NCBI RefSeq assembly: GCF_041154675.1
Contig: NZ_AP031322.1
Location: 2,293,812-2,357,811 of the forward strand
DNA length: 64,000 bases
Direction of reading: 5' to 3'
Origin: Sulfurisphaera javensis
GTDB lineage: Archaea; Thermoproteota; Thermoprotei_A; Sulfolobales; Sulfolobaceae
The notes below the pieces were generated by a model that saw only the letters and a list, made by a program, of their open reading frames with translations, searched no databases and was not told the origin of the DNA. A program made the translations under genes and the position numbers. Within the stretch, counting starts at the first letter, position 1. Each line of letters begins with the position of its first letter. Shown in pieces: positions 1 through 64,000 of this stretch.

Positions 1-453
1 CATATTCCTTACAATATCTAAATCAACTAGAATGAGATAGTGATCATCTTTTAGGACTCTGTTGATTTCTTCTATCTTCTCTTTTCTCTCCTTCTTAGGA
101 ACGTTATAAAAATAAAGTACTGTGTATATTAAGTCGATAGAGGAAGAACGGAAAGGTAATGGAAACAAGTTTTGCACTATATCAACCTTACCTTTGACCG
201 GTTTTGTCCACTTCTCAATTTCTCCTTCTTTCCAATCATCTATTCCAATAATATCACCTTTCTTTAAATTTTCTTTAATTATTTTCGTAATTAAACAATT
301 TCCACATCCTAACTCAACAACCTTCTTAGGAGAAAGAGAAAGAACAAATTTACTTACAAATTTACCATAGTAAAGTTCCTCATCTACTGTAATTCCCATC
401 CTCTTGAAAGGTCTTATATTATATGCATTTATACTATCAAAAAGTGAAGACAT
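1..453 (-). CDS. SAM-dependent methyltransferase, 3' end cut by window edge
   Basis: The minus strand is open from an ATG at 453 to base 1, giving 151 codons with no stop, so the C-terminus lies outside the window. Residues 45-52 read VVELGCGN, the glycine-rich motif I that binds S-adenosylmethionine in class I methyltransferases. Later visible residues contain a G-I-D-D acidic strand end and a short hydrophobic strand before an N-R-V-L-K-D segment, which fits a UbiE/Methyltransf_11 type fold. The substrate cannot be told. An overlapping plus-strand frame at 122-370 is a shadow of this gene. Confidence 0.8.
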   Translation of the reverse strand, partial: MSSLFDSINAYNIRPFKRMGITVDEELYYGKFVSKFVLSLSPKKVVELGCGNCLITKIIKENLKKGDIIGIDDWKEGEIEKWTKPVKGKVDIVQNLFPLPFRSSSIDLIYTVLYFYNVPKKERKEKIEEINRVLKDDHYLILVDLDIVRNM

Positions 454-651
454 ACGTAAAAATAAATAAAATTAGATAATTTATTTTTATCACCTAAAAC
501 ATTAGCAATGTCTTTTTAAATTAACTTATTATATTTCTTTCTCCTTTCATGATCCTTTAATAATTGTTCTAGAACAAAATATCTTTCTCTTTCACACCGT
601 TTTTGGAAGGTCCCTTAGATTCGGATCAACTTTCTCTCCGCTTCTGAATAT

Positions 652-2742
652 TTAATAATAATCTAATTCATCCAATCTTATAGGCACTTTGGTTATTTTT
701 CTTTTTAGAACATCTTCTACTGCACTAGTTACTGCAGCCACAGCAACTCCAACTGGGATTTCTCCAATTCCCTTAACACCACCTGGAGTAATGGGGGAAG
801 GAGTAGGTACTATATTAACTTCAATCTCTGGTAAATCAGCTGCTGTGGGTAAGCCGTAATCAGCTAAACTTGTAGTTAATAAGTTTGCATTATCGTCGTA
901 TACGTACGCTTCATATAACGCAATCGAAATTCCTATGGCAGTCCCTCCAATTATTTGCTCTTTAACTAGATCTTCATCTATCGGATTTCCCGGATCAATA
1001 TAAACTACGTGCTTTATTGGTTTAATTCTTCCATCTTCAATTCTAACTACAGCTAAATCACATGCAAAAGGATAAGCATTATACCTATACTTCCCTTGTA
1101 ATGTAAAAGTATAATCTACTTCCTCGCCTTCGAATTGAGTTATACTAAGTTTGCCATGTTCTCCTTCAAAATAGCCATTCTTATACTCGACTTTTCCTAG
1201 CAAGTTTTCCGCTTTTCTCTTAAGCTTAGCTTTAAGCTCCTCTACTGCCCCTGAAATTGCGCCATATGTAAATGCAGCCATTCTACTCCCTCCAGGTCCA
1301 AAGGAAGATGGTAAAATTGTATTGTCAACTATTTCATAAGTAACGTTTTCAATAGGAACTTCAAGTAGTTTTGACACTAATAACATAGCAGTATGTTCAT
1401 TACCTTGTCCTTCAGGTCCAAAACCTAACGAAACGACAATTTTTCCATTCCTTATTGATAATTTAACCCTTTCACTACCTGAAGGCGTACTTGGGTCTGT
1501 CGATAACGCTAAACCTACACCAGTCCTTTCATCTCTCATAGAGAATATATCCTTTCTTGAGAGAGCAAGTTCTAGCAAACCTCTAGGGTTTCCGGAATCA
1601 TAATAGGCGAAACCGGAATCATAAGGAAAAGAGTCTATAGCATTAATTCTCCTTATCTCAGCTCTATCAATCCCTAATTCATCAGCTACAGCATCCATAA
1701 CTCTTTCTAATGCCCATGTATGAGGTGGTGTTCCTGCTCCTCTAAACGCTCCCGGCGGGTTCTTATTTGTTGCAACTAATGTAGCTGTATATCTTATTCC
1801 GGGTATTTTATATGGCCCAGTTAAATGCCCTAAAGGCTTAAAAGGTTGTCCATTTTCCTTTGAAGCACCAACGTCTTCCCAAATGTGGAAGTCAAGAAAG
1901 TTAACTTTTCCAGAAGTCTCATAATAAACATGAATCTTGAACTTCCTTTCTGGACCACTTGCATTAGATGCTTGTAAGTGTTCAGTCCTCGTCTCTATCC
2001 ACTTTATTGGTACTTTGAATTTTAAAGACGCAAATCCTAAAACAGCTAAATATTTGCCTAAAGAGAATTTGGAACCAAAACTTCCTCCTTGTCTTGCATT
2101 CTTATGTATTACCCTTACACCTAAAGCTCTTTCAATTTCTGCAGAAACAGCATTTCCTGCTTGTAAATTTGAAATTATTTCTATAGCGTTTTCCTTAGGA
2201 TAAATAATAGCACCAAAGGGTTCTATTGGATTTCCACTACTTTTTGACCAATATAAATCCAGCTCTAGATGCTTTCCTTGAGAAGAAATCTTACCAAATT
2301 CAAATGTTTGTTCTTTAACTATATTGGTTTTAAGCTCATCAAATACATAAACTTCGCCTTTAAGCGCTTTTTCTATGTTTGGAATAGGTTCTAATGGTTC
2401 ATAATCTACTTGAACTAATTCCGCTAAGTCTGTTGCTTCGTATGGATCATTAGCTAAGACTAGTGCTACTGGTTGGCCTACATATAATGCCTTCTTTGTT
2501 GCAATTACTAAAGTTGATAAGCTGGCTCCTTCTCTATCTCCAGATTCAACTGCTTTAGCCATTATATCTTTTCCAGTTAATACTTGTGCTCCATGTTTAA
2601 TAGCATCAGAAGCGTCAATATTTCTTATTAATGCATGTGGATAAGGACTTCTAACAAAAATCGCATATTTACCTTTAAAGGGATAGTCATCTATATAATT
2701 GCCTTTTCCTATAAGTAATTGTTCGACATCAAACCTTTTCAT
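652..2742 (-). CDS. Molybdenum hydroxylase large subunit (CoxL/xanthine dehydrogenase family), stand-alone
   Basis: A 696-residue protein of the xanthine dehydrogenase/aldehyde oxidase family, molybdenum-binding large subunit. Visible family marks are QGGSFGSK near 218-225, the GAFRGAG loop at 331-337 next to the molybdenum site, GPEGQGNEH at 442-450, and GVKGIGE at 655-661, whose Glu661 sits where the catalytic base is found. The loop is not the form I CO dehydrogenase AYRCSFR loop, so oxidation of an aldehyde or purine is more likely than of CO. The family normally works with a 2Fe-2S small subunit and an FAD subunit, but neither is encoded next to it here. It is slightly short for the family (usual large subunits exceed 740 residues). 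Substrate unknown. Confidence 0.88.
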   Translation of the reverse strand: MKRFDVEQLLIGKGNYIDDYPFKGKYAIFVRSPYPHALIRNIDASDAIKHGAQVLTGKDIMAKAVESGDREGASLSTLVIATKKALYVGQPVALVLANDPYEATDLAELVQVDYEPLEPIPNIEKALKGEVYVFDELKTNIVKEQTFEFGKISSQGKHLELDLYWSKSSGNPIEPFGAIIYPKENAIEIISNLQAGNAVSAEIERALGVRVIHKNARQGGSFGSKFSLGKYLAVLGFASLKFKVPIKWIETRTEHLQASNASGPERKFKIHVYYETSGKVNFLDFHIWEDVGASKENGQPFKPLGHLTGPYKIPGIRYTATLVATNKNPPGAFRGAGTPPHTWALERVMDAVADELGIDRAEIRRINAIDSFPYDSGFAYYDSGNPRGLLELALSRKDIFSMRDERTGVGLALSTDPSTPSGSERVKLSIRNGKIVVSLGFGPEGQGNEHTAMLLVSKLLEVPIENVTYEIVDNTILPSSFGPGGSRMAAFTYGAISGAVEELKAKLKRKAENLLGKVEYKNGYFEGEHGKLSITQFEGEEVDYTFTLQGKYRYNAYPFACDLAVVRIEDGRIKPIKHVVYIDPGNPIDEDLVKEQIIGGTAIGISIALYEAYVYDDNANLLTTSLADYGLPTAADLPEIEVNIVPTPSPITPGGVKGIGEIPVGVAVAAVTSAVEDVLKRKITKVPIRLDELDYY

Positions 2743-2951
2743 AGGTTATAATAAGAGGACAAGTATTAAACGTTATCATTAGCAGTTACAAATAGTTTTT
2801 AAAGTATAATGGTTTACGTAGTAAATACAACGTAATCTACAATTAGCTTTAAGAATGAATCCGTTACATTTTGATGACATGATTAACGATGTGGAGATGA
2901 TATCAGATTTGCAAGATATATCTTAAAGAGAGAAAGTTTTCTGCTTATTAT

Positions 2952-5171
2952 TCATAAATTTCGTGTTAAGTTAAAATTCATAAAAGTAGCTTCTGCGTAA
3001 CCACTTAATGTAGTACCTACTATAAATATAAAATTTACATTAGATGTATAGTAGTTATTCTCCTCAGCAATTTTATATATTTCACTAAAGTTTATACTAA
3101 TTTTTGTTGTATTTTCTAGGATAACATAAAGATTATTGTTGGGATGATAGCAAGCTGAGACATTGGAATAGCCTATCCATATCTGGTCTTTACCATTATT
3201 TATTTCAATACCATAAAAAACAACTGGATAACCATTCGAGACTATAGAGAAATTACTTATATTTGATGAAATTCTACTGATTTGAAATGTGTAAGTATAG
3301 TTATGTAAACCTAAATAAGTCAAATTTACACAAGGATTAATTAATTGAGATGCTGCCCATCCTTCTCTTGTTAAATTCTTCACTGCATACAAAGTTAAAA
3401 TTCCCGGAGAATAAGTTGTATTGTTCAATTCTCGATAAATATACCAAGCATAACCTGCTTGATCGTTAGGCCCAAAATACCATCCATAAGGATAAGATTT
3501 TAAGTTAACAGTGTAACTTGCTAAAGCTAAATATGGATTCTGAAATGGATAGTAAGTGTCGTTATTAAAAATGGACTCATAATAAGCACGAATATTACCA
3601 TAATAACCAACGATTACAAAAGGATTATTATAATTTAGTAAATCAACAAACGTCCTTGGATAGATACTTATAATGTTTAATCCAGGATGTAAAGATGCAT
3701 TAGCTATCCATAATAGACCATTAGTCTGTATAGTATTTGTCGGTGGAGTAGGATAATAGGGTAGAATTCTAAAGCTTAGTGGCAAAGACCTAGGATCACC
3801 AGGTTGGGGATTATAATATATTTCAAGGGTTATTTCGGTAACGATATTGTTGAGCATTAAGGGGTCTGAAGCCTTTGCTGATACAATAACAACTGAGGAA
3901 GAATAAGGTCTAGTAAATAAAAAACCTGCAACGACCATACTTATTAAGATAACTGGAAGGAGTTTCTTAAGATCGAGTCTAACTTTATTCTCAGTTTCAA
4001 CTTTTGAGGATTCCGGTAACATGATTAAAGCCAAATAAGGCCAGTAGATTAGATAACTCAATAATAGTCTATCGTAGAAAAAGAAAACTAAGACAGGATA
4101 GGCTGGAAAAGTATATTTTAGCCTATCATAGTATAAGATGTAAATGTAAATAAATGTAAGATAAACTATAGCTGGTAAAACGTAAAATGTTATTCTTCCT
4201 ACATGGATAGCTCCGGTGAAATTTAATGCTGAGATTCCCAGACCTACACCTAATATAGGCTGTGTTGCTATACCAGATACACTATCAATCCATGTGATAG
4301 GAGAAGAGACAATAAATGGTAAGTTAATAAAAACAAAAGTTAGGCTTGCTATAAGCAAGTATCTAATCATTTGAAAGGAGGATTTATAAATATCCTTATA
4401 GAGAAAATAAAGATAAAAAGGTAAAATAATTAATGCAGTTTGCTTATAAGAAATAGCTAAACCCAAGAGTATTGAGGAAATGATAGGTTTCTCTTTATAA
4501 ACATAGGACAAAGCAACTAAATCAGTCCAAACTATATCAGTGACTCCACCAATAGAATAGAACATCCAGTTAATGTTAATTAAGAGAGAAACAAGGGCTA
4601 AAATAATTGCTAGAATTGATGTATTTATTTTTTTAAAATAAAAGAAGATAATGATATATGACAACAAATTAAATACAATAAGGAGAAGATCTGGAGGTGC
4701 ATTTAGAAGGGCAAACGGTACTTGAAGAAGGAAAGATAATGCGGGATATTGTAAGGTATCTACATAGCCGCCATATACAGTAGGAGTTATAAAGAAGGGC
4801 AAAACCTCATTTGGGAGAAGTTCGAATTTATAAGTATATGGATTAATACCGTGAATTACCAATTTAGCTGCAGAATAGTCTATGAATATTTCATCTGTCC
4901 CATATCTTGGGAAAGAATGATAATATCCAATAATAAAAGTAATAACAGAGGCTAGAGTTAAGGAAAATAAAACATATTCGTACTTTTCAGAGTATTTTCT
5001 AATAAAAAGAGAAATAAATAGTGATATAAATCCAAAGACTATAAGAAGCCAGGTCGAAATTTCTGTTGAAGGATTTATATATCCCCCAGACGACCAGACT
5101 TGATTAGCAAATATGAAGACTAATATTGAAAGTAAAAATCCTGACATCTTAAGCTGTAAAGATTTTTCCAT
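2952..5171 (-). CDS. GT-C type membrane glycosyltransferase-like protein
   Basis: A 739-residue integral membrane protein with about ten hydrophobic helices in the first 430 residues, followed by a roughly 300-residue extracytoplasmic domain rich in N-X-S/T sites. After the second/third helix comes Y-G-T-D-E (90-94) and D98, followed by a HGINPY stretch. This acidic first loop and the NPY-type sequence are typical of GT-C fold enzymes of the GT87/DUF2029 and ArnT-like groups, which transfer sugars from polyprenyl-phosphate donors. In Sulfolobales such enzymes contribute to glycosylation of surface proteins or lipids. The exact acceptor and sugar cannot be inferred. It is monocistronic, with about 200 bases of AT-rich DNA on its 3' side. 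Confidence 0.7.
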   Translation of the reverse strand: MEKSLQLKMSGFLLSILVFIFANQVWSSGGYINPSTEISTWLLIVFGFISLFISLFIRKYSEKYEYVLFSLTLASVITFIIGYYHSFPRYGTDEIFIDYSAAKLVIHGINPYTYKFELLPNEVLPFFITPTVYGGYVDTLQYPALSFLLQVPFALLNAPPDLLLIVFNLLSYIIIFFYFKKINTSILAIILALVSLLININWMFYSIGGVTDIVWTDLVALSYVYKEKPIISSILLGLAISYKQTALIILPFYLYFLYKDIYKSSFQMIRYLLIASLTFVFINLPFIVSSPITWIDSVSGIATQPILGVGLGISALNFTGAIHVGRITFYVLPAIVYLTFIYIYILYYDRLKYTFPAYPVLVFFFYDRLLLSYLIYWPYLALIMLPESSKVETENKVRLDLKKLLPVILISMVVAGFLFTRPYSSSVVIVSAKASDPLMLNNIVTEITLEIYYNPQPGDPRSLPLSFRILPYYPTPPTNTIQTNGLLWIANASLHPGLNIISIYPRTFVDLLNYNNPFVIVGYYGNIRAYYESIFNNDTYYPFQNPYLALASYTVNLKSYPYGWYFGPNDQAGYAWYIYRELNNTTYSPGILTLYAVKNLTREGWAASQLINPCVNLTYLGLHNYTYTFQISRISSNISNFSIVSNGYPVVFYGIEINNGKDQIWIGYSNVSACYHPNNNLYVILENTTKISINFSEIYKIAEENNYYTSNVNFIFIVGTTLSGYAEATFMNFNLTRNL

Positions 5172-6198
5172 ATTTTGAAAGAATTTACAATATATATAAA
5201 AAACTAATCGTAAGTTTAGTCTTGTGGAGCTTCAAACATTTATTTGAGGTGATATGGTAATTTCATAAAGACTTTACCTCTTTTCAATATGATACAAGAT
5301 ATGTGAGTAAACTATATGAGTTTTAGCTCGTTCTTATGTTATTAAATAAAATAATCCAAAGCTTTCCGGAATACCTATATTCATCAATTTATCATTATAT
5401 TACTCATTAATCTAACGCTATCCATTATGAAGGGTTTGGTCTCAACTAATTTAATTTAGTATTCAACCCGGGAATTTCATCAAAGTCTTAATTATTTTTC
5501 TCTTGCTAAATATGAATGAGTTATAGTATTAGAGACGAGAACACGTAATGTCTCCATATTCTTCATGGAAAACTCCATCTTGTATTTAGAAAAACTTAAA
5601 TGTTTTAATTTTTCATCACTATTCTAGCATTTACCATACACATTTAGGATGAGATCTAGAAATATGTCGCACAAAGAGGATTTAAATATAACACTTTTAT
5701 AGAAACTGTTTTAATGGTATATAAGTAACTAAACTATTTCTTACTTTTAGTGTTTTCGATAAAAATAATTAATCATATGATTTCATACAACATAATAACG
5801 TTACTAGAAGTAAAAATTCAGTGATTTTTATCATTAGTAGTTTATGGTTTGTTTTTGCTTAACTATTCATAATCTTATTATTAATTATTTTGGGAAGAGC
5901 AGTAGTAGTTTATGTATTTAGTGCAAGTCTACTTACGAGAAGTTTTGATGGGATCATGTAAAGTTACTCAAGGCTTTTCTCATTATGCTTAGAACTATAA
6001 AGTACGTATTTTGTGTTATTAATAGTCAAATTTGATAACGAAAAATTTGATAACTAATACATTATTATGTGCTTAATCGAAATACTAAAGATGATATATC
6101 ATGGTTATAAATATGCATTTTTATGCGTTATATTAAAACAATTTATTAGTTATATTTTGATAAAGATGAGCAAATAGATACGTTAATAGGAGTTTATA
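5172..6198. other. Long intergenic region without recognisable gene
   Basis: About 1 kb of AT-rich sequence with dense stops in all frames. I see no RNA gene, no terminal inverted repeats of an insertion sequence and no ORF with a credible promoter. It could be decayed DNA between the glycosyltransferase and the peptide locus. Confidence 0.5.
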
Positions 6199-6789
6199 TT
6201 AACGTATATTAGAGTACGAGATCTTCGATAATTGATTATCAATATTTAGCTTTATAAGCATTAATTTTCCCTTTTCTAAAAGTCTTACGAGTACTCCACT
6301 TTCAACGTCGAAGAACATATTTACTTCCAAGTTTATAAAATCTTTTTTTCCTACAATAGAGAATTTATAACTTTTTATTGACCCAGCATCGCATACGGCA
6401 TCAGTTATTCCAACGTCAAATCGTGTGACATTTAATGGAAAATTTTTGAATAAATTGTCAACATTAACTTGAGACATTCCCTTACTATTTATCACATCAA
6501 TATATTTTTTCGGAATTATTGGAAAATTTGAACCAAAATTTTGCGATAGGTCATGCTCATAAACACCAGGTTCAATCTTCATTAATACAATTTTTTCTAT
6601 ATCTATTTCTGATACATCTCTTGCTAGCAATAAATTTTCATCTGTTGACACTTTATATGTTAGTTTGCTATTGTCAACATTAAGAATAGTATATAATACT
6701 TTTCCAGCATATTTTTTATGTAGGAATGATGCTAAAAATTCTATATTTATTTTATACTCTAGTACCAAACCAGGTCTTAGTTGCATCAC
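6199..6789 (-). CDS. Hypothetical cytosolic protein, partner-like gene of peptide locus (left arm)
   Basis: A 196-residue protein with no signal peptide or membrane segment. I do not recognise a named family. Its layout matches that of the secreted protein at 8769-9587: an N-terminal L-E-Y-K-I strand, then G-K-V-L-Y-T-I-L-N-V-D, a middle I-V-L-M-K-I-E-P-G-V-Y strand, and a C-terminal F-F-D-V-E-S-G-V-L-V-R-L-L strand pair. The two look like cytosolic and extracytoplasmic versions of one beta-rich domain. It lies 129 bases downstream of the 38-aa peptide gene on the same strand, with a T-rich terminator between them, so it probably has its own promoter. A carrier, chaperone or immunity role for the peptide is possible but only inferred. 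Confidence 0.7.
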   Translation of the reverse strand: MMQLRPGLVLEYKINIEFLASFLHKKYAGKVLYTILNVDNSKLTYKVSTDENLLLARDVSEIDIEKIVLMKIEPGVYEHDLSQNFGSNFPIIPKKYIDVINSKGMSQVNVDNLFKNFPLNVTRFDVGITDAVCDAGSIKSYKFSIVGKKDFINLEVNMFFDVESGVLVRLLEKGKLMLIKLNIDNQLSKISYSNIR

Positions 6790-6888
6790 CTAAATAATAT
6801 ATAATGTATATAATAAATCTTAATGAACAGTATCTTATTATTATAAATTGTTATTATGTTAAAATAATTTATATAAAAATGAATTATA

Positions 6889-6905
6889 GAAAAAAAATAA
6901 AAAAC
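6889..6905 (-). terminator. T-rich transcription terminator after 38-aa peptide gene
   Basis: On the minus strand the peptide stop codon is followed within about 15-30 bases by two runs of T (A-runs on the plus strand at 6890-6904). Archaeal RNA polymerase terminates at such tracts without a hairpin, so the peptide gene likely makes a short transcript of its own. Confidence 0.55.
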
Positions 6906-6918
6906 TTACTTTTTATCT

Positions 6919-7035
6919 TTATCCAGCTAGGGACTGAAGGAGGCTAACTAATAGGCTTAATACTGCTTGTAGTAGTTGTTCTAATAGCTGGAGTACTACT
7001 TGTAGAATACTTGATAAGGCGGATGTTGCGGCCAT
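6919..7035 (-). CDS. Leucine-rich 38-aa peptide (peptide 1)
   Basis: An ATG at 7035 opens a 38-codon frame ending in TAA at 6919-6921. The peptide begins MAATSALSS and ends SLLQSLAG. Thirteen of 38 residues are Leu, the rest mostly Val, Ala, Ser and Gln. Glu19 is the only charged residue, and there is no Lys, Arg, His, Cys, Trp or Tyr. It has no Tat or Sec signal and would form one long amphipathic or membrane-inserted helix. Residues 9-29 align without gaps to residues 23-43 of the peptide at 7446-7586, with 11 of 21 identical including S-x-L-Q and QLLQ. A TATA box with short leader upstream and T-runs downstream support a real gene despite its size. Function unknown. Confidence 0.72.
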   Translation of the reverse strand: MAATSALSSILQVVLQLLEQLLQAVLSLLVSLLQSLAG

Positions 7036-7076
7036 TTTTGGTCTGTATATTCTTTATGAATAATACGTATAAATAT
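7036..7076 (-). promoter_or_regulatory. Promoter and short leader of peptide 1
   Basis: On the minus strand TTTATAC (plus 7067-7073) lies 32 bases upstream of the ATG, with an A/T stretch before it as BRE. The bases just before the ATG read AGACCAAAA. The 46-aa peptide gene has the same arrangement: TTTATAC 30 bases upstream and AGACCAAAT before its ATG. Confidence 0.6.
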
Positions 7077-7404
7077 TTTATTGATAAGTAACTTGTTTAC
7101 TAATTCAAAAAAGGAAAATATGAAGCTATAATACTTTATTCAGCAGATCGGCTTGACCGTTTAAAATCTATTTGACTAAAATACTCTATATAAATTTAAC
7201 CTTGTAAACCCTTTATTTGGAACGATATTAGAATCTATTAATTTCTATTTAAAGCCTTAAGTTATATTTTTATTTTATATAAAAAAATTCTTATCTCCAT
7301 AGATTATATCTTATTTTAATATATATAAAGTTTTACGTATTCATATATGTTTTATGATAGAGTTAAATAGATTTTCAATAAGTAAACAGACATTACAATC
7401 AAAA

Positions 7405-7445
7405 ATATTTTTATACTTAAATATCTATATTAAAATAGACCAAAT
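7405..7445 (+). promoter_or_regulatory. Promoter and short leader of peptide 2
   Basis: TTTTTATAC at 7408-7416 is a good archaeal TATA box. AGACCAAAT directly precedes the ATG at 7446. The leader word AGACCAAA is shared with the divergent peptide 1 gene, although the intervening bases differ, which argues for selection on the 5' end of both mRNAs. The bases between the two promoters (about 7077-7404) hold no ORF I can support. Confidence 0.6.
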
Positions 7446-7586
7446 ATGTTATTTGTAGAAAGTCTATTAGGACTAGATTCAGCATTAAATGGTCTAGTAA
7501 GTGCTCTAGTATCTCTTTTGCAGAATCTATTAGCTTTAGTAGTACAACTGCTACAAACCTTGTTAGGTGCCTTAGCTAGTCTCTAA
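7446..7586 (+). CDS. Leucine-rich 46-aa peptide (peptide 2)
   Basis: An ATG at 7446 opens 46 codons ending with TAA at 7584-7586. Eighteen residues are Leu. Leu sits at positions 7, 10, 14, 17, 21, 24, 28, 31 and 35, a continuous 4-3 heptad spacing typical of a coiled coil or helix bundle, and most other positions are also hydrophobic. Glu5 and Asp11 are the only charged residues, with no basic or aromatic residue except Phe3. The C-terminal half is paralogous to the 38-aa peptide on the other strand. There is no signal sequence. Such a helix could insert in or lie on membranes, or self-assemble. The nearby ABC exporter and secreted protease make export conceivable, but this is inference. Confidence 0.74.
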   Translation: MLFVESLLGLDSALNGLVSALVSLLQNLLALVVQLLQTLLGALASL

Positions 7587-7596
7587 AAAAAGATAA

Positions 7597-7615
7597 TTTT
7601 TTTTATTTTATTTAT
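7597..7615 (+). terminator. T-rich terminator after peptide 2
   Basis: Eleven bases after the stop codon is a run of eight T followed by further T-rich bases. This would end a transcript of roughly 160 nt, separating the peptide from the genes that start at 8330. Confidence 0.6.
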
Positions 7616-7689
7616 TATTAAATTATATAGCAATATTTAGTTTTATTTTATATAATTTTAGTTATATAAAACCTTTTTTACCAAATATT

Positions 7690-7812
7690 TTAGGATAGAT
7701 AATTGGAATCTAAGGAGTTTTCGATTATAGATGTTATATCAGTCAGAATGTAATACATTAAAATTAAAGATATAAGAAGTTCTATTTCTTTTAGTGTAAC
7801 ATTTATTTTCAT
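7690..7812 (-). CDS. Possible 40-aa membrane microprotein
   Basis: A minus-strand frame of 40 codons from ATG 7812 to TAA at 7690-7692. Residues 10-26 are hydrophobic and could form one membrane helix, with a polar C-terminus. An A/T-rich TATA-like element precedes it at a somewhat short distance. It has no homologue I recognise and could be chance. The remainder of 7616-8329 shows no other supportable feature. Confidence 0.22.
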   Translation of the reverse strand: MKINVTLKEIELLISLILMYYILTDITSIIENSLDSNYLS

Positions 7813-8329
7813 TGTTTTCTACTTAATATAATTACATCTGTTAGAGATAATTGAAATATAGTCTTAACATGAAAATTACTTTATTTTACGATTTATTTTT
7901 TCGATATTGTTCAGTTGCAGTCATGAAAATCAACAAATAATAGATATAAATTGTAATCAACATTATTTTCTATGTATTATGCGATCCTCACAAATGAGTT
8001 TTTGTATATTTACGAGAACTGACTTTGCGTATATATAATTTCTTTATGTTTTTAATTATTTTTACATATTACATACTAATTTACATGACTGTATTCAAAG
8101 AGTCCTTTTTCTTTTCGTAATACTAGTTCCTTATAATATTCTAGATAAACATGATATTACAATACTTAATCCTTATTTATAAAGTAATGATTATCGAGAT
8201 AAGAAATGCTCTCTATAAGCTTTTTTATTCATAGTTGCAATAAATTTTGTATCTCCATAGCGATACTACTTACATACTCTATTCATAAGAGGATAAATTT
8301 TATAAATGGCATTTGCAATTTTATATTTA

Positions 8330-8767
8330 ATGAATAGAAGAACTACAAAAGAGAATAATGGCAATCTAAAAACTTATCACATAGTCTTCCCATATTATGT
8401 CTTTGAAAATTGGTTTGAACTCCTTTCTGAGGAGAACAAAGAACGTAAAAAGATATTAAAAGCTCCATTAGAGTTTGATTTCTTTCTTAAGTCATTAGCT
8501 GAATATTTTCCATATAGGCAAATTGAAGAAATTTTAAGAATTTTGGCTGAGTATAAAATAATTCCTTATGTTTTAGACTATACTACTATATGGAAAAGGT
8601 TACAAAATGTCAACAATAAGCAAGCAATGAATATGCCTAGAAAAAAATCTAATAAGTTACTTAAATTAACTTTAGTTTTAGATAAAGGTAAAAATAAGAT
8701 TGTGTCTGTTCAAATAAATATAGAAGATAAAAATAATGTTGTATCTTTTACATATAGTGGTGCATAA
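8330..8767 (+). CDS. Transposase-derived hypothetical protein (N-terminal IS5-like domain, catalytic core missing)
   Basis: A 145-residue protein when started at the ATG at 8330. A TATA box at 8298-8307 fits a leaderless start there better than the earlier in-frame ATG at 8306. Residues up to about 90 (VFPYYVFENW, then FLKSLAEYFPYRQIEEIL and DYTTIWKRL) resemble the N-terminal domain of IS5-type transposases common in Sulfolobales. The tail has the LLKLTLVLDKGKNKIVSVQ strand pair seen early in the DDE domain, but then ends, so the catalytic acidic residues are absent. The protein is therefore either a deleted transposase relic or a domesticated DNA-binding remnant. The stop codon is one base before the next gene's ATG, suggesting cotranscription with it. 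Confidence 0.55.
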   Translation: MNRRTTKENNGNLKTYHIVFPYYVFENWFELLSEENKERKKILKAPLEFDFFLKSLAEYFPYRQIEEILRILAEYKIIPYVLDYTTIWKRLQNVNNKQAMNMPRKKSNKLLKLTLVLDKGKNKIVSVQINIEDKNNVVSFTYSGA

Positions 8768-8768
8768 T

Positions 8769-9587
8769 ATGAGAGAGAAAAATTATTTACAGAATATTAT
8801 TATATTAGCCTTTCTTGGTTTTCTTGTAACTTCTACCTTTAGTATAGCTAACGTTTATTTTATACCCAATTATGTTGTTAAAGATTCTAATTATACATAT
8901 AAAGTAATTATGTCTATAAGCGGTTTTGGGGGATTAATAAGTGAAACAAAAAGTGGTTTTGTAATATATAAAATAGACAATTATTCTTCAGATAATTTCA
9001 CATTTACTGTAACATCATTTGGTAATCTGTTTACCTATCTAAAGGATGAGAACATAAATCCACAAAAAATTCTATTAGTTTATGTAAATAACGGAACATA
9101 TACAATAAACTATAATGAATCATTAAAATTCCCTTCTATTAGTTTTTATTTGTTACAAAAAATAAGAGAAAACGAAACTATAATGGTTATTACTACTAAT
9201 GCTGGATCCTTTTATGTTTATAAAATAAACCAAAGTTTATCCAAAAATGGTGAGCAAGGAATTGTTAATCTTTATGTGGATAATAGTTCTGGTTTATTAA
9301 TAGAATTAAATGAGTATGCGTCAGACACATTAGGATCAGTAAATATTACTTTTGAGTTATATAACTTTACTCAAGTTTTAAATTCTTCTAATAAGAATAA
9401 TACTTTATCTTCCACTTCTTTTAGCAAATCAAATTTTGCCAATAGCTCGCAATTAAATTTAAATAATTCTTTAACTTATGATAGTACTTCAAAAAATGAT
9501 AATTATCTTATAGCAGTTGCAATAGTTGGTGTAATTATATTCAGCGTATTGCTTTTTCGTAATAGGTTTATTAAACGAAAGTTTTAA
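8769..9587 (+). CDS. Secreted, membrane-anchored hypothetical protein (right-arm partner of peptide locus)
   Basis: A 272-residue protein from the ATG at 8769, chosen because it directly follows the previous stop; an in-frame start at 8736 would lie inside that gene. It has an N-terminal signal/anchor helix, an outside domain with more than ten N-X-S/T sites, a Ser/Asn-rich stalk near 210-240 and a C-terminal membrane helix followed by FRNRFIKRKF, so it is anchored with a short basic cytosolic tail. The outside domain shares the strand pattern of the cytosolic 196-aa protein at 6199-6789 (Y-T-Y-K-V start; L-Y-V-D-N-S-S-G-L-L-I-E-L near the end). No named family recognised. It lies between the transposase-like gene and the sedolisin gene, 25 bases from the latter. 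Confidence 0.75.
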   Translation: MREKNYLQNIIILAFLGFLVTSTFSIANVYFIPNYVVKDSNYTYKVIMSISGFGGLISETKSGFVIYKIDNYSSDNFTFTVTSFGNLFTYLKDENINPQKILLVYVNNGTYTINYNESLKFPSISFYLLQKIRENETIMVITTNAGSFYVYKINQSLSKNGEQGIVNLYVDNSSGLLIELNEYASDTLGSVNITFELYNFTQVLNSSNKNNTLSSTSFSKSNFANSSQLNLNNSLTYDSTSKNDNYLIAVAIVGVIIFSVLLFRNRFIKRKF

Positions 9588-9612
9588 ATAATTCTTAAAT
9601 ATAATTATATAT

Positions 9613-11409
9613 ATGAATAGGAATACTAGTTTAATAGTAATATTTTTGATTTTGTTAATAGCAGAAGTGAGTAGTCAATCTATAGTAAGTCTATCGTATT
9701 CACAACCATATTACTTAGTATATAACTCCCCGTTCTATTCACTAATTTATCAGTCCGAATATGTTGGACCACTGAACGGATCTCAAGTAATATACTTTGC
9801 AGTAGTACTTAATTTTACGAACTTTTCCAGTCTGATGCAAACTACAAATGAAATTTTAAATCATGTAATGGGATTTATGTCACCACAACAATTCAGAGAA
9901 TATTATTATCCATCTACCTCATATATAAACTCAGTAATCTCGTATATGAAATCTTACGGAATTTCATTCATAGGACAGTACGGATTATTATTAATTTTTA
10001 AAGGTACAGTGAATGAAGTGGAGAATGCGTTTAATACTTATATTAATCTTTACTTCTATCCTACTGGAGAAATTTTTTGGTTTGGAGAACCAGGATTGCT
10101 GACATTCGTGCCATTTTATTTTTACGCAAATAATGTAACGCCATCATTGCCTTATAATATAGGTAAGCATATTATTGGAATAATTGGACTAAATAGTATA
10201 GACCCTACTATTTATCCCTCTCTTTACAATTCTAACTTTCAATTAGCTTCTAATCCATTAATATCAAATGTTACTGTAACTCCCTCTATAATAGCCCAAT
10301 ATTTTAATTTTACTAAAGTCTATGAAGAAAATAAGCTAGGTCAAGGTATGAGTATAGGAATTATAGGTGAACCCGAAAGTTATGTGAATTCTTCCGATAT
10401 TTATCATTTTTGGAATAAATTTAGCATAGTACCTCGAGAAGGTAAGTTAAACGTTATAGTTTTTGGGAGTAACACTAGTGAAGGAGAAAGCGCTGAAAAT
10501 GAAATGGATGCTGAATGGGCTGGAGTTTTAGCGCCTGATGCTAACATATATATTGTATTTAGCGACGGTTATGTAGGTGGGAATAAAATGATAGGGAATT
10601 TACTTAACTATTACTATGAATTCTATTATATGATTAATTACATTAATCCAGATGTTTTATCAGTTTCTGTTGAATTACCTGAATCATTTCTCGCTGCATA
10701 TGATCCTGTAATGTTGTATGCCATTAATAATCTTCTTATTCAAGCAGCAGATCAAGGAATATCAGTTATTGCTGCAGCAGGTGATTGGGGTTACGAAAGT
10801 AATTTCCCTCCCATAGATTTTATGATTAATGTTCAAAACACTATATGGTTCCCTGCAAGCGACCCATTAGTAACCTCTGCTGGTGGTATATTTGTTAATG
10901 TTTCTTCTACTGGTAAGGTTCTAAATATAAGCGGATGGGATTATAGTACTGGTGGTTTTAGCGTAGTTTTTTATGGGCAGTCATACGAGATGAATTCCTT
11001 AATTCCTGGAACATTAACGCTTTTCAGAAAATACCCAGATATAGCGTTTGTTGCTGATGGAGGATATAATATCACAGAATATGGTTCTGGTTTACCAATG
11101 ATTTATAATGGAAGTACTTATTACTGGTTCGGTACAAGTGGAGCGGCTCCTATGACAGCTGCAATGGTTGTATTATCGGGTCATAGACTTGGATCCTTAA
11201 ACTATATCTTTTATTATATTTCGTACAGTGGTGAAATTGATATAAACGGTTATGAGATGCAAGGCTTACCACCATGGATACCAATTACTTCTGGTTACAA
11301 TCCAATGCCTGCTACATACGGTTGGAACTATGTGACTGGAATAGGTACATATAATGCGTATGCTATGGTCTATGATCTAGATTTGATCTATAGTGTTGTG
11401 TATGGATAA
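9613..11409 (+). CDS. Secreted sedolisin-type serine-carboxyl peptidase (S53) with propeptide
   Basis: A 598-residue protein with a signal peptide (about 1-22), a propeptide domain like the pro-kumamolisin activation domain (about 50-170) and an S53 catalytic domain. Glu295 and Asp299 in E-N-E-M-D have the E-x3-D spacing of the sedolisin acid pair. Asp391 in AAAGDWG matches the oxyanion-hole Asp, and Ser509 lies in the FGTSGAAP motif. A GWNYVTGIG segment near 570 resembles the calcium-site region. Sedolisins are acid proteases, suited to the acidic outside of Sulfolobales. The gene sits between the anchored protein and the ABC exporter genes, so it may process a product of this locus. A general scavenging protease is the alternative. 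Confidence 0.9.
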   Translation: MNRNTSLIVIFLILLIAEVSSQSIVSLSYSQPYYLVYNSPFYSLIYQSEYVGPLNGSQVIYFAVVLNFTNFSSLMQTTNEILNHVMGFMSPQQFREYYYPSTSYINSVISYMKSYGISFIGQYGLLLIFKGTVNEVENAFNTYINLYFYPTGEIFWFGEPGLLTFVPFYFYANNVTPSLPYNIGKHIIGIIGLNSIDPTIYPSLYNSNFQLASNPLISNVTVTPSIIAQYFNFTKVYEENKLGQGMSIGIIGEPESYVNSSDIYHFWNKFSIVPREGKLNVIVFGSNTSEGESAENEMDAEWAGVLAPDANIYIVFSDGYVGGNKMIGNLLNYYYEFYYMINYINPDVLSVSVELPESFLAAYDPVMLYAINNLLIQAADQGISVIAAAGDWGYESNFPPIDFMINVQNTIWFPASDPLVTSAGGIFVNVSSTGKVLNISGWDYSTGGFSVVFYGQSYEMNSLIPGTLTLFRKYPDIAFVADGGYNITEYGSGLPMIYNGSTYYWFGTSGAAPMTAAMVVLSGHRLGSLNYIFYYISYSGEIDINGYEMQGLPPWIPITSGYNPMPATYGWNYVTGIGTYNAYAMVYDLDLIYSVVYG

Positions 11410-11443
11410 AAGTTTTAATATATCCATTTTTTATATATACTTA

Positions 11444-12364
11444 ATGTCAATTGAAGTTTCTAATCTCGTTAAGACTTTCGGAAAAGTTGTTGCGCTTGAA
11501 GATATATCTTTTAAGATTTCTTCTCCGGGTTGTTATGGAATTTTAGGTCCTAACGGGGCAGGTAAAACAACCCTTTTTAAGATTATGTCTACTTTAATTA
11601 AACCAACAAATGGTTCTGTGAGAATTAATGATTATGACGTATTTAAAGATAGGGAAAAAGCTTTAAAGAACACAGCATTTTTAGTAGGAACTCCAGAACC
11701 TTATGACTATCTTACAGTAAAAGAATTTATTGAATTTGCTGCTAAACTTAGAGGAAAAAAAGTTGATGTTAAGAGTTTAAAAGAAGAGTTAGATTTACCG
11801 GATTTAAGATCAAGATGTGGCGTTCTATCAAAGGGGCAAAAAAGAAGAGTGTATTTAGCTGCTCTTTTAGCACAAGATCCTCAAATTCTAGTTTTAGACG
11901 AGCCCACAGATGGGCTTGACCCAATAGAGATTTATGTTATAAAAAACATAATAAAAAAACTGAAGAAAGAGAAAATAGTAGTCTTTTCTTCGCATATTTT
12001 GTCTGAAGTCCAAGAATTATGTGACTATATAATAATTATAAAAAGAAGATTGCTATGGCAGGGCAGTAAAGAGAAACTTATGAGGATGTTTTCACCAAAA
12101 AGTTTGAGAATAGAATTTCTTTATCCAATATTTATAGAAGAAATTAAAAATTTAATAGGTGATATTTCTACTAATATAGAACAAGTAGAAGATAGTAATA
12201 GAACATTTATTGTTCATTATTCAGGTAATGATAATGATCGGCAAAAAATTCTAGAAAGATTAATAAAATTAGGAATACGAAGTTTCACAGATAACACATC
12301 TACATTAGAAGAAAGTTATATTAGATTATTAGAAAGATTTGATAAGGTGATAAATTATGATTAG
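11444..12364 (+). CDS. ABC transporter ATP-binding protein (ABC-2 type exporter)
   Basis: A 306-residue ATPase when started at ATG 11444 (M-S-I-E-V-S-N); an upstream in-frame start at 11393 lies inside the sedolisin gene and adds no family sequence. Walker A GPNGAGKTT is at 35-43, the signature LSKGQ at 128-132, Walker B LVLDEP at 149-154 and the H-loop His at 184. The roughly 100-residue C-terminal extension is typical of ABC-2 exporter ATPases for drugs, peptides or lipids. It starts 34 bases after the sedolisin stop and overlaps the permease gene by eight bases, so all three are likely cotranscribed. The transported substrate is unknown; the peptides encoded upstream are candidates. Confidence 0.92.
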   Translation: MSIEVSNLVKTFGKVVALEDISFKISSPGCYGILGPNGAGKTTLFKIMSTLIKPTNGSVRINDYDVFKDREKALKNTAFLVGTPEPYDYLTVKEFIEFAAKLRGKKVDVKSLKEELDLPDLRSRCGVLSKGQKRRVYLAALLAQDPQILVLDEPTDGLDPIEIYVIKNIIKKLKKEKIVVFSSHILSEVQELCDYIIIIKRRLLWQGSKEKLMRMFSPKSLRIEFLYPIFIEEIKNLIGDISTNIEQVEDSNRTFIVHYSGNDNDRQKILERLIKLGIRSFTDNTSTLEESYIRLLERFDKVINYD

Positions 12365-13160
12365 TAAGTCAAGTAACTTATGGCTTATTATATCTTCAAA
12401 TTTCAAATTTTATTATAGATCAAAAAGGTTTCAAATTCTATTACCATTATCATTAGCAATATCTTACATAAATGTAATTCTGGTGTTCTTACATATTGTT
12501 ACTAAGCCATCTAGTCCTTATACTTTCATGGATGCTACATTATCTTATTATTTACCATTATTTATTGTAATAGCGGGATTATTTGGAGGAGATTTAATAA
12601 GTAAGGACTTTAGCAGAGAAGGTCTTTTTACGTTGTCACAACCTTTAAAAAGAGAGACAATATTTGTAGCTAGATTTATATCAGCACTAATAGCTTCAAT
12701 TATAGCTGTTTTAATATTCTTAGCGGGGGTTATGTCATCTACACTTCTGTTATATTCACATCTAGTTGGCAATTGGCCTCTAATAATTGCCTTTTCAATA
12801 TTTGGTATGGCATCATTACTAGCTTTTACTTCGTTATTTAGTACTTTAAGTAAGAATCCCTCAATATCAATAACTATATCTATATTTGTTCTTCTAATAA
12901 TCTTTCCTCTAATAGAAGCTATTCTTACTGATATCCAGTATGAACCATGGTTCCTTATAATCTATGGTTTAACCGTAATATCCAACGTTGCAGAACCTAC
13001 TTATCCTCCTCATATACTCAAGGAAGTAACAACAAATGGAATTCAACGTATCTATAACGTTACAATTCCGGAAAGTATAGAAATACTTCTCTCTTATTTT
13101 ATTATAAGCATCTTACTTTCAATTATAGTTTATAGATCACGTCAACTATCTGAAATCTAA
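12357..13160 (+). CDS. ABC-2 type transporter permease
   Basis: A 267-residue membrane protein with six predicted hydrophobic helices. The G-D-L-I-S-K-D-F-S-R-E-G-L motif after helix two is the typical cytosolic coupling sequence of ABC-2 permeases (compare NatB/Nod-type). An outside loop of about 50 residues precedes the last helix. It overlaps the 3' end of the ATPase gene. The pair would form an exporter as a dimer. The next gene starts almost 200 bases later, so the operon probably ends here. Confidence 0.88.
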   Translation: MISKSSNLWLIISSNFKFYYRSKRFQILLPLSLAISYINVILVFLHIVTKPSSPYTFMDATLSYYLPLFIVIAGLFGGDLISKDFSREGLFTLSQPLKRETIFVARFISALIASIIAVLIFLAGVMSSTLLLYSHLVGNWPLIIAFSIFGMASLLAFTSLFSTLSKNPSISITISIFVLLIIFPLIEAILTDIQYEPWFLIIYGLTVISNVAEPTYPPHILKEVTTNGIQRIYNVTIPESIEILLSYFIISILLSIIVYRSRQLSEI

Positions 13161-13352
13161 TATTCTTTTATCTATATAAAGCTTATGTTGATACTGGTAT
13201 ATATTTATTAGAACTTTGGTTATAATATACCTAAAAATTGGTACCAATTTATTTGATTACTTTTTCTAAAATGAAATTATATCAAGATAGTACTAATAAT
13301 CATATGAAATAGTCAACAAAATTTTTTATATTTATAAGTAGTAATAAATAGT

Positions 13353-13814
13353 ATGGGAGTTATAATTAAATCTGGGTCTAGTTTAAAGAAAATAAGTATT
13401 TATACGCTTGTTGATGTAGCAGTATTTTTTATTACAGCTTATTTAGCTCCTTTAGTTAAATATAATTTAGCAGATATAGTAGTATTTGACATTTCATTCT
13501 TTCTTTTGATACTATTTGTAATACTACTTGTTCTCTCTATTAGAAAAGGAAGCATAATTGTTACAGATGAAGGGATTTATTTAAGATGGCTAAGGAAATA
13601 TTACATACCATGGAGTGAAGTTAACAACATAGATCTTAAAAATACAAGGCTTTTTATATCACCTTTTACCAGAAAACTTGTAAAGGAATATGCGATACAA
13701 ATTTATACAAATAATAAATTATTTGAGATAGAAGTTCCAAAAGCGAAAGAAGTATATGAGAAAATGACAGAGAAAATACAAAAAATACGTAAGAATAATA
13801 TGAATGAAAATTGA
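13353..13814 (+). CDS. Small membrane protein with PH-like domain
   Basis: A 153-residue protein with two membrane helices (about 15-35 and 45-65) followed by a cytosolic beta-rich domain. The sequence I-V-T-D-E-G-I-Y-L-R-W-L, then I-P-W-S-E-V-N-N-I, resembles the bacterial PH-like domain (bPH/DUF2244-like) often attached to two helices. An IFITPRTRK-like segment follows. The C-terminus is basic and helical. Role unknown. It is separated from the exporter and may be unrelated to it. A TATA-like TTTTTTATA lies about 25-30 bases upstream of the ATG. Confidence 0.65.
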   Translation: MGVIIKSGSSLKKISIYTLVDVAVFFITAYLAPLVKYNLADIVVFDISFFLLILFVILLVLSIRKGSIIVTDEGIYLRWLRKYYIPWSEVNNIDLKNTRLFISPFTRKLVKEYAIQIYTNNKLFEIEVPKAKEVYEKMTEKIQKIRKNNMNEN

Positions 13815-14537
13815 AAAATTTCTTAATTCAAAATTTAATTCATTAACTCCTAAGTATTCATCTATTAATAATTTAGAGTATTAAGATTTCTATATTATAA
13901 CGATGTATACTATTCAATTATAATAATAAAAATTATGCATCTAGTATAAATTTCATTAATTAAAAATAAATACTGTTAGTTATAAAGCATCTTATAAATA
14001 ATAAAGAAATTTATATAATTATAAACTATACTGATTGCATTAAGGTATGATATCTATACAAAAGCATAGTAATGTCGAAAAGCATTAAAAATGATTTAGG
14101 TCACATAAGAATTAATTACTCTGGGACTAAGAACGACTAATTTGATAATCCTGCTTAATATGAGTGTTTTTATAAAAAATATCTATTATCTGTACTTCTG
14201 CCTTTAAATAAGTGATGCAATATCTAATCGATGACTCAAGTCTTAGGTTTTTATAGTGTGGGGAAGTAAGACTATTGCCTAGTAGAGAATGAGCAATCAA
14301 CTGGTAATTTATGGTATCTATAGTTTTAATGATAGCTTCTTAATTTCAATGTGAGAATACAAATTATTTCTATGATTTTCCTATCTACTCTGACCTTTAT
14401 CATATACAAATCTTCTCTTAAATTTTCGCATAGAGACGATTGAGATTTTTACTATATATGATACCATGACTAGCTTTATTATTTCATTTAATTAAACGAA
14501 GAGAGACTTTTTAAACGTTTATTATTAACAATATTAT
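13815..14537. other. Intergenic region, possible transposon relic
   Basis: About 720 bases without an ORF. Around 14250-14320 a broken plus-strand frame reads C-G-E-V-R-L-L-P-S-R-E and then stops, faintly like the C-terminus of TnpB proteins. The match is too short to call. Nothing else was recognised. Confidence 0.3.
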
Positions 14538-14984
14538 ATGAAGTTTATTTATTTAGGAATTATCCTTATAATAATTGGAATTAGTCTTTTATCCTTAGTA
14601 CTCTTAGCTAATTCAAAGTATGTTAAAATAAACAGTAAGGTTGAACTATATCCAAATTCTACTTATGAAGTTCCTTATATAGGTAATGCTGAAGTACTAT
14701 TTAGTTATAATTTTACTTCTCCGGTAGAAGTTTTCGGTTACCCTTCTTCTGCAGTAAAAATTAATGATAGCTTAGATTATGTAATTTGCTTCTTTTCATC
14801 TTCGCCAGGAAATATAACAATAAAGAATAACAATGTTTTCCCTTCTATAGTTAATTACACTCTTTATGAGACTAGTGGTATAGGATTATATTCAGATTAT
14901 TTAATCTCATTAGGCCCTATTATTATCACGTCTGGTATTGTTTTAATCATATATGAAAAAATAATAAGGAAAAGACCAAGATGA
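14538..14984 (+). CDS. Hypothetical membrane protein with extracytoplasmic domain
   Basis: A 148-residue protein: N-terminal membrane helix (about 5-25), an outside domain of about 85 residues with several N-X-S/T sites and only one Cys, then a second membrane helix and a basic tail (EKIIRKRPR). The ATG is preceded at a leaderless spacing by TTTAAACGTTTATT. No family recognised. It lies alone between two gene-free stretches, on the same strand as the peptide/exporter block. Confidence 0.6.
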   Translation: MKFIYLGIILIIIGISLLSLVLLANSKYVKINSKVELYPNSTYEVPYIGNAEVLFSYNFTSPVEVFGYPSSAVKINDSLDYVICFFSSSPGNITIKNNNVFPSIVNYTLYETSGIGLYSDYLISLGPIIITSGIVLIIYEKIIRKRPR

Positions 14985-15310
14985 AGATTATATTAAGCTA
15001 GTTAGGTTTCTGTACAAGTTGGGTCTCATTGGATTTCGTTTACTATATATTATTCTTCTCATCCACCTTGTGGAAACCGTATATTTTAGTTTCTTTTATC
15101 ACTACTATTTACTAATTTTCTATACACATGTAGTTTGATCTAAGAGCATTTCACGCTTTTATGGAAATTGTTTTCAACAGCCGATTTTGTTTTTATAAAT
15201 TCTCTATATAAAGGATTAATTTTCCGTAAGAATGAGGATACAAAGCATTTCAAAACTTTTAGCTTATTTCATTTTTTGTTTTATGTAAATCTTTTTTAGT
15301 AAAAGATAAA
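14985..15310. other. Intergenic region, nothing recognised
   Basis: About 325 bases between convergent genes, AT-rich, with no ORF or repeat I can support. Confidence 0.4.
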
Positions 15311-16093
15311 TCAAGATTCATATTTGCTAAGGTATCTAAGTCTATCAGATAATGAAGGATGAGTTCTGAAAAAGCTCTTATCCTCTATTGTATTTATTAA
15401 TTGTTGTTTTATAAAATATAATTGGAAATCAGGAATATCTCTGAGTAAATAACTAGGGATTGTTCTGCCTAAATAACCTATTTTTATTAAAGCGTTTTCT
15501 AAATACACTGTTAGCCATCTGTTATTTTTAACTGCTGTAATGTCAGCCCTTTTTTCTAACCATCTGTGAAATAAAATAAAAATAGGGAAGACAAGAAAGA
15601 AAAGAACCATGCCTAAAATGAAGTTTATATTAAAGGCAAAGAGATATATAATATCGTATAGAATTAAGCCAATTACTTGAATTTCCATGTCATGATTTCT
15701 TATGTGAGATAATTCATGTGCTGTAACAGCTATTAATTCATTATCTTGTAAGGAAGTTAAAATAGATGAAGTATAGCCTATACCCTTGAAAAATATATTT
15801 CCAAACGCAAAAGCGTTAGTGTAATCAGTATACGTAATAAACACTTTAGGTTTTCTCATTCTGAATAGATTAGAAGTGTAGGAAACAATAGAATCTAATC
15901 TCAAATCGTAACTTCTTTTTAACTTAAAAGAAATAATCATAATATAAGGAGAAAGAAGATACCATATAAAGAAGACTAAGCTTATTTCTCCAATCTCTAA
16001 ATAAAAATTTGAAGGAAAGAATGAAGAGACAACGAAAGAGAGAAGTAATAAAACAGCAAAAGAAAGAAAATAATATCTCCACCAATACTTCAT
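15311..16093 (-). CDS. M48 (HtpX-like) membrane zinc metalloprotease
   Basis: A 260-residue protein with two N-terminal membrane helices, a zinc site HELSH at 126-130 followed by IRNHD, two further hydrophobic helices at about 140-175, and Glu180 in W-L-E-K-R-A-D, which supplies the third zinc ligand in M48 peptidases. The arrangement is that of HtpX, which degrades membrane proteins with the active site on the cytosolic face. The C-terminus has the family-typical T-H-P-S-L-S-D-R-L sequence. The gene stands alone on the minus strand. Its small size agrees with archaeal HtpX relatives. Confidence 0.88.
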   Translation of the reverse strand: MKYWWRYYFLSFAVLLLLSFVVSSFFPSNFYLEIGEISLVFFIWYLLSPYIMIISFKLKRSYDLRLDSIVSYTSNLFRMRKPKVFITYTDYTNAFAFGNIFFKGIGYTSSILTSLQDNELIAVTAHELSHIRNHDMEIQVIGLILYDIIYLFAFNINFILGMVLFFLVFPIFILFHRWLEKRADITAVKNNRWLTVYLENALIKIGYLGRTIPSYLLRDIPDFQLYFIKQQLINTIEDKSFFRTHPSLSDRLRYLSKYES

Positions 16094-16732
16094 AGGAAAA
16101 TATTTGAGTAAAAGATAATATATATTATGAAACTAAAAATATGTTCTAATCCTCGCATCTTAATTGTCTCATGAATTTTATCTTCTATTTCAGACAAAAT
16201 TAATAATTTTACTTTTCCATCATAATTAAGTAACTTGTTAAAGCATTTATTCTAGTATTCCAGTAGATCTCTTTTCACCAATTATTAATATTCTCTATCT
16301 CACCATTAATTACAGTATAAATTCCTTCAATCTCCATAAATATAAACATCCATACTTTAGTAGAATATATAACGTTTAGCTTCTTTCATATCATTAATTT
16401 GAGTTCCTCAATTCTGAGGTGAAAACATTAATTTTGAAGATAGGGTATAATGTTCTGAGGTAGGGTGTATAAACACTCTCTTTTTATAAGGAAGGATTTA
16501 ATTTCTTCCTCGTCTACATGTTTCGCCATCTGGATTAACAGTAAAAATTACATTTGCAGTTGTTTTACTTTCTGGTCTTCAATATGTAAGTAACTTCATT
16601 TTTAAGGAAAGTTTAGTTAATTATATTTATAATCTTTAGAAAATAATAGCAAAAACGAAAAGTAGAAACCAAGATAAATAATTTATCTTGATATCTTTCG
16701 TTCTTCTTAACTTAGAAGAAAGCAAATATTTA
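16094..16732. other. Intergenic region with a short direct repeat
   Basis: About 640 bases without a supportable gene. The word TTCTGAGGT occurs twice about 40 bases apart (near 16415 and 16452). No transposon ends or RNA gene were seen. Confidence 0.4.
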
Positions 16733-17410
16733 TTATCTGAAATACAATTCTCCATGATATGGGATTAAGATCTTATATGGTAGTGCCATTAAATTATTAA
16801 ATGCCTCTAGTGCTTTCTCATAATCCCAACAGAAGAACTTAAGAGGAGGTTTTACTCCGTTTATATTTCTAATAGCATCCCCTGCAATTAAAATACCATC
16901 TCCAAATAATGCTATATGACCCTTTGTATGTCCGGGAACATGAATTACTTTGAATCCAGCTAATTCTTCTCCCCCTTTTAATTTGACATCAATAGTAGGT
17001 AATTCAATTTTCATATTTTCTATTCTATTAATTGTTTTTCTTATTTCTTCCTCTGGTATATTAAACTCTTTTTTTACTTCTTCTACGGGAATTTTTCCTC
17101 CAAGATTAAACTCCTCTAACTCATGAGCATATATTTTTGCTTTAGCTTCTCTCCTTATCTTTTCTGCATTACCGAAATGATCCGGATGAGCATGAGTAAT
17201 TACAATATCTGAAATATCTGAAATTGAATATCCCCAAGATTTTAAGTATTTCTCTAAATTCTCAAAATTTTCCGGTAAGCTAGTGTCAACTAACATTAAT
17301 CCTCCGCTAGGTCCATTTTCGATTAGCACAACATTATGATTTAAAATAGTGCCGAAAAAGTCTGGTTCAAGCAATTCTATTATTCTTATTTTATTGTTTA
17401 TTTTTACCAT
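16733..17410 (-). CDS. Metallo-beta-lactamase fold hydrolase
   Basis: A 225-residue MBL-fold protein. The metal motif T-H-A-H-P-D-H lies at 72-78, giving ligands His73, His75, Asp77 and His78. A later V-P-G-H-T-K-G-H supplies another His, A-G-D-A the bridging Asp, and P-Y-H-G-E near the C-terminus the last His. It belongs to the broad glyoxalase II-like group, whose members act as thioesterases, persulfide dioxygenases or lactonases. The gene overlaps the 3' end of the U32 gene by 20 bases, so the two are probably cotranscribed. A sulfur-related thioester or persulfide substrate would fit the sre neighbourhood but is unproven. Confidence 0.88.
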
Positions 17411-18524
17411 CTTCTCTAAACCTCGGAATAAGTTCTATAGGTGGTCTTATCTTATCTCTAGGCAATTCTCCCTCAACTCTTATGGTTTTTTCTGCTATAA
17501 TATCACAATATTTACAATCTTCACAACTTCTTTCCTCACATCTATTATATTTAAAATAACTTAACCAGTTAGGAGGAAATGCATTATTATCAACATATAT
17601 TTTCATCAAAATTTCATATTGGGATGAGGAATTTATTTTCCTTAATGCGGAAGTAGTAGCTCTACCTTGAACATAACTTAAAATATCTAATAAGTTTCCC
17701 TCGTATTTTCTTTCTGAATAAGCTTTTACTACATTAACTAACCAGTCTGTCTTTTTATTTCTACCAGCTATCTTAAATCTGTCTATTCCTATTTCCTCGT
17801 AATAATGAAGATCTTCTGGTCTTATCCATCTCATTCTAATTATGTTAGCAAAATCATTTCTAACTTCTGTAGCGCAGAAAAGGACTGGAAATTCATACCA
17901 AATTCCTTTTATTCCATCTTTTGCTGAGGCATAAGAAGTCACTTGATCATGGGTTAACTTATATGGGCAACCCCATAAACAAGTGTTATTTGTGATTACT
18001 TCTATGTCAGCATTATATTTCTTAGCCAACTTTGCAGATTGTTCCAAAAGAGAGAAATTACGGTTAGTATCCTCATCCATAATAACAGTATTAACTCCCA
18101 TCTTTAGGTATTCCTCAACTTTTCTTATGTGAGTAATTCTTGCAAATGAAGAAACTGAAACTTCAATATCAGGGTACTCTCTTTTTATGAAATATATTAA
18201 AAAAGGTAAGGCAACTATAAAGCCATCAACTCCGAAATTAACTAACTTATCTACTTCTTTTTTCAAATCTTCATGAAATTTTTCACTATACTCTTTTCCA
18301 TATAAATTAGCTGTATTCATAGTGTAAAGAAATTTTATCTTATAAGAATGGAGTAGTTCAATATGGGACTTTAATCTTTCGTCATCAACTTTAGGTAAAA
18401 TAAATGATGCTCTTCCATGTCCTGTCAAAGTTTCTGTCTGGCTTCCATACATATATTTTACTGGATATTGATGAATTTTCTCTACTAACTCATCGTCAAA
18501 ATTTGTTGCAACTACGAGACGCAT
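17391..18524 (-). CDS. U32 family protein (peptidase U32/UbiU-UbiV-like), Fe-S type
   Basis: A 377-residue protein of the U32 family. Conserved family parts are an early [14 protein letters not shown] segment, a barrel-like region, and [10 protein letters not shown] (C-x3-C), followed by a Cys in F-P-V-L-F-C. The C-terminus carries another cluster [12 protein letters not shown]. Proven relatives UbiU and UbiV hold 4Fe-4S clusters and hydroxylate ubiquinone without oxygen; others modify rRNA or tRNA. A role in oxygen-independent quinone synthesis would fit a sulfur- and hydrogen-respiring archaeon, but this is inference. A TATA box at about 18541-18552 sets a leaderless start. A CATTGGACT word lies about 100 bases upstream. 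Confidence 0.8.
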
Positions 18525-18624
18525 AAACTATACTCTCATGGTATAAATTTAAAACTTGTGTATTTATTTTGTTTACATTATTTTTGAAAGTTTATGTTGA
18601 ACTAATTATCATAAGATAGTCATT

Positions 18625-18633
18625 AGTCCAATG
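18625..18633 (-). promoter_or_regulatory. CATTGGACT half-site upstream of U32 gene
   Basis: The plus strand reads AGTCCAATG, that is CATTGGACT on the minus strand toward the U32/MBL operon, about 75 bases upstream of its TATA box. The same word forms the inverted repeat at 26605-26633 and occurs at 46670-46678. Confidence 0.4.
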
Positions 18634-18731
18634 ATAATACTTGGAGAAATGAATAAATAGAATTCAAAAATAAAGTTTGAAAATAAAACTAGCATTTATG
18701 ATAAATTGAGGTTTCTATTAATGTAATGCAT

Positions 18732-19352
18732 TTAAATTATTCCATAAAGAAATAACGACATTCCTATAAATTCCGAAATATAAAGTACTTGCCAAAAACC
18801 TGAAGCTACCAGCATTCCACCAAATCCTAAAACTACAACACCTAAAATTACACTGGTTAGTTTTGTTTTGTTACCCTTAAATAATAGTGCCCTAGCTGCT
18901 AAAAATAAGATTAATCCAGTTGCTGGTATCGTTATAACAGATGAAGTTGCTGGAACTAAAGGGGGAAAATTCATTGGTATTCCATTTGATGAGATTCCAA
19001 ATGGGGAAGATAAGATAATTCCTAAAATGAGAATTACTGTAGCAATAATAGAGTAATAGTAATAATATTTTAACCATCTCTCTGATAACTGTTGAGCTGA
19101 ACCTAAAGATAAGAACAATACTAATTCAGCAACTAAGAAGGAGTATAACGCACTTGATACAGGATCATTATCTCCTATAGCAAATAAGACTTGAAGCAAA
19201 GAAGCAATGAGAAAAGATAAAAATCCTAAAAAATAGAATAACCACATCTTATTTTTCTTATAATTATAATTTCTCCAAGAGACGTAAATTAACATTAGAG
19301 CAATAACTAAAGTTATAATTGACCACGCTAAAGGCTGATAATATATAGTCAT
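18732..19352 (-). CDS. Membrane protein of the sre cluster
   Basis: A 206-residue membrane protein from ATG 19352, with about seven hydrophobic helices and few charged loops. A TTG at 19361 is possible but less likely. No named family recognised. It begins just inside or after the sreE stop codon, so it is the sixth gene of the sre operon. It may be a membrane assembly factor or an accessory subunit of the sulfur reductase. It has no Cys pairs, so it is unlikely to carry Fe-S clusters. Its helices contain several small residues (G-F-G-G-M-L-V-A-S-G) that allow close packing. Confidence 0.7.
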   Translation of the reverse strand: MTIYYQPLAWSIITLVIALMLIYVSWRNYNYKKNKMWLFYFLGFLSFLIASLLQVLFAIGDNDPVSSALYSFLVAELVLFLSLGSAQQLSERWLKYYYYYSIIATVILILGIILSSPFGISSNGIPMNFPPLVPATSSVITIPATGLILFLAARALLFKGNKTKLTSVILGVVVLGFGGMLVASGFWQVLYISEFIGMSLFLYGII

Positions 19353-19357
19353 GTTAC

Positions 19358-19909
19358 TCAAGATTCTTTCATTTCTGCAGTGGCTAAAATTCTTTTCTTT
19401 TCGCTTTCCGTAAAAATTTTAATGGTTTCACCAATAAGTCTAGTGTATTCTCCTTTCGAGTATCTTATTATATCATCGGCTAATCTAGGAACCCAGTTCA
19501 ATATGTGTTTTAAGATAAAAGTATTAGCATTTTTCTCATCATGAATATATAATAGGAATGATACAAACTCCATTTCAGTTGATATATGATCTGGCATTTG
19601 TTTTTTAGGATTTATCCCATATTTCAAATACTCTTCTAGGACTCTTTGGGCTGATAATCCAAATACAGTCTTTTCAACATACCATGACTCGTAAGGAGGA
19701 CATTTCACATGTTTAAAATCATTAATAAAGCATGAGGTAAACTCTGTAGCTATTTTATCGTAATTTTCTTTCTCTATCACTTCAAATATTTTTTGTAAAT
19801 AAGGATAATAATCTCTATCTTCCAGACCTCCAACTAAAGCCTTAATTCTATCCATATATCTAGGTCCTAAAAACAAATATGTAAAGACTTTATAATCAAC
19901 CCAACTCAT
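19358..19909 (-). CDS. sreE: TorD/DmsD-like chaperone of sulfur reductase, SreE
   Basis: A 183-residue all-helical soluble protein. The segment E-F-T-S-C-F-I-N-D-F-K, then C-P-P-Y-E-S-W-Y, corresponds to the E-x-x-x-x-F-x-x-P-Y-E-S motif of TorD/DmsD/NarJ chaperones. These bind the Tat signal of molybdoenzymes and help insert the cofactor before export. The gene follows sreD with no spacing and precedes the membrane protein gene. Position and family match the fifth gene of the Acidianus sre cluster. Its client here should be SreA, which has a twin-arginine signal. Confidence 0.85.
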   Translation of the reverse strand: MSWVDYKVFTYLFLGPRYMDRIKALVGGLEDRDYYPYLQKIFEVIEKENYDKIATEFTSCFINDFKHVKCPPYESWYVEKTVFGLSAQRVLEEYLKYGINPKKQMPDHISTEMEFVSFLLYIHDEKNANTFILKHILNWVPRLADDIIRYSKGEYTRLIGETIKIFTESEKKRILATAEMKES

Positions 19910-21292
19910 TTATCCCACACCCTTTTTAGGCTTAAATTTTGCTTGAAAACCAAATCTCATCTGAAAAGCATATTCTGCTCTGTGTTTAGGACATCTTTCT
20001 AACCATTCATCATCAACAATAGCTCCTCTTTCTTCCATAATTTTTTTAACGTGATTTAAACTTCTTCTTGAACCTATCGGAGTTCCACAGACTCTACATC
20101 TAACTAGCTCATCTTTAAATATTATTTTCTCTTCATTAATAGCTTCCTTACTCTTGGAAACTTTAATCACCTTTTCTCCTTTTCCACAAGACTCTGGACA
20201 GACATTCATACAAATATTACATCCAATACAACTTGTAGGGTTAAACGTAATCCTTTCCTCCTCATTATCTCTTACAAGCTTAATTGCTGATGTAGGACAC
20301 CATTTTACACAACTTTCACATAAGGTACAAGAATTATTATGTATACTAACGTCAAATTGAATATAAGGTAAGTTTTCTTTTTCCATAATTTTCTTTCTTG
20401 CTTCTGCTCTATTAAAATAATTTTCTGAAGAAATTTTCAGTTCTTTAACTTCTTTTTCTTCAATTTTCAAATTGGGTGAGATAAAATTTATTCCACCAAT
20501 TTTATTATTATAATCTGTGATTAATTGAATAAAATTATTTAAATTACTTTGTAATTCACAACCTGGGCATTCAAACTGAACTTTTCCATTACTTCTTAGT
20601 AGAAGTATATCAACTTCAGAAAGCATAGCTAGGCAAGGTAACTTTACACCATTACTTTTCTCATTTCTATAACAAGTTATTTTTTTATCACCTTTAATCT
20701 TTGCCAATTCAAATATTGATTGTTGAGATATTGATGGAAATTGCAAAGCACTTACGGGACAAGAAGCAACACATAGTCCACAAGCTTTGCATTTATCATA
20801 ATTTATGATTACTCCAGATTTCTTATCTACAGTTATTGCATTATAAGGACATGACTGCTCACATACATTACATGCTCTATAAAGCCATTTACAATAATCA
20901 TTTATATAAATCGGTTTATCAACTTTCTTTTTTATTATTTTCACTTTTCCTAAAATTAAATCCCTTCTTGATACGCTTTCGCTTTTTTCTTCTTCTATTG
21001 CTAAATCGGCTGTCCAAGAGTTAGTTAAAATTACTTTATTATACTCAATTTCTTTTTCTCCCCAACTAGGATCTACAATCCTAACTAATAATGGATTTAT
21101 TCCGGCCTCCTCTATAGCCTTCTTATAAGTCTCAATGTGATTTTCATCTACTTTACCAACTAAAATAACTGCTTTGGAGCCTTTAATTTTTTCTGCAATT
21201 TCGTGAGAAGACTCATTTTCAGAGATAAAAAAAATGTTAACTTGAAGCCTAACTAATGGATTAGGTTTAGTTAGATCAATTTCTTCAGTCAT
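19910..21292 (-). CDS. sreD: Polyferredoxin-like protein SreD
   Basis: A 460-residue soluble protein from ATG 21292; a GTG at 21301 would overlap the sreC stop. It contains at least four ferredoxin-type Cys groups: C-N-V-C-E-Q-S-C-P and C-K-A-C-G-L-C-V-A-S-C-P near 145-185, then C-T-L-C-E-S-C-V-K-W-C-P and C-I-G-C-N-I-C-M-N-V-C-P near 320-370. It ends with a C-x2-C...C-x2-H type cluster (C-R-V-C-G; C-P-K-H-R). No signal peptide is seen, so it is probably cytosolic, passing electrons or aiding assembly. A truncated relative of its C-terminal part lies at 56753-57475. Confidence 0.88.
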   Translation of the reverse strand: MTEEIDLTKPNPLVRLQVNIFFISENESSHEIAEKIKGSKAVILVGKVDENHIETYKKAIEEAGINPLLVRIVDPSWGEKEIEYNKVILTNSWTADLAIEEEKSESVSRRDLILGKVKIIKKKVDKPIYINDYCKWLYRACNVCEQSCPYNAITVDKKSGVIINYDKCKACGLCVASCPVSALQFPSISQQSIFELAKIKGDKKITCYRNEKSNGVKLPCLAMLSEVDILLLRSNGKVQFECPGCELQSNLNNFIQLITDYNNKIGGINFISPNLKIEEKEVKELKISSENYFNRAEARKKIMEKENLPYIQFDVSIHNNSCTLCESCVKWCPTSAIKLVRDNEEERITFNPTSCIGCNICMNVCPESCGKGEKVIKVSKSKEAINEEKIIFKDELVRCRVCGTPIGSRRSLNHVKKIMEERGAIVDDEWLERCPKHRAEYAFQMRFGFQAKFKPKKGVG

Positions 21293-21297
21293 TTTTC

Positions 21298-22668
21298 TCA
21301 CTTAAATATCCATACATGTTTCGGTTCTTCCTCTTCTTCTAATGGTAGCAATAGAACACCTAAAGTGTAAACTCCAAGTAATAACAGTACAGATCCTACA
21401 AACCACACTTCATCATAGAAGGGAATATGGAATGGTAATAAATTCCATAGGGGTCCGTGGTTAAAGATACTACGAAGTTCATATACCCAATTTGAATTAG
21501 CTGGTGATATTGGCGAAATTGTATAATACCAAGTTATTGATTGTGGAAGAATGTCAGCTAATGTTACTATAGAGAACATTCCTATAAGCGAAAATACTGC
21601 TGATGCTATGAGTGCTTTAGCACTACTTTTTGCATAGGCTATTCCGTAAAGTATTATTGGAATTACTATTCCAACAATTACTATTCCTACCCAGAACGGT
21701 ATGCTATATACTCCATATAACAATATGTTAGCCCAAGGAGCAGTTTCCTGATTTGTTGCAGTTAACCACATCCACCATAACATTAGAAAGCCAATTGCTA
21801 TAGTAGATAGTATCCCATCTCTTCCTAATATTTTATATATGTTTACTCCGTTGCTAGATGGATCTTGTACCTTAACTTCCCCTTTTACTTCAATTGGTTT
21901 ATTAGATTTTAACTTTCCATAAATTGTACTTACGAGTGCTATCATTGCTATTCCTCCATAAAATGATAGAATAACAGTCAATATTGACATGAAAGGACCA
22001 AATTCATCTACCCAAGTTGATAGATATCCAAATACCGAACCTAAGTTAGCGTCTAGTACAACTTCAGCTACGATAGCGTAACCAATAATTAACGCATCAA
22101 TTCCTAGGACAATTCTTAACATGCCCGGTATTTCTATTTTTAACTCACTTGATAACCAGCCTAAGAATCTACTAATAGGATCCCTCTTGTTTTGTTTCTT
22201 TATTTTTTCTCCTATTAATAGTAAAATTTCAGCTATAATTCCAATGCCTACCAATAGATATAATACACCGTTCCACGCAATTCTTGAAGTATCTCTAAAG
22301 CTTAAGTAAATATACATTGCTTCAGCCGGTTTATATGTTGAGGCAAAAACCATTATCCAACCCGGAATTAGTACAGCTAAGGCTAGCCACTCATTTCTCA
22401 ATGAGAATTTATTAAATGGATTCTTATCTTTGTGATTCTTATTAAATAACTCATATAATGAGTTGTATGTACTAACACCAGTCCCTATTATTCCAAAGAA
22501 GATATAGCCAATAACTAATAATCCCCAAGGTATCGGCTCATCATTAGGTTCTGTGAATGTTACTTCACCATTAAACCATGCTGATGGATTAAAACTCATA
22601 CCATAAAATAATATGCCTCCTCCTAGTAATATGAAAATTATAGTCCAAGCTAATAAGATCTTATTCAT
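21298..22668 (-). CDS. sreC: Sulfur reductase membrane anchor SreC (NrfD family)
   Basis: A 456-residue membrane protein with about ten hydrophobic helices. The family is NrfD/PsrC, whose members anchor Mo-oxidoreductases and exchange electrons with quinone without haem. Charged cytosolic stretches follow helix two and helix seven. The ATG overlaps the sreB stop codon and its own end overlaps the start region of sreD, which shows a tightly packed operon. In the complex it should accept electrons from caldariella- or sulfolobus-type quinol and pass them to SreB. Confidence 0.9.
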
Positions 22669-23375
22669 GAATTATCACCCGAATTACTTACATATCTTTC
22701 TAATTGCCTATTAAAGACATAAAATACCTTAGGTTGGACATTTAATTGCGGATTTAATACTACTGCTTGTCCAGTATTGACTAATATACTGACTTCACTA
22801 TTAGGATCATCAAGACATCCAAACACTCTTGCTCCACCTGGACAAGTTCTAACACATGCTGGCGTATTTGTTCCATCTGGTGCTGTTCCATAGCAGAATG
22901 TACATTTATCTACGTGAGGAACCACATGAATTAAATTCTCTCCATAATACTGTTTAGCTTTTTGAATGTCTTCGTACGTATAGAAATATCTTGCTCCATA
23001 CGGGCAAGCTTCAACACAGTATAAACAACCCATGCATTTATATTCATCAACTACTACAATTCCACCTTGTACAATCTGTGTAGCCCCAGTAGGACAAACA
23101 TAATAGCATGGAGGGTTTTCACATTGCATACATAGTCTTGGGACAAATATCCTTTGAACATTAGGGTATTCTCCTATTTCTAGGTCTTCTACATGTGTTC
23201 TAAACAGTCCTTCCCAGAATGGTGTTTGATTCTCTAATGTGCATGCAGCAACACATGCATCACAACCTAAGCATTGATCTACTCTTACTACGAATCCCCA
23301 ATGTTCACATTGTCTTGTATTACCAAATTTTTCATATGGATTTATAAGCTGATTTTTATTTAAAATTGTGGACAT
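22665..23375 (-). CDS. sreB: Sulfur reductase iron-sulfur subunit SreB
   Basis: A 236-residue ferredoxin-type subunit of the DmsB/PsrB family with four 4Fe-4S groups. Visible are [37 protein letters not shown]; and C-T-F-C-Y-G with a later A-C-V-R-T-C-P. An ATG at 23375 is preceded at seven bases by GGGGGGTGA, a strong Shine-Dalgarno sequence, so it is preferred over the TTG at 23390. The subunit links the molybdenum subunit SreA with the membrane anchor SreC. Confidence 0.92.
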
Positions 23376-23379
23376 ACTT

Positions 23380-23388
23380 TCACCCCCC
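23380..23388 (-). promoter_or_regulatory. Strong Shine-Dalgarno sequence for sreB
   Basis: GGGGGGTGA on the minus strand lies five to seven bases before ATG 23375 and overlaps the end of sreA. It decides the sreB start. Confidence 0.7.
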
Positions 23389-23392
23389 AAAA

Positions 23393-26300
23393 TTATAAAG
23401 AAGAAACATTACCTTGTGAAGCAAATGTGCTCCACTCATTTTGGGAAGCTGAATTATTTGGTTGTATATTAGCCATGTTTGAGGGTAAGGTATTTTCTGT
23501 ATTAACTGATGCTAATTGCGTTGCTTGCTCTATTTCATCGGGTGTTGCTTTTCTTACATATACTGTGAATTGTTCTGATTGCCTAGATCCACTAAGTGGA
23601 CTATAACTTGATGGCCATAATACAGATACTGGTTTATTTCCAAATTCTTGGATAGCTTTAATTGCTGTAGTAAGTGCAGGATTTCTTTGTCCAAATGCCT
23701 CTGGGACACCTATAGTATCTGGTCTTATCCAATTAGTTATATGGGCTTTTATTATAAGTTTAGGTATAGTTCCATCTGGATTTGGTAATTTCCATCTTTC
23801 TATAGCTATCCAATCTCCTTCTTGGATACCTAATTGCTGAGCCGTTTGTGGATGTATCCATGCCCTCATAAGTATGTCTTTATGGTAACTATCAGAGGCT
23901 ATAGCCATTAAGAGAGGATTATCTGTACTTGATGTATAAGCGAATTGTGGTACCTTGTATTCAATATAGAACATTTCCGGTGGTGTAGGTTTAAATGCCG
24001 GATCATTATATGGTGGTGGAGGTTCTACATATACACCGGGTTGAACAGCATATCCGCCATTCCAATTTGGTGGAACTTCAGCTATTATAGGATCGAAAAT
24101 TGGATCATAACCATAATTTTGAATTACATAATAGTATAGTACGGTTGAATAAATTTCTATTCTTCCAGTAGGTGTAGCCGCTGGTAAATCATATGGAATA
24201 CGCTCATGATTTTGGAAGTATTCATCAACAGTTTTTATAATAAATACACCATTATTTCTTAGTATGCTGAATATTTGGTCTTTTGGTATATTATATTGTT
24301 TAGATAGATATGATACTAATGCTTCTCTCCAAGCATTAGCTGTGAAACTTCCCCAGGGCGGATATCCATTATTTTGTATAAGATATTGTTGATACTTTGG
24401 CATTTCTTCTTGAATAATTTGTTTAAATACTTCTCTATCTATATTATGTACGCTGGCCATCCAATTTACATAAGCATCTCCAGCTTCTTTGCCAAACATA
24501 TAAGCAAACATGACAAACAAATCTAGTCCATTAGCAGTATTAGGCCATAATACCGGGATAGCTTGCCATCTTCCTCTATATGCAAGATCCATTGCCGGTC
24601 CATCAGTCCTAAATAGCTCATCTCTTTCTAAATATGAGACATCTGGTAAGATGACATCAGCATATAAACTGGCTTCAGTAGGTATAATATCTATCATTAT
24701 ATAGAATGTATTTTCTAATACTTGTTTATATTGATCCCACTTGAAATTGAACGGAGAACCCGCATAGCTCATGACCACCTTAGGTTTATAGGGCTGGTTA
24801 TTCCACATTACTTGCCCCTGAACGGCTTCATAAGCTCCAGCATCAACAAAAAATGCAAAAGCCGCAGCAGGTTTCTTTCCTTGCTGTTTTAAAGTTTGAT
24901 TGTATGCATACCATAATGATGGATATCCGTGTTGCCAAAAACTCGGATTATCATATGCACCTAATACTGCAAATATTGCTAACAAAGCTCCAGGCAAATC
25001 AAGTAAGGGTACTTTAGCTAAAATATCGAGCCTTTGCAGTAAAATTCCCGGTTTTGATTCACCAGATTGAATAGATTGGTTGTACGCATCGAGAACTTCT
25101 TTAATTCCTTCTCTGTATACAGCAGAATATACCCATCCTCCTCTTACATCAATGTTTCCTGTTAAAGCCATTATTATTGCTATAGCTTTTCTAAATTGAG
25201 GAGCCTGATCATTGAAGAATCCCTTTAATCCAGTAACTATTGTCATTGGTTTCATTGTGGCTATTCTGTATGCTAATTCTTGAAGTTGACTTAAAGGTAC
25301 ATCTGCTACTTGAGAAGCATATTCAAGAGTATAATTGCTAACTTTTTGAGCTAAAAACTGAAACACTGTTTGAACTTGAATCCCATTTACGCTTAATCCT
25401 TGTGGAGCATTTAAAGCTGGTCTTATTACATTTCCATTAATATCATACTTGTTTGAATTTGTAAATGGAGGTACTTTAACCACTTGTCCACTAATTTCAT
25501 CATATACATAATAAGCCTTTACTGTTCCATCTTCGTAGTCTTCTTCCAATAATTTTACAACCCCATTTTCTTCGTAGGCTAAGAATGGAGCGTTAGTATA
25601 GTACCTTACAAATTCATCGTCATAATAACCGTTTTGAATAAGATAATTAATTATTGCCATAGCTACATAAATGTCTGAACCAGGTTTTATGGGTATCCAC
25701 AAATTAGCCTTAGATGATGCCTCTCCCATTCTTGGGTCTACTGATATCACATAAGCGCCATTAGCAATACCTTCTCCAAATCTAATAGCTCTATTTACAA
25801 ATATTCCTGCCGGAAATCCACTGGTTCCCCATGCAACAATTAATGAAGAATATGTCATGTCATCCATTAGATCTGTAGCATGTAGATCAAACCCACCTAT
25901 AACAAATCCTATTGGTTGCTGTAGCGGAAATAGACAAGTCTGCATTGGTGTTCCATTAATTGTTGGCATTTGAAGACCTAGAGTAAATGGAATAAACATT
26001 GATTTGTAATTAGCACATGGAACACCTCCCCCAATTAGAATAAATTCATATGGCTGAACGTTTAACTCTTTGATTTTTTGCATAATATAATTAATAGCTT
26101 CCTCCCATGTAGCTTCTCTGAAGGACCAAGTTCCTTTAGGTCCAGTTCTTATTAGTGGTACTTTTAATCTATCAATATTATAAGTTCTAAAAATACCTGA
26201 ACGCCCTCTAGCACATATTTTTCCTTTATTTAAAGGTGATAAAGGATTTCCATCGATTTCTATTGCTCTTATATAACCATTCTTATACTCTGTAGTAACT

Positions 26301-26518
26301 AATGTGTCACAAGTTGATGAACAGAAAGCACAGACATTTGGAATGTAAGAGTACTGCCACCCTGGTTGAAGCTCTTCATCATCTACTGGATCTGTCTGAG
26401 AAAACAATGCAAAATTATATTTTGATGCTAGATATGAAACTCCTGCGATTGCTGTCACTGCTGCTGAAGCTTTAAGAAAACCTCTTCTACTTAACTTCAA
26501 GTCATCCCTAAATTTCAT
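23393..26518 (-). CDS. sreA: Sulfur reductase molybdopterin subunit SreA
   Basis: A 1041-residue molybdoprotein of the DMSO reductase family. A twin-arginine signal S-R-R-G-F-L-K (Arg11, Arg12) precedes a hydrophobic stretch, so the enzyme is exported folded. A 4Fe-4S motif uses Cys63, Cys66, Cys70 and Cys102. Typical cofactor-binding regions follow: [23 protein letters not shown], and a C-terminal molybdopterin dinucleotide-binding domain with [15 protein letters not shown]. Length, Tat signal and operon order match the Acidianus sulfur reductase, which reduces elemental sulfur or polysulfide to H2S with quinol. A polysulfide or tetrathionate reductase is the near alternative. The TATA box is at about 26546-26556. 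Confidence 0.93.
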
Positions 26519-26604
26519 TCTTATTCAAACTTTTAATAGAAACCGATAATATAAATTCTGATATTGAAAGTATATCGAAAACATAATTAACAGAGTTAAA
26601 CTTT

Positions 26605-26633
26605 CATTGGACTTAAAATAATAGAGTCCAATG
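26605..26633. promoter_or_regulatory. Perfect inverted repeat CATTGGACT-N11-AGTCCAATG, candidate operator
   Basis: Nine-base arms at 26605-26613 and 26625-26633 with an 11-base AT loop lie between the divergent sreA and regulator genes. The right arm abuts the regulator's TATA-like TATTTAT (26636-26642). The left arm is about 50 bases upstream of the sreA TATA box. This placement fits autorepression of the regulator and activation of sreA. Confidence 0.55.
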
Positions 26634-26679
26634 TATTTATTTCAGAAATCTTAAATTGTTCCAATGTTTAAAAAATCAC

Positions 26680-27183
26680 ATGGAAGGAATAAGAATTATA
26701 AAGATAGAGAGAACTATTCTTGATGATAACAAATTATTACTTATGTCAAAAGAGAATTTTGATAAAATTCTGAATGAAAAATACTTAAAAATATTAGTAT
26801 CTGAGGATAAGAGAGGCTATAGTAAAAGCTATTATTATTTTATTTTAGATTTTTTGAAATCTTTAGGATTAATTAAGGATAACGCAATAGATTTCAATAT
26901 TATAGTGCCCTTATTAATAACAGAAAAAGGACTATTCTTTCTGGATGAGTTAATGTATGTAGACAAAAAGAATAAGATATTAATTATAAAATCTAAATCA
27001 ACTTTTGCTTGTTCTTATTGTCCACTGAAAGCTGAATGTGAATATGCCATAAGAAAAATTAGTAATCAGTTAGATATTACACCTAAAGGAGAAAACCAGT
27101 GTGAAAAATGGAATAGTATATTAAACCAAATAGTAAAGAGTAACTTGAAAAAAATAATCAAAAATCCTATTTTAGTCACTTAA
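26680..27183 (+). CDS. Putative Cys-motif regulator divergent from sreA
   Basis: A 167-residue protein from ATG 26680; a TTG at 26656 would add eight residues. No named family recognised. The segment YSKSYYYFILDFLKSLGLI looks like a helix-turn-helix or winged-helix part, and the C-terminal half has C-S-Y-C-P-L-K-A-E-C (C-x2-C-x5-C) with a further Cys in N-Q-C-E-K-W, enough for four ligands of an Fe-S cluster or zinc. A paralogue lies at 27479-27994. Its divergent position to sreA, with a perfect inverted repeat between, suggests it controls the sulfur reductase in response to redox or metal state. This is inference. Its 3' end overlaps the convergent small membrane gene by 12 bases. Confidence 0.65.
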   Translation: MEGIRIIKIERTILDDNKLLLMSKENFDKILNEKYLKILVSEDKRGYSKSYYYFILDFLKSLGLIKDNAIDFNIIVPLLITEKGLFFLDELMYVDKKNKILIIKSKSTFACSYCPLKAECEYAIRKISNQLDITPKGENQCEKWNSILNQIVKSNLKKIIKNPILVT

Positions 27184-27489
27184 CCATCCATGTACGTATC
27201 CAAATAATTGATATAAAGGATTTATTCCTAATGGTAATGCTATAATAACCCAAATAGCAAACCCAATAAGTAATCCTAAAGATATTCTAACTAATCTTAC
27301 ATTACTTTTTCTAGTTAATAAATACACAAGTAATGCTCCAATAGGTCCTATGAAAAACATTATACCTAACCATCTTTCATTTCCTTTTTCCTTAATTAAG
27401 ATATAAAATATAGCTATTATATAACCTATTCCAGCTAAGGCTCCTGAAGCAATCCAAAAGGGTGATAAATATTTTTTGTTAAATTTCAT
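27172..27489 (-). CDS. Small membrane protein, three helices
   Basis: A 105-residue protein from ATG 27489 with three hydrophobic helices (about 10-32, 40-60 and 70-95). No motif recognised; there are no Cys residues and no His except near the C-terminus (Y-V-H-G-W). It overlaps the end of the upstream regulator paralogue gene on the same strand, so the two are translated together. It may be a membrane partner of that regulator or an accessory subunit of the nearby oxidase or reductase. Confidence 0.6.
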   Translation of the reverse strand: MKFNKKYLSPFWIASGALAGIGYIIAIFYILIKEKGNERWLGIMFFIGPIGALLVYLLTRKSNVRLVRISLGLLIGFAIWVIIALPLGINPLYQLFGYVHGWLSD

Positions 27490-27994
27490 CAACAATAATT
27501 TCTTTGCACGAATTTAAAATTTTTTCGCTTAATTGATTTGTAATTTCTTTCAACTTTTCTCTTTGATTATGAGATTTATTCTTTAATTTAAAATCTTCTT
27601 TTACAAGATTTAAAAATCTTTCACATTCTACTCTATATGGACAGATAGAACATTTATTGAATATCATTCTATAGTCTACAATAAATAAAGTTTCGTTTTT
27701 ACAATAGATAAAAGCAGGCTTAACAATAAGTTTACCATTATCTATGCTAAATGGTGAGATTAATTTAAATTTTATATAGTCACTTTCTATTATTCTTAAT
27801 CCTTCCAAGAAATTTAATATATGATAATAATAACTTTTACTAATTCCAAATTTTTTATAATCTGAACTAAGTATAACATATATTATATTCTCAGTTATTA
27901 ATTTATCAAATAAGTCTTCTTTTACCATTAGAAGTGAAGAATCTTCATCGTTTTTTCTTTCGCAATGAAACGATTTTACTAGGTGAGTTAACAT
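27479..27994 (-). CDS. Putative Cys-motif regulator, paralogue next to cydA
   Basis: A 171-residue paralogue of the protein at 26680-27183: ISKSYYYHILNFLEGLRII matches its helix-turn-helix-like part, and C-S-I-C-P-Y-R-V-E-C repeats the C-x2-C-x5-C group. The fourth Cys of the first protein (N-Q-C-E-K) is Arg here (N-Q-R-E-K), so metal or cluster binding may differ. It faces away from the cytochrome bd genes, with a shared upstream region holding two copies of a 15-base TATA-containing repeat. It may control the oxidase in parallel to the first protein and sre. Functional role inferred. Confidence 0.62.
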   Translation of the reverse strand: MLTHLVKSFHCERKNDEDSSLLMVKEDLFDKLITENIIYVILSSDYKKFGISKSYYYHILNFLEGLRIIESDYIKFKLISPFSIDNGKLIVKPAFIYCKNETLFIVDYRMIFNKCSICPYRVECERFLNLVKEDFKLKNKSHNQREKLKEITNQLSEKILNSCKEIIVDEI

Positions 27995-27999
27995 ATTCT

Positions 28000-28047
28000 C
28001 TTATTTTATACTTTGTACTTTAAAGTTTAAAACTTATTTTATACTTT
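28000..28047. repeat. 15-base direct repeat with TATA boxes upstream of regulator paralogue
   Basis: CTTATTTTATACTTT occurs at 28000-28014 and 28033-28047, 33 bases apart and identical. On the minus strand each copy contains GTATAAAATA, a TATA box for the gene starting at 27994. These may be tandem promoters or a repeated binding site on one face of the helix. Confidence 0.5.
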
Positions 28048-28178
28048 CACCTTCTATTTAAATTGTGAGAACGTAAATTTAATATGATAAATATGATACT
28101 TTTGGTTGAAAAGTCTCACGTAACCTTATCTAAATCTTTTTATATTTACTAAATTATAATGGCAAATAGTGAAAGTAT

Positions 28179-29672
28179 ATGACTCTCGAAATATTTGATA
28201 GAACTTTAGCAGCATATACTATGGGAGTTCATGTGCTTTTCACATATTGGGCAATAGGTCTACCGTTATTTATAGTAGCGGCTGAGTATTTAGGTTATAG
28301 AAAAAATGATCCATACTACTTAGCAATAGCAAGAAGATGGAGTGTTGTAATGGCTGTCTTATTTGCTATAGGTTCAGCTGCAGGTGCTGCAATAGCTGTG
28401 GAATTCATTACAGTATGGTATAAGTGGATGTATATGGTTAATCAAATAGACATACTACCATTTGATATTGAAGTTCTTGCGTTCTTTAGTGAAGTAATAT
28501 TCTTAGCTTTATACTTATATGGCTGGGATAAGATGAGTAGAGGAGCACATATGATAATGGGACTTCTAGTCTCCTTAGGTTCTACAGCTTCTGCAATACT
28601 TATAATTTTGGTTAACTCATGGATGAACACTCCAACTGGATTTAATATTCAAGCTTATGTTCAGTCTGGACAATTGACTAATGTAGACCCATTAGCTGCA
28701 TCAGCACCACCTGCAGCAGTAGCAGAAGTTCCTATGGGAGTTGCCGGTGCATGGTTTGTTGCATTTGGTTCAATTTTAGGTTATTTTGCTTTCAGAAAAT
28801 TAACATTAAAGAATATGACCAAAGATCAAATTGAATACTATAATAGAGGTTTCAAATTAGCCTCTTACTTATGGGCTGGTGATGCAATATTTTTAGCATG
28901 GGCTGGTGATAACGCTGGTAAAATATTGTATCATTATCAACCGCTAAAGCTAGCAACATTAGAAGGATTAATGCACACTTATACCTCTGGAGCTCCAATG
29001 GGAGTTGGACCAATCAAAATCCCTGGATTATTAAGCTTATTAGTCTCTTGGCCACCTAATCCTAATACTCCTGTTTTAGGATATTCAAGTTTCGTTCAAT
29101 CAGTTTGGGATCCTATATGGTGGTTATCTCATGCAGCTTACGATGTTCACGCAACATTAGGAATTTTGGGTGCTATAGCAGCTTGGATATTAGCTTATAG
29201 TGTATGGAGACAACCAAAATGGCTAAGCTTCATAGGTTTAGATAAACCTTTAGAGACTAAATGGGTACAAGCAGCATCTTTCTTACTTGGTTGGTTACAA
29301 TTAATAGCTTGGGAAAGTGGTTGGGTTGCTGCTGAAACAGGAAGACAACCATTTGTTATATGGGGACCTATGGTACAAACTTCTAGTGGACTATATACTA
29401 TAGAAGCTGTAATGACAACAGCTTCAGCATACAATAATAGCCCCGATGTTCTACCAATAGGAATAGCAATAATGGCAATATTAGCAATAGCTGTTGGTGG
29501 TGCAATTTATATGTTAAAGAGACTATTTAGTGGTAGGGAAATTTCTGTAGATGTTGCTTCATCTCATACATTCCTAAGTTCTGGGACTTTCAGCATGGCA
29601 ACATCTGATGTTTCATCTAGTGGCAAAATCACTCACCAAGATTCTAGTCAAGACAAAAAGGTGATTAAATGA
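28179..29672 (+). CDS. cydA: Cytochrome bd-type oxidase subunit I (CydA family)
   Basis: A 497-residue membrane protein with nine or more helices, clearly CydA family. His18 in G-V-H-V-L-F matches the high-spin haem ligand. Glu98 and Glu105 in the I-E-V-L-A-F-F-S-E-V-I-F stretch match the conserved proton-path Glu pair. The E-x-G-R-Q-P motif (A-E-T-G-R-Q-P-F) is present late. There is no His between 125 and 251, where the low-spin b558 His of quinol-oxidising bd enzymes is expected, so this is a divergent type. It would reduce oxygen in the membrane. TATA is near 28137-28148. A seven-codon frame from ATG 28159 ends in a TGA overlapping this ATG. Confidence 0.88.
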   Translation: MTLEIFDRTLAAYTMGVHVLFTYWAIGLPLFIVAAEYLGYRKNDPYYLAIARRWSVVMAVLFAIGSAAGAAIAVEFITVWYKWMYMVNQIDILPFDIEVLAFFSEVIFLALYLYGWDKMSRGAHMIMGLLVSLGSTASAILIILVNSWMNTPTGFNIQAYVQSGQLTNVDPLAASAPPAAVAEVPMGVAGAWFVAFGSILGYFAFRKLTLKNMTKDQIEYYNRGFKLASYLWAGDAIFLAWAGDNAGKILYHYQPLKLATLEGLMHTYTSGAPMGVGPIKIPGLLSLLVSWPPNPNTPVLGYSSFVQSVWDPIWWLSHAAYDVHATLGILGAIAAWILAYSVWRQPKWLSFIGLDKPLETKWVQAASFLLGWLQLIAWESGWVAAETGRQPFVIWGPMVQTSSGLYTIEAVMTTASAYNNSPDVLPIGIAIMAILAIAVGGAIYMLKRLFSGREISVDVASSHTFLSSGTFSMATSDVSSSGKITHQDSSQDKKVIK

Positions 29673-29689
29673 TTTTTTTATATATTTAA

Positions 29690-29700
29690 AAAAGAGGTGA
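29690..29700 (+). promoter_or_regulatory. Shine-Dalgarno sequence of subunit II gene
   Basis: A GAGGTGA sequence lies about six to seven bases before ATG 29706 in the short gap after cydA. It indicates internal translation start in a shared mRNA. Confidence 0.6.
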
Positions 29701-29705
29701 GTTAA

Positions 29706-30791
29706 ATGGATATGTATACCTTATTCTTCTTCATACCTTTAGTCTGGTTTACAACTATGTTTATGATAGAAGCAGGATCAGTAGTAATGATTCCCTTATG
29801 CCGTTATGAAAACTATAGGCAAGAGATGTTGTCAGTTACTGGAGCAATGTGGGCTATAATTGCTACTTCGTTAGTTTATCTTGTAGTCTCATTAGATACT
29901 ATCTATGCACCAATCATGGTAGCTACTGGACAAGCCCTATATGGTTTATTGCTTTCGTTAATAATATTGTTAGCTTTACATCATTTCTTAATAGGAACTG
30001 CAGAAGGTGCTGGAAGTTTAGGAGAACATGATAGGGAGAAATTATATTTAACAATTGCAGTACCAATAGTATTACTTGTTGCACTATTTGGAGTTACATT
30101 ATTTACTTCAGTATTTAGCGGGTATGGAATAGGGTTAAGTATACCTCTAACTACACTAGCCACAGTATTAGAGAAGAATGAACTAACAGCAGTTTTACAT
30201 CAAAACCCATGGATTGGAGTATTCTATCCAAACTATGTTCAAATGTTCTTTAATCCCTTCAACTGGGTATTCTTTATAGGAGTAGTGTTTTACGTAGTTT
30301 ATTTCACAGTAGCATTCTATGGAATCAGAGAGAGATTTTTAGTTGGCGCTTTAGCATTAACTTTAGCTCATGCATTATTCCTAGCATCAACCTACGTATG
30401 GTTGCCTACTGTATTTAACAGTGCAATAGGTAATGCTGGTTTCTGGTTATTCTTTATATTAACTTATGTTTGGCTATATTTAGCTACATTCAAAAACATA
30501 CCATTTAGACAAATGTGGACTGTTTTACTAACATTTACTGGTGGGATGATGTTCGGTGCCTTTACAGGAGGATACATTCTTGTTGACACAACTGGCCCTA
30601 CTTTAAAGGCTTTAGGTTTACCTGGTGTACCAGCTGTATTATTAGAGACAAATCCTGTTACTCTGGCTGCTGGTGCTGTAGTTTTAGGCATGGCTGGGAT
30701 TTTAGTAATGGGTGGAGTTACTGCTGTATCTTATAAAATACTTTATAAAAGAGCTGTTTCTGCTCAAAAGCAAAAAGTAGTAGCCAAATAA
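29706..30791 (+). CDS. Cytochrome bd-type oxidase subunit II-like membrane protein
   Basis: A 361-residue membrane protein with about nine helices, 33 bases after cydA and with its own Shine-Dalgarno sequence. The first helix region, F-M-I-E-A-G-S-V-V-M, replaces the D-G-x-D-x-G sequence of CydB; overall similarity to CydB is weak, so it is a divergent second subunit as found in archaeal bd clusters. The C-terminus is basic (YKRAVSAQKQKVVAK) and cytosolic. No haem ligands can be assigned by eye. Its position makes a two-subunit oxidase the most likely reading. Confidence 0.78.
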   Translation: MDMYTLFFFIPLVWFTTMFMIEAGSVVMIPLCRYENYRQEMLSVTGAMWAIIATSLVYLVVSLDTIYAPIMVATGQALYGLLLSLIILLALHHFLIGTAEGAGSLGEHDREKLYLTIAVPIVLLVALFGVTLFTSVFSGYGIGLSIPLTTLATVLEKNELTAVLHQNPWIGVFYPNYVQMFFNPFNWVFFIGVVFYVVYFTVAFYGIRERFLVGALALTLAHALFLASTYVWLPTVFNSAIGNAGFWLFFILTYVWLYLATFKNIPFRQMWTVLLTFTGGMMFGAFTGGYILVDTTGPTLKALGLPGVPAVLLETNPVTLAAGAVVLGMAGILVMGGVTAVSYKILYKRAVSAQKQKVVAK

Positions 30792-31262
30792 TCGGTTAAG
30801 ACAGCTATAAAAGTAAATTTATTTTTTTAACTGAATCTTTAATGATAATTATAAATTCATTACAAATGAATTAAGGTTGAAGTCCGTAGATTTATTCACA
30901 AAATTTGATATATAATAAAAAATAAATTCCAAAAGATGATAAAGGTAAATTTTCCTGCTTTTTGAAGTATTTTAAAACTAAATTTAATGTTTCTAGTTTA
31001 GCATAAAGAGTAGTATAAGCTTTTCATAATAATTGCAATATCAGTTACATTTACTTAGTAATTTAGGAAATCATGATTTAACGTACTCGTTGTATTTTCA
31101 CTGAAAAACACTATATCAATTTACTAAATCCAGAGGACTTATTTTCTTTGTACTTCACTTTAAAAAATTTATAAATAATAGTAATTGAAGAGAAATTTTA
31201 TAGATTATAGTTAATTGCCTTTTCGTAGTAATTTATACTTAAGGAAAAAAATTAGGATTAAA
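30792..31262. other. Intergenic region after oxidase genes, with T-run
   Basis: A run of seven T at 30822-30828 about 30 bases after the stop is a likely terminator. The remaining roughly 430 bases hold no supportable ORF. TTTATACTTAA near 31226-31236 is a TATA box for the next short frame. Confidence 0.45.
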
Positions 31263-31340
31263 ATGCGTGAAACTGAGAATAATTATGTACTTCCAGTGCT
31301 TGTAGGGGCATTAGTATATAATGCTTTAATTTCTGAATAG
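31263..31340 (+). CDS. Possible 25-aa microprotein
   Basis: ATG 31263 to TAG 31340, 25 codons. The middle V-L-P-V-L-V-G-A-L-V is hydrophobic, flanked by acidic ends. The TATA box TTTATACTTAA is about 30 bases upstream, the same spacing as for the leucine-rich peptide at 7446. Without a homologue this remains tentative. It may be a leader or a small membrane subunit, such as those that accompany bd oxidases. Confidence 0.28.
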   Translation: MRETENNYVLPVLVGALVYNALISE

Positions 31341-31376
31341 AAATATTTATATTTGGATATATTAATAGTATATGTC

Positions 31377-31889
31377 ATGAAAAATATTACTAGGATAGTT
31401 TTAAGGACATTGATTTCGATAACTGGTTTACTTTTAATATATTCTGGTTTTTCTTTAATATTTTCTAGTAGTATGGAAATAAAAGAGATGATGATGATAG
31501 CTAAAGTTAAACCTTTAATTCCGTTACCCTTTGTATTTATGGAACTAGCTTTTTTATATAATGGAATTTTAGAATTCTTAATAGGACTCTATCCTTTTAT
31601 TGCTGAATATTTAAAGAAGAAAAATGTAATTACTATTATATTAAGGCTTTTATCGATTTTTTTCGCAATAGTTATGATAAATCCTATGATTCTTGAAATT
31701 CATTTTATCGTAGTAGGAAAAGTAAATTTCATGGCCCTAGCAACTGCACCCGGTTTGTTCTTCCCTGGTGGGTTATTTGTTCACGTTTTTATCGAACACT
31801 GGTTTGGCGGAATTTTAGGGTTTTCAATAGGAGTATATCCTAAGGTATTCTCTTCATTAAGCAAAGTAGTGAGAAAACTAAAAACTTGA
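31377..31889 (+). CDS. Membrane protein with H-x3-EH motif, paralogue of 38539-39006
   Basis: A 170-residue membrane protein from ATG 31377. TATA (ATATTTATATTT, 31341-31352) fits a leaderless start there rather than at 31353. It has four hydrophobic helices. The C-terminal part F-P-G-G-L-F-V-H-V-F-I-E-H-W-F-G-G-I-L-G is closely matched by the protein at 38539-39006 (T-G-G-L-F-I-H-I-Y-F-E-H-Y), so the H-x3-E-H group is conserved. The two His and Glu in a membrane helix could bind haem, metal or quinone. No named family recognised. It lies downstream of the bd oxidase genes. Confidence 0.65.
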   Translation: MKNITRIVLRTLISITGLLLIYSGFSLIFSSSMEIKEMMMIAKVKPLIPLPFVFMELAFLYNGILEFLIGLYPFIAEYLKKKNVITIILRLLSIFFAIVMINPMILEIHFIVVGKVNFMALATAPGLFFPGGLFVHVFIEHWFGGILGFSIGVYPKVFSSLSKVVRKLKT

Positions 31890-32007
31890 TAAGTCCATTA
31901 TAAAATTAGTGTTTTATTATTTTTTACAAGTAAAAAAGTAATTTTTCAATGTGTTATGAAATGTGATAGTTAAGTTTATAACAGAAAAAGTAAATAATAT
32001 ATTTGTA

Positions 32008-32700
32008 ATGATAGAAGTAGAATCGAAATTCAAAATTAATAAACCTATAGATGTTGTTGTCAAATATTTTTCAGAGCCCAAGAATATACTAAAGTTTGTC
32101 CCTTATTTTGATGAACTCTACCAAATCGATGAATCTACTTATAGATTTAAATTAAAGTGGTTAATGACTCTAAATTTAATTGCGAAAAAAGTATGTCGTA
32201 AAATGGAAAAAGGCTACGAGATTATTTATGAAATTAATAAAGAGAGTAAACCCCGCTTTCATTCTCAGTTGTATAATTTCATTGCACCTATAAATGAAGG
32301 AAGCGAGATTTTAATTAAATATATTTATGAAGGGCCATTTGAATCTTATGTAAAGCGTGAGGCTTCTATATTTATGAAGAAATTCGAAGAAAGGGCATTT
32401 GAAGAAATAAGCAGTTTTGAGAGAACCTTAACTAATATTCCTATAGAGATAACGGTTAATAAACCAACACTTAATGGTTATATCATCCTAAAAGAAGGTG
32501 TTATAAGTAAAAATGAAGAAATAAATATTCTTTTAGATTTTGCTGAAGTTGAGAGTATAAATGGAATTACTGAATTAATTCTAAGTGATAGTAAAAATAT
32601 TGTAAAAATTAAATTCGAAAACGGAACAGTAAAAGAAACTTATGGTGATATAGATAAGCTAACAGGTAATATAAACTACATGATAAAAAAGAAGAAATAG
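32008..32700 (+). CDS. START/SRPBCC (polyketide cyclase-like) domain protein
   Basis: A 230-residue soluble protein from ATG 32008 (M-I-E-V-E-S-K-F); the TATA-like AGTTTATAA about 30 bases upstream fits this start rather than 31963. The first 145 residues have the SRPBCC pattern: I-N-K-P-I-D-V-V-V-K-Y-F-S-E-P-K-N-I-L-K-F-V-P-Y-F-D-E at the start, then strands and a long C-terminal helix (F-M-K-K-F-E-E-R-A-F-E-E-I). Such domains bind lipids, quinone precursors or other hydrophobic ligands (compare COQ10). The last 80 residues form a second, unknown domain. A quinone-binding role near quinone-linked enzymes is possible but unproven. It is convergent with the sdhD-like gene. Confidence 0.65.
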   Translation: MIEVESKFKINKPIDVVVKYFSEPKNILKFVPYFDELYQIDESTYRFKLKWLMTLNLIAKKVCRKMEKGYEIIYEINKESKPRFHSQLYNFIAPINEGSEILIKYIYEGPFESYVKREASIFMKKFEERAFEEISSFERTLTNIPIEITVNKPTLNGYIILKEGVISKNEEINILLDFAEVESINGITELILSDSKNIVKIKFENGTVKETYGDIDKLTGNINYMIKKKK

Positions 32701-32701
32701 C

Positions 32702-33022
32702 TTATGATAATAAAGCAAAATATACAAGTGGAACTAAAGTTAGCCATAGCAGTATAATTACAGCCTTTCCTATTTTCTTTTTATAGAAATTATAAAAAGT
32801 TCTTCTTATTCCTAGTGTACCGTGTGAATAGGCAAAGAATAATAATAGTAGTAGGCTGATCTTATAGTATATATTCTTTAATTCTAATGATATTGTTGAC
32901 GAAGAAGTCCTAGTAACAAAAGACATTGTATTAGCAAATAGCATAAATAAATGAACTGATAGAAATACAGCTGCCAGTATGCCAAATACATAGAAAATTA
33001 ATCTTATTTTACTCTCTTTCAT
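32702..33022 (-). CDS. sdhD: Succinate dehydrogenase/fumarate reductase membrane anchor (SdhD-like)
   Basis: A 106-residue protein with three membrane helices. His in S-V-H-L-F-M-L-F and in A-Y-S-H-G-T-L-G-I-R-R, the latter close to the H-x-x-x-G-I-R sequence of SdhC/SdhD subunits, are likely haem b ligands. The start overlaps the sdhC-like stop by four bases. With the next two genes it forms the electron-transfer and anchor part of a complex II enzyme of the classical type, not the SdhE/SdhF type with CCG domains known from Sulfolobus. Confidence 0.75.
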   Translation of the reverse strand: MKESKIRLIFYVFGILAAVFLSVHLFMLFANTMSFVTRTSSSTISLELKNIYYKISLLLLLFFAYSHGTLGIRRTFYNFYKKKIGKAVIILLWLTLVPLVYFALLS

Positions 33023-33381
33023 TTATAAATCACCACGAATGAGACTATTGCTGATATCAATAGAAGTATCATTAAAATTATTTTATACACCTTGTGAGGC
33101 TTATAGTTTAACCATGTATTTTCTTGATGATTTTTAGGTATTAGGAATCCTGTTTCAATCAGTAAGATCCTAATTCCATTGACGATATGAAACGTTAGAA
33201 TTATTCCAAAAATAGCAAGTAAGGGCATAAGAAAAGAATCATTAATTTCTAGCCCTTTTGATAGTTCATACACATATATTACATGAAATATTAAATAACC
33301 AAATATAATCCATCCAGTAATCATTTGTAATAATGCTAAATATCTCTCTATATTCCAATTAAATTCTAACCACTCTTTCAC
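33019..33381 (-). CDS. sdhC: Succinate dehydrogenase/fumarate reductase cytochrome b subunit (SdhC-like)
   Basis: A 120-residue protein with three membrane helices. R-Y-L-A-L-L-Q-M-I-T-G early and F-H-I-V-N-G-I-R-I-L-L-I-E-T-G in helix two are typical of SdhC/D subunits; His in I-F-H-V-I-Y-V and in F-H-I-V-N-G are candidate haem ligands. It starts immediately after the sdhB stop codon and overlaps the sdhD start. Together with SdhD it would bind quinone and haem b. Confidence 0.78.
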   Translation of the reverse strand: MKEWLEFNWNIERYLALLQMITGWIIFGYLIFHVIYVYELSKGLEINDSFLMPLLAIFGIILTFHIVNGIRILLIETGFLIPKNHQENTWLNYKPHKVYKIILMILLLISAIVSFVVIYK

Positions 33382-34083
33382 TTATATCACCATCGATTTT
33401 AATCTTTGTATAGCTAAGGAAGGATCAATATTTCTTGGACATACAACAGAACAACTGCCAGCAACTCTGCAGCTCCATATTCCGTCTAAATTATCTACTA
33501 TTTCTAATCTTTTTTTAGTTTGAGTATCTCTAGGATCAGCTATAAATCTATAAGCTTTTGCTAATGCTGCTGGGCCTAAGAAGTTTCTATTCTCTTTAGT
33601 TACTGGACAAGCTGAGTAACATAGTCCGCACCATATGCATTGTGCAAAAGCCCAAAGCTCTTTCTGATCTTCTGGCTTCAATCTATGCTCAAAATTTCCT
33701 TTTAATACTTCTTCATGTGGTCTTAGTCTAGGATCAATTTTTTCCATTTTATCGTAAAAATCATCCATACTGACTACTAGATCTTTAAGTACCTTCATAT
33801 CAAGTGGTTCTATTATTATTTCTCCGTCTTTATTTACTGTGTTCCATATATTAGTTTTGCAAGCTAAGCTAGGTTTCCCCTGAATTTTCATACCACAACT
33901 TCCGCAAACTCCCATATGGCAAGAAGCCCTAAAAGTGAGAGTTGGATCTAACTTTTGCTTAATATAAACTAATGCTTGGACCACAGTAGTATATTTATCA
34001 ACTTCTATTTCATATTCTTGCCACCAACTCTTTCCATTAAGATATCTTTTTATACGAAACCTTACCTTTTTCAAATTGCTCAT
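33382..34083 (-). CDS. sdhB: Succinate dehydrogenase/fumarate reductase iron-sulfur subunit (SdhB-like)
   Basis: A 233-residue iron-sulfur subunit. C-H-M-G-V-C-G-S-C-G-M with a later L-A-C-K is the 2Fe-2S site, C-I-W-C-G-L-C-Y-S-A-C-P the 4Fe-4S site, and C-R-V-A-G-S-C-S-V-V-C-P the 3Fe-4S site, in the usual order. First gene of an sdhB-C-D operon. The flavoprotein SdhA that carries the dicarboxylate site is not encoded here: the next gene upstream on this strand is a methyltransferase. The subunit may pair with an SdhA encoded elsewhere. Confidence 0.88.
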   Translation of the reverse strand: MSNLKKVRFRIKRYLNGKSWWQEYEIEVDKYTTVVQALVYIKQKLDPTLTFRASCHMGVCGSCGMKIQGKPSLACKTNIWNTVNKDGEIIIEPLDMKVLKDLVVSMDDFYDKMEKIDPRLRPHEEVLKGNFEHRLKPEDQKELWAFAQCIWCGLCYSACPVTKENRNFLGPAALAKAYRFIADPRDTQTKKRLEIVDNLDGIWSCRVAGSCSVVCPRNIDPSLAIQRLKSMVI

Positions 34084-34175
34084 AATATTCTTATACTCAA
34101 TATCTATCTTAAAAACATTATTGTAATAAATATGGTTAAAATGATTTTTGGAAAAATATGTTGAAATCTTAGAAA

Positions 34176-34856
34176 TTAGTTACTCTTTTTAATACCTACA
34201 AATAAATATATCGAACCTAGGGCTTTTTCTTTAAAGATTTTTATATCAGTATAAGTTCCAAATATCCGTTTTAGTTCTTTATTAGATGGAACCTTTGTAT
34301 ATATATAATAAATATATTTGTAATGATTAGGATCACCATGAGCTAATATAACTAAGTATTGGAGTAAGCATTTTAGGTATATTTTCACTAAGTTGCTAAA
34401 TAATATATTATTAGATCTTCCAATTGCTGTAATTCCAAGAGCTTTTTTTGTAACTCTGTAAATTTCTTTAATAGTTTGATTCATATCATCTGATGCATGT
34501 ATCGCATAACTACTAATAACAGCATCAAAGGCATTTTCTCTAAAAGGTAAATTATTAAAAGATGCAATTATCTTATCTCCTTCTACAATGGAATTAGATA
34601 ACATATTTTCAGCGTAGTCAAGTAATACAAAATTAGCATTCTTATAGAATATTTTTGCAATCTTTGATAATTCGCCTTTTCCACTTCCTATATCTAGTAT
34701 AAATTTTGGTTCCTTGCAGTATTTTGATAGTTCTTTTATAAGTTGATAGCGCCATTTAGTATCTTGTGAAAAAGTTATTACTGAATTAACCTTATCATAT
34801 GAGGTAACTAACTTATTATAAACATCTCTGAGTTCTTCATTAGTCCCTTTTTTCAT
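34176..34856 (-). CDS. UbiE/COQ5-like methyltransferase (copy 1)
   Basis: A 226-residue class I methyltransferase. The sequence L-R-D-V-Y-N-K-L-V-T-S-Y-D-K-V-N-S-V at the start and D-T-K-W-R are UbiE hallmarks; motif I is F-I-L-D-I-G-S-G-K-G-E-L (about 53-64), followed by F-D-A-V-I-S-S-Y-A-I-H. UbiE-type enzymes methylate the ring of ubi- and menaquinone precursors. Sulfolobales have caldariella- and sulfolobus-quinones, so a benzothiophene quinone or its precursor is a likely substrate. A close paralogue is at 60025-60756. It lies next to the sdhB-C-D set, divergent from the DUF364 gene. Confidence 0.8.
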   Translation of the reverse strand: MKKGTNEELRDVYNKLVTSYDKVNSVITFSQDTKWRYQLIKELSKYCKEPKFILDIGSGKGELSKIAKIFYKNANFVLLDYAENMLSNSIVEGDKIIASFNNLPFRENAFDAVISSYAIHASDDMNQTIKEIYRVTKKALGITAIGRSNNILFSNLVKIYLKCLLQYLVILAHGDPNHYKYIYYIYTKVPSNKELKRIFGTYTDIKIFKEKALGSIYLFVGIKKSN

Positions 34857-35099
34857 ACTTGCTTATATATTAAATTGCTATCTTTATGATTTATGCTGTA
34901 AATAATTTTTCACAGATTGTGATATATGCAAATTATATTTTAAATAGTACTATCTGTTTTGCAATGAAGACAATTCAATATGTTAATAGAGCAAAGGTCT
35001 TACTGAAGAGCTAAGAACATTAGTGCCGACTAAGTAGTCTTATATATTACTATATCGATATATTTTTTAGGAGTCATATTTTAGTTAGGTGAAGAATGT

Positions 35100-35852
35100 A
35101 TGATCCCAGAATATTTGGTTTCATATGCTAAGGATCACGATGAAAAAATAAAAGACGTATATATAGGTACTACATGGACATGTGTACTTTCTAAGTACTG
35201 TGGTACTGCCTCTACGGATCCAGGTTCAAACCACGTCAGCGTGAGAGGATTCGGGCATTTACATGAGAAATACGTTTCAGAGTTGAGCGAATATTTACTT
35301 TCCTTTAATTTATTAGAATCTAGTGTGGGATTAGCAGCGATAAATTCAGTAATAACTCCAAGTTATAACAGTAATTATAATGGGTTAGACTTAGCTTTAG
35401 AGTTAGGAAAAAACAAAAGAATTGTAATGGTAGGATATTATGGGAATTATCCTAATTTAGAAGGTTTTAAGAAGATTGCAAAGGAGTTTATAATTTTAGA
35501 ATTAAATCCATTTTTGATAGACGTGTCTAGAGGAATATTCCCTTCAACAGCAGCAGAACATTATATACCAAAGGCTGATATAGTAATAATAACTGGGATG
35601 ACGATAATAAATAAATCAATTGATAGATTAATTGAATTAGCAAAAAAAGAAGGAGACGCAATTACGTTTATTGTAGGTCCTAGTACTCCAATGTTGAAAG
35701 ATCTATTAGATTTTGGTATTGATGTGTTGGCTGGTTTAATGGTCGTTAATGAAAAAGGATTTATAAAAAAGATAACTCAAGGATGCGGAATAATTAGCCC
35801 AGAAAAACTAGAGCATGATGTGAAATATATTACGTTAAGTAGATTTATGTAG
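35100..35852 (+). CDS. DUF4213/DUF364 protein (Rossmann-like, putative metal chelation)
   Basis: A 250-residue protein with the DUF4213 N-terminal and DUF364 C-terminal arrangement: an early T-T-W-T-C-V-L-S, then V-G-L-A-A-I-N-S-V, and a Rossmann-like half with V-M-V-G-Y-Y-G, L-E-L-N-P and I-I-T-G-M-T-I-I-N-K-S-I, ending V-G-P-S-T-P-M. Relatives are linked to heavy-metal chelation or to cofactor insertion but not proven. GGTGAAGA just upstream is a likely ribosome-binding site. The 3' end overlaps the convergent epimerase-like gene by eight bases. Confidence 0.75.
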   Translation: MIPEYLVSYAKDHDEKIKDVYIGTTWTCVLSKYCGTASTDPGSNHVSVRGFGHLHEKYVSELSEYLLSFNLLESSVGLAAINSVITPSYNSNYNGLDLALELGKNKRIVMVGYYGNYPNLEGFKKIAKEFIILELNPFLIDVSRGIFPSTAAEHYIPKADIVIITGMTIINKSIDRLIELAKKEGDAITFIVGPSTPMLKDLLDFGIDVLAGLMVVNEKGFIKKITQGCGIISPEKLEHDVKYITLSRFM

Positions 35853-36783
35853 ATAGTAGCATACCTTTTTTTCTAAGATTATCTAGAAATAAAGCATTTT
35901 CAATAACTTCTGTCTCATCAAAATCAATATCTTTAATTAACTCTTTTATTTTTGAGCAATCGTATTGCGTTCCTACGTACTTTAGTGCACATTTTAGGCT
36001 TGAAGGAATAAATTCAGTAGGGAGCTTCAGTTTTATAGTTTTTTCTCTTCCTAATCCCTTAGCCATTAATTCAAATAGCTTCTCTAATTCAATAAGTTTA
36101 CATTCATGGGCGTACATATATAACCCTTTAGGTTTAGCCTCAGCTAGAGTTTTAACCAGAATAGCAATATGTTTAGCACTAATAGTAGAAAAAGAGATAT
36201 TAAATGAAGGAATAATACCAAGTCTAGCTAACCAATACATTAATACAAAATGTACATGGGCTCCATATTTTCCATAAATAAAAGTTGGTCTTATAATTGC
36301 TAGAGGAAAATCATTTTCTTTTGCTTTTGCATAAACAATTTTCTCTCCTTCACATTTTGTTTCCTCGTATGGTAAATTAGGAGATACTCCTTCACAATGT
36401 TTTTCTTCTTCTTTAACATATCCTGTTAATCCAGTTGCAGAGGCTGCGCTAATATGTATTAACATAGGTTTAGCTTGCAATTCAGATATTATTTCTGATA
36501 TTTTCTTTGGGATTTCCACGTGAGCAATCTTTAGTTCCCTTTCATTTTCTCCTATTACACCTATAGTATTAACTATTATATCAGAAGAGGCAATTAAATT
36601 CCTTAATTCGTCTATGTTATTTAAAGGATCTAGTCTAACTAATCTAGCCTTCAAAATTTCAGCGTAAATACTTTTAACCCTTTCAAGGTTTCTATATGTA
36701 ACGGTAACTTCTTCACCTTGATTTGTTAAATACTCAGCAATATGAGTAGCCAGAAATCCCAAACCTAAAATTAAATATCTCAT
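35845..36783 (-). CDS. NAD(P)-binding extended SDR (NDUFA9/epimerase-like)
   Basis: A 312-residue protein from ATG 36783 (M-R-Y-L-I-L-G-L-G-F-L-A-T-H); the earlier ATG at 36798 adds five residues. G-x-G-x-x-A at the N-terminus is a Rossmann nucleotide site. I-H-I-S-A-A-S-A-T-G and P-Y-E-E-T-K-C-E-G-E contain the Ser and a Y-x3-K-like arrangement of extended short-chain dehydrogenases. The family includes epimerases and the complex I subunit NDUFA9-like proteins found in many Sulfolobales. Substrate unknown. Confidence 0.78.
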   Translation of the reverse strand: MRYLILGLGFLATHIAEYLTNQGEEVTVTYRNLERVKSIYAEILKARLVRLDPLNNIDELRNLIASSDIIVNTIGVIGENERELKIAHVEIPKKISEIISELQAKPMLIHISAASATGLTGYVKEEEKHCEGVSPNLPYEETKCEGEKIVYAKAKENDFPLAIIRPTFIYGKYGAHVHFVLMYWLARLGIIPSFNISFSTISAKHIAILVKTLAEAKPKGLYMYAHECKLIELEKLFELMAKGLGREKTIKLKLPTEFIPSSLKCALKYVGTQYDCSKIKELIKDIDFDETEVIENALFLDNLRKKGMLLST

Positions 36784-36901
36784 AATAGTTATTCTCACAT
36801 TATATATTTATAATTATTATTATAGTAAACTCTCTGCAATCTATATCAAAAAGTACAAGGGTTTTATTATTTCAAATACGGAACGAAAAGTTTAAATAGT
36901 A

Positions 36902-36923
36902 TCGATATCAAAATAGATATTGA
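36902..36923 (+). promoter_or_regulatory. Imperfect inverted repeat over start site of His-tail regulator
   Basis: TCGATATC and GATATTGA (seven of eight bases complementary) flank AAAATA, between the TATA box AAGTTTAAATAG (36888-36899) and the ATG at 36930. This is a typical place for an autorepressor site. Confidence 0.45.
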
Positions 36924-36929
36924 GAAAAG

Positions 36930-37205
36930 ATGTTTGGAAAATTAATGTGGATTGGCGGATACCAAATACTAGAAAGTCTTAAAAACGGTCCACTAAGAAT
37001 ATCAGAGCTTAAAAATAAAGTTCCCTTATATGGTAGTGCATTCGATATAGTGCTAAGTCAACTAATGATAATAGGATTAGTAAAGAAATATGAGAGAGAC
37101 GGAGAAGAATATGTAGAATTAACTGACTTAGGAAAAAGCTATCCTTACGCTTATTATGGTCCAGCTTACCACCACGGTCCATGGCATCACCATGGTTATT
37201 GGTAA
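36930..37205 (+). CDS. Winged-helix regulator with His-rich C-terminal tail (PadR-like)
   Basis: A 91-residue protein. I-L-E-S-L-K-N-G-P-L-R-I-S-E-L, then F-D-I-V-L-S-Q-L, and V-K-K-Y-E-R-D-G-E-E-Y-V-E-L-T form a compact winged-helix domain of the PadR/HTH type. The last 20 residues contain five His with Tyr, Pro and Trp (H-H-G-P-W-H-H-H-G-Y-W at the end), a probable metal-binding tail. It may sense nickel, copper, zinc or cobalt. An inverted repeat upstream suggests autoregulation. Its 3' end overlaps the convergent glycosyltransferase gene by ten bases. Confidence 0.75.
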   Translation: MFGKLMWIGGYQILESLKNGPLRISELKNKVPLYGSAFDIVLSQLMIIGLVKKYERDGEEYVELTDLGKSYPYAYYGPAYHHGPWHHHGYW

Positions 37206-38158
37206 TTAAGTAATTTATTTCTTTTTTTAAATTCTTTTTTAATATATAATTTTTTTATGAAGCTTGGAGCTAATGAAATAAAATAATACCATGCTAATTC
37301 TCTTTTGAATTTAATATTTTGATTATATTTTTTATTAAAGGAAAATATATTATAAAGCAAAATGTATCTTGATATTTCTTCCTCAATAATGTTCTCAAGA
37401 TTTCCATTTAACATATCTTTTATAACTCTCATATCATCTAATACTTTTAAAAGCAAACGGGAAAAAGATTCTCTATATTCTTTTATATCGGATAGTTTAC
37501 CAGAGCTTGTCTGTGAAGTATGAATCCTATAGTAGGTTAATCTTTCTGGATCTAAAATAATTTTTCCATTATAAGTAAAAGAAGAATAAAACAAAAATGA
37601 ATCTATTAATACTTTAATCTTACTTAAATAACTTAGATTTCGCTCTAGGATTTTTCTATTTACACATATCGAACTAGAATTAAAATTTGCATTTAATTTT
37701 AAAACTTTTTTAACGTTTATTTTCGCCGAATCCTCAATTATTAGGGGATAGTTTATCTTACGCAATGTTGCATAAGGTGGAATTTTGAGATAATCTGCTT
37801 TTATTTCAATCTCTTTTCCTTTCTCATTTATAGGGAGCAAATTGTTATGATAATATGAGCATTCTGGGCTGCAAAGAGATAAAACTCTCTCTAGTTTATT
37901 TTCCTCGAATATATCATCATCATCTAAAAAGCAAACAATATTTCCTTTAGCTTCCTGGAATCCTGCGTAAATTTTTTCTCCAATTTCTTCTTTATCATTA
38001 TAAATATTTATTACATCAGAAGAGTCTAGTTTGAAATTTGAAATTAGAATAATTTCAAATTTTTCTTTGTTTAGTGTCTGTCTGAACAAAGAATTTAATG
38101 CGTCATTAATAAATTTTTTTCTATTATGCGCTGTTACAATGACTGATATAAAACCCAT
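37196..38158 (-). CDS. Family 2 glycosyltransferase
   Basis: A 320-residue GT-A fold protein. I-S-V-I-V-T-A-H-N-R-K-K-F-I at the start and C-F-L-D-D-D-D-I-F (the D-x-D metal/nucleotide-sugar site) near residue 75 define the GT2 family. No membrane segments, so it is cytosolic. An acceptor cannot be inferred; likely in glycan assembly for surface proteins or exopolysaccharide. It stands alone. Confidence 0.85.
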   Translation of the reverse strand: MGFISVIVTAHNRKKFINDALNSLFRQTLNKEKFEIILISNFKLDSSDVINIYNDKEEIGEKIYAGFQEAKGNIVCFLDDDDIFEENKLERVLSLCSPECSYYHNNLLPINEKGKEIEIKADYLKIPPYATLRKINYPLIIEDSAKINVKKVLKLNANFNSSSICVNRKILERNLSYLSKIKVLIDSFLFYSSFTYNGKIILDPERLTYYRIHTSQTSSGKLSDIKEYRESFSRLLLKVLDDMRVIKDMLNGNLENIIEEEISRYILLYNIFSFNKKYNQNIKFKRELAWYYFISLAPSFIKKLYIKKEFKKRNKLLNYQ

Positions 38159-38538
38159 GATTAAAATATTACAAATTATCTTATATCTCTTGCAGAGTCT
38201 TTTTCGTTAAGAATACAACGGGTTTATTATATTTACTTTTATTCGTCATTAAGCAAATATTTATGCTGAAATTATGATGAAAGACGCTATACAATTTTCC
38301 CTTTAAACGACTGTGTCTAACAATTTTATTATTACAATAAAAAGTTGAAAACTTGTATTCTCTATGTAAAACGTTAAACAGTAAAAATTAGATTATAAAA
38401 ATAGAAAAAATTTAGCAATAATAGTTTATCTTAGCTTGTTTATTTAATAATTTTTAAAAAACAAAATTATAAGACACACTCTCTGAAATATGACTAAATT
38501 TATATATTTCTTAACATACATATTTTACTAGTGAGAGA
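38159..38538. other. Intergenic region, nothing recognised
   Basis: About 380 AT-rich bases between divergent genes. A TATA-like TTTATATATTT near 38499-38509 may serve the next gene, which starts with TTG. No ORF or repeat was found. Confidence 0.4.
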
Positions 38539-39006
38539 TTGAAAAAGTGGATAAGAATATTTTTATTCGCAGAAGGTACATTATTATTATATTCCTTTTT
38601 TGTAGGATATATGTTTCACTTCCCGTTTTTGATAAAGCTAAAAGCTCCACTAATGGGTATTACATTATTTGGAATAATGGGTCTTTTTATGTATATTATT
38701 GCATTCAAACCCGATCTAGTATACAATAAAATCATAAGAATAATTGGGTTCTTAGGTGCAATTCTTCTTTTAGTTCAAATTATTTATGCTAATATAGTTT
38801 TTAATCATACACTATTTAGTATATCAGACTTGTGGGGAGCTTCATTACTTTCTGGAGCTGGAATACCTGGTTTAGCATTTACTGGAGGACTTTTTATACA
38901 TATTTACTTTGAACATTATGTTGCAAGCTTAATAGGATTTATTGTTGCAATAAAGCCTAAACTTATACATAAAATCAAACAGTTAGTGGGAGTTGAAAGT
39001 AAATGA
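38539..39006 (+). CDS. Membrane protein with H-x3-EH motif, paralogue of 31377-31889
   Basis: A 155-residue membrane protein read from a TTG at 38539 (no in-frame ATG nearby upstream). Four hydrophobic helices. Its C-terminal third T-G-G-L-F-I-H-I-Y-F-E-H-Y, then A-S-L-I-G-F-I-V-A-I-K-P-K, matches the protein at 31377-31889 with the same spacing of two His and one Glu. No named family recognised. Its stop overlaps the ATG of the tetrapyrrole methylase gene (ATGA), so both are cotranslated. A link to haem or corrinoid chemistry is possible. Confidence 0.65.
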   Translation: MKKWIRIFLFAEGTLLLYSFFVGYMFHFPFLIKLKAPLMGITLFGIMGLFMYIIAFKPDLVYNKIIRIIGFLGAILLLVQIIYANIVFNHTLFSISDLWGASLLSGAGIPGLAFTGGLFIHIYFEHYVASLIGFIVAIKPKLIHKIKQLVGVESK

Positions 39007-39638
39007 GGAAAATTTACGTTCTAGGTCTTTCACCCTCACCAAATTTGTTAACTAAGGAAGCATTAGAGGTCTTGCAAAAAGCCCCCGTTGTTTTTACATA
39101 TGCTAACGATTTTCCGTTCAATTTAGATGAATTACTAAAAGGTAAAAAAGTCGTAAAACTTACTCCAGCTTTTACTGATTCATCAAATAGAGACGAAATT
39201 ATCCAAAGAAATATTGATCTCATAAACTCTTGTAAGGAAGAATGGGGTGTCTTCTTAGAAATAGGTGATTCAGCCGTCAGAAATCCCTTGTTCTATCACA
39301 TTCTTGGTAACAAAAAAATTGTTGAAATAGAACTTATCCCTGGTGTATCTTCAGTTACTGCTGTTTTAGCCAGATTAGGGTTGAACGTAAGACATTTCTG
39401 TGTAGTTGGATCAGAAGAATTTGATTTAATTCAAAAATTAGTAAATATTTGTGACACTTTCGTAATACTTAATATTCAACCAAAGAACACTAAGGTTTTT
39501 GAGTTTCTTAAATCAAATGGATATGATATAACTTTTGTTAAAAACTGTTGTAACCCTGATGAAGAGATATCAAAGGAATATAAAGGCGACACATATTGGA
39601 TAATCGCCGTGGCTATTTTAAGGAAGGAAAAATTATAA
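39003..39638 (+). CDS. SAM-dependent tetrapyrrole methylase family protein
   Basis: A 211-residue protein of the precorrin/uroporphyrin methylase family. I-Y-V-L-G-L-S-P-S-P at the N-terminus stands where V-G-x-G-P-G is usual, and L-E-I-G-D-S-A-V-R-N-P and L-I-P-G-V-S-S-V-T-A-V-L-A-R match the cofactor-binding loops. It most resembles small, divergent members such as CbiE/CobI. No other cobalamin genes are nearby, so it may act on a haem or sirohaem intermediate. Cotranslated with the upstream membrane protein gene. Confidence 0.75.
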   Translation: MRKIYVLGLSPSPNLLTKEALEVLQKAPVVFTYANDFPFNLDELLKGKKVVKLTPAFTDSSNRDEIIQRNIDLINSCKEEWGVFLEIGDSAVRNPLFYHILGNKKIVEIELIPGVSSVTAVLARLGLNVRHFCVVGSEEFDLIQKLVNICDTFVILNIQPKNTKVFEFLKSNGYDITFVKNCCNPDEEISKEYKGDTYWIIAVAILRKEKL

Positions 39639-39988
39639 TGTCCTTGATATCTTTTTAAGTAAGTTTTGAATTTTAATTCTATGTAAACAAGTCTATTCCC
39701 AGAAAACTTTATGTAATATAAACGTTCTAATTCATTTCCTAAAAGGTACAAAATTAGTAAAAAAAGACCGATAAAATATGATGAATTAAAAATTAAACTT
39801 AGCATAATATGATGAAATTTTTACATAGAAATTATCTTTGGAATAAGACAGTCTTCTTAATGATACTATATAAATATGGTCTATTTTATTCCTAAATTAT
39901 GAAAAATTTTCTAGAAAAAATTTATTATATATCACGTATATTACTTTAGCTGTCAATCTTTATATATTGCTTCTTCAATATATTTCTT
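39639..39988. other. Intergenic region with 8-base inverted repeat before molybdopterin gene
   Basis: ATATATTG (39962-39969) and CAATATAT (39976-39983) form a perfect inverted repeat with a six-base spacer. It overlaps the TATA box CTTTATATATTG and reaches to six bases before the ATG at 39989. It could be an operator or a simple AT hairpin. Nothing else was recognised in the 350 bases. Confidence 0.4.
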
Positions 39989-40999
39989 ATGCGATATATT
40001 TCAACAAAAGAAGCTGTTGGCAAAAAATTGGGTTATGACACAACTTTAGTAACGCCCGATGGTGCAACTACTCTTTTACCTAGGGGACATATAATAACTC
40101 AAGAAGATATCCCTAAGTTATTGAATTCAGGAGTATATTACGTTTGGATAGACGAGGGTGAAAAGGAAGAGGACTTAATGTATGAATGGGAAATAACTCC
40201 TTATATAGCTTCTAAGATATGTGGCGATAATATTGAGATCGTTCAAGGTAAGCAAGGAATTACTATGTTATACTCTAAGCTTCCTGGAGTCCTTTCGCTT
40301 GATGTTGAAAGCATTATTAATTTTAATTTAAATCAAAAGGTTTATCTTATTACTAAGAACAAATTTGACGCTTTTGGAAGGAATGAACTAGTGGGTAGTG
40401 TAGAAGTAATTCCGTTTTCAATGCATAAGAATGATGTTGAAAGTATTATTCCCAGTAAAAAGTTAATAGATATAATTCCATTTAAATATAGAAAAGTTGG
40501 AGTTGTAATTACTGGGACTGAGATTTATGAGGGAAGGAAGAAGGATGCTTATTTACCAGTAATTCAAGATAAGGCTAAAAAATACGAGTGGGAGGTTATT
40601 AATAGTGAGATAGTTCCAGACGATGAGGAAATGATAAGCAAAGCAATATTGAGAGCAAGAGATAATGGGGCTGAAGGAATTATTGTTACAGGTGGTACAT
40701 CAGTTGATCCCACTGATAGAACTTTCCTAGCAATAAAGAAAGTTGCAAAGATTATTGCATATGGAATACCAATGAAACCAACTACAATGAGTATTATTGC
40801 TTTAATGGGAAATATACCAGTTTTTGGCGTCTCTGCTGGGGGGATTTATTATAAGGATTATAATTCTATAGATAAGGTTTTCACAAGACTAATGGCTGGC
40901 ATAATTCCTTCTCCTAGGGATATAGCTGAAATCGGGATTGGAGGAATTTCATGGAATTTCAACCCTAAAATGAAACTTCAAACAGTAGAAAATGAATAG
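39989..40999 (+). CDS. Molybdopterin-binding (MoaB/MogA/CinA-like) domain protein
   Basis: A 336-residue protein. Residues 165-300 form the MoCF domain: V-G-V-V-I-T-G-T-E-I-Y-E-G, I-V-P-D-D-E-E-M-I, and G-I-I-V-T-G-G-T-S-V-D-P-T-D, the conserved molybdopterin-binding loop. The N-terminal part has T-L-L-P-R-G-H-I-I as in the archaeal MoeA-like/CinA-like group. It may transfer molybdate to molybdopterin or bind the cofactor. Molybdenum enzymes in the window (SreA, the hydroxylase) need such activity. The TATA box at 39957-39968 gives a leaderless start. Confidence 0.8.
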   Translation: MRYISTKEAVGKKLGYDTTLVTPDGATTLLPRGHIITQEDIPKLLNSGVYYVWIDEGEKEEDLMYEWEITPYIASKICGDNIEIVQGKQGITMLYSKLPGVLSLDVESIINFNLNQKVYLITKNKFDAFGRNELVGSVEVIPFSMHKNDVESIIPSKKLIDIIPFKYRKVGVVITGTEIYEGRKKDAYLPVIQDKAKKYEWEVINSEIVPDDEEMISKAILRARDNGAEGIIVTGGTSVDPTDRTFLAIKKVAKIIAYGIPMKPTTMSIIALMGNIPVFGVSAGGIYYKDYNSIDKVFTRLMAGIIPSPRDIAEIGIGGISWNFNPKMKLQTVENE

Positions 41000-41097
41000 A
41001 CTATTAACATTTTATAATAAAAAGAATGTTATTTTATTTTATTTTTACTCGATATTTAGAAAATACTTTTTAATTTGTGATTTAATAAATTACATTT

Positions 41098-42012
41098 ATG
41101 TTTAAGTATGTTTTTGGACCAGTTCCCTCCAGAAGATTAGGCAGATCATTAGGAGTAAATGTAGTACCCTTAAAGTATTGTAATTGGAATTGTGTTTATT
41201 GTCAACTTGGAAGAACAAATCATTTTATAAATACTGAAATAGATTTCTTTGATTATCAAGAAATAGAAGAAGAAATTAAACAAGCTGTAAAAACTTTCGA
41301 CTATGATTATTTAACATTTATTGGAGATGGAGAACCAACTTTATATAAAAATTTAGATAAATTGTTGGAATTCAGCAAAGAAATTCAATCAAAAAAGATT
41401 TCTGTATTTACTAATGGTGGAAGACTAAAACTTCAACATGTAAGGAATTATATGAAATTAGCTGACGTAGTAAAGGTTAGCATAGATGCTGGTGATGAAA
41501 AAACATTTAGAATAGTTGATAGACCTCACTACACTATCACATTTAAAGATTTAATAGATGGAATTAAAAAGTTTAGAGAAGAATATACTGGAGAAATATG
41601 GGCCGAAGTAATGCTAGTCAAAAATATTAATGATAGTGATAATGAACTTAATAATATTGGCAAGGCATTAGAGTATATTTCTCCAGATAAGGTACATATA
41701 ATGGTTCCGACAAGACCACCAGCAGAAAAATGGGTAATGTCTCCTAGTTCTGAAAGAATAATGAAGGCTGCAGAGATTATTTCAAATTATATTGATAAAA
41801 ATAAAGTCTATATCATAGACTATATCGAAAGAGGAGAATTTTATGTTGATAAAGATGCACCATTAGAAGGAATAATAAATGTTTTAAAAATACAACCTTT
41901 AACAGAAGAGGAAGTTATTGAAATTAGCAAGAAGTACAATATCGATATTAACGTAATAAAAGAACATGCTAAGGAAGTAACCTTTAATGGGGTAAAATAT
42001 TATGTGTATTGA
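41098..42012 (+). CDS. Radical SAM protein
   Basis: A 304-residue radical SAM enzyme. [14 protein letters not shown] at the start and C-N-W-N-C-V-Y-C (Cys28, Cys32, Cys35, C-x3-C-x2-C) hold the 4Fe-4S cluster. G-D-G-E-P-T-L is the SAM-binding GGE-like motif. The P-S-R-R-L-G-x-S-L-G family (COG0731-like) is widespread in archaea with unproven functions. It overlaps the next gene, an aminotransferase homologue, by 11 bases, so the two likely work together. Confidence 0.85.
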
Positions 42013-42877
42013 TTTAAGGAGAGGCTTTCCAGATCCTAAGATATTTCCCAGTGAAGAAATTAAAGAAATACTAAAGGAAATCGATTATAACATAATAAAT
42101 ACAGAAGGTAAAATAGATGGAATTGATGAAGCTATACATTATATGCTTAAGATAAGAGGAGTAGATTTTGAGTTTTACTTAGCTACTTCCGCTATGGAGG
42201 TTATAAATAATATCATAACTCATGCTAAATCTGTAGGTTGCGAAGAGCCTACTCATGACTCAATAATTCAAAATCAGAAAGTAATACCGCATGAAGGATT
42301 AGTTGCTGAAGGAAAAATAGAGTTAAATGAGGAGTATTTTTATTTTTCAATAGTAAATAATCCTACTGGTAAAGTAGCTAAGAGAAAAGAAATAGAAAAA
42401 TTAATTGAAGAAGCGAAAGATAAGGGAACAAAAATTATACTTGACGATGTATATGGTTATTTTTCTGATTCTAACGCATTCATTGATGATAACGTAATTT
42501 ACGTTAGTAGTTTCAGCAGAATATTAGGTAGTGGAATAAGAATAGCTTTTACAAATATGAAAACTAACTCAAAACCTTCTTCGCTTTCCCAATATCTAGT
42601 TAAAAGACTTTATGAAATGGGTACTCTTAAAAAAGTTATAGATATGGAGAAAGAAATATATTCGTCTAGGCTTAATGGAATATCTAAATATTTCGAAAAA
42701 TATCTTTATAAAAAGCCAGAAGGAGGAGTATCCATCCTACTATCTTTACCTCCAGAGAAGTTTAATGCAAAGGTAATTGATGGATCTATATATTTTAGAA
42801 GAAAAATAAAAGGACTTACTAGATTAACAATAAGTAGATATGATATAAAGGACATCATTAAAATTGTAAAGGTATAA
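42002..42877 (+). CDS. Aminotransferase class I/II homologue with Arg in place of PLP lysine
   Basis: A 291-residue fold-type I protein, shorter than usual (about 350-400). I-V-N-N-P-T-G-K-V, then I-L-D-D-V-Y-G-Y-F, match the cofactor-contact loops of class I/II aminotransferases. The expected S-F-S-K-x-L-x-P-G motif, with the lysine that forms the PLP Schiff base, reads S-F-S-R-I-L-G-S-G: Arg173, encoded by AGA at 42518-42520. Without the lysine normal transamination is not possible, so this is probably a binding protein, a noncanonical enzyme or a pseudoenzyme. It is coupled to the radical SAM gene. Confidence 0.75.
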
Positions 42878-43419
42878 AATGGAAATACAATCTTAATATA
42901 AAATTTTTGGTTTATATTAATATTTGTGATATAACTTCTATGAAATATTGATTTTTATAAACTTATTATGAGTATGCCTATATTATCGTCATTAAGGTAT
43001 AAGTTATTTCTAAACTTCTTTAAAGATTTTAATATTATTCGATATAAATCTTTAGAAAGAGATTATAGATACCTTTATTTTGTCTATTTGACGACATTAT
43101 ACAGTCTTGTGACGCTAAATAATTTTAGGTGAAAAATTCTAGTACGCTTCAAAAAAATTATAATAATATATGAAAAGAAAAGTTGAATGAAGGCTTTGAG
43201 GCTATTATTTAATTTCTACTTTGATATAACAAAATCTAGTTTTTCGAGTGAATATATGAAGTACTTTGTTTTTATTTCAATATTTAATAATATCTTATAT
43301 AAATCTTGGTTTTTACGAATTATTCTAATTCATTTACTTATTGGAATTTTATTGTATTTATTTTTTATTAAACTTTGATAGGAAAAAGTTTAAATATTAG
43401 GGTTTCCCAAATTATACTT
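42878..43419. other. Intergenic region with an uncertain 63-codon ORF
   Basis: A frame at 43187-43378 would encode 63 residues with one C-terminal membrane helix. TTATAATAATAT lies about 25 bases upstream, but the frame's start is otherwise unsupported. The end also carries the TATA box (TTTAAATATT, 43390-43399) of the next gene. I give the ORF low weight. Confidence 0.3.
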
Positions 43420-44391
43420 ATGACTTTTTTATTTAATTGGTTAATTATTAATCTTTGGAATCCACAAGACGTGGATGTAATTAGTGCTTTAGTTATAGCA
43501 TATTTACTGGGAATTTTGCATGGAGTTACACCAGATGAACATACATGGCCAATAACTTTCTCTTATTCTGTAGGTACTTTTAGTGCTAAAGGTGGTGCTA
43601 AAACTGGGCTAATTTTCTCGTCTGGTTTTACTCTACAAAGATCAATACTTTCTGAATTAGCATATTTAGCCTTAGCTGGAATTTTTATGACTACTACAGC
43701 ATTTGGAGTAACGTATATTTTTGTTGGGTTAGCAATGACTTTGGCTGGAATTTACATAGCTAAAAAAGGAGGATATTTCCATTGGCATTATTTAGAGAAG
43801 AAATTAGGAGAAATTAGTGGTATACATGAGAAAGGTAGTGAATTACAAAAACTTGAGTTAGAACATAAGATAAACCCAGCTTATGTTAATGAGAAAGATA
43901 TAACAAAACCAGTCCCAGTTAAGTTAGCTTTCATTCACGGTTTTATTGCAGGATTCGGATTTGGAGCATTTGCATTAATAGTTTATACTGTCCTAGCACC
44001 AGTTATGCCTAATGCTTATTTAGGCTGGTTACCCGGGGCATTATTTGGTTTAGGAACTTTAACTGCACAAGTAATGTTTGGTACATTATTCGGAACTTGG
44101 TTAAGTAGGATGAAAAACTTAACAATGGAAGGAATAGCTATTGTAGGTAAAACTATAACTAAGACTGTTCTTGAATATGGAGGGTTAGCATTTATAATTG
44201 GTGGTATTGCAATCCTATTGTACCCGCCATTATTAACTTATAACATTGTAACTCCAATATATGTGCATAATCTTCACACACTTGGTATTGGATTCTTTTT
44301 AGTCATATTGACTGTAGTAATTTTTGGAATATATGGTTATAAACAAGGTGTAAAATTAGCTATAAAGTTAGGATATACAACTAAACGTTAA
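43420..44391 (+). CDS. Nickel/cobalt permease-like membrane protein
   Basis: A 323-residue membrane protein from ATG 43420, where the TATA box fits a leaderless start; a TTG at 43375 is unlikely. About seven or eight helices. G-I-L-H-G-V-T-P-D-E-H (His34 to His41) in an early helix resembles the H-x4-D-H nickel signature of NiCoT and the NicO/HupE groups, with an extra Glu. A hydrophilic loop (about 125-165) divides the protein. With the NiCoT gene at 44946 it likely supplies nickel for the hydrogenase or transports a related divalent metal. Confidence 0.65.
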   Translation: MTFLFNWLIINLWNPQDVDVISALVIAYLLGILHGVTPDEHTWPITFSYSVGTFSAKGGAKTGLIFSSGFTLQRSILSELAYLALAGIFMTTTAFGVTYIFVGLAMTLAGIYIAKKGGYFHWHYLEKKLGEISGIHEKGSELQKLELEHKINPAYVNEKDITKPVPVKLAFIHGFIAGFGFGAFALIVYTVLAPVMPNAYLGWLPGALFGLGTLTAQVMFGTLFGTWLSRMKNLTMEGIAIVGKTITKTVLEYGGLAFIIGGIAILLYPPLLTYNIVTPIYVHNLHTLGIGFFLVILTVVIFGIYGYKQGVKLAIKLGYTTKR

Positions 44392-44647
44392 AGCAAATTA
44401 CGAACTCATTTTCTTTTAAGTTTTCACTTATGAATACAAATAAAGATTCCATAGGATCTTTATTCTTAAAGATTATATCAATATAATCCTTATTTTTAGA
44501 AGATAATATGAATACAAGGACTTTCGTATTTAGATACGACATTAATCTTATTGGGTTTACAGTTTCAAAATTTAGTTGAAGACACTTGTTGCAATCAAGC
44601 TTTTTTATAATATCATTAAGCCCTTGTTCACTAATGGTTGTAATCAT
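44381..44647 (-). CDS. Small hypothetical protein with C-x2-C
   Basis: An 88-residue soluble protein with L-D-C-N-K-C-L-Q-L-N-F-E-T near the N-terminus and an alternating hydrophobic/charged pattern compatible with a small alpha/beta fold. No family recognised; a loose resemblance to TusA/DsrE-size sulfur carriers is not enough to assign. It overlaps the convergent permease gene end by 11 bases. A promoter of moderate quality (TTATATATAGTG) precedes it. Confidence 0.45.
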   Translation of the reverse strand: MITTISEQGLNDIIKKLDCNKCLQLNFETVNPIRLMSYLNTKVLVFILSSKNKDYIDIIFKNKDPMESLFVFISENLKENEFVICFNV

Positions 44648-44945
44648 GATCTCACTATATATAATTATTGCTTTTGTATAATATAAACATTAATCTTGAG
44701 TTTTCCATATGATTATGGATAAATTATTCTTAATGAATTTAAATAATTATAACTAGTTTTCCTTATATTTAATATAAGCTCCTAGTTTATGTCATTGTTC
44801 AGCTTTGATTAGTTTTTATATAGCTTAATGAAGGCAATTAGCACTATTTTATATCTCTTAATTTATAATAAATCAGTCTTGTAAAAATATAACTATAATT
44901 GGTAAGAATAGTATACCTTGTTAGTAGTAAAGTTTTTAAATTATA

Positions 44946-46043
44946 ATGATAAAAGTATTAATGATGAGTATGAATAAGATTAATATTCCGTTAAGAGTGT
45001 TAGTTTTATTTTACGTTTTTGAAGGAGTGATAACTTCACTTCTTTTTCTATGGTTAATAAATACCTCAAATATTGTTGGCAATATTAATGTTAAGGCTAG
45101 TCATGTTACTGGTACTTTTTTTACTCTGGGTATTTTGGCTTATTTATTTGGATTGCGCCATGCCCTAGATGCTGATCACTTAGCTGCTATAGATAACTCT
45201 ACTAGAAAATTGGTTCAAGAGAGCAAACCATCATATTTTACTGGACTATTCTTCTCTTTAGGTCATTCTACTGTTGTTATTTTGCTTTCTGTAGCTTTAA
45301 TTATAGCTACTAGATATGTTGCATCTAATATCCCTACTCTAGAGAATTTGGGTAGTATTATTGGTACTCTCGTTAGCGGTGGTTTTCTTTATATTATAGG
45401 TTTATTAAATCTTTTAGTTCTTTTCGAAATTTACGATATATATAAGATGGCATCGAGGGAGAAAAACATTGATGAAAATAAACTTAATGATGTTTTATTA
45501 AAGAGGGGTTTTATGAATAGATACTTTAGAGGTTTGTTTAAAATTGTTAATAATCAATATTATATGTATCCTATTGGTTTTCTCTTTGGCTTAGGATTTG
45601 ATACTGCATCAGAGACGGCATTGTTAGCCATTTCTGCGGCTGCTGCTGGAATATTTCTTAAAATTCCGATTTATAGTCTTTTAGTATTTCCATTTTTATT
45701 CACGGCTGGTATGAGTTTAATTGATACAACTGATGGTTTCTTTATGAATGGTGCTTATGGTTGGGCATTCTTAGGACATCCGATAAGGAAAGTTTGGTAT
45801 AACTTAACTATGACATCAATATCAATAATTGTTGCATATGTGGTTGGCACATTTGAATTACTTGGCTTAGTCCAATCAGAGTTTAATCTATCCGGACCTT
45901 TCTGGGATTGGATAGCATTAATCAACGGTGATACATGGTGGGGGAATATAGGAATAATAATAGTAATAACGTTTGCAATAACTTGGATAATTTCATATAC
46001 ATTATATAAAATCAAAGTAGAGAAACAAATTATAAATAAGTGA
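44946..46043 (+). CDS. NiCoT family nickel/cobalt permease
   Basis: A membrane protein with eight or so helices of the NiCoT (HoxN/NixA) family. G-L-R-H-A-L-D-A-D-H-L-A-A-I-D-N (His72 to His78) is the H-A-x-D-A-D-H nickel signature, and F-S-L-G-H-S-T-V-V and L-G-F-D-T-A-S-E-T are two further family motifs. A TATA box at 44933-44943 suggests that translation may begin at one of the later Met codons (44961, 44964 or 44970) rather than 44946. It lies upstream of the hydrogenase cluster, which needs nickel. Confidence 0.9.
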   Translation: MIKVLMMSMNKINIPLRVLVLFYVFEGVITSLLFLWLINTSNIVGNINVKASHVTGTFFTLGILAYLFGLRHALDADHLAAIDNSTRKLVQESKPSYFTGLFFSLGHSTVVILLSVALIIATRYVASNIPTLENLGSIIGTLVSGGFLYIIGLLNLLVLFEIYDIYKMASREKNIDENKLNDVLLKRGFMNRYFRGLFKIVNNQYYMYPIGFLFGLGFDTASETALLAISAAAAGIFLKIPIYSLLVFPFLFTAGMSLIDTTDGFFMNGAYGWAFLGHPIRKVWYNLTMTSISIIVAYVVGTFELLGLVQSEFNLSGPFWDWIALINGDTWWGNIGIIIVITFAITWIISYTLYKIKVEKQIINK

Positions 46044-46105
46044 TATGCTACCGGTTATCAAAAATTTTTAAAATCATTGTAATAAATAAGTTTTTCAATA
46101 TATAT

Positions 46106-46645
46106 TTAAGTTTTCCTTTTGTCTATTTCTTTAATTATATTTTTTCGTAGTATATATAGTCTACTAGACTGATAAATTGTTAGTATTTTGTCTATTTCTT
46201 TTATTGCTTCCTCATATTTCCCTAATTCTAATAAATCAAGTATTTTAGCCTCAAAAATCCATTCATTAAATCTCTTTGAAAGCGCATCATTATAGACTTT
46301 TATTGCTTCCTCATATTTCCCTAACTCCTCTAATATGTTCCCCTCTAGGAAATAATAGGTTTCTGCATTTTGATAATCAATAATTCTTGCTTTTTGCAAT
46401 GTTTTTATTGCTTCCTCTTCCCTTCTAAGTTTTACTAAACTTAACGCTTTCTTATAGTAAAAATCTGGTACATGAGGGTCTAATTTTATTGCTATTTCAT
46501 ATTCCTCTAACGCTTTTTCATACATTTCGTTATTAAAATAAATCTCTCCAAGCATGAAATGGGGCCAAGGATCCTTAGGATCCTTTGCCATTAACTCTTT
46601 CAGTTCTTTTATCCTTACCTCTCCTAGTGCTGAATCTATCCTCAT
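46106..46645 (-). CDS. TPR repeat protein divergent from hydrogenase operon
   Basis: A 179-residue protein made of about four tetratricopeptide repeats. The pattern W-P-H-F-M-L-G-E-I-Y-F-N-N-E-M-Y-E-K-A-L-E-E-Y then repeats with Y-E-E-A-I-K blocks. The DNA repeats almost exactly in two units (around 46202-46229 and 46301-46328). TPR proteins scaffold protein complexes, so a role in assembling the divergent hydrogenase is possible. A CATTGGACT word lies 25-33 bases upstream of its ATG, beside the TATA-like TTAAATAG. Confidence 0.82.
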   Translation of the reverse strand: MRIDSALGEVRIKELKELMAKDPKDPWPHFMLGEIYFNNEMYEKALEEYEIAIKLDPHVPDFYYKKALSLVKLRREEEAIKTLQKARIIDYQNAETYYFLEGNILEELGKYEEAIKVYNDALSKRFNEWIFEAKILDLLELGKYEEAIKEIDKILTIYQSSRLYILRKNIIKEIDKRKT

Positions 46646-46669
46646 AGATAAAATTACTACATTGGACTA

Positions 46670-46678
46670 TTTAACCTT
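46670..46678 (+). promoter_or_regulatory. CATTGGACT half-site between TPR gene and hydrogenase operon
   Basis: Identical to one arm of the inverted repeat at 26605-26633. It lies about 50 bases upstream of the hynS TATA box (CTTATAAAC, 46727-46735) and next to the divergent TPR promoter. The second arm is absent. Confidence 0.45.
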
Positions 46679-46768
46679 ATTATTAACCGAGTTTAACATA
46701 ATTCTCATAATATGTTTAATCTCAGACTTATAAACAAATCAATACAATATTAACTTAGTGGATTTGTT

Positions 46769-48031
46769 ATGTCATTTAAGATATCTAGGAGAGACTTTCT
46801 AAAACTAGCAATGACAGCAACAATGCTATCCGCTCCAGAATGGGATAAAGCGATTTCCAAAGCAATGGACCTAGTAAAAAATGGTGATGTTAATATTGTA
46901 TGGTTTGAAGCTCAGGCATGCGAAGGAAACACAACTGCTATAATACAAGCTACTGATCCTACAGTTACACAAGTTCTGTTCGGTGCAAGTCCATTAGTAG
47001 GTCCAGGAAGTGTAAAAGTATCTTTCTGGCCAGCTCTAATGCCTCAGCAAGGTGAACAAGCGGTCGATGTGCTTAATGATATAATTGCCGGAAAATATAA
47101 TCCATATGTTTTAGTATTAGAGGGAAGTTTCCCAGATGAAAATACAGCACAACAATATAATCCTAACAACCCAGGGTATTGGGGCATGTTAGGTCCTAAA
47201 ACGTTAAATGAATGGGTTGCAGAGCTATTACCTAATGCTGTAGCTGTACTGGCTGTAGGTAATTGTGCTTCTTATGGTGGCTTAATAGCAGATAAAGTAT
47301 ATCAACCTCCGCCTAAGTTTATAACTCCTAACTGGTCCCCGTCACCCACTGGAGCTATAGGATTTTTTGATGATCCATTAAGAGGCTATAAGGGGTTATT
47401 AAGTAGGTTCTATGAGGATAATTATCTTAATGCTAGGGAAGGAGCAGCTCCATTCTATACATTTGTGAAAAATCCAAATTCGTATTTGGATATAACACCT
47501 TCGCCCAGTGCCTCAGTAAAACCAGCTATAGCTGTTCCAGGTTGTCCAGCAAATGGAAACGGAATTATGAGGACATTAGCTAATTTAGTTTTATGGGCAG
47601 AAGGATTAGCACCTTTACCAGAATTAGATCAATATTGGAGACCTTTATACTTCTTCCAAAATACAGTTCATGAGCAATGTCCTAGAGCAGCTTGGTATGC
47701 TGCAGGTGAGTTTAGAACTCAACCTGGAGAACCCACTGCCGCATGCTTATTTGAAGTAGGCTGTAAAGGTCCAGTTTCTAATTGTCCATGGAATAAATAT
47801 GGATGGGTAGGAGGTATAGGTGGTCCTACAAGGACTGGAGCTGTATGCATTGGCTGTACTATGCCAGGCTTCTCAGATCTGTATGAGCCATTTTATAAAC
47901 CTTTGCAAGTTCCTATACCTTCTTCAACTTTAACTACAGCTGGATTAATTGGTGCTGGTATAGTAATTGGTGCTGCTGCAGCTTATGCTGAAAAGAGACT
48001 TGTAAAACCAAAAACTGAAGTTAAAAAGTGA
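46769..48031 (+). CDS. hynS: [NiFe] hydrogenase small subunit with Tat signal
   Basis: A 420-residue iron-sulfur subunit. A twin-arginine signal I-S-R-R-D-F-L-K (Arg7, Arg8) leads the folded heterodimer outside. Cys ligands appear in [34 protein letters not shown] and V-C-I-G-C-T-M-P-G, as for three Fe-S clusters. A C-terminal membrane helix ([12 protein letters not shown]) and a basic tail anchor it. The set with Isp1/Isp2 matches the Acidianus-type group 1 hydrogenase that feeds H2 electrons to quinone for sulfur or oxygen respiration. Confidence 0.93.
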
Positions 48032-48036
48032 TACTT

Positions 48037-48855
48037 ATGGTAGCATTTCCATATTATCCTATTGGTAATTCATTATACAATGTAGCATTAAGTCTCTTCA
48101 TACCCACAATATTCTTTTTCTTTGCAGGTGCTACATATAGAATAGGAAGATATTTGATAACATATCATTCGCCATTAGATGTAAATCCTTCTATGCCGTT
48201 AAGAGGTAAGGTAAGTGGAGGAGAAAAAATAAAAGATTTAGTAAATACAGTAGCTAATTCAAGCAAAGTAGGCGCTAAAAGAAAGCCTATTACAACTATA
48301 GTAGGTTTATTAATGCATTTAACTTTAATATTAATTATTTTTCTATTAGCGCAACATATGATATTTTGGGCATACTATATTCCTCCTTATAGTGCTTTAT
48401 TTCCACTTGCTATACCAGAGAGTGCTGAAGACGGATTATTAGCATTAACCATGCCAGGTCATCCAACAACTACAATGGCTTACACATTTGTTAATGATAT
48501 ATGGGGTCCTTTAACAGTAATTCTGAACGGTCAAATTCTCACTTATTTATTAATGGTGTTCTTAGCAATTTATTTAGCCCATAAATTCTATGCTTTAGCT
48601 GAAAGGTTAGTTATTAGAGCTGGTGATTGGTGGTTCTTCTTACTTTTGTTTATCGATGTAGTCCTAGGATTTTTAGCATCCTCTCATATACCCAATAATG
48701 TAACTTGGTATGATAACTTACTTGGTGCACATATATTAGTAGCTGAGATAATCATAGCAACATTACCATTTACAAGAGGTTTTCATATGTTTGAATTCTG
48801 GTTTGGAAAAGTAAGAGAATGGTACTTTATGACATTTAGGAGGGGGGCAAAGTAA
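48037..48855 (+). CDS. isp1: Hydrogenase-linked membrane cytochrome-like subunit Isp1
   Basis: A 272-residue membrane protein from ATG 48037; a GTG at 48028 overlapping the hynS stop is possible. Five or six helices, with His residues in helices (for example M-H-L-T-L, A-Q-H-M-I-F, L-G-A-H-I-L, G-F-H-M-F) suitable for haem b as in the NarI/HdrE-like family. It would transfer electrons from the hydrogenase to quinone together with Isp2. It ends one base before the isp2 start. Confidence 0.85.
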
Positions 48856-48856
48856 A

Positions 48857-50221
48857 ATGTCAACCACAATAACTCAACAAATAGATTTGGAAAAATTAAA
48901 ACAAGCAATAGATGAAGTAGTATATACACAAATAGATTCTACGATACTTTATTATGTTCAATCCTGCGTAAACTGTAAAGCTTGTGAAGCTGGATGTCCA
49001 TTTAGTGCAGATGGATTAGAATACTCTCCAGTAAATAAGGCTGAAATAACAAGGCAATTAGTTAGAGCAAGATTTACTGTTTGGGGAATGACTATAGGAA
49101 GAGTTATTGGTGGAGCTAAAAAGTACCTTAAATTGGATGAGGCACAAACATTAGCAGATTATGTATGGCACTGTACTGATTGTGGATCATGTATGTTTGT
49201 ATGTCCAATGGCTATTGATAGTGGAGCTTTAATCGAACTAATGAAGCAGATATCATTTAAAGCTGGTATAATTCCAAAAGTTTATAAAGAATTAGAGGAT
49301 TTAGAAGTGAGTGAAAAGTATTGGGATATAAAAGAAATTCAGGATATTTGGAATGGCTTAATAAACAAAATAGGAGAAACTATAGGTAAATCGGTTCAGT
49401 TAGATAAAAAGAATTCGGAAATATTACTCTATTCCAGTCTTTATGAAGCTTTAGTATATCCAGATGTTATCATAAAAACCGCTAAAATTCTAGATATGCT
49501 AGGAAAAGACTGGACTTTTATGTCAAAACCATTAGGGATTAGACCACCTATTGGGATAGTAATAGGAGATAGCGAGGGTAGTGTGGAAGTAATGAAAAGA
49601 ATTTACGAATATTTTAAAGAAATAAATCCAAAATATGTAATAATGACCTCAGGAGGATATGATTATCCTACATTAAGATATAGAATGCATGAAATACTTA
49701 AAGTTAAGCCAAATTATGAGGTAGCTCATATAACTGAAGCATTAGCTAAGTGGTATGAGGAAGGAGAGTTTGAGATAGAACAGTTAGATGAAGTCATAAC
49801 ATGGCATGATCCTTGTCAGCTAAGTAAAAGAGGTGGAGTTATTGAGCCACCAAGAGTTTTACTAAAAGCTTTATCTAAGAAATTCAAAGAATTACCTAAT
49901 CATGGAGTTAACACATTATGCTGTAGTGGTGGTGGCGGAAGTTGTAGTCTACCATCAACTATTGAAAATTTAGCAAAAATGATTGGTTACACATTAGATG
50001 AATCTGACAAGAAGTTTCTTGAAGATAGAGTAAAATCCCTGAAAAACGCTGGAAAGAAAAAAATAGAAGAAATAAACAAAATCAAGCCACAAAAAGTACT
50101 AACTGGATGTCCAGTTTGCAAAGAAAGTATTGGATTCTCAATAGATTATTATAAAGCAGATTCTAAGGTATACCATATTGTAGAAATATTAGCTGACAGA
50201 ATAAAGGTGAAAGGTAAATGA
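48857..50221 (+). CDS. isp2: Hydrogenase-linked HdrD-like iron-sulfur protein Isp2
   Basis: A 454-residue soluble protein. [12 protein letters not shown] and [12 protein letters not shown] are two 4Fe-4S groups. Two CCG-type domains follow, with [10 protein letters not shown] and [10 protein letters not shown], then G-C-P-V-C-K near the C-terminus. The layout is that of HdrD/DsrK-like proteins. With Isp1 it would form the quinone-reducing module. It lies between isp1 and hynL, separated from the latter by 82 bases with a possible internal promoter. Confidence 0.88.
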
Positions 50222-50290
50222 ATAATTTTTTAAATTCTTATTTCGCAAATAATATATGTATGAGATATAATTTTTATATGGTTAAAAAAT

Positions 50291-50297
50291 GGGGTGA
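50291..50297 (+). promoter_or_regulatory. Shine-Dalgarno sequence of hynL
   Basis: GGGGTGA six bases before ATG 50304 in an otherwise AT-rich gap. It supports this start. Confidence 0.65.
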
Positions 50298-50303
50298 AAT
50301 ATT

Positions 50304-52196
50304 ATGAGTAGTTCTCCTATAAAAATGGTTATAGATCCTATTACAAGAGTTGCAGGGCATCTAGGTTTAACAGCAACAGTGGATCCAAATACTAGACAAG
50401 TAATTAACAATGAAGCCTATACGTACGTTACAATGTTTAGAGGTTTCGAAGTATTTTTAAGAGGAAGACAACCACCAGATGCAATACATATAACATCGAG
50501 AAGCTGTGGGGTTTGTGGTGCTGCTCATGCAAATGGTTCAACAAGAGCTAACGATATGGCATTAGGTGCAGTACCTTATCCTCTTGGTGTGGTTTTAAGA
50601 AATATGGCATATGCTATGACTGATATAATTTATGATCACTCTATTATATTAAACGTATTAGAAGGCCCAGATTTTTCAGCACAAGTTTTTCAAAACTATT
50701 ATCCATCATGCTGGCAAGCAGCACAACAAACTAAAGCTGAATACACTGATATTCATGGTTTCAATACAATAGCAGACATTATGACAGCTTTAAACCCATT
50801 TGCTGGTTCCTTATGGGTAGATGCGGTAAAAGCGCAAATATTAGCAAGAGAAGCTGGAGTATTAATTTATGGAAGACATTCCCATCCACCAATGCTAATA
50901 CCGGGAGGAATTGGAACTGATTTATCGGTTGGAGAATCTCTATTTGTTCAGTACATGTATAGGTTAACTACACTAACTGCTTGGGTAAAAATGCTTATAG
51001 CTTCATGGATGGACTTAGCCAACTTCCTAATTGATAATTGTGACTATGAAAATCAAGGATTAACTTATGCTCAACCCACTTATATATCTGGATTTGGATG
51101 GGAAAGCCCAGAGTTATATAGTTCATTAGGAGAGAGTTACGAAGAAATATATGGTAATATTGACTCCTTGTCTAATACTGCAAGTGAAGGACCACAAACA
51201 GTATTCAGACCAACTATAGTAAGAAACGGGGAACTATTAAGCAAAAGCTTCATAGATTTAAATGTTGCCCAGTTAGAGTTTGTTAATTCCTCATTCTATC
51301 ATAACTGGGCTAAAATTACATCCCCGTTTACTGAAACAGATCCAGCGGGTAATAAGTTAGCTTGGGGACTAACTGCTTCAGATGGCACACCCTTATATAT
51401 GTACCATCCTTGGAATAAGACAACAATACCAAATCCCATGGCTCCTAACTTTTTAGAAAAATACAGCTGGGATGCTGAACCAAGATTAGTATGGAAAGAT
51501 GGAACTATGTGGGCTTATGAGACAGGTCCTTGGGCTAGATTGCATGCTGTTGCTCATTTCCATCCAAATAGCCCAATTGTGAAAAATGGTAAGATATCAA
51601 TAACATTACCAGCTATAAACGATATTCCCTCATGGCTACCTAGTGGAACAATGCAAGAATGGACTGTAGAATGGGAACCACCAGACAAGTCTACAACGCT
51701 AAGCAGAATTTTAGGAAGAGCAGTAGATTCTGCTGTGGCAATATTCGTAGCATGGGAGAACCTAGAATATGGTTTAGAATTATTTATGAAAAACCAAACT
51801 TCACCCAAGACATCAAGACCTTGGAAACAGCCCTCATTTAGCCTAGGTGTTGGACAATTCGAAGTACCAAGAGGTACAGTAAGACATTGGATGGTAGTTA
51901 GCAATTATACTATAGCTAATTACCAATATCATGCTCCTACAACAGCTAATGTATCGCCAAGAGATAATAATTGTAATGGTCCATGGTGTATAAACGGACA
52001 AGCAATAGGTCCATTTGAAATGTCAGTAATTAACACTAAGATTATGGAAGAAGTGCCACCCTCACAATGGGTTGGATATGATTTTGGAAGAGCTATAAGA
52101 AGTTTCGATCCATGTCTAGTATGTGCTGCACACTTTGAAATTAAAGGATTAAATAAGAAGATTGAACAACTAATAACACCGGTGTGCAATACATGA
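50304..52196 (+). CDS. hynL: [NiFe] hydrogenase large subunit
   Basis: A 630-residue catalytic subunit. The N-terminal nickel motif [10 protein letters not shown] supplies Cys68 and Cys71, and the C-terminal motif D-P-C-L-V-C-A-A-H supplies Cys604 and Cys607 and ends in His610. The 20 residues after His610 form the peptide that maturation proteases remove after metal insertion; the protease gene is at 56277. It has no signal peptide and should be exported with HynS. Sequence and gene set suggest a membrane-bound H2-uptake hydrogenase of the Sulfolobales type. Confidence 0.94.
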
Positions 52197-52513
52197 TATT
52201 AAAGATAAAAAAGAACGATATACCCCCAAACTCTATGGTTGAAATGTATTTTCAGAATGGAAAACCATGGGAAAGGAAGCCAGTTTTGGTTGTAAACTAT
52301 AAGGGAAAATTTTTTGCTTTAGAACCTTTTTGTACACATGACGGATTATCTTTAGAAGACGGGTTCATAACTGATGATGGTAAAATTGTTTGTCCTTGGC
52401 ACGGCTCCGTATTTGATATTCAAACTGGAAAGGTAGTTGATGGTCCAGCGAAGAGGGATTTAAAAGTGTATAAAGTTATTGAAAAAGAAAAAGAGGTGGA
52501 AATTTATGAGTGA
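52193..52513 (+). CDS. Rieske-type [2Fe-2S] protein in hydrogenase operon
   Basis: A 106-residue ferredoxin-like protein from ATG 52193, which overlaps the hynL stop (ATGA); a GTG at 52184 is less likely. [10 protein letters not shown] and [10 protein letters not shown] give the C-x-H...C-x2-H ligands of a Rieske 2Fe-2S cluster. There is no membrane helix or signal, so it is a cytosolic bacterial-ferredoxin-like Rieske protein. Its presence within a hydrogenase maturation operon suggests an electron-transfer role in cofactor assembly or to the hydrogenase before export. Confidence 0.85.
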
Positions 52514-53123
52514 AATTTCAGCTTCTGGCTTCACTGGTGTATTTACATTAAAAGTTTACAATGATCCAGATCTATATGCATTTGCCGGGAGATTGGCAGG
52601 ATTAGGATATTCTGTTGCCCAAATAAAATTAAGTGGAGGTACTGGTTATTTATATATTCCTTTAGATGGAAATGGATCTTTTGCTAAGAAAAATCTGATT
52701 GATGTTTATTATCAGCCTAAAACTTTTACAGTTGTAAGTGAAGATGTTTCAAATTTTGTTTTGGGAAGCGGTGAGCTAATTCGAGCTTTAAGGGAGAGTG
52801 GAGTCTCTAATATTGATTATGCTGAAATTAATATTACAGCCGTAAGAGTTATAAATGGTTTGTCTTTCTCTTTTAATACTTGGAATGTGAGGGGAATCAC
52901 TTTATCTAGAGGTAGTGTTGATGATAAAAGATATGAACAAATAAGTGTAACAAGAATTAATGATCAACTTTCTCGTTATCTTATTTCATATTATCTAAGA
53001 AGTGACTATGAAGACATCTCTCCAGTATTTCATAATATTCCTCAAAAAATAAGTGAGATAGTAGATGAAATAGTAAATTTTTATAAAAAAACATTTATAG
53101 TCGAAAAAGAATTAGAGAAGTGA
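52506..53123 (+). CDS. Uncharacterised hydrogenase-operon protein
   Basis: A 205-residue soluble protein from ATG 52506, overlapping the Rieske stop; an earlier start at 52479 lies inside that gene. No family recognised. The first 100 residues alternate hydrophobic and polar (F-T-L-K-V-Y-N-D-P-D, G-G-T-G-Y-L-Y-I-P-L), suggesting a beta-rich domain, followed by a helical C-terminus. No Cys, so it does not bind a metal cluster through thiols. Tight packing between the Rieske and hypD genes suggests a specific maturation or assembly role. Confidence 0.7.
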   Translation: MSEISASGFTGVFTLKVYNDPDLYAFAGRLAGLGYSVAQIKLSGGTGYLYIPLDGNGSFAKKNLIDVYYQPKTFTVVSEDVSNFVLGSGELIRALRESGVSNIDYAEINITAVRVINGLSFSFNTWNVRGITLSRGSVDDKRYEQISVTRINDQLSRYLISYYLRSDYEDISPVFHNIPQKISEIVDEIVNFYKKTFIVEKELEK

Positions 53124-53129
53124 TAAAGT

Positions 53130-54311
53130 ATGGATTTGCCTAAAGAAATTGAATTATTGTTTAGAGAGAATTTACCTTTAGCTAAGAAAATTGCTAAAGA
53201 GATAGAAAGATTAACACCACTTGTTCTAAGAAAGACTGGTCTAGAGAAGATAAAAATAATGAACTTTTGTGGCTCTCATGAATGGACTACTACTCATTAC
53301 GGTATAAGAGCAGTTCTACCCCCAGAAATTGAACTTATTCCTGGACCTGGATGTCCAGTATGTGTAACCCCAAGTAGTGATATAGAGAATTTAATAAATT
53401 TAGCAATGGAAGGGTATAGAATTTACGTTTTTGGAGACGGTTTTAAATTACCAACAGTTAATCATTATAAAACTGGACAGATAAGTTCTTTGTCTCATGC
53501 AAGAGCTTTAGGTGCAGATGTAAGAATAGTATATAGTTTTGCCGATGCAATAGAAGATGTGAAGAAAGATGGAAAGAAATCTATCTTTTTTGGAATGGGC
53601 TTCGAAACTACAGCACCAAGCTATGCAGTATTATTTGCTACTCAGAAAATACCTAAAAACTTAATGTTTTATTCTTCAATAAAGTTAACTGCACCGGCTG
53701 CTGAGTATGCTGTGCAAGTACACAAGGAGAAAAAAAGAGTTCCAGTATCTGGAGTAATTGGTCCTGGCCATGTTTCAACAATTATTGGGGCTATGAGTTG
53801 GGATTTCTTCCCAGAGAAATATGGTATTCCGGCAGTTGTGAGTGGTTTCGAACCTATTGACGTTTTAACGGGAGTTATGATTATTCTAAAGAATTTGTAT
53901 ACTGGTAACATTACCTTTACTGACCTAGAATACATAAGAGTAGCTAAAAGGGAAGGAAACTTATTTGCAAAAGCGAAAATAAATGATGTATTTGATGTAG
54001 TAGATGCAATATGGAGAGGTATTGGAACTATTCCGAAAAGTGGCCTTGATTTAAATGACAAGTTCAAAGAATATAATGCAAGGCTTTTAGTTAATGAAAA
54101 ACCATGGGACTACGATTTACCACCTGGTTGTAGATGCAACGAAGTAACTTTAGGTTTAGCATATCCAACTGATTGTCCACTATTTATGAAAGCATGTACC
54201 CCGGCTAGACCCTGGGGACCATGTATGGTTAGCATGGAAGGTGCGTGTGCAGTTTGGGCAAGATTTGGTTCTAGCGAAAGAGTTTTGAGCATAGTCAAAG
54301 AGGTGAGATAA
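53130..54311 (+). CDS. hypD: Hydrogenase maturation factor HypD
   Basis: A 393-residue Hyp[30 protein letters not shown] and the C-terminal Cys set ([22 protein letters not shown]) match the Fe-S protein on which the Fe(CN)2CO centre is assembled together with HypC. It begins seven bases after the preceding gene and ends one base before hypC. Confidence 0.95.
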
Positions 54312-54312
54312 G

Positions 54313-54615
54313 ATGTGTTGGGCTGTTCCTGCTAAGGTTGTTTCAATAGATTCTGATGTAATAGCAACAGTAGATTTAGGTCAGAATACCCTAAAGAAAG
54401 TAGCAATTGGTGTAGATAATCTAAAAGTTGGAGATTATGTAATGGTTCATGCTGGCGTTATTATAGCGAAATTGTCAAAAGAAGAAGTTATGGAGAATGT
54501 AAAATTTATTGAGGAGCAAATAAGGGAAGTCGCAGAGATGATAGGTGAAGATCCAAATGAGGCAATAAAAGATTTTGAGAAATCTGTGTATTCTATTTTA
54601 AGTGATGAAAAATGA
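54313..54615 (+). CDS. hypC: Hydrogenase maturation chaperone HypC
   Basis: A 100-residue HypC/HybG. The N-terminal M-C-W-A-V-P-A-K-V supplies the essential Cys2 that carries the iron with HypD and binds the large subunit precursor. [10 protein letters not shown] is the usual second motif. The C-terminal part is helical. Its stop overlaps the hypE start (ATGA). Confidence 0.95.
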
Positions 54616-55622
54616 GTCAGACAATATTAATTTCTCATGGAAATGGAGGAAAAGAGACTCAACAATTGCTTCAAAGGTTAATATTCTCAAAGTTACCTTC
54701 ATCCTTAAAGAAAACAATTGATGGCGTTGGACTAGATTTTCCAGATGATGGGGCTGTAATAGGCAAATTAGTAATAGCTACTGATTCTCATACAGTATAT
54801 CCATATTTCTTTCCAGGAGGAAGTATAGGGAAATTAGCAGTCAATGGTACAATAAACGATGTAGTCATGATGAATGCGAAGCCCATTGCAATGTTAGATT
54901 CAATAGTTGTTGCTGAAGGATTTCCTTTGAATGACTTAGAGAAAATAATAGATGATATGTTGTCAGTATTGAAAGAAAATAACATACCACTTGTTGGTGG
55001 GGATTTTAAAGTAGTTCCTTCTTCATCAATGAAAGACATAGTAATAAACACTGTAGGAATAGGAATTACTGAAAATCCACTTGTAGATAAAATCAGACCA
55101 GAAGACGAAATAATAGTTACTGGACCTATAGGCGTTCATGGTAGCTTAATTGCTGCACTACAATATGGAATACAAACAAATTTGCAAAGTGATACAAAAC
55201 CTTTAATTAAACTCCTTGATGTATTTGATAAGTTTAAAGGTTATATTCATGCTGCTAGAGATCCTACAAGAGGTGGATTAGCTGCTACACTAAACGAATG
55301 GGTAGCTAACACTGAATATATGATAGTGATAGATGAAAATAAACTAAATATTCCAGAAGAGGTAAAGGCTATATCTGATGTTACTGGTTTAGATCCTTTA
55401 GTACTTGCAAATGAAGGAATAGCCGTACTTAGTGTCTCGCCACAAGTTAGTAAAGATGTCTTAAAAGAGCTAGATAGCTTAGGATTTACGCCAAGTATTA
55501 TAGGGAAAGTAATATCTCCAGAAAATCCAAATAACAAAGCTTTAGTTGTTGTTAAAACAGTAATTGGAGGAGCAAAAATATTAGAAATGCCTACCGGAGA
55601 TATAGTACCAAGAATTTGTTGA
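54612..55622 (+). CDS. hypE: Hydrogenase maturation factor HypE
   Basis: A 336-residue HypE, PurM-like ATPase. [21 protein letters not shown] and D-P-T-R-G-G-L-A are typical ATP and cyanide-synthesis motifs. The C-terminal P-R-I-C ends with Cys336, which is carbamoylated by HypF and dehydrated to thiocyanate. hypF is not in the window; nor are hypA and hypB. Confidence 0.95.
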
Positions 55623-55634
55623 TGATGATGAGAA

Positions 55635-55868
55635 ATGAGTTCATTACTAGACATAGTCCTAGAAATATTAGCTTTACAGAAAGTTATTAAAGAAGAGATA
55701 CAAAAGCCAATGAGAAGAGAATTGCTTTCAATCATTTATGAGATAAAGCCTATTCAAAACGAAATAAAACTAGATGACCTATTAAAGGAATATAATGCCA
55801 AAGATCTCGTTGATTTAGTTCAAAAAATAACCTTATCTATGAAGAGTGATAAAAATGGCAAAACATAA
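55635..55868 (+). CDS. Small uncharacterised hydrogenase-operon protein
   Basis: A 77-residue, mostly helical protein without Cys or membrane segment. No family recognised; it lacks the HypA-type zinc motif. It starts 12 bases after hypE, behind a GATGATGATGAGA stretch, and its end overlaps the next gene. Likely a small partner of the two following genes. Confidence 0.65.
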
Positions 55869-56295
55869 AGTTGTAATAGGTTTCATTCCTTTTTTTGCAA
55901 CACCGGATGGGCAAGTAGTAGAGGCAGTTTATAATTTATGGAAAGACAAGGAATATGTCCTTGATTTAGAAACGGATCCTATTGATGCAGCCTACCAAGT
56001 GAAGAATTTAGAGCCAGAACACGTATTATTAGTAGGTAGCAGTAGATATGCTCCAGATGGTATATCAGAGAAGGAATTTGTGTTAGAAACTAACGACCCT
56101 TGGGAAATGTTAGAACTTATAAGACCTGGATTAGATGGGAGATATTACGTTGAAGATGTCGCTTACGGGATTTTAATATTTGGAGGATATAAGAAAGTCT
56201 ATGCAATATATTATAAAGGAGACTATACACAAGAAATGATTGACAAATTGAACAAAAAGGTTGAGGAGAAAGTACAATGGCTATCAAAATTATAG
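55855..56295 (+). CDS. Uncharacterised hydrogenase-operon protein (146 aa)
   Basis: A 146-residue soluble protein from ATG 55855; a GTG at 55846 is possible. [15 protein letters not shown] at the N-terminus and [15 protein letters not shown] are compatible with an alpha/beta fold with phosphate-type loops, but I do not recognise a family. It overlaps both neighbours, the 77-residue gene and the maturation protease, so it should act in hydrogenase maturation. Confidence 0.68.
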
Positions 56296-56756
56296 GCATG
56301 GGAAATAGGCTTTATGGGGATGATGCAATAGGTTCGTTAGTTGCATCATGTATAGGAGGATTAGATGCTGAGGCTAACGGTTTTCAGGCCTTAGCATTTA
56401 TTGAGAAAGGTGACATTGTGTTTTTTATTGACGCAATGATTATGGATGAAGAATTTAATTTGTTTAAAATTAATGTAGAAAAAGCCGAAGAAACTGAAAT
56501 CTCAGATCCCCATAGATTGTCTCCTATTCAAGTTGTATCATTAGCAAAAAAAGCCGGTAATGTACCGAAAGAGGCATATATATTAGCAATAAAACCTGAA
56601 AGGATAGACTGGCCTGGTGTAAGTAATGAAGCAATAGAAAGAGTTAAGAAATTATTTCAGAAATATAATGATTTTTTAGCTAGTTATGGTATCATAATAA
56701 ACATAGACGAATTATTGAAATGTGTTAAAGAAAAAAGTAATACTCCATGGATTTAA
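56277..56756 (+). CDS. Hydrogenase maturation endopeptidase (HyaD/HycI-like)
   Basis: A 159-residue protease. [15 protein letters not shown] is the G-x-G-N-x-L-x-x-D-D signature whose Asp binds nickel of the precursor; I-D-A-M-I and a later S-D-P-H-R-L-S-P are the second and third metal regions. It should remove the 20-residue tail after His610 of HynL. It overlaps the previous gene by 19 bases and is the last gene of the operon. Confidence 0.9.
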
Positions 56757-57475
56757 ATTTTAGATCTCCTTATTTCACCAAACCTTTCTTTCCAGTTTTT
56801 CAAGATCTTTTCTGCAGTAATAGTTTGCTTACACTCATTACAATACTCTAATTCCTCAGTTGGAATATTTAACAATGAGGAAACTCTCATTATTTTCTTT
56901 TTATTATCAAACGGTTTGCCACATCTTCTACATCTTACCACTTCATCTTCCGCCACTACGTAAGAATAGTTCTCTTTTAAGCTTTTATATTCTTTATCTT
57001 TCATAACGAATATTGCTCCTTCTTCGCATAAATTTACGCATAAGTTGCATCCAATACATTTGGAAGGACTAAAATTAATAAAGATCTTTTCATCTTTCAG
57101 AGTGAAGCTAAAAGCTTTTGTTGGACATTTTCTTACACATACCCCACATAAAGTACATTCATCTGTTATTATTACTTTGTATCCATGGATATCGTAAGAA
57201 CTTTCTCCTTCAATTTTTAAGGAAGATATTATCCTAGTGTAATCTATTCTTTTAACTCCAGATAAGTATGTATTGGGCTTATCTTTAATTTTTTCTTTAA
57301 TTTCATTAAATAAAGATAGCGTATTTTCGGCAACTTTTCTATTTATACATTTTTCATTAGGGCAATATAATTCTACATCGAAAAACGATTCTAAAGCGTA
57401 TAATTCCTCTGGTCCTAAAGCACCAATACATGGTACTATAAGGTCTGAATCATCACTACAGCAATATTTGTTTGG
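56753..57475 (-). pseudogene. Truncated sreD-like iron-sulfur gene
   Basis: The minus strand is open from 57475, just after a TAG at 57476-57478, to the stop at 56753, but the first Met appears only 83 codons before the end. The whole frame reads as the C-terminal part of SreD: C-T-L-C-G-V-C-V-R-K-C-P and C-I-G-C-N-L-C-V-N-L-C, then V-V-R-C-R-R-C-G-K-P and Y-C-N-E-C, in the same order as at 19910-21292. The N-terminal ferredoxin part and start are missing. It is therefore a decayed paralogue, possibly still making the short tail. Confidence 0.78.
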
Positions 57476-57502
57476 CTAAATAATACACCTCCGTAAGAGG
57501 CA

Positions 57503-58031
57503 CTAAGAATTCCAAAAATTACTATTAATTAGTAAGTATCTAACTGAAAACATCTTTGACTTTACAACATACCATGAACCAATTTTGCTAAATATTTTTG
57601 AAATTCCACCTAACCATATATAAATTAGTATTAGAAGAACTAAAACTGATAAGAAGATAGTACCTAAGAACATCCAACTCTCCCATCTGCCATATTCTAA
57701 GCCATAAGTGATAATTTCCCAAGCTGTAGCTGGTTTACCAGCATCAAGTACAAGAAATACTAAGCCTAAAATTAAGGCTAATAGAGACGCTATTCAAATA
57801 CCAACTTTAAATCTTGCAGTATCTTTTACACTTTCCATTCTTCCACCAGTTGCTGGTACAGCAATTCTTACATCATTCACAGCAGAAACAACCATTAGCA
57901 TACTTCCAAGACCTATAAGAAAATACGCTAAAGCCACTTTTACTGCCCACACTGCTTGATGGTCTGGTGGCATATCTGGACCCCATGAAAACTGGATATT
58001 GGAAAGGTGGTGGAGGAGGTGTTAGACTCAT
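57503..58031 (-). pseudogene. Frameshifted NrfD/SreC-like membrane anchor gene
   Basis: From ATG 58031 the frame begins M-S-L-T-P-P-P-P-P-F-Q-Y and then loses sense near 57985; a second frame continues Q-A-V-W-A-V-K-V-A-L-A-Y-F with hydrophobic helices, meets an in-frame TGA after F-K-V-G-I, and goes on L-L-A-L-I-L-G-L-V-F-L-V-L-D-A-G-K-P to a TAG at 57503-57505. The L-x-L-D-x-G-K-P sequence is typical of NrfD-type anchors. At least one frameshift and one stop, so it is inactive. Together with the sreD-like remnant downstream it was part of a second reductase module. Confidence 0.75.
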
Positions 58032-58216
58032 ACTTACACTCTCAAATAATATTCTTATTTTATATTAAAATAAGAATGTCTTTCCAAAAATATGAAAATA
58101 CAAGGGTGTTATTTTAATTCTGTTAATTATTTTTACTTGTTTTTTATAATGGGTAATTTATAATTATAAAAACGTAAAAGAGTCTGTGTCAACAATAAAT
58201 CTAAATAAATATTTCT

Positions 58217-58882
58217 GTGAGGAAATATTTTTCCGAAGAAGAATTATGTATACTTGATAAATTGGCATACTCCTCTTTATCTTTATATAAATTAAAGGAT
58301 TGCGTAAAATTGCCTTTAACAACCTTATGGAGATACATCAACTTATTCATTGATAAAGGTTATATAATTCATGCAAAAAGAGGCTCTTATGTGTTAACTC
58401 CTTTAGGAGCATTAGTGTTGTATTTATCTGAGAATGATAAGTACACGAAATCAGCTCTATCATACTTTTCATCAATTTTTGGTGAGAATGCAAAGGATTT
58501 CATTGATACTCTAATAAAAATATCTCAGAAATACAAGATATGTATCTTAGAGGTGATTAGGGAGGATTTAACTAACTTTATGCCATATTTAGTTTACGAA
58601 CTATTAACTGGTGAGAAATTACCAGCTATAGTTACTGAATTTATTATTAATAAGGCTAAAAACTTACCATTCATAAGTAGTGAAGGATGTAAAGTTCTAG
58701 TTATACAAACTGCTAACGGTAAAAGAATTCTTGTAGGAAGATGTAAAATTAAAGGAAGTGTAAGTAACGATTATTGCGAGCATATAGAGAAAATGTATAA
58801 GAAAATTAAATTGCCCCTATTACTTTTATATTTTTTTTTTAAAATTAAAATATTTTACTCAAACACTTACTTTTTGGCTTAA
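58217..58882 (+). CDS. Winged-helix DNA-binding protein
   Basis: A 221-residue protein from GTG 58217. [17 protein letters not shown], then [17 protein letters not shown] and T-P-L-G-A-L-V-L, form a winged-helix domain (about 10-75). The middle part is helical; a later stretch [12 protein letters not shown] is beta-like. After a run of ten T (58831-58840) the reading becomes hydrophobic, so the last 20 residues may result from a length change in that run. Divergent from the decayed reductase genes; target unknown. Confidence 0.65.
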
Positions 58883-58937
58883 TTTTCATAATGATAAACT
58901 TTATTTACTCGATGTGAGAGTTTTTATATTGATAAAT

Positions 58938-59460
58938 ATGGCTCAAACTACAGTAGAAGAGACTCAAAAATTCCTGCCAATACTAAGAATAACATTAGGA
59001 TGGATGTTCTTCTCAGCTTTTGTAAGGAGAACAATAAAATGTGCCAGCAAAATTAAATCCTCATAGTTCAGCCTATGTTGGAGGAAAATTAATAACATTC
59101 TTACCTCACGCATGGGGACCAGTTAAAGGAGTATTAATAAGTGTATTGCAAAATCCCTCAATGCTATATGACTTTTTAGTAACTTTCACTGCTTTAGAAG
59201 CAATATTTGGGTTATTCATGATGTTAGGATTTTTAACTAGATTATCTGGTCTTGTATTAACTGGCTTAGCCTGGGGTATTGGAGCTGCTGGAGGTTGGCT
59301 AGGTTCTACATGTGTTGATGAATGGCAAATTGCTGCAGTTGAAGGGGCTGCAGCGTTTATGTTCTTATTTACTGGTAGTAGATACTTATCAATAGATCAA
59401 TTCTTAGCTAAAAAGTGGAAAGGAATCAAGATTGGTAAATGGTATATTCCTCTATGGTGA
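58938..59460 (+). pseudogene. doxD: doxD, thiosulfate:quinone oxidoreductase large subunit, with a one-base frameshift
   Basis: ATG 58938 opens [14 protein letters not shown], continuing with a membrane helix to R-R-T-I, and then shifts: the rest ([11 protein letters not shown], several helices, to the TGA before 59460) is in another frame from about 59041. Removing one A from the AAAA run at 59036-59039 would give R-R-T-I-N-V-P-A-K without a break. DoxD, with DoxA, oxidises thiosulfate to tetrathionate and reduces quinone in Acidianus. A real mutation, a sequence error or programmed slippage are all possible. Confidence 0.75.
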
Positions 59461-59466
59461 TGTAAA

Positions 59467-59994
59467 ATGAATGGGAAATATGTTACTTTAATAGCTATAT
59501 TAATGATGTTAGTTGCGACTGGTGTAACGTTTGGACTCTATCAAATAAACTATCAAGGATTTACTCACTTAACAAACTATTCTAAAACCCCAGCCTACTC
59601 ATTAGCTGGAACAAGATTATATTCAAATGGGACATTATTCCTTCAAATTTCAAGGATTGCTGGACCAGATACTTATGGCGGATTTATTGTTTTAGTTCAA
59701 GTTTTATATCCAAACGGTACAGTATATTATCAATGGACTGGTCAACAATTAGCTAATATACCAACAAGTGATATAAAGAATGAATTCGATCTACCCGGGC
59801 ATTTAGCTAGGCCAATTAAAATTGGAAATTACGGTGTAGGATTACTAATCCCATTAGGGCAAAATGCTACTGTAATATTACAAATTCCTCATCCAGTCCC
59901 TGCTGGAACCTATATAATTAGAGTTTGGGATGCTGATGGACAAGATTCTGCATATGGAATGAAATTCCAAATTCAAGTTCAAGTTATCTCATAA
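59467..59994 (+). CDS. doxA: Thiosulfate:quinone oxidoreductase small subunit DoxA
   Basis: A 175-residue protein with one N-terminal membrane helix (about 6-26) and an outside beta-rich domain with several N-X-S/T sites ([23 protein letters not shown]). It lies six bases after doxD, behind GTGATG as ribosome-binding site. Order and layout match DoxA of Acidianus. If doxD is truly broken, DoxA has lost its partner. Confidence 0.88.
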
Positions 59995-60024
59995 TTTTTT
60001 AACTTTTAAATTATTATTTTATTT

Positions 60025-60756
60025 GTGTCAGTAAGAGCAACGGATGAGGAGTTAAGGCAAGTTTACGAGAATATACCAAAGTCATATGATAGAGCAAATA
60101 GGTTTATGTCTTTTAATCAAGACGTAAAGTGGAGAGCCGATTTAGTTAAGACCATCCTACATTATTGTGAAAAACCTAAGTTAGTTTTAGATGTAGCAGG
60201 AGGTAAAGGAGAGTTAACTTATGTATTTAAAAAGATATACAAGGGTAATTTCTTCCCAGTAATAAGCGATTATGCTATTAACATGTTAAAGTTAGCAATA
60301 GTTAAAGATGACAAAGTTTTAGCTTCTTTTGAGTTCTTGCCTTTTAGAGATAACGCATTTGATGTAGTAATGAGTAGTTTTGCTCTTCATGCCTCAGATA
60401 ATATTGAATCTGTAATTAAAGAAATGAATAGGGTATCTAAAAGAGTTATAGGATTTATAGCAATGGGAAAGCCAGACAATAAACTAAAGAGAATTTATCT
60501 GAGTATTTATTTAAGATTTATAATGCCTTACATAGCAATATTTGCAAAAGGAAGACCAAAAGACTATAAATACATATATTATATTTATAAAAGACTGAAT
60601 ACAAATTCCTATTATAAAAACATATTCTTTAAACATTTAGATGTTAAAGTCTATGAAGAAAAAGCCTTAAACTTATTTTATTTTGTTGTTGGGTATAAAA
60701 AATGTGCAAGGAAAAACCAAAGAAACTATTTCGGAGAAAGATTATTAGAAAAGTAA
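60025..60756 (+). CDS. UbiE/COQ5-like methyltransferase (copy 2)
   Basis: A 243-residue class I methyltransferase from GTG 60025. [18 protein letters not shown] and D-V-K-W-R are the UbiE start; motif I is [12 protein letters not shown] (about 51-62), and [11 protein letters not shown] follows. It aligns along most of its length with the copy at 34176-34856, including K-Y-I-Y-Y-I-Y near 185. It lies 30 bases after doxA, which delivers electrons to caldariella quinone, so a quinone-ring methylation role is likely. The C-terminus is basic. Confidence 0.8.
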
Positions 60757-61238
60757 CAATAGGTACAAAATTATAACCTTTTATGCAGGCTAATCTCCAT
60801 TATTAAATTATGACATATTCGACCTATGACATTAGTAAAGTATAATTAGAGTATGAGAAATCAACTAGTATCAATTAGAAAAATATAGGTATAAAGCCTA
60901 TCATATTACTAGTTTTACATAAGATAGTGAAATACTCGAAATTGAAATATATATAGATTATTCTTTAGTTAGAGTGTACGAAATAGCGTGAATGTTTTAA
61001 TAAAATTAATCTCTATTATTTTTATATATAAATAATAAATTCTAATCTTCTCTATTCTTGTATATAAATTAATATATTCTAAAAAATAAATATAGATTTT
61101 ATTCTTTATAGCGATTTTGGTATTTTTCTTTTATGTCTTTTATTATTATTCGTTTTCATCGTTTTACGATCTATCAATATAGTTGAACTGTCAAAGTTAA
61201 GAGTAAAATATTTAAAGTTATGACATAGATTAACATAT
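60757..61238. other. Intergenic region, nothing recognised
   Basis: About 480 very AT-rich bases with no ORF. The end carries a TATA-like AATATTTAAAG (61207-61217) for the next gene. Confidence 0.4.
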
Positions 61239-61559
61239 ATGAAAGTTAAATTCAATAAGAAAAAAAGAAGTGATTATGAGATTATTTACGATATTCTTAA
61301 TGCACTAAAAGACGGCCCTATACCAAAGACAAGATTAATTTATAGAGCTGGCCTGACATATTTAACAGCAACTAGATACATTCCTTACCTAGAAAAACAA
61401 AATTTAATTAAAAAAGAGGGAGATTTATATCATTTAACGGAAAAAGGTAAGGAAGTCAGATCACTTCTTGAAGTCTATAAAGCTAAGGCAAGTGAGATTA
61501 AAGAAATAGTTCAGAAATTGGAACAAGAATTAGGGCCAATGGATGAAGAAGAAAAATAG
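61239..61559 (+). CDS. Winged-helix protein with C-terminal coiled coil (Sso10a-like)
   Basis: A 106-residue protein. Y-E-I-I-Y-D-I-L-N-A-L-K-D-G-P-I-P-K-T-R-L-I-Y-R-A-G-L-T, then I-P-Y-L-E-K-Q-N-L-I and Y-H-L-T-E-K-G-K-E, is a winged helix of the HTH_45 group found in many Sulfolobales chromatin and regulator proteins. The C-terminal 30 residues are charged and helical and would dimerise as a coiled coil, as in Sso10a. It starts leaderless from a good TATA box. Confidence 0.82.
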   Translation: MKVKFNKKKRSDYEIIYDILNALKDGPIPKTRLIYRAGLTYLTATRYIPYLEKQNLIKKEGDLYHLTEKGKEVRSLLEVYKAKASEIKEIVQKLEQELGPMDEEEK

Positions 61560-61600
61560 GTATAAAAAAGTATTTATTTTTCTTCGTTCTAAATCTCTAT

Positions 61601-62158
61601 ATGAATTTGTTTCCTTGGCTGATATTAATTATCTCCTCTAGTTATGCTTCTTCTCTTTGTGTAGTATCAAATAAAATGAAGAAAAGAGCTAAAACTTTAA
61701 GTACAAAGGTAAAAAAATTAATTGCTTTACAATTTATTGAAAAAAGTGTTGATCTATTATCTGAAAGTGAATTTGCCGAATTAATGGACGAAGTATCTAT
61801 GCTTACAAACGTTGAGATACACGATAGTAATGGCCTGTTCTATGAGCTATATCAGAAGTTTCCTAAAATTGAAAAGGAACTGAAAGAATTAATGATTAGA
61901 ATAAGTGTTGTAAACAAAATTGATTCTTTGACTAAAGAGCTAGAGAGAAAGTCTACTACTCTTAGAATTTCTAGTGGGATTTTGTTTTTCACAATTTTAG
62001 GTTTTACACTTTACATTACTTATTGCCCTTATCTTCAAATATTATCGTTAATGCAGTACTTAACTACTGGCTTTATGATAACTTTACCATTAATAATAGC
62101 TGACTCATTAAGAGCTTATTATGAAAGTGATAAAATCTTCAGATTGATTTACAATTAA
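61601..62158 (+). CDS. Hypothetical membrane protein
   Basis: A 185-residue protein with an N-terminal helix (about 4-22), a cytosolic helical segment of about 100 residues with many Glu and Lys, and two C-terminal membrane helices (about 128-165). No family recognised. It overlaps the 3' end of the convergent kinase gene by four bases. The cytosolic part could be a coiled coil. Confidence 0.6.
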   Translation: MNLFPWLILIISSSYASSLCVVSNKMKKRAKTLSTKVKKLIALQFIEKSVDLLSESEFAELMDEVSMLTNVEIHDSNGLFYELYQKFPKIEKELKELMIRISVVNKIDSLTKELERKSTTLRISSGILFFTILGFTLYITYCPYLQILSLMQYLTTGFMITLPLIIADSLRAYYESDKIFRLIYN

Positions 62159-63429
62159 CAAGAGAACCTTTTTAATCCTTCTATTACTTGTATTATGCTT
62201 GGTCTCTTCCTGTAATCAGGATAAACTAAAGAAAGTAAATATCTCTGGAATTTTGTCAAGGAAGAATAATAAAGTTTTGTGTAAAAATTCACATATCTTT
62301 GATAAACTGTGTTAGAGTCATTTGAAAAGACAATCTCATCTGGATTAAATCCACTTCTTCCCCAAGTTAAAGCAAATAGAGAAGCACCTAATGAAAAGAC
62401 ATCCATAGCAGGCATAGCTGGATAAGCCATATATAATTCGGGAGGAGCGTATTCAGCAGTAAAGTGTGTTGGAGTTTGTCTAATTCTCTTAACTGATCCT
62501 AAATCACTTAACTTAACTTTTATATTACATATTTCTTCGGGCGAGTTAACATTCCTAGATAAAAGAAAGTTACTCGGTTTAATATCTAAGTGAACATAAC
62601 CAGAGATATGTAAAGTCTTTAGTGCATAAGCAATATCTAATCCAATTTTTGCAACTATTCTTTCCCAGTTAGAGGAAAAATTAAATCCTTTAGAAAGTAA
62701 TGACAATACACTTCCTCCTTCAACATATTCCATAACCAACGTTGGTGGTTTTGTTAAATAAACTAAAAGATCCCCTCTCATTATTTCTTTTATATCATAA
62801 AAGTCAACATTTATCCCATAAACTTTAACTAAATAATCAGATTTAGAGGAAATTTCTATGATATTCCAAGCTTCATTAAAAAATTCTTTAAAAAGATTAA
62901 AACTTGAAATAGTTGCTGTAAGCTGATTACTTATTTTAGGTACCTTTATTGCAAAAAGTTTACTATCTTTAATACCTTTAAGAACGTAAGAATTACCACC
63001 CTCTCCTATTATATCAATTATCTTATAGCCATTAATTTCTCTTCCAATCCAATCTGAAGGAAAAGATGGAATTATTATATCCTTATACTTTTCATAAACC
63101 CTCTGTAAATCCTTAGAAGAAAAAAGCTCTTTTAAGTAGTCACAAATTTTCATCCAATCAGATACGCACTCTGGTATTGGTAATAAAGAAGGGAAATTTA
63201 TTGCCACATATGATGCTTCGGCAGGAGAATGTAATGTAATAATGTAAGAATCTTGGGTTTGAGAAATTGAATAAGTTTTGTTGGAAGTTGAGGTTGAAGG
63301 AAATAAAACTGTTGAAAGTATTGGAATGAGTTTTTGATTAAAGAAAATTACTTTTATAGGCGAAACTGTAATAGGAATTTTCCTATCAATTTTTACTTCA
63401 GACTTTTGTAACTTACTAAATATAATCAT
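62155..63429 (-). CDS. Eukaryotic-type Ser/Thr protein kinase with N-terminal domain
   Basis: A 424-residue kinase. Residues 1-125 form an unassigned domain. The kinase domain starts near 130: the glycine loop G-E-G-G-N-S-Y-V (142-149), Lys162 in A-I-K-V, the catalytic H-L-D-I-K-P-S-N (Asp282), D-L-G (309-311) in place of D-F-G, and A-P-P-E (328-331). All key residues are present, so it should be active. No membrane helix. The gene 11 bases upstream codes for a membrane protein, and the pair may act together as a signalling unit. Confidence 0.9.
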   Translation of the reverse strand: MIIFSKLQKSEVKIDRKIPITVSPIKVIFFNQKLIPILSTVLFPSTSTSNKTYSISQTQDSYIITLHSPAEASYVAINFPSLLPIPECVSDWMKICDYLKELFSSKDLQRVYEKYKDIIIPSFPSDWIGREINGYKIIDIIGEGGNSYVLKGIKDSKLFAIKVPKISNQLTATISSFNLFKEFFNEAWNIIEISSKSDYLVKVYGINVDFYDIKEIMRGDLLVYLTKPPTLVMEYVEGGSVLSLLSKGFNFSSNWERIVAKIGLDIAYALKTLHISGYVHLDIKPSNFLLSRNVNSPEEICNIKVKLSDLGSVKRIRQTPTHFTAEYAPPELYMAYPAMPAMDVFSLGASLFALTWGRSGFNPDEIVFSNDSNTVYQRYVNFYTKLYYSSLTKFQRYLLSLVYPDYRKRPSIIQVIEGLKRFSC

Positions 63430-63440
63430 AACTTACCCTT

Positions 63441-64000
63441 TTAAGGGTTAAATATAGCCTGGGCATTTACTGTTAAGCTTGTCATTCCATTTGAAATTAT
63501 TAGAGTTATTGGGTAAGTTGTAGATGGAATTAAAGAGATTACAGTATTCATATTAATTTTAACATTATTAACTCCCATATTAATAGGTATTGAAACGTTA
63601 GCAAAATAAGGAGTATTTTCAATTCTAACGCTAATAATATTTCCAGATATTTTAGAATCTAATGTTAACATTATTTCTCCATTACTTTTTATAACTCCTA
63701 AACCAATCTGATTAACCAAACTTGGATAAAATGTTGGTTGAGCAAAAACTGGATTAGGTTGTTGAATTGCAACAGGTTTATTTTCAGCTTTATTTAATCC
63801 AACAGCAATTATTATACAACCTATTATAGAGACTACCGGAATAAGGCTAAGTAAAGCACCTTGTCTTATAGTACTTTCTGAATAATAATCACTAATTTTA
63901 TCTAAACCCCCTTTCATTAATGCAAATCCAACAATCCCAATAATTAATCCTACAAGCAAGCTTAGAGGGGATAAAATAAATGCGACAATAGAAACTATTG
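63441..64000 (-). CDS. Membrane-anchored hypothetical protein, 5' end beyond window
   Basis: The frame stays open through base 64000 (I-V-S-I-V-A-F-I-L-S-P-L before the internal TTG at 63959), so the start lies outside. Two or three membrane helices are followed by a linker rich in Gln and Pro and an outside or cytosolic beta-rich domain of about 90 residues (I-G-L-G-V-I-K-S-N-G-E-I-M-L-T-L). No named family recognised. It is 11 bases upstream of the kinase gene and probably in one operon with it. Confidence 0.6.
   Translation of the reverse strand, partial: IVSIVAFILSPLSLLVGLIIGIVGFALMKGGLDKISDYYSESTIRQGALLSLIPVVSIIGCIIIAVGLNKAENKPVAIQQPNPVFAQPTFYPSLVNQIGLGVIKSNGEIMLTLDSKISGNIISVRIENTPYFANVSIPINMGVNNVKINMNTVISLIPSTTYPITLIISNGMTSLTVNAQAIFNP

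What the first reader, a model, noticed from the sequence alone, without database searches (positions are those of the whole stretch)
6199..13160. Divergent leucine-rich micropeptide locus with paralogous partner proteins, sedolisin and ABC exporter
Two short ORFs (38 and 46 aa) with about one third or more Leu, no basic residue and a 4-3 leucine spacing are divergently placed and paralogous (11 of 21 aligned residues identical without gaps). Each is followed on its strand by a member of one partner family. The plus arm continues with a secreted acid protease and an ABC-2 exporter. The symmetry and gene set resemble peptide toxin or surface-active peptide loci with immunity, processing and export, but the peptides are uncharged, unlike typical cationic bacteriocins, and much smaller than known sulfolobicins as I recall them. 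Gene content and paralogy are seen; the function is inferred.
Basis: partly seen in the sequence, partly recalled or inferred. Interest (0 to 1): 0.85.

Follow-up and report, generated by a model that had tools for sequence, protein, structure and literature searches.

The report
Archaeal leucine-rich peptide export locus
A few heat- and acid-loving archaea share a small gene cluster built around a tiny, uncharged, leucine-rich helical peptide and its own exporter; it looks like an archaeal counterpart of bacterial detergent-like or "leaderless" antimicrobial peptides, a kind of system I did not find described for this group.

Summary
The 38-aa minus-strand peptide is a real, conserved gene: a profile built without the window sequences finds it (E 4e-8), and homologues evolve under purifying selection (dN 0.01, dS 0.54 in one pair). 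Among 229 genomes of the class, the peptide occurs in seven, all Sulfolobaceae; the membrane-anchored "partner" occurs full-length in the same seven; within the family (31 genomes) the ABC-2 permease occurs only in those seven, once each. Distribution is patchy within each genus that has it. The plus-strand 46-aa peptide is probably a diverged paralogue: sequence evidence is weak, but both share an identical leader (GACCAAANATG, the only two exact copies in 64 kb).

Corrections: the sedolisin is not part of the conserved system; the minus-arm partner lacks signal peptide and anchor.

Other loci add a zinc-ribbon/HTH protein, two NAC-like mini-proteins and a PH-like two-TM protein (also in the window). 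The partner ectodomain is predicted to resemble LolA-type carriers (weak).

Best reading: a leaderless, amphipathic, membrane-active peptide with its own exporter and handling proteins. It works like leaderless bacteriocins or phenol-soluble modulins but belongs to neither by sequence. Secretion and activity are inferred, not shown.

The parts
6919..7035 (-). Leucine-rich amphipathic peptide A, 38 aa, no signal peptide
   Evidence: Homologues in six other genomes; HMM without window sequences E 4e-8; amphipathic
7446..7586 (+). Leucine-rich amphipathic peptide B, 46 aa, probable diverged paralogue of A
   Evidence: 11/21 identity with A, p 0.0015, same leader; not found by HMM without itself
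7033..7043 (-). Leader element GACCAAAAATG at the start codon of peptide A
   Evidence: Only exact matches in 64 kb are here and at 7438; also present before peptide genes of L041 and L042
7438..7448 (+). Leader element GACCAAATATG at the start codon of peptide B
6199..6789 (-). Partner paralogue: ectodomain only, no signal peptide or TM; cytosolic binder or decaying copy
8306..8767 (+). 153-aa ORF derived from the N-terminal part of an IS5-type transposase, in the position of the zinc-ribbon/HTH gene of other loci; possible regulator or remnant
8769..9587 (+). Anchored partner: signal peptide, LolA-like ectodomain (predicted), C-terminal TM (ORF listed from 8736; ATG at 8769 fits homologues better)
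9613..11409 (+). Sedolisin (pro-kumamolisin type), lineage-specific insertion, not part of the conserved core
11393..12364 (+). ABC ATPase of the exporter (likely start about 11444)
12357..13160 (+). ABC-2 permease of the exporter, confined to peptide-bearing genomes within the family
13353..13814 (+). Two-TM protein with PH-like domain, homologous to a divergent-arm gene of G002, G003 and G011

Best explanation
The locus makes a leaderless, uncharged-to-anionic amphipathic helical peptide of 37-46 aa and a dedicated machine that handles and exports it. Proposed order: a short, nearly leaderless transcript ending at a T-tract makes peptide in excess over the operon proteins; the nascent hydrophobic chain is held soluble (by NAC-like mini-chaperones in most loci; in this window possibly by the anchorless partner 6199-6789); the two-gene ABC-2 exporter moves it across the membrane; the anchored partner, a LolA-like ectodomain on the outer face, accepts it or keeps it off the producer's membrane; the PH-like two-TM protein assists export or immunity; a transposase-derived HTH protein regulates. 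Outside, at pH 2-4 where Glu and Asp are largely protonated, the peptide would act on membranes, most likely against relatives (a leaderless archaeocin), less likely as surfactant or matrix peptide. Shown here: gene reality, conservation, co-occurrence, amphipathicity, and the domain calls as stated. Inferred: export, chaperoning, acceptor role, regulation, antagonism. About 0.6 for export by this ABC pair and about 0.4 for antagonism; the confidence below is for the outline (exported, membrane-active, leaderless peptide).
For: Peptide reality: HMM without window sequences E 4e-8; L041-L043 dS 0.54, dN 0.01. Co-occurrence: strong peptide hits in 7 of 229 genomes, full-length partner in the same 7 of 229, permease in the same 7 of 31, single copy. 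Amphipathic helix above shuffles in all members. No signal peptide, conserved start MAES/MAAT. NAC domain over Pfam cut-off in the G002, G003 and G011 loci and a paralogous pair in five loci. Partner with N-terminal hydrophobic segment and C-terminal TM, fairly confident ectodomain model whose best PDB matches are LolA, microsomal triglyceride transfer protein, apoB and LmcA, all hydrophobic-cargo folds. Zinc-ribbon/HTH gene overlapping the partner gene. Two-TM PH-like protein, as in enterocin DD14, where DdE (141 aa, 2 TM, one PHb2) is needed for export (PMC8657885). Patchy presence inside genera g1, g3, g4 and g9, and a window exporter 46% identical to its congeners' while theirs is 81-82% identical to that of another genus, as expected for exchanged accessory loci.
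Against: No transcript, peptide, export or activity data. The peptides are not cationic, unlike most membrane-active bacteriocins. The LolA match has low TM-scores (0.15-0.30) and high rmsd. The PH assignment is below cut-off (best E 0.048). NAC-like genes and the zinc-ribbon/HTH are absent from the window locus, so the window version would have to work without them. Three genomes carry pilin-like genes at or near the locus, which could point to a surface-structure role.
Confidence: 0.5

Rival explanations
1. Exported structural or surface-active peptide rather than a weapon: it coats cells, sulfur or biofilm, or assembles into helical (cross-alpha-like) fibres, perhaps with the pilin-like proteins.
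For: In G014 and G021 a peptide gene lies directly upstream of two pilin-like genes; G006 has the same pair downstream of its exporter. The peptide profile gives a weak, probably compositional, match to a designed cross-alpha amyloid peptide, 6c51 (E 0.25). Up to three peptide copies in one genome.
Against: Patchy presence within genera suits an accessory weapon better than a structural part; pilin-like genes are absent from the window, G002, G003 and G011 loci; pilin similarity itself is weak (E 0.38).
Confidence: 0.22
2. The peptide is a non-secreted small subunit or modulator of the ABC transporter or partner, acting inside the membrane, and the exporter has another substrate.
For: Strict co-occurrence with exporter and partner; each peptide has a stretch hydrophobic enough to pass a simple TM threshold.
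Against: Strong amphipathicity with polar residues along one face; up to three diverged copies per genome with one exporter; separate promoter-like and terminator-like signals.
Confidence: 0.17
3. The short ORFs are an intracellular toxic peptide (type I or II toxin-antitoxin-like) neutralised by the partner or NAC-like proteins.
For: Small hydrophobic peptide next to a possible cytosolic binder (6199-6789) and NAC-like proteins.
Against: Main partner is membrane-anchored with its domain outside; constant linkage to an exporter; no PADLOC or toxin family match for the genes scanned.
Confidence: 0.06
4. Regulatory leader ORFs or chance low-complexity reading frames.
For: Short, low-complexity, and the plus peptide is not recovered by an independent profile.
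Against: Amino-acid-level conservation with mostly synonymous change, homologues at matching positions in seven genomes, divergent strands with their own leaders.
Confidence: 0.05

Closest known systems
Leaderless bacteriocins with ABC exporter and PH-domain proteins (enterocin DD14/L50, aureocin A53, lacticin Q)
   Same: Short peptide without leader, adjacent ABC transporter, two-TM PH-like protein, HTH gene in some clusters (PMC8657885, PMC11580447)
   Different: Here in archaea; peptide uncharged or anionic and without Trp; two-gene exporter; LolA-like partner and NAC-like proteins; no sequence similarity found
Phenol-soluble modulins and the Pmt exporter (Staphylococcus)
   Same: Leaderless amphipathic helices made with a dedicated ABC exporter and a regulator gene nearby (PMC5354552)
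   Different: Pmt has four components and a GntR repressor; the window ATPase scores 96 bits against the PmtA cut-off of 350; no sequence similarity
Sulfolobicins (SulA/SulB)
   Same: Antagonistic products of Sulfolobaceae, as proposed here
   Different: Sulfolobicin subunits are about 20-22 kDa (PMC5733018), with signal peptides (my knowledge of Ellen et al. 2011, not held); the peptide here is 37-46 aa without one, and is absent from genus g7 and from G001
LolA/LmcA hydrophobic-cargo carriers
   Same: Predicted ectodomain, top structural matches
   Different: TM-scores low; here anchored by a C-terminal TM in a single-membrane archaeon; no sequence similarity
Archaeal nascent polypeptide-associated complex (NAC)
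   Same: NAC domain over Pfam cut-off in three loci; weak match to MTH177 (1tr8, E 0.18)
   Different: Only about 60-75 aa, no room for a UBA domain; locus-specific paralogous pair in addition to the housekeeping NAC

Membership tests
Leaderless bacteriocin | Mature-length peptide without leader or signal peptide | tested here: met
   Homologues conserved from the start Met, no basic n-region, no cleavage-like N-terminus
Leaderless bacteriocin | Dedicated ABC transporter in the cluster | tested here: met
   Permease co-occurs exactly with the peptide in 31 family genomes
Leaderless bacteriocin | PH-domain membrane protein in the cluster | tested here: inconclusive
   Two TM plus PH-like domain in 4 loci, bPH_6 best E 0.048, below cut-off; not seen in the G006 and G014 loci
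Leaderless bacteriocin | Highly cationic, Trp-containing peptide (aureocin A53 type) | tested here: not met
   No K/R/H except 1 in L045b and 2 in L045c; no Trp
Leaderless bacteriocin | Sequence similarity to a known bacteriocin family | tested here: not met
   Only sub-threshold Pfam matches to unrelated families
Leaderless bacteriocin | Antimicrobial activity | not testable with these tools
   Needs a bioassay
Phenol-soluble modulin | Short amphipathic alpha-helix without signal peptide | tested here: met
   Helical moment above shuffles for all members
Phenol-soluble modulin | Export by four-component Pmt | tested here: not met
   One ATPase and one permease; PmtA model 95.7 bits versus cut-off 350
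Phenol-soluble modulin | GntR-type repressor PmtR next to the exporter | tested here: not met
   Zinc-ribbon/HTH (IS1 type) or IS5-type fragment instead
Sulfolobicin | Two proteins of about 22 kDa | tested here: not met
   Peptides are 37-46 aa; sulfolobicin size from PMC5733018
NAC | NAC domain above curated cut-off | tested here: met
   Locus copies in G002, G003 and G011 pass PF01849; G006 and G014 copies only through profile A2; none in the window locus
LolA-like carrier | Half-barrel lipid-carrier fold | tested here: inconclusive
   Foldseek probability up to 1.0, best E 8e-5, but TM-scores 0.15-0.30

The most novel reading that the evidence does not exclude
A previously undescribed archaeal export pathway for leaderless amphipathic peptides in which dedicated NAC-like mini-chaperones take the hydrophobic nascent peptide, an ABC-2 pair exports it, and a LolA-like anchored receptor on the outer face accepts it: a peptide-secretion machine without a known bacterial equivalent, making anionic membrane-active helices suited to acid pH.
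Probability: 0.3. Interest if true: 0.88.

Novelty: new variant of a known kind. Interest (0 to 1): 0.7.

Why it matters
Ribosomal peptide antagonism in Sulfolobales is known to me only from the large sulfolobicins. A conserved micropeptide family with its own exporter would give a small, synthesizable, testable archaeal peptide, show how leaderless hydrophobic peptides are handled in a single-membrane archaeon, and suggest specialised functions for NAC-like and LolA-like proteins. Genes of 37-46 aa like these are easily missed by annotation.

Tried and rejected
Sedolisin as processing protease: rejected; not in the other loci and found family-wide elsewhere. Direct relation to sulfolobicins: rejected on size and distribution. 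Defence system: no PADLOC match. Viral origin: no relative of the partner in the viral contig collection. Weak peptide hits outside Sulfolobaceae (best E 0.0014 per genome over 229 genomes) taken as chance. The named-genome scan with the partner returned only Sulfolobus sp. UBA167. The 350-aa secreted protein of the divergent arm in other loci gave a useless model (pLDDT 48) and no Pfam match. Inverted repeats between the peptides are AT-rich and not convincing as an operator. Ubiquitin matches of the PH-like profile to PDB cover only a C-terminal stretch and were ignored. Four literature searches touching archaeal peptides and leaderless bacteriocins showed no description of this locus among the papers listed; most subscription papers are not held.

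Full report
WHAT IS THERE. The window is part of a 2.57-Mb genome (G000:C1:2293812-2357811). A congener, G001, has a contig of 2,694,756 bases, the length I remember for Sulfurisphaera tokodaii 7, so the genus is probably Sulfurisphaera and the family Sulfolobaceae (inference). Two divergent ORFs of 38 and 46 aa lie at 6919-7035 (-) and 7446-7586 (+). Leu is 34% and 39%, there is no K, R or H, and the helical hydrophobic moment exceeds shuffles of the same residues (p = 0.0005, the test's floor).

THE PEPTIDES ARE REAL GENES. Search with the 38-aa peptide found homologues in G002, G003, G006, G011, G014 (two) and G021; a profile adds a third copy in G014. The consensus core is LQLLEQLL. A profile built without any window sequence finds the minus peptide at E 4e-8. 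Between L041 and L043, dS is 0.54 and dN 0.01 over 37 codons. The plus peptide is less secure: a profile without it gives E 0.22. In favour of paralogy are 11/21 identical residues, an ungapped score beyond shuffles (p 0.0015) and an identical leader, GACCAAANATG, whose only two exact copies in 64 kb are at the two peptide starts. L041 and L042 share this leader. TATA-like boxes roughly 30-35 nt before the ATG of several members and T-tracts after the stop codon suggest short, nearly leaderless, separately terminated transcripts (inference).

CO-OCCURRENCE. Over 229 genomes of the class, strong peptide hits (E < 1e-8) occur in seven. Full-length partner hits occur in the same seven; the many other partner-profile hits in that call are short and mostly cover the C-terminal low-complexity and TM segment. 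Over 31 family genomes the ABC-2 permease (E < 1e-10) occurs in the same seven, once each, at the locus. The distribution is patchy: in genera g1, g3, g4 and g9 some members have the locus and some lack it. The window exporter and those of its congeners G002 and G003 are 46% identical, while the latter are 81-82% identical to that of G011, another genus, which suggests exchange between genera or old paralogy.

GENE SET. In G002, G003, G006, G011 and G014 (L041, L042, L044, L043, L045) the plus arm reads peptide, zinc-ribbon/HTH protein (InsA-type, over Pfam cut-off for L041), anchored partner, ABC ATPase, ABC-2 permease, small NAC-like protein (G021 is split over two contigs). The divergent arm has a secreted protein of about 350 aa, a second NAC-like protein and, in G002, G003 and G011, a two-TM PH-like protein homologous to window 13353-13814. 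The NAC-like proteins are a paralogous pair; three locus copies pass PF01849, and strong hits to the pair profile are confined to the five loci, while housekeeping NAC scores much lower in most family genomes. The window locus lacks NAC-like genes, the zinc-ribbon/HTH and the 350-aa protein. In the regulator's place it has a 153-aa ORF derived from an IS5-type transposase (about 50% identical over its first 105 residues to elements in g5 genomes), ending 1 nt before the partner ATG at 8769. It also has a second, anchorless partner (6199-6789) and an inserted sedolisin paralogue.

PARTNER. The plus partner has an N-terminal hydrophobic segment and a C-terminal TM. Its model has mean pLDDT 73.5, with most of the ectodomain (about residues 50-212) above 80. 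Best PDB matches are LolA, microsomal triglyceride transfer protein, apoB and LmcA (E down to 8e-5, probabilities mostly 0.97-1.0), but TM-scores are only 0.15-0.30. I read this as a likely hydrophobic-cargo fold, not as proof. The minus partner keeps the ectodomain in one open frame with no signal peptide or TM; it could be a cytosolic peptide binder or a decaying copy.

SEDOLISIN. The pro-kumamolisin domain is confirmed. Matches at E < 1e-10 occur in 24 of 31 family genomes, full-length or nearly so in 22 of them, and G000 has a second at 854520. None of the other peptide loci contains one. It is a local addition.

HOW IT MOST LIKELY WORKS. A leaderless amphipathic peptide is kept soluble, exported by the ABC-2 pair and received by the partner; outside it acts on membranes, most likely those of competitors. 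The nearest working parallels are enterocin DD14, where a 141-aa two-TM PH-domain protein (DdE) is essential for export of a leaderless bacteriocin and its loss poisons the producer (PMC8657885), and the modulins, where loss of Pmt leads to cytosolic accumulation and death of the producer (PMC5354552). Membership in either family fails on tested features (charge, sequence, exporter make-up, regulator), so the claim is 'works like', not 'is'. Secretion, activity and each protein's role remain inferred.

VERDICT. A real, conserved archaeal micropeptide-exporter locus for which I found no description; new variant of a known kind, with a more novel reading (NAC-like plus LolA-like peptide handling) not excluded.

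Noticed in passing
L045 3864-6647 (-), L046 178-2867 (+), L044 11856-14339 (+): In G014 and G021 a peptide copy lies directly upstream of two genes with pilin-like N-terminal helices (175 and about 610 aa); G006 has the same pair downstream of its exporter.
   Followed up: partly
L041 11967-17477 (+), also L042 and L043: An 823-aa CARDB protein, two FtsX/MacB-type permeases and their ATPase follow the NAC-like gene on the same strand; MacB/Lol-type transporters would fit extraction of hydrophobic cargo.
   Followed up: partly
L041 7238-8296 (-); L140 8403-9476; L141 7859-8890; L142 8756-9858: The secreted 350-aa family of the divergent arm has distant relatives elsewhere in G005, G011 and G003; in G011 two proteins related to L041 4792-6450 flank it; the G003 copy is broken into separate frames.
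   Followed up: partly
window 8306-8767: Shortened IS5-type transposase ORF, single-copy in this genome, sitting where other loci have an IS1-type zinc-ribbon/HTH protein: possibly repeated recruitment of transposase DNA-binding domains as regulators.
   Followed up: partly
L045 11907-12023 and 12175-12294 (-): Two peptide genes in tandem, the downstream one (L045c) diverged, with Gly-Leu repeats and a few charged residues; like the window pair it may be a two-peptide arrangement.
   Followed up: partly
window 15311-16093 (-): Membrane protein with a HELSH motif, probably an HtpX-like M48 metallopeptidase, close to the locus.
   Followed up: no
window 652-2742 (-): Molybdopterin-binding large subunit of an aldehyde/xanthine dehydrogenase-type enzyme (Pfam).
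   Followed up: no
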